Virus record (IMG/VR): IMGVR_UViG_3300020450_000117
Location: 1 to 21,305 of that record
Length of the DNA stretch: 21,305 bases
Strand: one strand, 5' to 3'
DNA from: a virus
Within the stretch, counting starts at the first letter, position 1; every line of letters starts with the position of its first letter. Shown one piece after another: positions 1 through 21,305 of this stretch. Position numbers and translations under genes: made by a program. The notes beneath the pieces are model-generated. The model ran no database searches and was not told the DNA's origin. It saw nothing but the letters and a program-made list of their open reading frames with translations.

Positions 1-539
1 TCTTCGGTCATACCAAGCATAGCCGCCTGTACTTCGTCAGGAGCCGCTGTTTTATCTTCTTCAGTAGGAGCCGCCATAAACCCTGTTAAAGGCTCTTGTG
101 GGGCTTCTGGTGCGCTGTCTGCTTCAGGCTTTTCTTCAGGATCATCATCAATGATACCCATAGCCATTTTGAGTGTTGTAGCAGTGATAGGCATTGTCTG
201 TCGTTTGAGGCCATCTTCATACTTAATGTTCTCATTATCAGCTATCATTTTGATGTAGCGATATACTGGCCCTGCAGCCAATAGAGCCATGTCTATTTGG
301 AATTTTCCCGTTGCGACACCCTGCAACAAAAGCCCCGTGACGATATTGGTCAAAGGGCGTTCTAGTTCCATCATAGAGAATACAAGCTCTGCAGTTTCTT
401 CTTCCTGCATCTTCCCCATGACATACTCTACAGTAGCATCCACAGTCTCTAATTCAGGGGGTCTGTGCCAAGGATAATTACGTTTATCGGAGAGAAAGTT
501 TTCACCAGGAATAGGCCCTGCGTTTCTTAGATTAAGCAT
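1..539 (-). CDS. Conserved marine-phage protein, probable virion component (3' end cut by window)
   Basis: The reading frame opens at an ATG at 539 and is still open at base 1, so about 179 residues are visible and the C-terminus is missing. The N-terminus carries the motif IPGENF followed by YPWHRPPE. I associate this pattern (IPG, then a Pro-Trp-x-x-Pro-Pro element) with conserved structural-region proteins of marine phages, including cyanophages; that is recollection of family pattern, not a search. The middle (about residues 35-125) looks helical and ordered. From about residue 130 it becomes rich in Asp, Glu, Pro and Ala, as in a disordered tail. Its start overlaps the stop of the preceding 59-residue gene by 8 bases (ATGCTTAA), so translation is probably coupled. 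No enzymatic motif is visible and the function is unknown. Confidence 0.75.
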   Translation of the reverse strand, partial: MLNLRNAGPIPGENFLSDKRNYPWHRPPELETVDATVEYVMGKMQEEETAELVFSMMELERPLTNIVTGLLLQGVATGKFQIDMALLAAGPVYRYIKMIADNENIKYEDGLKRQTMPITATTLKMAMGIIDDDPEEKPEADSAPEAPQEPLTGFMAAPTEEDKTAAPDEVQAAMLGMTE

Positions 540-711
540 CGTCTTCCACTTCCTTAATTTCAGGATCTTCGATCTCTAGCTCTTTCTCTAGATCATCAAA
601 ATATTCCAGAGTGTAGAGCATTGGTTCGCCCGTTACTTTTTCTAATTCTTCAGGTAATTTACCATCCATGTAGGACTTAATAGATTTAACTACTGCTTCT
701 TGAAATTTCAT
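532..711 (-). CDS. Small acidic protein of 59 residues
   Basis: This short gene runs from an ATG at 711 to a TAA at 532-534. A good ribosome binding site (AGGAAG) lies just before the start, formed by bases around the stop codon of the preceding gene. The protein starts MKFQEAVVKSIKSYMDGKLP and ends in a strongly acidic tail (EKELEIEDPEIKEVEDD). It lies 11 bases after the large structural gene and overlaps the next gene by 8 bases, so it sits in a translationally coupled string. Similar small proteins ahead of the IPGENF-type protein are, as far as I recall, common in marine phages. A partner or chaperone role for a neighbouring virion protein is possible but is only inference. Confidence 0.7.
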   Translation of the reverse strand: MKFQEAVVKSIKSYMDGKLPEELEKVTGEPMLYTLEYFDDLEKELEIEDPEIKEVEDDA

Positions 712-722
712 TTAATGACTTC

Positions 723-2792
723 CTATGCTAAACCTGCGGTGTATTTTGCTGCCACTACTTTGGTAATTCCGCTAACCAATGTGCTAAACCAACTGCTACC
801 GCCACCTGATTGAGATTCAGCATCCATTTCCCCAAGTAACAGACGTACTGCCAATTCTTCCTCTGATTGTGCGCCCTTGAACAAGTAGTCGAGCACTATA
901 TCAACTTCGTTCCATGTACGGTTTAAACCTTCCTGACTGAGGCCCAGAATAGATTTAACATCTGTAGCTGCAGCATCGAAGGTCAGGCCAGTATTCTCGC
1001 TCTCTACGGATCTACGCCATCCTGCATTTGACTCATCGATTAGCCATTGCAGGTTGGTTGTAAACTCTTGCCGCCTGTTTTCTAAAGTGGCATAGAACTC
1101 TTCGAAGTCGTTGATTTCTCCAGAGTTAAACATCTTAATATCGGAGTTAAGCTTTTCCATGAAAGTCTGTGCTTCTAAATCAACTCCTGCATAAAATTTC
1201 TGGAAGTCAGCTTCAGTCTCGAAAACCATCCTATTTCTAAGATTATTCTCTGACGTTTGAGTAAATAGTGCATCCACTTTACTCTTCACATTGATCATTT
1301 CAGCTTGTTGCTCATTAGTCAGATTAGTCATATTCATGTCTAAAAAAGCTTGTGAATTATGTTTAGAAGATCTTTCTATAACACCTAATTCAGCTTCATC
1401 TAAACCTGCCATCGTTGCAGCTTTTTGAATAATTTGTTGTTGTTTGTTACTTAGGTTTGTTGTCGTTAAAGTTTGAAAAAATGCAGCTTCATCTTTTGCT
1501 ACTGACAAACTAGCTTCCATCAAACCTTTAGACAGAATACCCATCTTTTGAGAACCAGTAAGGCCGCTAAATGCCATGTCGGTAGTTATACTTCCATATA
1601 CACCTTGCGCCCAACTTGGTATCTTAGGGTTACCATTATTATCTACAAATTGCTCACTAATCAGATCCATCTGACCTAGTATGGTAGCCTTACTATCTAC
1701 ATAGTTTCCTTCGCCTAAAGCTTCAGCTAGTAGCTTACCATCTACTGTGCTTGTATTAACTACACTACCAAACTTTTGAACGGCATAATCATTAAGAGCT
1801 ACGCCTGTGTAATTAACTGTACCGTCTTCGTTAACACCTGTACCCAAACCTTTTTTATCTAGCCTTAGTTCATCCTTATCTACAAGCATATCGTCAGTGA
1901 CGGTTCCCTCAATCGCCTTGACGTTAAACTTTTCGTTATTGAGGTCACTTAAAGCAGAATCTACAGTTAGGTCATTTAGGGGTTGTTCTGTGGGGATATT
2001 TATTTTTACATCCCCATCGACTGTAGATACCGTAGCCTTGTCCAAATCCCCTAGTGCATACTTTGAGTCATCAGGATTGAGCATTGTACCTAATGCATCA
2101 GGATCAACTTGTATTGTTTTTGCTATTTCGGAAAGATTTGCACCACGGTCTGTTAGGAACTTAGCAGGATTTTTTAGTAACTCCTGCAGGTCTTCTTGGC
2201 TTTTAATAAAACCAGAAGTTTCTAACATTTTTAGAATATTTTCTTGCGATATTTTACTGTCCATAGCCTCGGTAAAGTCATCACCTGCGTTGGCCCCATC
2301 GTTAGTAGTATTTACACCGCTTTGGCTATCATCGCCGCCGCCACCTGAACCATCAGAGTTTGCTTTTACCTTAAAATTATAAGACGCAATATCATCGTCA
2401 TTTAGCCCCAACTCTTTGAGTTCGGCTGTAGTTAGGTTTGGTTTATTATTTGCGAGGCTTGTAATCTTCGTTCTATGATTGAAGTCATCAACTACATCTT
2501 TACCATATTTTTTAACAAATTCGTCTTCACTAAGTGTAAGCTTATCAAAGCCCATTTTCGCATCATTAGCAATACCACTGGCTGCGTTAGTTGCAGTATC
2601 AACAAAATTTGAAACCCCATTAGAAACGCTATTTGTTACTGCATTAAAAGCTGTACCATCATTTCCTACAACAGCGTTGCTATCATCTACTGCCTTACCA
2701 GTATCTTTATTTACTAATTTACCATTGACATATTCGTTATCATCACCTGGAGTAAAGAGATTGGCTAGATTTTGCTGAAATGTGTTAGCCAT
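723..2792 (-). CDS. Large probable virion protein (689 residues), possibly internal or ejected
   Basis: The frame can be extended upstream to a GTG at 2834, but the ATG at 2792 is the better start: it has an AAGGATA ribosome binding site and overlaps the o-spanin stop by 8 bases (ATGGCTAA). The N-terminal third is rich in Asn, Asp, Ser and Thr with a Gly/Asp linker (SGGGGDDSQSG). The C-terminal half is mostly helical, with long Gln/Glu-rich stretches and the element NAGWRRSVESENT, a pattern I recall from marine podovirus and cyanophage structural proteins. The extreme C-terminus holds a short hydrophobic segment (WFSTLVSGITKVVAA). A large helical protein late in the operon fits an internal core or ejection protein like T7 gp15 or gp16. 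No lytic transglycosylase motif is visible, so the assignment stays tentative. Confidence 0.8.
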   Translation of the reverse strand: MANTFQQNLANLFTPGDDNEYVNGKLVNKDTGKAVDDSNAVVGNDGTAFNAVTNSVSNGVSNFVDTATNAASGIANDAKMGFDKLTLSEDEFVKKYGKDVVDDFNHRTKITSLANNKPNLTTAELKELGLNDDDIASYNFKVKANSDGSGGGGDDSQSGVNTTNDGANAGDDFTEAMDSKISQENILKMLETSGFIKSQEDLQELLKNPAKFLTDRGANLSEIAKTIQVDPDALGTMLNPDDSKYALGDLDKATVSTVDGDVKINIPTEQPLNDLTVDSALSDLNNEKFNVKAIEGTVTDDMLVDKDELRLDKKGLGTGVNEDGTVNYTGVALNDYAVQKFGSVVNTSTVDGKLLAEALGEGNYVDSKATILGQMDLISEQFVDNNGNPKIPSWAQGVYGSITTDMAFSGLTGSQKMGILSKGLMEASLSVAKDEAAFFQTLTTTNLSNKQQQIIQKAATMAGLDEAELGVIERSSKHNSQAFLDMNMTNLTNEQQAEMINVKSKVDALFTQTSENNLRNRMVFETEADFQKFYAGVDLEAQTFMEKLNSDIKMFNSGEINDFEEFYATLENRRQEFTTNLQWLIDESNAGWRRSVESENTGLTFDAAATDVKSILGLSQEGLNRTWNEVDIVLDYLFKGAQSEEELAVRLLLGEMDAESQSGGGSSWFSTLVSGITKVVAAKYTAGLA

Positions 2793-3039
2793 CAAGGTTA
2801 TCCTTTTCTTGTTCGCAGCTACGGATACGATCACGCAGTTTTACATAATCAGCTATTGTGTTAGGGATAGCTTGGTAGCCCTCTGGCAGAGCCTCTAACT
2901 CTTGTGCCAGTGCTTCATTATAATCAGTTGAGTATGATTTGAGGGGTGGACAGTAGACTTCTAAATTAGTCCTATAAACCGTCTTTTCGCAGCCTGTCAG
3001 TAATACCGCTGCGAGTATTAAGAGAACCGTCTTCTTCAT
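2785..3039 (-). CDS. Outer-membrane spanin, Rz1/LysC-like lipoprotein
   Basis: The 84-residue product has a short charged N-terminus (MKKT), a hydrophobic core and a lipobox LLTGC with the lipidated cysteine at residue 17, the signature of an outer-membrane lipoprotein. After it come a CPP element (residues 30-32), a Leu/Glu-rich helix and a DYVKLRDRIRSC segment. This order matches Rz1/LysC-type o-spanins, in which a proline element precedes a helix and a C-terminal pair of conserved residues. The start at 3039 lies inside the i-spanin gene in another frame, giving a 68-base overlap, the usual arrangement of an Rz/Rz1 pair. After lysozyme has degraded the wall, the pair is expected to fuse inner and outer membranes. 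It implies a Gram-negative host. Confidence 0.85.
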   Translation of the reverse strand: MKKTVLLILAAVLLTGCEKTVYRTNLEVYCPPLKSYSTDYNEALAQELEALPEGYQAIPNTIADYVKLRDRIRSCEQEKDNLDG

Positions 3040-3217
3040 GTTCAGCCATTGCCTTATAAAAATCTGTAGCCTTTTCTTTGGCTTTTATTTCATCTTTTAA
3101 AATCTTATTTTTCTCTGCGGATTTACCTTTGACCCGACCTACGATGTACAGGATAGGCAGGGCGATAACTAAAGCTGCAATGATTAGGTCTTTGATTTTG
3201 CCAAAGATGCTAAACAT
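2972..3217 (-). CDS. Inner-membrane spanin, Rz-like
   Basis: The 81-residue product has one N-terminal membrane segment (about residues 10-28, LIIAALVIALPILYIVG) followed by a charged Lys/Glu-rich coiled-coil stretch (about 32-60). This is the type II topology of i-spanins. It is shorter than lambda Rz (about 150 residues) and so has a short periplasmic coil. The start at 3217 overlaps the lysozyme stop by 8 bases (ATGTTTAG) and the distal part overlaps the lipoprotein gene. Position and topology together make the spanin call; the sequence alone would not. The C-terminus (ITDRLRKDGL) would contact the o-spanin if the pair works like Rz/Rz1. Confidence 0.8.
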   Translation of the reverse strand: MFSIFGKIKDLIIAALVIALPILYIVGRVKGKSAEKNKILKDEIKAKEKATDFYKAMAEHEEDGSLNTRSGITDRLRKDGL

Positions 3218-3944
3218 CTACCCCATCCTTTTGATCTTTCCACCGTGCGAATGCAGCCAATGCTATGCCGCCCACCGCACAGATTAAAAAGATAGTTTGT
3301 AGATTTCCTGAGTAAGAAGCTAATCCCTCTAGCTGACCTGCTACTTCATTCAGACCCGTGGCTGCACCTGCAATACCAACACCTGCCATTGTTTTAGATT
3401 TAGTCAGGGGCTTCTTATCCTGTACCATAACCTTTTGAGCCATTGGTACATCAGGATCATCACTTGGTAATTGAGCATCAAGAGTAAACAAAGCTGCTTC
3501 TGCAGAGCGTCTGCGAGTAAGCCCGTTGAGGGGTTTAAGAACACCATTAACCCGTGCCTTATTCCAACGCATTAGTTGTGCAGGAACTGCAGAATAATCA
3601 GATGCATTTAGTTTCTTCAAAAGTGTTGAGCTTTTTACATTGGCTGCGCCTACGTTAAAGCACCATGACACTAGAGCATCGAATTGGTACTGGGTTAATG
3701 GTACGGTCACAAGGTTTTTAACCTCACGCTCGAAGACCTTCAGATCATCCCGTAGAAGCTGTTCTGCTTCGTCCTTTGTGATCCTCATATTCTTCTTTAC
3801 GCCTTTTGTGTGACCGTATCCAATCGTGAGGACATTAGCGGCACAACGGTATGGCACAATCATGCCATCGTCTTGTTCCTTTGCTAATCCTTCGAATTTT
3901 TTTAAGAGGTTTATACCTTCTTGCGATATTGATTTAGGGTGCAT
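3210..3944 (-). CDS. Phage lysozyme (GH24 endolysin) with C-terminal membrane segments
   Basis: The N-terminal domain (about residues 7-155) belongs to glycoside hydrolase family 24, which cleaves the MurNAc-GlcNAc bond of peptidoglycan. The catalytic glutamate is E18 (KKFEGL). The second active-site block reads YRCAANVLTIGYGHT, so the position of T4 lysozyme Asp20 is Cys34 and that of Thr26 is Thr40. A Cys at this place is, to my knowledge, found in other phage lysozymes of the type YxCPAGxWTIGYGHT. The stretch between E18 and the block is several residues longer than in T4 lysozyme. After about residue 165 comes an extra region with a Gly/Ala-rich weakly hydrophobic segment (about 184-196) and a clear membrane helix (about 216-234, TIFLICAVGGIALAAF) before a charged end. 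No N-terminal signal-arrest helix and no separate holin gene are seen. An AGGAT ribosome binding site precedes the ATG. Confidence 0.9.
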   Translation of the reverse strand: MHPKSISQEGINLLKKFEGLAKEQDDGMIVPYRCAANVLTIGYGHTKGVKKNMRITKDEAEQLLRDDLKVFEREVKNLVTVPLTQYQFDALVSWCFNVGAANVKSSTLLKKLNASDYSAVPAQLMRWNKARVNGVLKPLNGLTRRRSAEAALFTLDAQLPSDDPDVPMAQKVMVQDKKPLTKSKTMAGVGIAGAATGLNEVAGQLEGLASYSGNLQTIFLICAVGGIALAAFARWKDQKDGVDV

Positions 3945-3947
3945 ATT

Positions 3948-5483
3948 TTATCCTATTGTGTTAAAGAAACTACCATCCCTACTCATAATTCCGCTTTCTA
4001 CCGCTGCCCTTTGGTTAACTAAACTTTGTGGTGATCTATCCCCAATAGCACCACGGACATTTGCATTCGTGTATCCTAGCTGATCCATTTGGTTCAGGAG
4101 ATTATTTACGTTGATAACGCTTTGATTTAACAAACCACCTTGAGAATTAAATTCAGCCATCAAGATGTTGCTTTGGTCATCCATAGCACGTCTGGTAATG
4201 TTACCATTGTCATCTACACTTTCTCGAATAAGTTTTCCTTGTGCGTCAAAAGATGTAGCGAGTTTTGTGTATTGATCTCTCAAACCGTCAGAAATGTTTA
4301 TATCTTGCTGAGATAAAATATTTCTTACTGTATCAAGACGCTGCATTATATCGCCTTTTTGTGCAGCCTCATTATTGTTGGATGCATCCATACCACTTGC
4401 TAGAGATTTAATAGCCTGAGTATAGTCAGTAGCAGCCGCATTTTGAGCATTAGTTACAGTTGAAGTTCCTCTTGCTACTGTGTCTCCTACACCCCTAACC
4501 TCAGAAGTGGTATCTGCAAAACCTTGCCCCAAATCTCCACGCATACGGTTAAAACCGCCTACTACAGAATCTTGCAGTTCTGCACGGGTTTGGTTTGCTA
4601 GGGTAGTGTTAGCATCATAAGTATCACGAAAATCTGTAAAACCTGACTGTAGCCCCCCTAGATTTTCCGTAAGGGCGGCTTGACCACCTGCTAAACCCTG
4701 ATAGTAAGTGTCGGCTCTTCCAGACATATCATTTAGATATTCTTGTAGTTTACCTTGCCCCCCTAGAACGTCTGCAGACAGCGTGTCACGATCTGTTTTG
4801 GCGTCTGCAAATCCAGTGGTCAGTGCTGTACTAGCATCGTTAAAACCTTTATTTAATGCACCAGTAACATCACTAAACCCCGTTGATGTCGTATCTCGCA
4901 AATCTGATACATCTGTAGACAATCCACCAAGGGCTGTATTAGCATCTGCAACCCCTGTTTTAACTGTACCTAGATCTGTAGCTATACCACCGATCTTACT
5001 TGTATCCGTTTTTATATCAGCAATATTCTTGTCTTGGTCTGCTAGATCTAAACGAATAAGTCCTGTATCTTGCAATACATTGCCGAAGCCTGTTTCCATA
5101 GCATCTGCTTTAGCTAAGTCTGAAGTATCAATTGTAGTATTAGTTACATTAACAGGCTGAAAGTTAGCAAACCCTGCATCAATCTGAGAGCCTAGTTTAT
5201 CCTGTCCACCTATGAGAACTTCAGTGTCTCCCTTAACAGTGTCCGTTACATCTACTACATTACCACCATAATCTACTGATTTTGTTCCTGTAGTAACTTC
5301 ACCAGTTTCAGAATCTACAGATGTAGTTGGTAAAATCATTGTACCAGTATCAGAAGTAACTGTACCACTTTCGGAAGCTGTACCTAAAGTATTTTGTATT
5401 CCAGTACCTGCTTCTACAAGAGGTTCTACTGCAGTATCAACAACTTGTTGTACTTCACCTTTGGAAGCTCCACCACCACACAT
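3948..5483 (-). CDS. Rod-like repeat protein, probable virion or fibre component (511 residues)
   Basis: The protein begins MCGGGASKGE, a Cys/Gly-rich start that I recall in several marine-phage structural proteins. Much of the rest is Gly, Thr, Asp, Ala and Leu with few aromatics other than repeated GF pairs. GF occurs at residues 202, 213 and 224, exactly 11 residues apart, and again at 310 and 321. This hendecad spacing suggests a right-handed coiled coil or a repetitive trimeric rod. The last 130 residues have longer helical heptad-like stretches (for example INVNNLLNQMDQLG). The start has an AAAGGA ribosome binding site and follows the GNAT stop by one base. No enzyme motif is visible. 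A tail-associated rod or an internal core protein would both fit. Confidence 0.8.
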   Translation of the reverse strand: MCGGGASKGEVQQVVDTAVEPLVEAGTGIQNTLGTASESGTVTSDTGTMILPTTSVDSETGEVTTGTKSVDYGGNVVDVTDTVKGDTEVLIGGQDKLGSQIDAGFANFQPVNVTNTTIDTSDLAKADAMETGFGNVLQDTGLIRLDLADQDKNIADIKTDTSKIGGIATDLGTVKTGVADANTALGGLSTDVSDLRDTTSTGFSDVTGALNKGFNDASTALTTGFADAKTDRDTLSADVLGGQGKLQEYLNDMSGRADTYYQGLAGGQAALTENLGGLQSGFTDFRDTYDANTTLANQTRAELQDSVVGGFNRMRGDLGQGFADTTSEVRGVGDTVARGTSTVTNAQNAAATDYTQAIKSLASGMDASNNNEAAQKGDIMQRLDTVRNILSQQDINISDGLRDQYTKLATSFDAQGKLIRESVDDNGNITRRAMDDQSNILMAEFNSQGGLLNQSVINVNNLLNQMDQLGYTNANVRGAIGDRSPQSLVNQRAAVESGIMSRDGSFFNTIG

Positions 5484-5484
5484 A

Positions 5485-5946
5485 TTATATTCCTTTCTTG
5501 GTTATAAAACCTATTCTGTTGTATTTTTTCTTTTGCAGAAATTTTTCAAAAGAAGGGCTGTAAGCTCCTGAAGAAGGGGCAATACATATTTCCATTGCTC
5601 CCCAATCTTTTGCCCAAGTTTCAAACTCAGCGATTGCTTTATTTAAAAACTGCAACGTAAATCTTCTATCGTTTGGATTTACATAAATAGCTAAATCAGT
5701 AGCGATACGTTTTTTGCTAAAAAAGTATTCTGATATTTCTCCGCAGAATGCCCCAAGAATTATTCCATCTTGTTCGCCCACCGTCATAAAATATGGTTTA
5801 GTTGGGTCTATACAGTTTAGGATTATCTGGCAAACCTTGTCTTCATCGAAGCCGCAGTCCTTAAATAAACTATTTTTTTGGAAGTCCTTTGCCATTGAGA
5901 CTATGGCAGAAATATCCTCTTTTTGAGGAAATCTCGTTATTATCAT
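5485..5946 (-). CDS. GNAT-fold acetyltransferase-like protein
   Basis: The 153-residue protein has the length and secondary-structure order of a GNAT domain: an N-terminal strand and helix (IITRFPQKEDISAIVSMAKD), a central strand (ATDLAIYVNP, about 82-91), a helix after the cofactor loop (about 96-112), and a late strand pair ending YNRIGF. The acetyl-CoA loop is not canonical: where most members have Arg-x-x-Gly-x-Gly/Ala, this one reads DRRFTLQF, so the glycines are missing. Proteins with a GNAT-like fold next to virion genes are known in T7-like phages, where a structural rather than catalytic role is plausible; this link is inference. A sigma70-like promoter lies just upstream, so the gene may begin its own transcript. 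The ribosome binding site (CAGGAAAA) is rather distant, about 13 bases from the ATG. Confidence 0.7.
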   Translation of the reverse strand: MIITRFPQKEDISAIVSMAKDFQKNSLFKDCGFDEDKVCQIILNCIDPTKPYFMTVGEQDGIILGAFCGEISEYFFSKKRIATDLAIYVNPNDRRFTLQFLNKAIAEFETWAKDWGAMEICIAPSSGAYSPSFEKFLQKKKYNRIGFITKKGI

Positions 5947-5979
5947 AAGCTTTTGATTTTCCTGAATAATATGGTTAAA

Positions 5980-6008
5980 AGTATACCATTTTAAAGCAGA
6001 GGTTGCAA
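5980..6008 (-). promoter_or_regulatory. Sigma70-like promoter ahead of the GNAT-like gene
   Basis: Read on the minus strand, TTGCAA (6003-6008) and TATACT (5980-5985) are separated by exactly 17 bases, close to the TTGACA/TATAAT consensus. It lies in the 69-base gap between the beta-propeller gene and the GNAT-like gene, one of the few real gaps in this packed region. The predicted transcript would start near 5973 and cover the GNAT-like gene, rod protein, lysis genes and left-end genes. No terminator hairpin is seen in front of it. Confidence 0.55.
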
Positions 6009-6015
6009 GGGGTTA

Positions 6016-7200
6016 TCAAAGCAAAATCTGACTTGCCCTGTCAGTAATATTCCAGTTACTAATTCCACTGTCGTAGTAAAAACCTGGGCCACCAACTTGA
6101 TTGTCTAGCGCAACGTGTCTTCCACCTGAGTAGTAATCAAAGTCCGTTGCGAATTGATGTTGTAAATCAGCTACAGGAGTCATATTACTTTTTTGAACTT
6201 TTATCACAAATCGTTTTCCTCCAAAAGGTGGAGTTTGAACGTTAGCCGCAATGTATAAATGATCTTTATCATGGGTCATGCCCATGCAATTTTGAACCTG
6301 CACACTGCCATAAACAGACGATGTGTAGTTAAGAACTGAGGTAGTGTTTTCTGCACCAGTATATTTACTCCATTTTGTAATTCTATTATTTGTACCACAA
6401 GTGTAAACCCAAGCATCATCTACACATATTGATGTTGATGTGCCAGTGTATCCAACACTGCTCGATGAATAATGAACTGGGCTTACAAGACCTGAACCAA
6501 CGCTTGATGATTTACCAATTTTATAAAAATTATCTCTATTATTATATGGACTTGGAAATGCCCCAGTACAATAAACATAATCATTATCAGACGTAATGCA
6601 GAGTAAAGCACTTATATTACTTAAATTAGTATTTCCAACAGTGCCAAAATATTGCCCCCTTTGCAAAGTTCTAATATTACCCGAATTTACACCACCCCCA
6701 AAAAAGACGTAATTTGGGTCTAGAGCTATAGCATACAATTCACCTCCAGTGTAGTATGAATTATTTACATTAGCACCAGTTGTTTTGTTATCTCTATAGA
6801 CATAGCCACTATTATCACACCAATAAACATAATTTGAATCTACAGCGATTGCACTTCTGCTTATATAACGGCTATAAGACGTAAAATTTGTAGCTGGTGC
6901 GTCTTTATTCCACCTAGCAAAAGAAGCACTAGAATACCCGTGGTTTGCCCAAATTTTTGTATCATCTATACCTACATTTTGCATACCAGAACCTGCAGCG
7001 GAAGAATAATAGGCAACTCTTGACATATCTTCGGGAACAAAAACCATTAGCCCTTGTTGACCATTTGAATTTGATCCGACTACATAGCCAAAAACTGGGC
7101 TTTCTTCTCCACTGCCTCGACCAAAACTCCGCAAAGAGCCGCCGCCTAGAGTGCCCATCATGGGTGAATGTGCGACTTGTGGTTTTTCAGGAAAAATCAT
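6016..7200 (-). CDS. Adhesin-like tail protein with predicted seven-bladed beta-propeller
   Basis: The first 25 or so residues (MIFPEKPQVAHSPMMGTLGG then GS) match the start of the glycine-rich protein encoded at 8329-9330, so this is probably a shared attachment segment. After it, a pattern of hydrophobic-x-hydrophobic-Asp-x-x-x-(Tyr/Trp/Leu)-hydrophobic-(Tyr/Phe/Trp) recurs seven times, with the Asp near residues 79, 121, 161, 205, 261, 311 and 366. Examples are IAVDSNYVYWC, IALDPNYVFFG and ICVDDAWVYTC. Repeats 40-56 residues apart, each built from short strands, are what a seven-bladed propeller looks like. No catalytic motif is visible. It closes the second fibre module, so a receptor-binding role is the best inference. 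The ATG has a strong AGGAGA site. The product has 394 residues. Confidence 0.75.
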   Translation of the reverse strand: MIFPEKPQVAHSPMMGTLGGGSLRSFGRGSGEESPVFGYVVGSNSNGQQGLMVFVPEDMSRVAYYSSAAGSGMQNVGIDDTKIWANHGYSSASFARWNKDAPATNFTSYSRYISRSAIAVDSNYVYWCDNSGYVYRDNKTTGANVNNSYYTGGELYAIALDPNYVFFGGGVNSGNIRTLQRGQYFGTVGNTNLSNISALLCITSDNDYVYCTGAFPSPYNNRDNFYKIGKSSSVGSGLVSPVHYSSSSVGYTGTSTSICVDDAWVYTCGTNNRITKWSKYTGAENTTSVLNYTSSVYGSVQVQNCMGMTHDKDHLYIAANVQTPPFGGKRFVIKVQKSNMTPVADLQHQFATDFDYYSGGRHVALDNQVGGPGFYYDSGISNWNITDRASQILL

Positions 7201-7215
7201 TGTGACTATCTCCTA

Positions 7216-8118
7216 TTAAGCGAATGCTGCTACTGAAGCCAAAACTGTGAATGTCGCTGAAGCTGTTTTGATTATGTTGAAGGTATATACATCAATACCA
7301 GAAGCATTCCCTGCAGTGGGTGCGCTACCGCCCTGCCACTTTGGAGTGACTGCATTACCGTCTATTGAGTAGGAGTTTAAGTAGTAGGCTGTTGAACCTT
7401 GGGCCATTAATACGGCTGCACTCATACTTTGTCCTACAGCCAACATATCATCTACATTAACTGAACTATCGCCTTGAAAGTTGATTGCTCTATTAGCAGT
7501 CTGGTTAACGTTACAAAACAAAACTGCTTGTTGAACCATATCCATTGTTAGAGTGCCAGAAGTGGTTGCACTAATAGCAGCCGTTTCAATCACTTCATCT
7601 ATCTGTAGCGTACCGCCTACATCTAGACCTTTGTTTGTAGTCCACTTGTCACCAGTACTGGCGTAGCTGAAGGTAGCCCCTGCACCATCCACTGTCAGAC
7701 CTGCACCGTTTGCAGCCGCTGCATCAGCCGCACCGTCAGCCACAGTAATGTTTAAATCGTCCACTGTCATTGTGGCACTATTGATAACTGTTTGGGTTCC
7801 GTTAACAGTCAAATTCCCAGATAGGGTAAGATCGGCTGCGTTCACTGTACCAGTAAAAGTTGGACTAGCTAGTGTTGCATATCCTGCCCCTGCCGCTTGT
7901 ACTGCCGCAACTTGAGTTGTACCTTCTGTAGTAACTCTAGCTACCTGAGTATCACCTTGGGTAATTACATCAGCGACTGTGCCTGTAATGTTTAAGGCTT
8001 CAAGAGTTTTACCCAAAAACACAAGGTCTTTAGGATTTGTTGTAGATGCAGCTAATGACTGCGCTTTAGTATCAATCGCTGTTATAAGCGAAGAAAAGTT
8101 GTTGTTTACTGTTGGCAT
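7216..8118 (-). CDS. Tail fibre protein, second paralogue (300 residues)
   Basis: The protein has the low-complexity beta-rich composition of a trimeric phage fibre. Shared segments with the 359-residue fibre at 9340-10419 are TQVAAVQAAGA, the block LTVNGTQTxINS followed by VDDLNITVA, NGAGLTVDG with TGDKW, and a C-terminal region with TAYYLN, KW-GG and IDxYxxxIIKTAS. The two genes are therefore paralogues, and this copy lacks the YHGAFVHVH domain. N-terminal residues 1-45 are helical and probably mount the fibre on the tail. It is followed at 15 bases by the propeller protein, just as the other copy is followed by the glycine-rich adhesin. The ATG at 8118 has an AGGGG site near the stop of the 61-residue gene. 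Confidence 0.82.
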   Translation of the reverse strand: MPTVNNNFSSLITAIDTKAQSLAASTTNPKDLVFLGKTLEALNITGTVADVITQGDTQVARVTTEGTTQVAAVQAAGAGYATLASPTFTGTVNAADLTLSGNLTVNGTQTVINSATMTVDDLNITVADGAADAAAANGAGLTVDGAGATFSYASTGDKWTTNKGLDVGGTLQIDEVIETAAISATTSGTLTMDMVQQAVLFCNVNQTANRAINFQGDSSVNVDDMLAVGQSMSAAVLMAQGSTAYYLNSYSIDGNAVTPKWQGGSAPTAGNASGIDVYTFNIIKTASATFTVLASVAAFA

Positions 8119-8121
8119 TTT

Positions 8122-8307
8122 CTAGACCCCTAAATTGAGTAAATTTTCATCTTCAAGAGCCTCGACCTTCAAATTGAGGCTTACATCAGAAGTGTTGTAG
8201 TTTGGTTCGTTTACGTTGAAGTCTGAAGCAGATGCTTCGCCTTGGACTTCGGCAAGGGAGATTTTTGAATCTCTCATTAAGTCGGCTAAAAGCCTCGCTT
8301 TAGACAT
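8122..8307 (-). CDS. Small protein of 61 residues between fibre modules
   Basis: The product starts MSKARLLADLMRDSKISLAE, which resembles the opening residues (SKARxLADL) of many marine-phage tail fibres as I recall them, but it ends after 61 residues with EALEDENLLNLGV. It has an AGGAA ribosome binding site 8 bases before the ATG and stops 3 bases before the next fibre gene, so it looks like a deliberate, coupled gene. It could be a small adaptor or chaperone carrying the fibre-anchor motif, or the remnant of a fibre N-terminus left after module exchange. No other motif is seen. Confidence 0.7.
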   Translation of the reverse strand: MSKARLLADLMRDSKISLAEVQGEASASDFNVNEPNYNTSDVSLNLKVEALEDENLLNLGV

Positions 8308-8328
8308 GAGTGTTTCCTAACAATTTTC

Positions 8329-9330
8329 TTATATGTGTCTATAAACAGTTGCGTTATAGTCTGTGCCTACATCTGTGCTTGGAAAGGCCCTGTTGTCTCC
8401 CCAAACAACCCTTACTGCACCTTGACCACCCCCTCTGTATTGGTTGCCACAACCACCGCCAAATTCGCCGCCAGAGTTAAAGTTGTTAATAGAAGTTCCA
8501 CCAACAGTTACATTTGCGCCATAATTTGAAAACCCATCAGAGCCACGACTACCGCCAGAACCGCCAGAACCTCCAAGTCCACTAAAACTACCAGCGTTTC
8601 CGTTGAAACCGCCGACTCCTCCTGCACCGTTTGATCCTTGACCATATAAGCCAACACCGCCGCCGCCGCCGCCGTAGCCATATCCTACCCCAATTGTGTC
8701 ATAACTAGCACCGCCGCCACCACCAGCACCGCCGCTACCTGCAGTACCATTGAAAAAGCCGTTATGGCCGCCGCTACCGCCATTACCTGCGTAGCCACCT
8801 GCTCCACCGCCGCCAGAACCTATATAAGTTCCTGCACCATTTGTTCCTCTTGTATTGTTGTTGGCTGAACCACCGTTTCCACCGCCATCCCCATTATATT
8901 GACCGCCCTGAGGTACACCTGCTGCTTCTGAACCTTGTCCACCCCCACCATAAACAGTACTAGAGTTTATAAAACTCGAATAATCTCCATTCGAACCGCC
9001 ACCTTCAGAAGCTGCACCAACTCGAACGTCGATTGACTGACCTGGAGTAACAGAAATATTATTTTTATAACCAAGTCCACCACCTGCACCACCGCCGTAG
9101 TTACTTGCACCACCACCGCCGCCTACGCAAACTACACTGACTGAAGTAACTGCCTCAGGGACAATCCAAGTAAATGTATGAGTGACTTGGCTTGAACTGT
9201 CTCTCAGCATAAAAATAGCTTCACCTGCGACTGGGCCACCGCCACTAGACCTAAACCCATTAGCAGACCCACCGCCAAAAGTTGCTAACATGGGGGCGTA
9301 TAATATTTCAGGTTTTTTTGGCAGTATCAT
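8329..9330 (-). CDS. Glycine-rich tail-tip adhesin
   Basis: The start (MILPKKPEILYAPMLATF then GGGS) forms the same N-terminal segment as in the propeller protein. Residues about 49-105 form a strand-rich domain (HTFTWIVPEAVTSVSVVCVG, then SVTPGQSIDVRVG). A long stretch, about 105-300, is dominated by runs of glycine broken by Ser, Asn and Tyr. The end carries GAVRVVWG and RAFPST, elements I recall from glycine-rich proteins of many marine phages. Long glycine-rich regions in phage tail tips are known from T4-like gp38 adhesins, where polyglycine helices pack side by side and loops touch the receptor; whether this protein folds the same way is inference. The DNA is visibly richer in GCC/ACC triplets than its neighbours because of the glycine codons. 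The start has a GGAG site. Confidence 0.85.
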   Translation of the reverse strand: MILPKKPEILYAPMLATFGGGSANGFRSSGGGPVAGEAIFMLRDSSSQVTHTFTWIVPEAVTSVSVVCVGGGGGASNYGGGAGGGLGYKNNISVTPGQSIDVRVGAASEGGGSNGDYSSFINSSTVYGGGGQGSEAAGVPQGGQYNGDGGGNGGSANNNTRGTNGAGTYIGSGGGGAGGYAGNGGSGGHNGFFNGTAGSGGAGGGGGASYDTIGVGYGYGGGGGGVGLYGQGSNGAGGVGGFNGNAGSFSGLGGSGGSGGSRGSDGFSNYGANVTVGGTSINNFNSGGEFGGGCGNQYRGGGQGAVRVVWGDNRAFPSTDVGTDYNATVYRHI

Positions 9331-9339
9331 TCCAAACTC

Positions 9340-10419
9340 CTATTCGTATTTTGTTTGACTTGCCAAACATGTAAATGTTCCAGAGGCAGTTTTAATAATG
9401 GTAATTGAGTAAGCATCTATGGAGTTTGCATTGCCGCCTGTTGGAGCGCCTCCGACCCACTTAGTAGTGACGTTAGCAGTTGTTCCATCAACTTGTATTT
9501 GATTTAGATAATAAGCCGTTCCACCTTGCGTATAAATAAGTGCAGCGGTTACTGAATCATTAACTGATAAAAGCGAGTCCAAAGTGGTACTGCCATCACC
9601 TATAAAATTTACTTGGGCATTTTGAGCTTGGTTATTAATAAAATAAACAATAGCGGTTCCATCTTTCATCTGAATGTTGGTTGTTCCACCAGTGCCTGTG
9701 TCAGTCCATGCTCTTTCCCGAATAGTAGAGAACTTTGAGATTTCTGTGTGAGCATTTAACTGACCAGATAGGCTTACAGAGCCAGTTACATCCAGTGGTT
9801 TATTCATCGTCCACTTATCGCCAGTATTGGCATAGTTAAATGTGGCTGAAGCTCCGTCCACCGTTAGTCCTGCGCCATTTGCAGCGGCTGCGTTTGCTGC
9901 GCCTTTTGCAACTGTAATATTAAGGTCATCAACATCTAACGTAGTAGAGTTGATAGTAGTCTGAGTTCCGTTAACCGTAAGTGATCCGTCTATGACAACA
10001 TCACCATTGGCGTCAGAATTAACTAGAGGTATCCAGTTCCCTCCATGCGCATAATACGCCTTTTGAGTCGCATGCACATGCACAAAAGCGCCATGATAGG
10101 TTGAGGCTGATGGAAGGTCTGCTAGTTGTGAGTAAACATTGGAATACAACACCTTACCAGTAGTGGTGATATTGTTTGAACCCATGTCTATGTCACCAGT
10201 AAATGTAGCACCAGATAACTGAGCATAGTTTGCCCCTGCAGCTTGTACTGCCGCTACTTGGGTAGCGCCCTCATTCTGAATGCTAGTTACTGTTACTGAT
10301 GGTTGTAATGCTTCAACGGCTTTACCTAAGAGCAAAAACTCTTTTGCGTCCGTTGTGCCACTTGTATTATTTAATTTAGTGGTAAGGTTGCTCTCAACCG
10401 TTGTTGTATTAATTGCCAT
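9340..10419 (-). CDS. Tail fibre protein, first paralogue (359 residues)
   Basis: This fibre shares its repeats and C-terminal domain with the 300-residue fibre at 7216-8118, and shares a TGDIDMGSxxITT element with the long fibre at 10421-12295. Between the DIDMGS element and the LTVNGTQ block it has an extra segment of about 60 residues including SQLADLPSASTYHGAFVHVH and YYAHGGNWIPL. I recall this as a common insert in marine-phage fibres, possibly a small carbohydrate- or protein-binding domain. The N-terminal 45 residues (LLLGKAVEALQ) are helical. It starts one base after the long-fibre stop and ends 9 bases before the glycine-rich adhesin gene, so fibre and adhesin are probably made together. 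Confidence 0.85.
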   Translation of the reverse strand: MAINTTTVESNLTTKLNNTSGTTDAKEFLLLGKAVEALQPSVTVTSIQNEGATQVAAVQAAGANYAQLSGATFTGDIDMGSNNITTTGKVLYSNVYSQLADLPSASTYHGAFVHVHATQKAYYAHGGNWIPLVNSDANGDVVIDGSLTVNGTQTTINSTTLDVDDLNITVAKGAANAAAANGAGLTVDGASATFNYANTGDKWTMNKPLDVTGSVSLSGQLNAHTEISKFSTIRERAWTDTGTGGTTNIQMKDGTAIVYFINNQAQNAQVNFIGDGSTTLDSLLSVNDSVTAALIYTQGGTAYYLNQIQVDGTTANVTTKWVGGAPTGGNANSIDAYSITIIKTASGTFTCLASQTKYE

Positions 10420-10420
10420 T

Positions 10421-12295
10421 TTAAATTCCTGCCAATGCTAGAGTTTCCACATCATCGATGAACGCATCGACCTGTGTTTTGTTGTAGTGGTCTGCCAAGG
10501 AGAAGGTTCCGAAGGAGACAATCGAAATTGAATCCCCTGTAGCCGCTGCAGAGGCCAAGACCACATTGGCTCCATCTGTTGCGGTGAAATCTGAAGGTGC
10601 TAATTTTATTCCGTTTAAATAGACATCACAAAAAGTTGGATCGTATACTGCAGGGAACGTAGTTAGTGACCCACTGGTATAGCTTCCTGAGTTAGTTCCA
10701 ACAGTGTAATCTTTACGTTCAGCCGTTCCGTTTACAGAGCTACCTGCGCTTTGAAACCCACCTGATCCAAAAACTTTCATCTGATTTGCGGTTGTGTCGA
10801 ACCATAAATCTCCTAGCGTTACATTTGCGCCTGTTGGAGCATTTGCTGATACAAAGTAAGTATCTAGAAACTGTTGTGATGAAGCGATTGCTGATTGGGC
10901 TGTAGTCGCATGACCTGCCGCTGCATTTTCACTTGCAAGGGCCGCTGCAGCACTGTTAGCACTTGCCGTAGCAGAAGTTGCGGCTGAAGTTGCTGATCCA
11001 AGAATACTGTCTGCGTAGGCTTTGTTTGCAACCTGATCATTAGCAGTTGGGTTTGGAACACCACTAATCGTATTGTTGCCCATAGCAATAGCACCTGCCA
11101 TAGTGCCGCCAGTAAGGGGTAGCCTCAGAGAGTCTTGGGTATCTACATAAGTTTTGTTTGTGAGGTCTGCAACATTAACAGGTGTGTAGGTAGTCGTTAT
11201 TTTCTGACTACCCATATCAATATCACCTGTCATAGTACCACCTGCCAGAGGTAGTTTAGCTGCTATGCTATTAGTAACATTAGTGGAAAAGTTTGCATCA
11301 TCGCCTAATGCAGCCGCTAGTTCGTTTAGTGTATCTAATGCTGCAGGGGCAGAAGCTACGAGGTTTGATACTTCGGAATCTACATACGACTTAGAAGCAG
11401 CATCATTTGGATTAGTTGGGGTAGTAAGGTTTGTTATTGTGCCTGTCGTACCTGCATCCATATTAAGAGTGCCGTTGATGGTCACATCATTAAATGTAGA
11501 TGATCCTGTAGACGCTGTTACGTTACCAGTGATCCCACCAGTAAGATTACCTGTAAGCGTTCCGTTGATTGCTAAGTTATTAAAAGTAGATGTACCCGAA
11601 GATGCCGTTACATTACCTGCTACGTCACCAGTAAGGTCACCAGTGAAACCACCAGATGCAGAGACTGTTGTACCTGCTATAGAGGTTGGATTTGTAGAGC
11701 CAATTACGACACCGTTTATTGAGCCGTTGTTTCCTGCACCACCTACAGTTACTGAGCCTAAAGTAGAGGTGGTAGAGTTTAGAGAAGCTAGGGTGCTAAG
11801 ACCTGTAACTCCTAGAGTGCCACCTATGAGTGCGTTACCTGCAAGGTGTAGGTCTTTGTAATTTAAGCTAGAGGAACCAATGTCTACTGTGTTGGTTGTA
11901 GCAGGGGTTATAGTATTTGAGGCTACCGCCACAAACTCATGCCATACCGCTGCCGAAGCTGTATTTACCGCACAAACAAAAAAGCGGTTTGTAGAAGTAT
12001 TGAGCCATATATTACCAGGAGCATATCCTGCATTGACATCGTCTGTAATAGTTGGATTTGAAGTTGCTTGAGTGTTGTTTTGACCGCCTGTTCCACCATT
12101 CGCAGGGAGTAGATAGCCAGAAACAGATGTTTGTAAATTAATCTTTGGAGAATTTCCTGTAGTACCGTCATGTGAATGCCCTGTTGTTCCAGAAAAAGCA
12201 CTTTCGATCTGGTTAAACTCTGCAATTAACGGGGGTGCAGTTACCTCTGCCCCATTGATAATATCAGGTGCGGATTGTCTTGTATAACCTGCCAT
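10421..12295 (-). CDS. Long tail fibre (624 residues)
   Basis: The N-terminus (MAGYTRQSAPDIINGAEVTA, then EFNQIESAF and GHSHDGTTG) is a fibre-type N-terminal segment of the kind I recall from podovirus fibres, so it probably docks on the tail hub. The shaft contains internal repeats: GNVTASSGTSTFNN at 227 and GNVTASTGSSTFND at 256; LPLAGGTMTGDIDMG at 348 and LPLTGGTMAGAIAMG at 392; and SKSYVDS, NKTYVDT, NKAYADS at 301, 380 and 424. Residues about 433-475 are an Ala/Ser-rich coiled coil. The C-terminal domain (about 480-624) has LGDLWFDTTANQMKVFG and FCDVYLNGIKLAPSDF. It follows the tail nozzle-like gene by three bases and is the first of three related fibre genes. Confidence 0.88.
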   Translation of the reverse strand: MAGYTRQSAPDIINGAEVTAPPLIAEFNQIESAFSGTTGHSHDGTTGNSPKINLQTSVSGYLLPANGGTGGQNNTQATSNPTITDDVNAGYAPGNIWLNTSTNRFFVCAVNTASAAVWHEFVAVASNTITPATTNTVDIGSSSLNYKDLHLAGNALIGGTLGVTGLSTLASLNSTTSTLGSVTVGGAGNNGSINGVVIGSTNPTSIAGTTVSASGGFTGDLTGDVAGNVTASSGTSTFNNLAINGTLTGNLTGGITGNVTASTGSSTFNDVTINGTLNMDAGTTGTITNLTTPTNPNDAASKSYVDSEVSNLVASAPAALDTLNELAAALGDDANFSTNVTNSIAAKLPLAGGTMTGDIDMGSQKITTTYTPVNVADLTNKTYVDTQDSLRLPLTGGTMAGAIAMGNNTISGVPNPTANDQVANKAYADSILGSATSAATSATASANSAAAALASENAAAGHATTAQSAIASSQQFLDTYFVSANAPTGANVTLGDLWFDTTANQMKVFGSGGFQSAGSSVNGTAERKDYTVGTNSGSYTSGSLTTFPAVYDPTFCDVYLNGIKLAPSDFTATDGANVVLASAAATGDSISIVSFGTFSLADHYNKTQVDAFIDDVETLALAGI

Positions 12296-12298
12296 TTA

Positions 12299-13936
12299 TT
12301 ATCGCCTTCCTGAAATGCTAAATTCAAAAACTAAACCTTGGATAGAAAAAGGTTCGGATTTACCTACTGTTACGAAGGTGGCTCTTGCTGAAAAACCTGA
12401 CCCCTGCACATCTGTGGTCATTATTGGTTTTGAGTTACCACCATACAGGATGTTTGCACCTGCATATTTTATATTCAGACCCCCATATTCAACTGGGCCA
12501 CCTAAACTTTCTTGAGAATAACTGGTGGGGCGTTGTGTATTGTAGTCTCCCCAATCATAGGCCATAGATAAAAATAGTTTCACTGGCCCTTCTGCACGAA
12601 TAAAGGTATTTACCTTTCGCATGGTTTTTCGGACTTCAGTGTCTCCAAAATCTAAATATGGAGTAGCATATACTGAAGTTATATCGGCTCCGTTGAAACT
12701 TATGCCTTTTTCTTGACGGTATACTTTACCATCATAATCCCCTGCGAGAACAAATTCTTCCCTGCCTATGTAATCACTGGTGGTACAAGAAGCCCGTATC
12801 CCATTAAGCTCTCCAAATTCCCATGCAATTCCACTATCTGAACTTGCAAGACCACCTATAATGCCATACGAGTTTGTGACTGTTTCTGTATCATCCCCAA
12901 CAAAAAATCGAACTTGTGATTTAGACCTGATTACAACGCCATTTATTGTATCCATGTCGTAATTTTTAATCATGTTAACCAAGGTAACCTGAATGGCCTT
13001 GGATATTGTTTCTAGCTCAACATCCCCAATCCTAGAAGTTCCTGATACTGGCCTAAACCCATCAGGAGCTAAGAACATTAGATCGCCACCGACCTCTAAA
13101 ACACTGTCTCTAGCAATACATCCTACATTTGCAGTGACTTGATCTATTACAAAGTTTCCAGTTGATATATCTGCGGAAGCTTTTTTGATATTGTTAGAGC
13201 CAAAAATAAATAGATCGTTACGAAACGGTTTTATCTGTACAATGTTAAAACCTGGAGTAAGTATTTCTGAACCAGAGTTTTGGAAATCAAAAGGGTTATC
13301 ACCTACAGAATGATGTAACGCTGATAATTGAGTTCGATCTCCACCAAAAAATAAATGGTTTTCAAAAACTTCGACTAAAGCAGGTGCGGCACATATCTTT
13401 GTACCACCTGGACTTGCTGAAGTACCTGCACCTGTTGGGCTTAACTGATAAAAATTAAGTCCATCAAAAAGTATTCCGTTATTTACACCATCAGCAAAAG
13501 CAATATGAGATCCGTTGCCAAAATCGAATTGTGTATGTCTAATCTTAGTAACAGTTCGCACACCGTCTGTAGTGTTCAGGGTAAGACTGTTAGTCATTAC
13601 AGACCAACCTGATAACGGCACATATTTGTAAAATTTATATGTGTTTGCGCCCAGATCTTTTCTGGCTGCAATTATGTAAGGATTTCCTAAATGCTCATTT
13701 CGGTAGATTGCAACACAGAGTACTCGACCTTCAGCAACACCTGCACCTACTTCTACATCTATACCATCTAGGACTTCAAAACCTTCTATTCTTCGATAGC
13801 CACCATAAAGACTTGGTTCATAATTAACTAATCTAGTAGCTGCGCCAGATGCAGCCTCTGAAAGAAACAGATGATTTTGATTACTGTTAAGCCCACCAGA
13901 ACTTACCAGTTTAAAGGACTGTATTTCATCTGCCAT
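12299..13936 (-). CDS. Tail nozzle-like protein (T7 gp12 role inferred)
   Basis: The 545-residue protein directly follows the T7 gp11-like adaptor and precedes the fibre, the order expected for a tail nozzle (tubular protein B). Its N-terminus has GGLNSNQNHLFL and the element GGYRRIEGFEVL. The middle has many short strands with turns and the segment LMFLAPDGFRPVSGT, a pattern I recall from marine podovirus tail proteins. The composition is strand-rich and propeller-like, as in T7 gp12, although it is shorter than T7 gp12 (about 790 residues). A P22 gp10-like plug protein is the alternative. The ATG overlaps the stop of the previous gene by one base (TAATG), so translation is coupled. Confidence 0.72.
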   Translation of the reverse strand: MADEIQSFKLVSSGGLNSNQNHLFLSEAASGAATRLVNYEPSLYGGYRRIEGFEVLDGIDVEVGAGVAEGRVLCVAIYRNEHLGNPYIIAARKDLGANTYKFYKYVPLSGWSVMTNSLTLNTTDGVRTVTKIRHTQFDFGNGSHIAFADGVNNGILFDGLNFYQLSPTGAGTSASPGGTKICAAPALVEVFENHLFFGGDRTQLSALHHSVGDNPFDFQNSGSEILTPGFNIVQIKPFRNDLFIFGSNNIKKASADISTGNFVIDQVTANVGCIARDSVLEVGGDLMFLAPDGFRPVSGTSRIGDVELETISKAIQVTLVNMIKNYDMDTINGVVIRSKSQVRFFVGDDTETVTNSYGIIGGLASSDSGIAWEFGELNGIRASCTTSDYIGREEFVLAGDYDGKVYRQEKGISFNGADITSVYATPYLDFGDTEVRKTMRKVNTFIRAEGPVKLFLSMAYDWGDYNTQRPTSYSQESLGGPVEYGGLNIKYAGANILYGGNSKPIMTTDVQGSGFSARATFVTVGKSEPFSIQGLVFEFSISGRR

Positions 13937-14625
13937 TAGAACTTAATCCTAGTATCCCTTACATATTCGTATGAATTTATGTAAAGAGTTTGCAGGTCTT
14001 TTATTCCTGCGGTAAAAGCAGTAAAGGCTGCACCTGCGGCTTCGAGATTGTCCTTAAACATATATAAATGGTACAAAGCACCATCGACAATTACGTTATC
14101 AAAAGCTTCAGGTATTCTTGTTTGATCACTATGTAGAGTCAGATCTGCGTAGTTTAAGAAGTATCTGAATTTTACTGTATAAGCTTTATCGGGCGAAGGA
14201 GTTACACCAAAGCCCTGCCCGTGTGATGGGAACACAAAATCAGGTACACCTCTACCTGCGCTCCCTGCAGTGTAGTCATCATCCCTGTGCTTTGCGTACC
14301 ACTCGTCACGCTCTATTGCGTCGAGTGTTTTAAAACCAACATTCAGGCTAGAATTTGACTGTATCTGAAATGTGTTGAAATCAGCAATCTTAAAAAAGGC
14401 AGGCCAATCATATTCTGTCTGACCTGCAGCGAGAACTTGTGTATGCTCTGCAGCATTAAAGGGCCACTCAAACTCAGTCTGATTTATTTTAGCTATTGAT
14501 GCTTTAACAGCATCTTTAACTAAAGCCTGTACCCCTCGACACGATCCAAAATCGGCTTGTGCAATCTCCACTTCGTTTAATCGTCTAAGTGTCATATTGC
14601 AGAGTGTTATAAAAGTACTGGGCAT
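13936..14625 (-). CDS. Tail adaptor protein (T7 gp11-like)
   Basis: The 229-residue protein has the typical opening of the tail tubular protein A family: a first helix TLCNMTLRRLNEVEIA, a long second helix (VQALVKDAVKASIAKINQTE) and then the EWPFNAAEHTQVLAAGQTEY segment, where an aromatic pair follows the helix and leads to the first strand. Later the helix AFDNVIVDGALYHLYMFKDN matches the C-terminal helix of such adaptors. In T7 this protein forms a twelve-subunit ring under the portal and joins head and tail. It is the first gene after the capsid terminator, with a good AAGGAT site, so it is expressed by read-through or from an unrecognised promoter. Confidence 0.85.
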   Translation of the reverse strand: MPSTFITLCNMTLRRLNEVEIAQADFGSCRGVQALVKDAVKASIAKINQTEFEWPFNAAEHTQVLAAGQTEYDWPAFFKIADFNTFQIQSNSSLNVGFKTLDAIERDEWYAKHRDDDYTAGSAGRGVPDFVFPSHGQGFGVTPSPDKAYTVKFRYFLNYADLTLHSDQTRIPEAFDNVIVDGALYHLYMFKDNLEAAGAAFTAFTAGIKDLQTLYINSYEYVRDTRIKF

Positions 14626-14636
14626 GGGTGATCCTT

Positions 14637-14670
14637 AAAAGAAGGAAAGGGGGCAAGTAGCCCTGCCCCC
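14637..14670 (-). terminator. Rho-independent terminator after the capsid gene
   Basis: Read on the minus strand, GGGGGCA (14664-14670) and TGCCCCC (14649-14655) form a perfect 7-base-pair GC-rich stem with an 8-base loop. It is followed by TTTCCTTCTTTT, a pyrimidine tract rich in T. It starts 8 bases after the capsid stop codon. The tract is interrupted by C, so some read-through into the tail genes is expected, as at T7 T-phi after gene 10. Confidence 0.75.
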
Positions 14671-14678
14671 AATAGCTT

Positions 14679-15737
14679 TTACGCTAAGTTATAGTTCGCA
14701 GTCATAAGAGCTTCTGGACGCAAGATTTTGCGACCATATAGCTGCATACCACGGACAATGTCTGCGAATGTGTCTGGAGAACGGAAGCTCTCAGTTTTCG
14801 CAATTTGATCCGCTACTGCTACCGCTGAGTCATGTCCTGCTACCATTACACCGTAATTAGCTTCAGAACCTGTAGAGGCTGCAGTACCTGGGCCTGTTCC
14901 TTCGAAAGGAAGGTTGTTTGAAACGTATACTCGCATACCACGAATAGTTCCTGGTAAACGTCCGTTTCTAATTTCCCCTTCGCCACCGAAGTCAGCGTTC
15001 ATTAATTTTGAGTCTTCTGAGAGAAGTAGCTCTTTGAAGACAGGATCAACGACACACCATCTACCTTCGGTGTCCACACTTGCTGCGTCCATTAAACGAG
15101 CCATGCGGCCTATAATAGCTAATGGTGAAGTGATAGCGCCAGAGCCACCACCTGCAGCTAGAGGAATAGACGTTACTTCAGCTTCTCCACCAATATCAGA
15201 ACCACCAAAATCGGTGATGTCCAATTTATTGGCTGCAAGTAATTCGTCATTACCTGCGTTTGCGTCAGCTTTAGTACCACCTGTTTCTAAGGCAGTTCGT
15301 CTTGACCAAACAGAACCATTGTGATCATACCCAGACATGTAGCCTAGTACTTCACGATCAAAATGATCACGAAGTTTGAACCCTGCACGATCTGTTGCAA
15401 GATCCATGAAGCTAATGTGCGCATGCGCCTCTTCAATATCATCGATTGCAAACTGGAAGTAGTTACTCTCAGTTACAACCATAGTGAAATCAGCATCGGT
15501 CAAATCTTGTGTCGCAAGCGTTGTACCACGAGCATAAGAATTGATTGTGATTTCTGGTTCTTTGATGATTTTTACGCTATCGCCCATATTTGCGATTTCA
15601 CCTGCGTAATCGGTGTTAGTTACATCCTCTACAACAGAGGTGCTTCTGAAAGCCTTTTGGACTTTCTTTGAATAGATTACTGGCGAAAAATTACCATTAG
15701 GTAAATTGCCGTAACCACTTGCTACTGGAAATGCCAT
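14679..15737 (-). CDS. Major capsid protein
   Basis: The 352-residue product follows the scaffold gene and has the features of a HK97-fold coat protein of marine podoviruses: an opening YGNLPNGNFSPVIYSKKVQK, a strand block around VVEDVTNTDYAGEI and GDSVKI, and a spine helix region (ISFMDLATDRAGFKLRDHFD). Near the end are SFRSPDTFADIVRGMQLYGR and KILRPEALMT, the strand that closes the A-domain. A Gly/Ala-rich loop lies at about residues 190-205. The start has the strongest ribosome binding site I saw here (AAAGGAGT, 8 bases before ATG), in line with high expression. The gene stands alone, with its own promoter and structured leader upstream and a terminator downstream. The shell T number cannot be read from the sequence. 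Confidence 0.9.
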   Translation of the reverse strand: MAFPVASGYGNLPNGNFSPVIYSKKVQKAFRSTSVVEDVTNTDYAGEIANMGDSVKIIKEPEITINSYARGTTLATQDLTDADFTMVVTESNYFQFAIDDIEEAHAHISFMDLATDRAGFKLRDHFDREVLGYMSGYDHNGSVWSRRTALETGGTKADANAGNDELLAANKLDITDFGGSDIGGEAEVTSIPLAAGGGSGAITSPLAIIGRMARLMDAASVDTEGRWCVVDPVFKELLLSEDSKLMNADFGGEGEIRNGRLPGTIRGMRVYVSNNLPFEGTGPGTAASTGSEANYGVMVAGHDSAVAVADQIAKTESFRSPDTFADIVRGMQLYGRKILRPEALMTANYNLA

Positions 15738-15952
15738 TGTTAATACTCCTTTTGAAATGGCAGGTCAGCTAATGCTGACAGACTAGATCAGAAGGTAACA
15801 TTAAGTGGCAGTGCGTTCTGCAAGGGTGCATATGTATTTGCGGTACACATGGGCCTCACTACACTGGTGGACTGTTTGTTTAAGTCTTCTGGTTATGAAC
15901 GGTTTAGGGGTAGTCGAATGAGGCCCTATTCCGAAAAGCTTCATTACTAATA
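15738..15952 (-). ncRNA. Structured 5' leader of the capsid mRNA
   Basis: This gene-free stretch holds several inverted repeats in the transcript sense. GGGCCTC (15920-15926) pairs with GAGGCCC (15851-15857), and inside it ACTAC (15910-15914) pairs with GTAGT (15858-15862) with a five-base bulge between the helices. That closed domain also contains GACT/AGTC around a 9-base loop. Next, CATGTGTA (15844-15851) can pair with TACATATG (15829-15836) over a 7-base loop with one G-U pair; it shares one base with the first helix. Nearer the start codon GTCAGC-ATTA-GCTGAC (15764-15779) is a perfect 6-base-pair hairpin. The pieces lie downstream of a promoter and end at the capsid ribosome binding site. 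A regulatory or mRNA-stabilising role is inferred; no known riboswitch class was recognised and the domain is not a tRNA. Confidence 0.5.
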
Positions 15953-15981
15953 ATTATAGCATAACTATGCCACTTAGTAAA
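15953..15981 (-). promoter_or_regulatory. Sigma70-like promoter for the capsid gene
   Basis: On the minus strand TTTACT (15976-15981) and a perfect TATAAT (15953-15958) are 17 bases apart. Transcription would begin near 15946, giving a leader of about 210 bases before the capsid start codon. It lies in the only long gap in the window, between scaffold and capsid genes. Use of a consensus-like host promoter for a late gene suggests the host RNA polymerase transcribes this unit, unless a phage polymerase promoter lies elsewhere. Confidence 0.65.
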
Positions 15982-15995
15982 TAGCTAATTAAGTT

Positions 15996-16010
15996 AGTGG
16001 CTATGCCACT
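15996..16010 (-). other. Short hairpin at the end of the scaffold gene
   Basis: AGTGGC-ATA-GCCACT is a perfect 6-base-pair inverted repeat that begins within the scaffold stop codon. No T tract follows (the next bases are AACTTAATTAG), so it is a poor intrinsic terminator. It may serve as an mRNA 3' end stabiliser or processing site. Confidence 0.45.
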
Positions 16011-16783
16011 TATCTTGCTCCACCTGAGACATCGTAGATGAACTCACCTGTCTTCATAGACTCTAGGATTGCGGCTTCATTAGCAGCGTACTCTTTGTCA
16101 GACATTTTTTGTACCTGACTTTCTGAGAACTTCGCTTTTGCTTCGCCTTTTGGTGCAACTGAAGTGGAACGTCCAACGGCCTGTGCCGCTGATTTTTTAG
16201 ACGTGGTTTTTCGCTTGCCTGTATCGGCTTTATATAAGTCGATAGCACGGGCCGCTGCCACGGCATCTGTGTTATTTTTGTAGAGAGCATCTTGTAAATA
16301 CATAGGCTGCATTTGAACCCACTCATGGAATGCAGGGTCTTGCCTTATTTGAGGAAAATCAGGGTGAAGCTTATGTAATTCTTGTTCGGCTTCTTTTTTA
16401 CTGATCTTTGTTTCAAGGTTTTTCAAATGACCTAGTCTTCTTTCCCCCTCTTCAAGAGCTTCGTTAGCCCTTTTACGGGCAATTGTATCAACGATTTTAG
16501 CAACATCAGGATACTTAGAAGACCAATTTTCAATTTCTTCGTCAGTTTTTGGAAACCTGATTTGACCTTTTGCAGCGGTATCAAGCTGTTCTTTAACTTT
16601 TGCAATTTCCTGATCCTTCTGTTGCATCAGTTGTTGCATATGTCTTCTGAGATCCCCGTATCGTTTTTTGAACGATGCCTCTTCTGGATCTTGAGGTTCT
16701 GCCTCAACTTGTGCTTGTTGCGCTAGTTCTTCTGAATATGAAGTGTCTTCTTCGGGTTGTTCTTTTCTTTTATATTTACTCAT
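16010..16783 (-). CDS. Capsid scaffolding protein
   Basis: The frame can be extended to a TTG at 16819, but the ATG at 16783 (MSKYKRKEQPEEDTSYSEEL) has a GAGGATA ribosome binding site and is preferred; it gives 257 residues. The protein is highly charged, rich in Lys, Glu, Gln and Ala, predicted almost wholly helical, and has a long coiled coil (GDLRRHMQQLMQQKDQEIAK onward). Its C-terminus is basic before KMSDKEYAANEAAILESMKT. This composition, and the place directly before the capsid gene, are typical of scaffolding proteins, which guide shell assembly and leave or are degraded. An imperfect hairpin (16796-16817) lies in the 42-base gap before the start. Confidence 0.82.
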   Translation of the reverse strand: MSKYKRKEQPEEDTSYSEELAQQAQVEAEPQDPEEASFKKRYGDLRRHMQQLMQQKDQEIAKVKEQLDTAAKGQIRFPKTDEEIENWSSKYPDVAKIVDTIARKRANEALEEGERRLGHLKNLETKISKKEAEQELHKLHPDFPQIRQDPAFHEWVQMQPMYLQDALYKNNTDAVAAARAIDLYKADTGKRKTTSKKSAAQAVGRSTSVAPKGEAKAKFSESQVQKMSDKEYAANEAAILESMKTGEFIYDVSGGAR

Positions 16784-16825
16784 TTTATCCTCTGGGGGCT
16801 TCGATTGAAGGTAGCCCAATTAAAT

Positions 16826-18028
16826 TTACACGATGAATTTAACCATTGGTTTTTTCACCATGCCAAACATAGAAGTCTTGGTTGAGTAATCGCTTTCCTG
16901 ATACTCTTCCGTTTCATCAACTTCTGGTTCCTCTTCAGAAACCTCCACTTCAGCCTTTTCCACCTTATTGCCCTCTGGTGTTTCTTCTTCAGATTCACCA
17001 TCTTCTTGTTCCGACATATCGACTTCAGCAATTAAACCCATTGCGTCCATCGCCATCAGACCCATCTTTGCTTCTTCCTGCAAATCCATAATGTGCTTGA
17101 GGCCATGCCACTTCACTACATCCGCAGGTAAGACGTATTCCCCCTGAGACAGCATCACTTCGATGTCATCCCTTACTTCGTTAGAACTCGAACCGATTGG
17201 AATTGGATTGCCTGAGACAGGATCAAGTGGCATCATCATGCCATCATCCATACAGTCTCCATCGCAATCGCCTCCACACCCACAGGCCATCCCCCCGTGT
17301 GCCATCTTCGGCTTTTCATCAGCCTCTGGGTCATCCTCAACCATAGCTTTCTGAACTGCTTCACCACGGGCTTTTTCATAAGAAGAAAGTTTCCCGTCAT
17401 TATCCAAATCTGCTTTGTCTTCGTCTAGTTGAAATTTTTTATTAGCCATTTCTAAACCTTCTTCTGTATCGATGCCCTTACGAGCAACCATCAACCCCCC
17501 AAGAGCCATGTCAGAAGCTGAAAAAAAATTTGCCTCTGCTAGTTCAGGATAGGTAACAATAATGTTGTGGGAAAAGTTGGTATCCATGACAGGCGCTTGT
17601 CCTTCATACCCACGGGTGAATGTGTGATTGCCTATCGTGATTGCGTCTGGGCCAGTAAAATCAGTGCCTCTGCCCTCAGTTGTTTCAGTGTTTTGAAAAA
17701 AAGTTCGCCCTTCAACAGCATCCTTACCTAACTGTATGTAATCTACAAACTCTTCTATCTGACCGTTTAGATCATCTTGAGGGGCAGGAATGTCAGAGAT
17801 AGATCCATAGGTTTCAATCGGCTCGAACTCACTAGAGTTAAGTACTTCATCGACTGTGTCAGGAAACCTGTCAGAAGCTAACCTGTTTAAGATGACACCT
17901 CGAACCGCATCACGACCTTCCAAGCTTTCTCCACGGGCTTCTGCCCATACAATCTTTTCAATCTTTTCGATGTCGGAGTAAGGAAGTTCTGTGACAGGTC
18001 TTGCTTGGGGGCGAAGACTGCTATCCAC
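16826..18028 (-). CDS. SleB-type cell wall hydrolase fused to EF-hand, Cys-rich and marine-phage virion domains
   Basis: The start is a GTG at 18028 that overlaps the preceding stop (TAGTG); a later Met would remove the first domain. Residues about 20-140 form a Hydrolase_2/SleB domain: IVWAEARGESLEGRDAVRGV with likely catalytic E30, NRLASDRFPDTVDEVL, GRTFFQN and the closing IGNHTFTRGY. Such domains cleave peptidoglycan glycan strands. At 207-218 DLDNDGKLSSYE is a full 12-residue EF-hand calcium loop. A four-cysteine cluster follows (C249, C251, C255, C259). Residues about 268-335 (DPVSGNPIPIGSSSNEVRDD, then MLSQGEYVLPADVV) are a domain I recall next to portal genes in marine podoviruses. The end is acidic. 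Lying between portal and scaffold, it is probably a virion protein that opens the wall during DNA entry rather than a lysis enzyme. Confidence 0.82.
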   Translation of the reverse strand: MDSSLRPQARPVTELPYSDIEKIEKIVWAEARGESLEGRDAVRGVILNRLASDRFPDTVDEVLNSSEFEPIETYGSISDIPAPQDDLNGQIEEFVDYIQLGKDAVEGRTFFQNTETTEGRGTDFTGPDAITIGNHTFTRGYEGQAPVMDTNFSHNIIVTYPELAEANFFSASDMALGGLMVARKGIDTEEGLEMANKKFQLDEDKADLDNDGKLSSYEKARGEAVQKAMVEDDPEADEKPKMAHGGMACGCGGDCDGDCMDDGMMMPLDPVSGNPIPIGSSSNEVRDDIEVMLSQGEYVLPADVVKWHGLKHIMDLQEEAKMGLMAMDAMGLIAEVDMSEQEDGESEEETPEGNKVEKAEVEVSEEEPEVDETEEYQESDYSTKTSMFGMVKKPMVKFIV

Positions 18029-18243
18029 TATTCTGAACCTTTAATCACTTCTTCTCTAAGGGTATTTATTCTTCGCAATTCAGCGATTGCGCCCTGTATT
18101 CCCAAAACACGATCTGGATTTTTCTCTAGCTCTAGAATGTGGTGGAAATAAGTTATACGGCTGTTGGCGTATTCTTTCAGCCTGTCCATCATGTCTTTTT
18201 CGTTAACAAGTGGCAGCAAGCTACGGTATATTTCTTTCTTCAT
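18028..18243 (-). CDS. Small conserved protein of 71 residues after the portal
   Basis: The product is helical and charged, with MKKEIYRSLLPLVNEKDMMD, a middle RITYFHHILELEKNPDRV and an end GAIAELRRINTLREEVIKG. It overlaps both neighbours by single bases (TAATG with the portal stop, TAGTG with the hydrolase start), so the three are translated together. I recall similar small proteins after portal genes in other marine podoviruses, where their role is unknown. The size and place would suit a head-completion or portal-associated protein, but no motif proves it. Confidence 0.78.
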   Translation of the reverse strand: MKKEIYRSLLPLVNEKDMMDRLKEYANSRITYFHHILELEKNPDRVLGIQGAIAELRRINTLREEVIKGSE

Positions 18244-20381
18244 TAATTAACGGGGCCTTGTGGTTGTTGTGGTTGGTTCCCCCCGTTGTCTCCTCCACCT
18301 GAACCTGTAAAACCTTCGGCTGTAGGCTCTGGTGCATTGCCTGGAGCTATATTACCCCCACCTGTGCCAGTTGGATCTTCAGGTGACGGTACACCTTGTG
18401 CAGGTGCTTGTGGTGGCTGTTGAGGCATCATAGCCTGTATCTCTGCCATCATCTTCGCTTGTATAATGGCTTCCCGTGGATCATTAAGGACTTTGTCTTC
18501 ATCGAGATCCATACTTGCTGCAAGCTCTCTTAGGATGAAGTCGTACTTAACAAACGGAGCCATTTGTTGATTGGCAGTCATCTGCATAAATTGTAACAAG
18601 CGTTGGCTGCGGATCTCATTCCGCATCAAGCTTTCCGTGCCACGGGCTTTAACATCTAGATCACCCTGAGTGTATTCTTGGTCAAAGTTGAACTGCATAT
18701 TGAAAGCAAACAAAGCTTTGCCCAGAGGTGACAGTAAGTAGTCATCAACGTTCCGTACCACCGCTTTAATATTTTGCGCTGCGGCTCCCATGAGCATAGA
18801 CATACCTGAAGCGGTTCGCCCTACTCCCATAACACCGCCTACCCCGTGGCTATATGAAGGGATGCCAGTTGACTCATCTGATAGCTGCCGAGCTTTGTCG
18901 AACATCATTAAAAGTTCATTAGATACGTTGGGGAACTTAGTACCAAATATGCTTTGGCCTGGAGCACCTGCTTGTCTGCGAAAGACTTTGCCTGGGTATA
19001 CTGATAAGTCTTGGCCTGGAACTAAATTAGTTTCATCAATCTCTATAAGTAAGTTACCAGAGAGCGCACCGTTATCTACAGCCATCCTCATAAAGCCGTT
19101 CATCAACAGTTGCGTGTCTTCCATGTTTTCAGCAACACCAATACCGAAGAAACCATATGGGTTTAACTCGTAGGGAACTGCAGTGTATGGAATACGAGTT
19201 GGAGTAAACGGATTGATTACTAGGCGTAGTATTTGTCCATTACAAATCCAGACATTGACTTGAACTTGGTCACGATCTGAAACTTCATCTGGTAATTCTA
19301 GGTCTGCTTCCTCTGCAAGGTCTGCATCCATTACGCCCCAGTACTCAAGAACCTCGTAGCGGTCTGGGCTTTCTGAGTTATTGGTTTCGTCTAGAGCTTC
19401 TTCCCAATATTCTCTGTAATATGTGGGGCCGTACTCAATAGCGAGTTCAATACTTTCGTCACGAAAATGTGGACGGTTCTTCAAAGATCGCATTTGAGAA
19501 CGGTTAAGTCTGTGACGCTGAATGGTATACTCTGCTTCCGACATATTTCTTGCGTCTGGATCAGGGTATAGATCCCATATAGAAACGTATTCTACCTTTG
19601 GGATTGTTTCGTAGATTGGGCTGTAGTTTCCTTCTTCATCCCAATTCGGATATTCCTTGTCGAAAGCAAACGGCCCTTTCAAAACGCCTGTACCAAAAAG
19701 GCAAGTCTCGAATGCTACGGATCGAAGGTGTTTGGATGCGTTTGTTTCATCCAACTGATCATGCATCTTACGTTCCATACGATCTGCGGCACGTTTGGCA
19801 GGTTCGTATGTAATAGCACTGGTAGTTTTACCTTCACCTAGCTCCAATTCTTCGTGAACAGGGGCTAAAACATCCTTAAAAGGGCCTAAATCACGGTCTA
19901 AATTGGGTCTGGCTACAGCACGTTTAGGCTTGTATGAAACCCCTATTTTTTCCTTTATTTTGTCCTCTGTGATGGCATTTGGGTCATAATTAACCGCATC
20001 TGCCACATTATTAGGATCTCTTCGGGCTTCTATGCCAATGGGGAACTTCGATCCTGCAAATAATACGTCTACAACTTGAGCATATGCTGCCAAAACCTTA
20101 GTTTTAGTGATTTTAACAAATGCTTGGCTCTTTTCAGTGTCGGTAAACTGTACCTCTGGGCCATAGATGCCCCTGTAGTTGCGATATGACATAAGCCAAC
20201 GCTCTTCGTCCGACATTCTTTGGTCTTTTGAGCGTCTATACTGCCCTTCTATGAAGGATGCCAACTCAGAAAACTGCGTATTTTCTTCTTCTACATCACC
20301 ATCTTCTTCTAAAGCGACAACATCAGATAATTCAGTCTGATCTTCGGGTGAAGGGCCAGTAGGTTTGTCCATAAGTGCCAT
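18243..20381 (-). CDS. Portal protein
   Basis: The 712-residue size is that of P22-type portals (P22 gp1 is 725 residues) rather than the shorter T7 type. An acidic N-terminus leads to ERWLMSYRNYRGIYGPEV, then a helical clip/stem region with KITKTKVLAAYAQVVDVLF. The middle has YVSIWDLYPDPDARNMSEAE, the common Asp-Pro-rich portal wing loop. The crown side has GIGVAENMEDTQLLMNGFMR, a typical helix of portals, followed by RTASGMSMLMGAAAQNIK. The end is Gln/Pro/Gly-rich (from about residue 640) and probably disordered. It forms the twelve-subunit ring through which the terminase packages DNA. The start lies three bases after the terminase stop with a weak ribosome binding site, implying coupling. 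Confidence 0.9.
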   Translation of the reverse strand: MALMDKPTGPSPEDQTELSDVVALEEDGDVEEENTQFSELASFIEGQYRRSKDQRMSDEERWLMSYRNYRGIYGPEVQFTDTEKSQAFVKITKTKVLAAYAQVVDVLFAGSKFPIGIEARRDPNNVADAVNYDPNAITEDKIKEKIGVSYKPKRAVARPNLDRDLGPFKDVLAPVHEELELGEGKTTSAITYEPAKRAADRMERKMHDQLDETNASKHLRSVAFETCLFGTGVLKGPFAFDKEYPNWDEEGNYSPIYETIPKVEYVSIWDLYPDPDARNMSEAEYTIQRHRLNRSQMRSLKNRPHFRDESIELAIEYGPTYYREYWEEALDETNNSESPDRYEVLEYWGVMDADLAEEADLELPDEVSDRDQVQVNVWICNGQILRLVINPFTPTRIPYTAVPYELNPYGFFGIGVAENMEDTQLLMNGFMRMAVDNGALSGNLLIEIDETNLVPGQDLSVYPGKVFRRQAGAPGQSIFGTKFPNVSNELLMMFDKARQLSDESTGIPSYSHGVGGVMGVGRTASGMSMLMGAAAQNIKAVVRNVDDYLLSPLGKALFAFNMQFNFDQEYTQGDLDVKARGTESLMRNEIRSQRLLQFMQMTANQQMAPFVKYDFILRELAASMDLDEDKVLNDPREAIIQAKMMAEIQAMMPQQPPQAPAQGVPSPEDPTGTGGGNIAPGNAPEPTAEGFTGSGGGDNGGNQPQQPQGPVN

Positions 20382-20384
20382 ATT

Positions 20385-21305
20385 TTAGTATCCAAATCTT
20401 GTATCTGAGGGAGTATACCGCTGTATTGGTACGCCTTGGCCCATATCGAAGGGCGAAAAGGCTTTCGGGCGGCTCATAATTCCATACCTGACGCTATCGT
20501 AAGTGTGATCTGATGCGTGTCTTGGGTCTATATCGTCTGACCCCTTTGGATCGGATGGAATTACTGGTAAATCTGCGATTATCTGGCGGCAGGTGTTGAA
20601 GAAAATAATACCTGCGGTTTCTGTTACAGGGTCTACCTTTAAAACTTCGTGAAATCTGTTCTTTCCTGCTACTCTTGCACCTGCAGAACGGTCACTTGGA
20701 CGCCATCTGCATCCTATGCTTATCATTTCTTCCGCAATAGACGGGCCAATCTGCCCACGATTATGCCAACACGAACTGTCCAGTATGCCGTATTGAATGC
20801 TTTCCCCTTGTTCCGCTTCGAGAACCGCTTGAGCAAGGTCTTTACCAGTGTGCTTCGAGAGATAAAGTTCACGATAGACGTATAAAGTCTCGTAGCTTGG
20901 ATCAATAGCGAACCAGTGAACCGCAGAATACGAAGAGTACCCATAATCACAACTCCTAAATCTGCGCCAATCGGGGGGTATATCAAACGGTTCGCAGACA
21001 TGGACTGATTGTTTGAACTCTGGGAACGCTGCACCATCAGCTACAGCCCAATCTCCCTCTAGTAATTGCCGCCTTTGCATTTCTGGTAGTGCTAAAAGGT
21101 TGGCTTCGTACTGCCCGTCCTTCATCAGGTAGGGGTTATCTTTCAAAGTTGCAGGTATGAACCTGCGGTAGAACAACGGCTGTCCTTCTTTTTCATGTCC
21201 TTCAGGAAATGTAAGTGTATTCCCTGTATCAATGTCCGTTGCTGCAAACTTTATATTCCCTGGAGCAGGATCTACGAACATCTTCTTGACCCATCCATGT
21301 CCTCT
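20385..21305 (-). CDS. Terminase large subunit, C-terminal part (5' end cut by window)
   Basis: The frame is open through the right edge, with GHGWVKKMFVDPAPG crossing the first internal Met at 21281, so the N-terminal ATPase domain lies outside the window. What remains (306 residues) has a linker ending RRQLLEGDWAV and then the RNase H-like nuclease: motif I at CDYGYSS (Asp112 counted from the Met at 21281), motif II at YGILDSSCW (Asp168), and motif III at ASDHTYDSVRYG (Asp258 and Asp262). These acidic residues bind the two metal ions that cut concatemeric DNA during packaging. A small terminase subunit is not in the window; it may lie to the right. The tail of the protein (PFDMGQGVPIQRYTPSDTRF) is not part of the nuclease. 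Confidence 0.9.
   Translation of the reverse strand, partial: RGHGWVKKMFVDPAPGNIKFAATDIDTGNTLTFPEGHEKEGQPLFYRRFIPATLKDNPYLMKDGQYEANLLALPEMQRRQLLEGDWAVADGAAFPEFKQSVHVCEPFDIPPDWRRFRSCDYGYSSYSAVHWFAIDPSYETLYVYRELYLSKHTGKDLAQAVLEAEQGESIQYGILDSSCWHNRGQIGPSIAEEMISIGCRWRPSDRSAGARVAGKNRFHEVLKVDPVTETAGIIFFNTCRQIIADLPVIPSDPKGSDDIDPRHASDHTYDSVRYGIMSRPKAFSPFDMGQGVPIQRYTPSDTRFGY

What the first reader, a model, noticed from the sequence alone, without database searches (positions are those of the whole stretch)
6016..10419. Two parallel fibre-plus-adhesin modules made by duplication and divergence
The gene pairs 9340-10419/8329-9330 and 7216-8118/6016-7200 have the same layout: a fibre followed closely by an adhesin-like protein. 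The fibres are clear paralogues (shared LTVNGTQ, VDDLNITVA, NGAGLTVDG, TGDKW and C-terminal IIKTAS regions) and the adhesins share their N-terminus. The phage may display two different tip proteins on related fibres, either on the same particle or as a host-range reserve. I inferred duplication from protein similarity. The fibres differ by an insert of about 60 residues and the adhesin bodies are unrelated.
Basis: partly seen in the sequence, partly recalled or inferred. Interest (0 to 1): 0.7.

Follow-up and report, generated by a model that had tools for sequence, protein, structure and literature searches.

The report
Two-fibre phage with swappable adhesin tips
This marine virus of bacteria carries two related tail-fibre slots, each with its own mounting piece and an exchangeable receptor-binding tip plugged onto the end, and the same connector parts turn up in otherwise unrelated aquatic viruses.

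Summary
The two fibres are paralogues (52% identity over 220 aa, E=4e-54), including regions outside the common shaft. The two adhesins share only about 31-41 N-terminal residues; their bodies are unrelated. The phage is an HMO-2011-type podovirus, nearest to Roseobacter phages CRP-235 and CRP-738.

Comparison with 220 fetched loci shows a larger design. There are two slots, each built as anchor, fibre, adhesin. Slot 1 hangs on the C-terminus of the upstream tail fibre. Slot 2 hangs on an overlooked 61-aa gene (8122-8307), whose N-terminus resembles that of full-length fibres in relatives. Three junctions co-vary: anchor end with fibre N-terminus (65/65), fibre C-terminal "dock" with adhesin N-terminal "plug" (83/90 next genes versus 12/939 controls), and a second, different dock/plug pair (10/10). 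Adhesin bodies are swapped between slots and plug types. Two relatives have chimeric slot-1 fibres carrying slot-2 ends. The cassette also occurs in unrelated phage backbones.

So the slots are anciently duplicated, but the tips were exchanged rather than diverged. Both fibres are most likely displayed on the same particle. It works like the T-even gp37/gp38 adhesin, but dock and plug match no solved structure by sequence. Physical binding is not shown.

The parts
10421..12295 (-). Trunk tail fibre; its last residues (...DDVETLALAGI, about 10424-10468) are the slot-1 anchor
   Evidence: Ends in LxLAG[ILMV] in 40/40 loci where the next gene has the slot-1 fibre N-terminus. CRP-738 lacks both this end and F1.
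9340..10419 (-). Fibre F1 (slot 1): anchor-binding N-terminus 10234-10419, insert about 10003-10179, shared shaft 9775-10002, C-terminal dock 9343-9735
   Evidence: phrog_5906 matches the C-terminus E=9e-17
8329..9330 (-). Adhesin A1: plug 9223-9330 plus glycine-rich body
   Evidence: Gly_rich_2 PF21722 E=3.5e-7; phrog_4474 E=1e-36; plug match to A2
8122..8307 (-). M61, stand-alone 61-aa anchor of slot 2: constant N-terminus MSKARLLADL, partner-specific C-terminus LEDENLLNLGV
   Evidence: Precedes slot-2 fibres in 25/25 loci. N-terminus resembles that of CRP-212 gp31 (E=0.0013) and CRP-235 gp33 (0.015). The C-terminus differs where the partner differs (L087, L088).
7216..8118 (-). Fibre F2 (slot 2): anchor-binding N-terminus 7921-8118, shared shaft 7609-7839, C-terminal dock 7219-7608
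   Evidence: phrog_5906 E=5e-22
6016..7200 (-). Adhesin A2: plug 7093-7200 plus body predicted as a beta-propeller
   Evidence: Plug match; body 38% identical to the L006 slot-2 adhesin; model (mean pLDDT 52, pTM 0.65) matches beta-propellers, best E=3e-8
5485..5946 (-). Flanking acyl/acetyltransferase-like gene at the cassette's downstream border; not claimed as part of the fibre
   Evidence: phrog_1249 acetyltransferase E=7e-11; position often conserved

Best explanation
This is a two-slot, three-part adhesion apparatus. In each slot a fibre N-terminus binds the short C-terminal peptide of an anchor: the trunk fibre ...LALAGI for slot 1, the 61-aa protein ...LLNLGV for slot 2. The fibre's C-terminal dock domain carries an adhesin held by its N-terminal plug (MIxPKKPxxLYAPMLxTxGGGSxRGF). 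The adhesin body, glycine-rich in A1 and a probable propeller in A2, contacts the host. The two slots arose by an old duplication of the fibre. Since then recombination within the shared shaft and plug has moved docks, plugs and bodies between slots and between phages. Both fibres are made from one gene block and are probably displayed together on one particle, giving two receptor specificities. Shown: homology, gene order, co-variation of the junctions, chimeras and body swapping. Inferred: physical binding at each junction, trimeric fibres, virion display and host binding.
For: Dock to plug: in loci fetched by the fibre or dock alone, 83/90 following genes start with the plug versus 12/939 control ORFs, cross-validated by locus; the held-out test on all loci gives 74/77 versus 15/719. 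An alternative fibre end (...ASGYTV) is always followed by a different plug (MSLPxxFFIG), 10/10 both ways. Anchor to fibre: 40/40 slot-1 and 25/25 slot-2. Slot identity lies in the fibre N-terminus: nearest neighbour in the same slot 34/34, 87% versus 41% identity, while docks are almost mixed, 60% versus 56%. Chimeric slot-1 fibres with slot-2 dock and plug in L066 and L110. The same body occurs on different slots or plugs: L004 slot 2 and L003 slot 1 57%/193 aa; L137 alpha and L120 beta 66%/441 aa. Slots vary independently. The same cassette lies in backbones whose portal, terminase or capsid have no detectable similarity to the window's. In cultured S-SCSM1 a dock-bearing fibre (gene 225) and the next, plug-bearing protein (gene 226) are both noted as virion proteins; the paper reports mass spectrometry of its virions (PMC9602691).
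Against: No binding, structure or virion data exist for this phage. AlphaFold gave a confident dock (pLDDT about 90) but no placement for the plug (pLDDT below 50) in a single chain, so the interface is not modelled. Dock and plug distances correlate within slot 2 (r=0.64) but not significantly within slot 1 (r=0.15, p=0.12). Several cultured cyanomyophages have the dock followed by a gene whose N-terminus does not score as a plug. The S-SCSM1 plug match is weak (10.7 bits), and that its 'virion protein' notes mean mass-spectrometry detection is my reading.
Confidence: 0.75

Rival explanations
1. The proteins after the fibres are assembly chaperones, like T4 gp38 or V22 gp27, which help the fibre fold and are not on the particle.
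For: Chaperones are often encoded directly after the fibre. V22 gp27 is such a case in a marine phage and does not stay on the fibre (PMC7289586).
Against: Bodies are large (about 210-500 aa and more) and unrelated from phage to phage while the plug is constant. A chaperone would be expected to conserve its fibre-handling part. S-SCSM1 gene 226 carries a virion-protein note. A1 has a glycine-rich domain, a body type known in adhesins such as S16 gp38 (PMC6851490).
Confidence: 0.12
2. Only one module is displayed at a time; the second is a host-range reserve.
For: The two adhesins are different and nothing here shows joint display.
Against: Single packed gene block, no sequence switch, separate conserved anchors for the two slots, and a second slot in nearly all relatives.
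Confidence: 0.1
3. The two pairs were acquired independently from a common pool of dock/plug fibres rather than duplicated in place.
For: Distal parts are clearly exchanged.
Against: The anchor-binding N-termini of F1 and F2 are themselves homologous (42%, E=9e-9) and occur together as ordered slots in several backbones.
Confidence: 0.25

Closest known systems
T-even/S16-type gp37 fibre with gp38 tip adhesin
   Same: Fibre gene directly followed by an adhesin gene; constant N-terminal attachment part and variable body; glycine-rich body in A1; exchange of adhesin specificity by recombination is reported for T-even phages (Tetart 1998, cited in PMC7468147).
   Different: No match of A1 or the dock to S16 gp37/gp38 by sequence. 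S16 gp38 attaches by helices with conserved tryptophans (PMC6851490); this plug has no conserved tryptophan. Bodies vary in fold, and there are two slots with separate anchors.
Branched receptor-binding complexes with several tail spikes (Ackermannviridae)
   Same: Several receptor-binding proteins on one particle, with conserved N-terminal domains that allow exchange (PMC11414711).
   Different: There whole tail spikes are exchanged; here a separate 61-aa anchor and a separate tip protein are used.
Roseobacter phage CRP-738 (cultured HMO-2011-type relative)
   Same: Has the 61-aa anchor, slot-2 fibre (67% identical) and plug-bearing adhesin.
   Different: Slot 1 is an unrelated 1132-aa single chain and the trunk lacks the LALAGI end.
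Metaviromic islands of marine phages
   Same: Hypervariable host-recognition genes, including ones annotated as tail fibre adhesin Gp38 (PMC3909814).
   Different: In the passages read, that work does not describe the two slots, the anchor or the dock/plug pairing.

Membership tests
T-even/S16 gp38 adhesin family | Gene directly downstream of the fibre gene it caps | tested here: met
   Gaps of 9 and 15 nt
T-even/S16 gp38 adhesin family | Sequence homology of the adhesin or its attachment domain to gp38 | tested here: not met
   No phage adhesin among PDB sequence matches of A1 or A2
T-even/S16 gp38 adhesin family | Helical attachment domain with conserved tryptophans entering pockets of the fibre trimer | tested here: not met
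   Plug alignment has no conserved tryptophan; feature from PMC6851490
T-even/S16 gp38 adhesin family | Polyglycine-II sandwich body | tested here: inconclusive
   A1 is glycine-rich, PF21722; fold not predicted. A2 is not glycine-rich and models as a propeller
T-even/S16 gp38 adhesin family | Present on the mature virion at the fibre tip | not testable with these tools
   Only indirect support from a distant relative in S-SCSM1
HMO-2011-type podovirus | Portal and tail genes homologous and in the same order | tested here: met
   Portal 79% identical to CRP-235 and 56% to HMO-2011; tail gene order shared with CRP-738
Dock/plug fibre-adhesin pair described here | Dock at the fibre C-terminus followed by a plug-bearing gene | tested here: met
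   Both window pairs

The most novel reading that the evidence does not exclude
Aquatic phages share a set of connector types (anchor peptide with fibre N-terminus, and at least two dock/plug types) that lets unrelated phage lineages exchange whole two-fibre cassettes, single fibres or single adhesin tips; the 61-aa protein is a free-standing anchor related to the N-terminus of full-length fibres.
Probability: 0.6. Interest if true: 0.72.

Novelty: new variant of a known kind. Interest (0 to 1): 0.6.

Why it matters
Host recognition genes of abundant marine phages are mostly unannotated. A short plug at the start of a gene following a dock-bearing fibre would identify the receptor-binding tip in very many aquatic phage genomes, whatever its body, and would explain how such phages change specificity without rebuilding the fibre. 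The two-slot design makes the question of dual receptor use testable in cultured relatives such as CRP-738.

Tried and rejected
Searching viral contigs with the A2 body found no relative, and tblastn of A1 and A2 against cultured phages found none. A scan with the A1 body failed because of a wrong frame and was not repeated. The dock model has no significant PDB match; the two best are T4 gp10 and gp9 at E=0.2, not used as evidence. A phase switch was considered and rejected: no convincing inverted repeats. The Pfam TOBE_2 match in F2 (E=8e-4, below the curated cut-off) was dismissed as chance.

Full report
Observation. The four ORFs are at the given coordinates, complete and on the - strand. 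F1 and F2 are paralogues: 52% identity over 220 aa, E=4e-54. The match extends beyond the common shaft: N-terminus E=9e-9, shaft E=5e-28, C-terminal domain E=4e-32. A1 and A2 share only their N-terminus (41 aa, E=1e-7); their bodies do not match (E=0.7).

Setting. The window is a virus record of 21.3 kb, shorter than the 53-55 kb genomes of its relatives, so probably a fragment. Its portal is 79% identical to Roseobacter phage CRP-235, 76% to CRP-738, and 56% to the SAR116 phage HMO-2011. The gene order trunk, F1, A1, M61, F2, A2 is packed, with gaps of 1, 9, 21, 3 and 15 nt.

Two slots. Relatives from IMG/VR show the same order with different adhesins. Slot 1 lies between the trunk and a 61-aa gene (M61); slot 2 lies after M61. 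Each slot is found in one of several states: dock fibre plus plug adhesin (type alpha); a fibre ending ASGYTV plus an adhesin starting MSLPxxFFIG (type beta); or one long chain with no separate tip. Combinations seen with both slots resolved (slot 1/slot 2, redundant loci merged by eye): alpha/alpha 6 including the window, alpha/long 5, beta/alpha 5, beta/long 2, long/alpha 2. There is no sign that the state of one slot fixes the other (Fisher p=0.64 on the alpha/beta subset). Single-chain replacements such as CRP-738 gp33 also occur.

Anchor junction. Every slot-1-like fibre N-terminus with a readable preceding gene follows a gene ending LxLAG[ILMV] (40/40), and every slot-2 fibre follows a short gene ending LxLG[VI] (25/25). 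M61's first 31 residues resemble the start of the full-length fibres CRP-212 gp31 and CRP-235 gp33 (E=0.0013 and 0.015). Slot-1 loci lacking M61 carry in its place a gene with the same kind of start: a 1193-aa open chain in L104, 619 aa in L110, 160 aa in L137 and 106 aa in L102. In L087 and L095 the M61 start is kept but its end is different; in L087 and L088 the next gene is an unrelated protein. This fits an anchor whose N-terminus faces the virion and whose C-terminus fits the partner.

Dock/plug junction. In 90 pairs from loci fetched by the fibre or dock alone, 83 following genes start with the plug against 12 of 939 control ORFs, by cross-validation over loci. A held-out test on all loci gives 74/77 against 15/719. 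Caveats: related sequences may sit in both halves, and the control set includes spurious ORFs; the effect is too large for either to explain it. The beta pair is exclusive in both directions, 10/10.

Exchange. Slot identity lies mainly in the fibre N-terminus (34/34 nearest neighbours in the same slot, 87% versus 41% identity). Docks are nearly mixed on average (60% versus 56%). In L066 the slot-1 fibre gene starts as slot 1 and continues at 70-87% DNA identity as slot 2 through dock and plug, followed by the start of an adhesin body 88% identical to L003 slot 1; L110 is a second such chimera. The same adhesin body occurs on different slots and plug types. The cassette also sits in loci whose portal, terminase or capsid show no detectable similarity to the window's (E of 2.7, 0.23 and 0.058).

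How it works. The best reading is a two-fibre apparatus with exchangeable tips. Homology, co-variation and exchange are shown; binding, trimerisation and joint display are inferred. Support for virion display comes from cyanophage S-SCSM1, where the dock-bearing fibre and the next protein, with a weak plug match (10.7 bits), are both noted as virion proteins in a record whose paper reports virion mass spectrometry. A1's body is glycine-rich. A2's body models at low confidence as a beta-propeller (mean pLDDT 52, pTM 0.65; 923 PDB matches at E<=0.001; the leading ones are beta-propellers). The dock folds confidently as a beta-rich domain with relatives among predicted phage proteins in BFVD (E down to 2e-18) but no significant PDB match.

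Novelty. Fibre-tip adhesins and swapping of their specificity are known from T-even phages, and variable host-recognition genes of marine phages are known (PMC3909814). I found no account of the dock/plug family, its second type, the stand-alone anchor or the two-slot cassette in the papers searched; that search covers open-licence papers only. Filed as a new variant of a known kind: it works like gp37/gp38 but fails the sequence and attachment-domain tests for membership.

Noticed in passing
window 5485-5946, and same position in L006, L066, L001, L060, L062: The gene just after A2 is an acetyltransferase-like protein in the window (phrog_1249) but a different 140-151 aa protein in many relatives, annotated as (toxin-activating lysine) acyltransferase in CRP-235 and CRP-738. 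Two families seem to alternate at one position; they may modify fibres or adhesins.
   Followed up: partly
window 2785-3039 and 2972-3217: Two overlapping small ORFs downstream of the lysozyme gene, one with an N-terminal membrane segment and one with a lipoprotein-like signal, look like an i-spanin/o-spanin pair.
   Followed up: no
L060 8616-8658 (CRP-738 gp30): The annotated start of gp30 is 42 nt downstream of an in-frame ATG; the annotation cuts off part of the plug region.
   Followed up: partly
L222 3240-5385 (P-SSM7) and L226 2578-4755 (S-CAM22): These cyanomyophages have two dock-like proteins in tandem followed by a single adhesin-like gene.
   Followed up: partly
L102 4383-5954, L137 9447-11162: A third kind of slot-2 arrangement: an anchor ending ...SYASTLAFGDY followed by a protein starting MADTLE. 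Possibly another anchor/partner connector type.
   Followed up: no
L140 3376-8807: Another backbone with a type-beta module (after a 188-aa gene ending IALAGL) and a type-alpha module close by.
   Followed up: no
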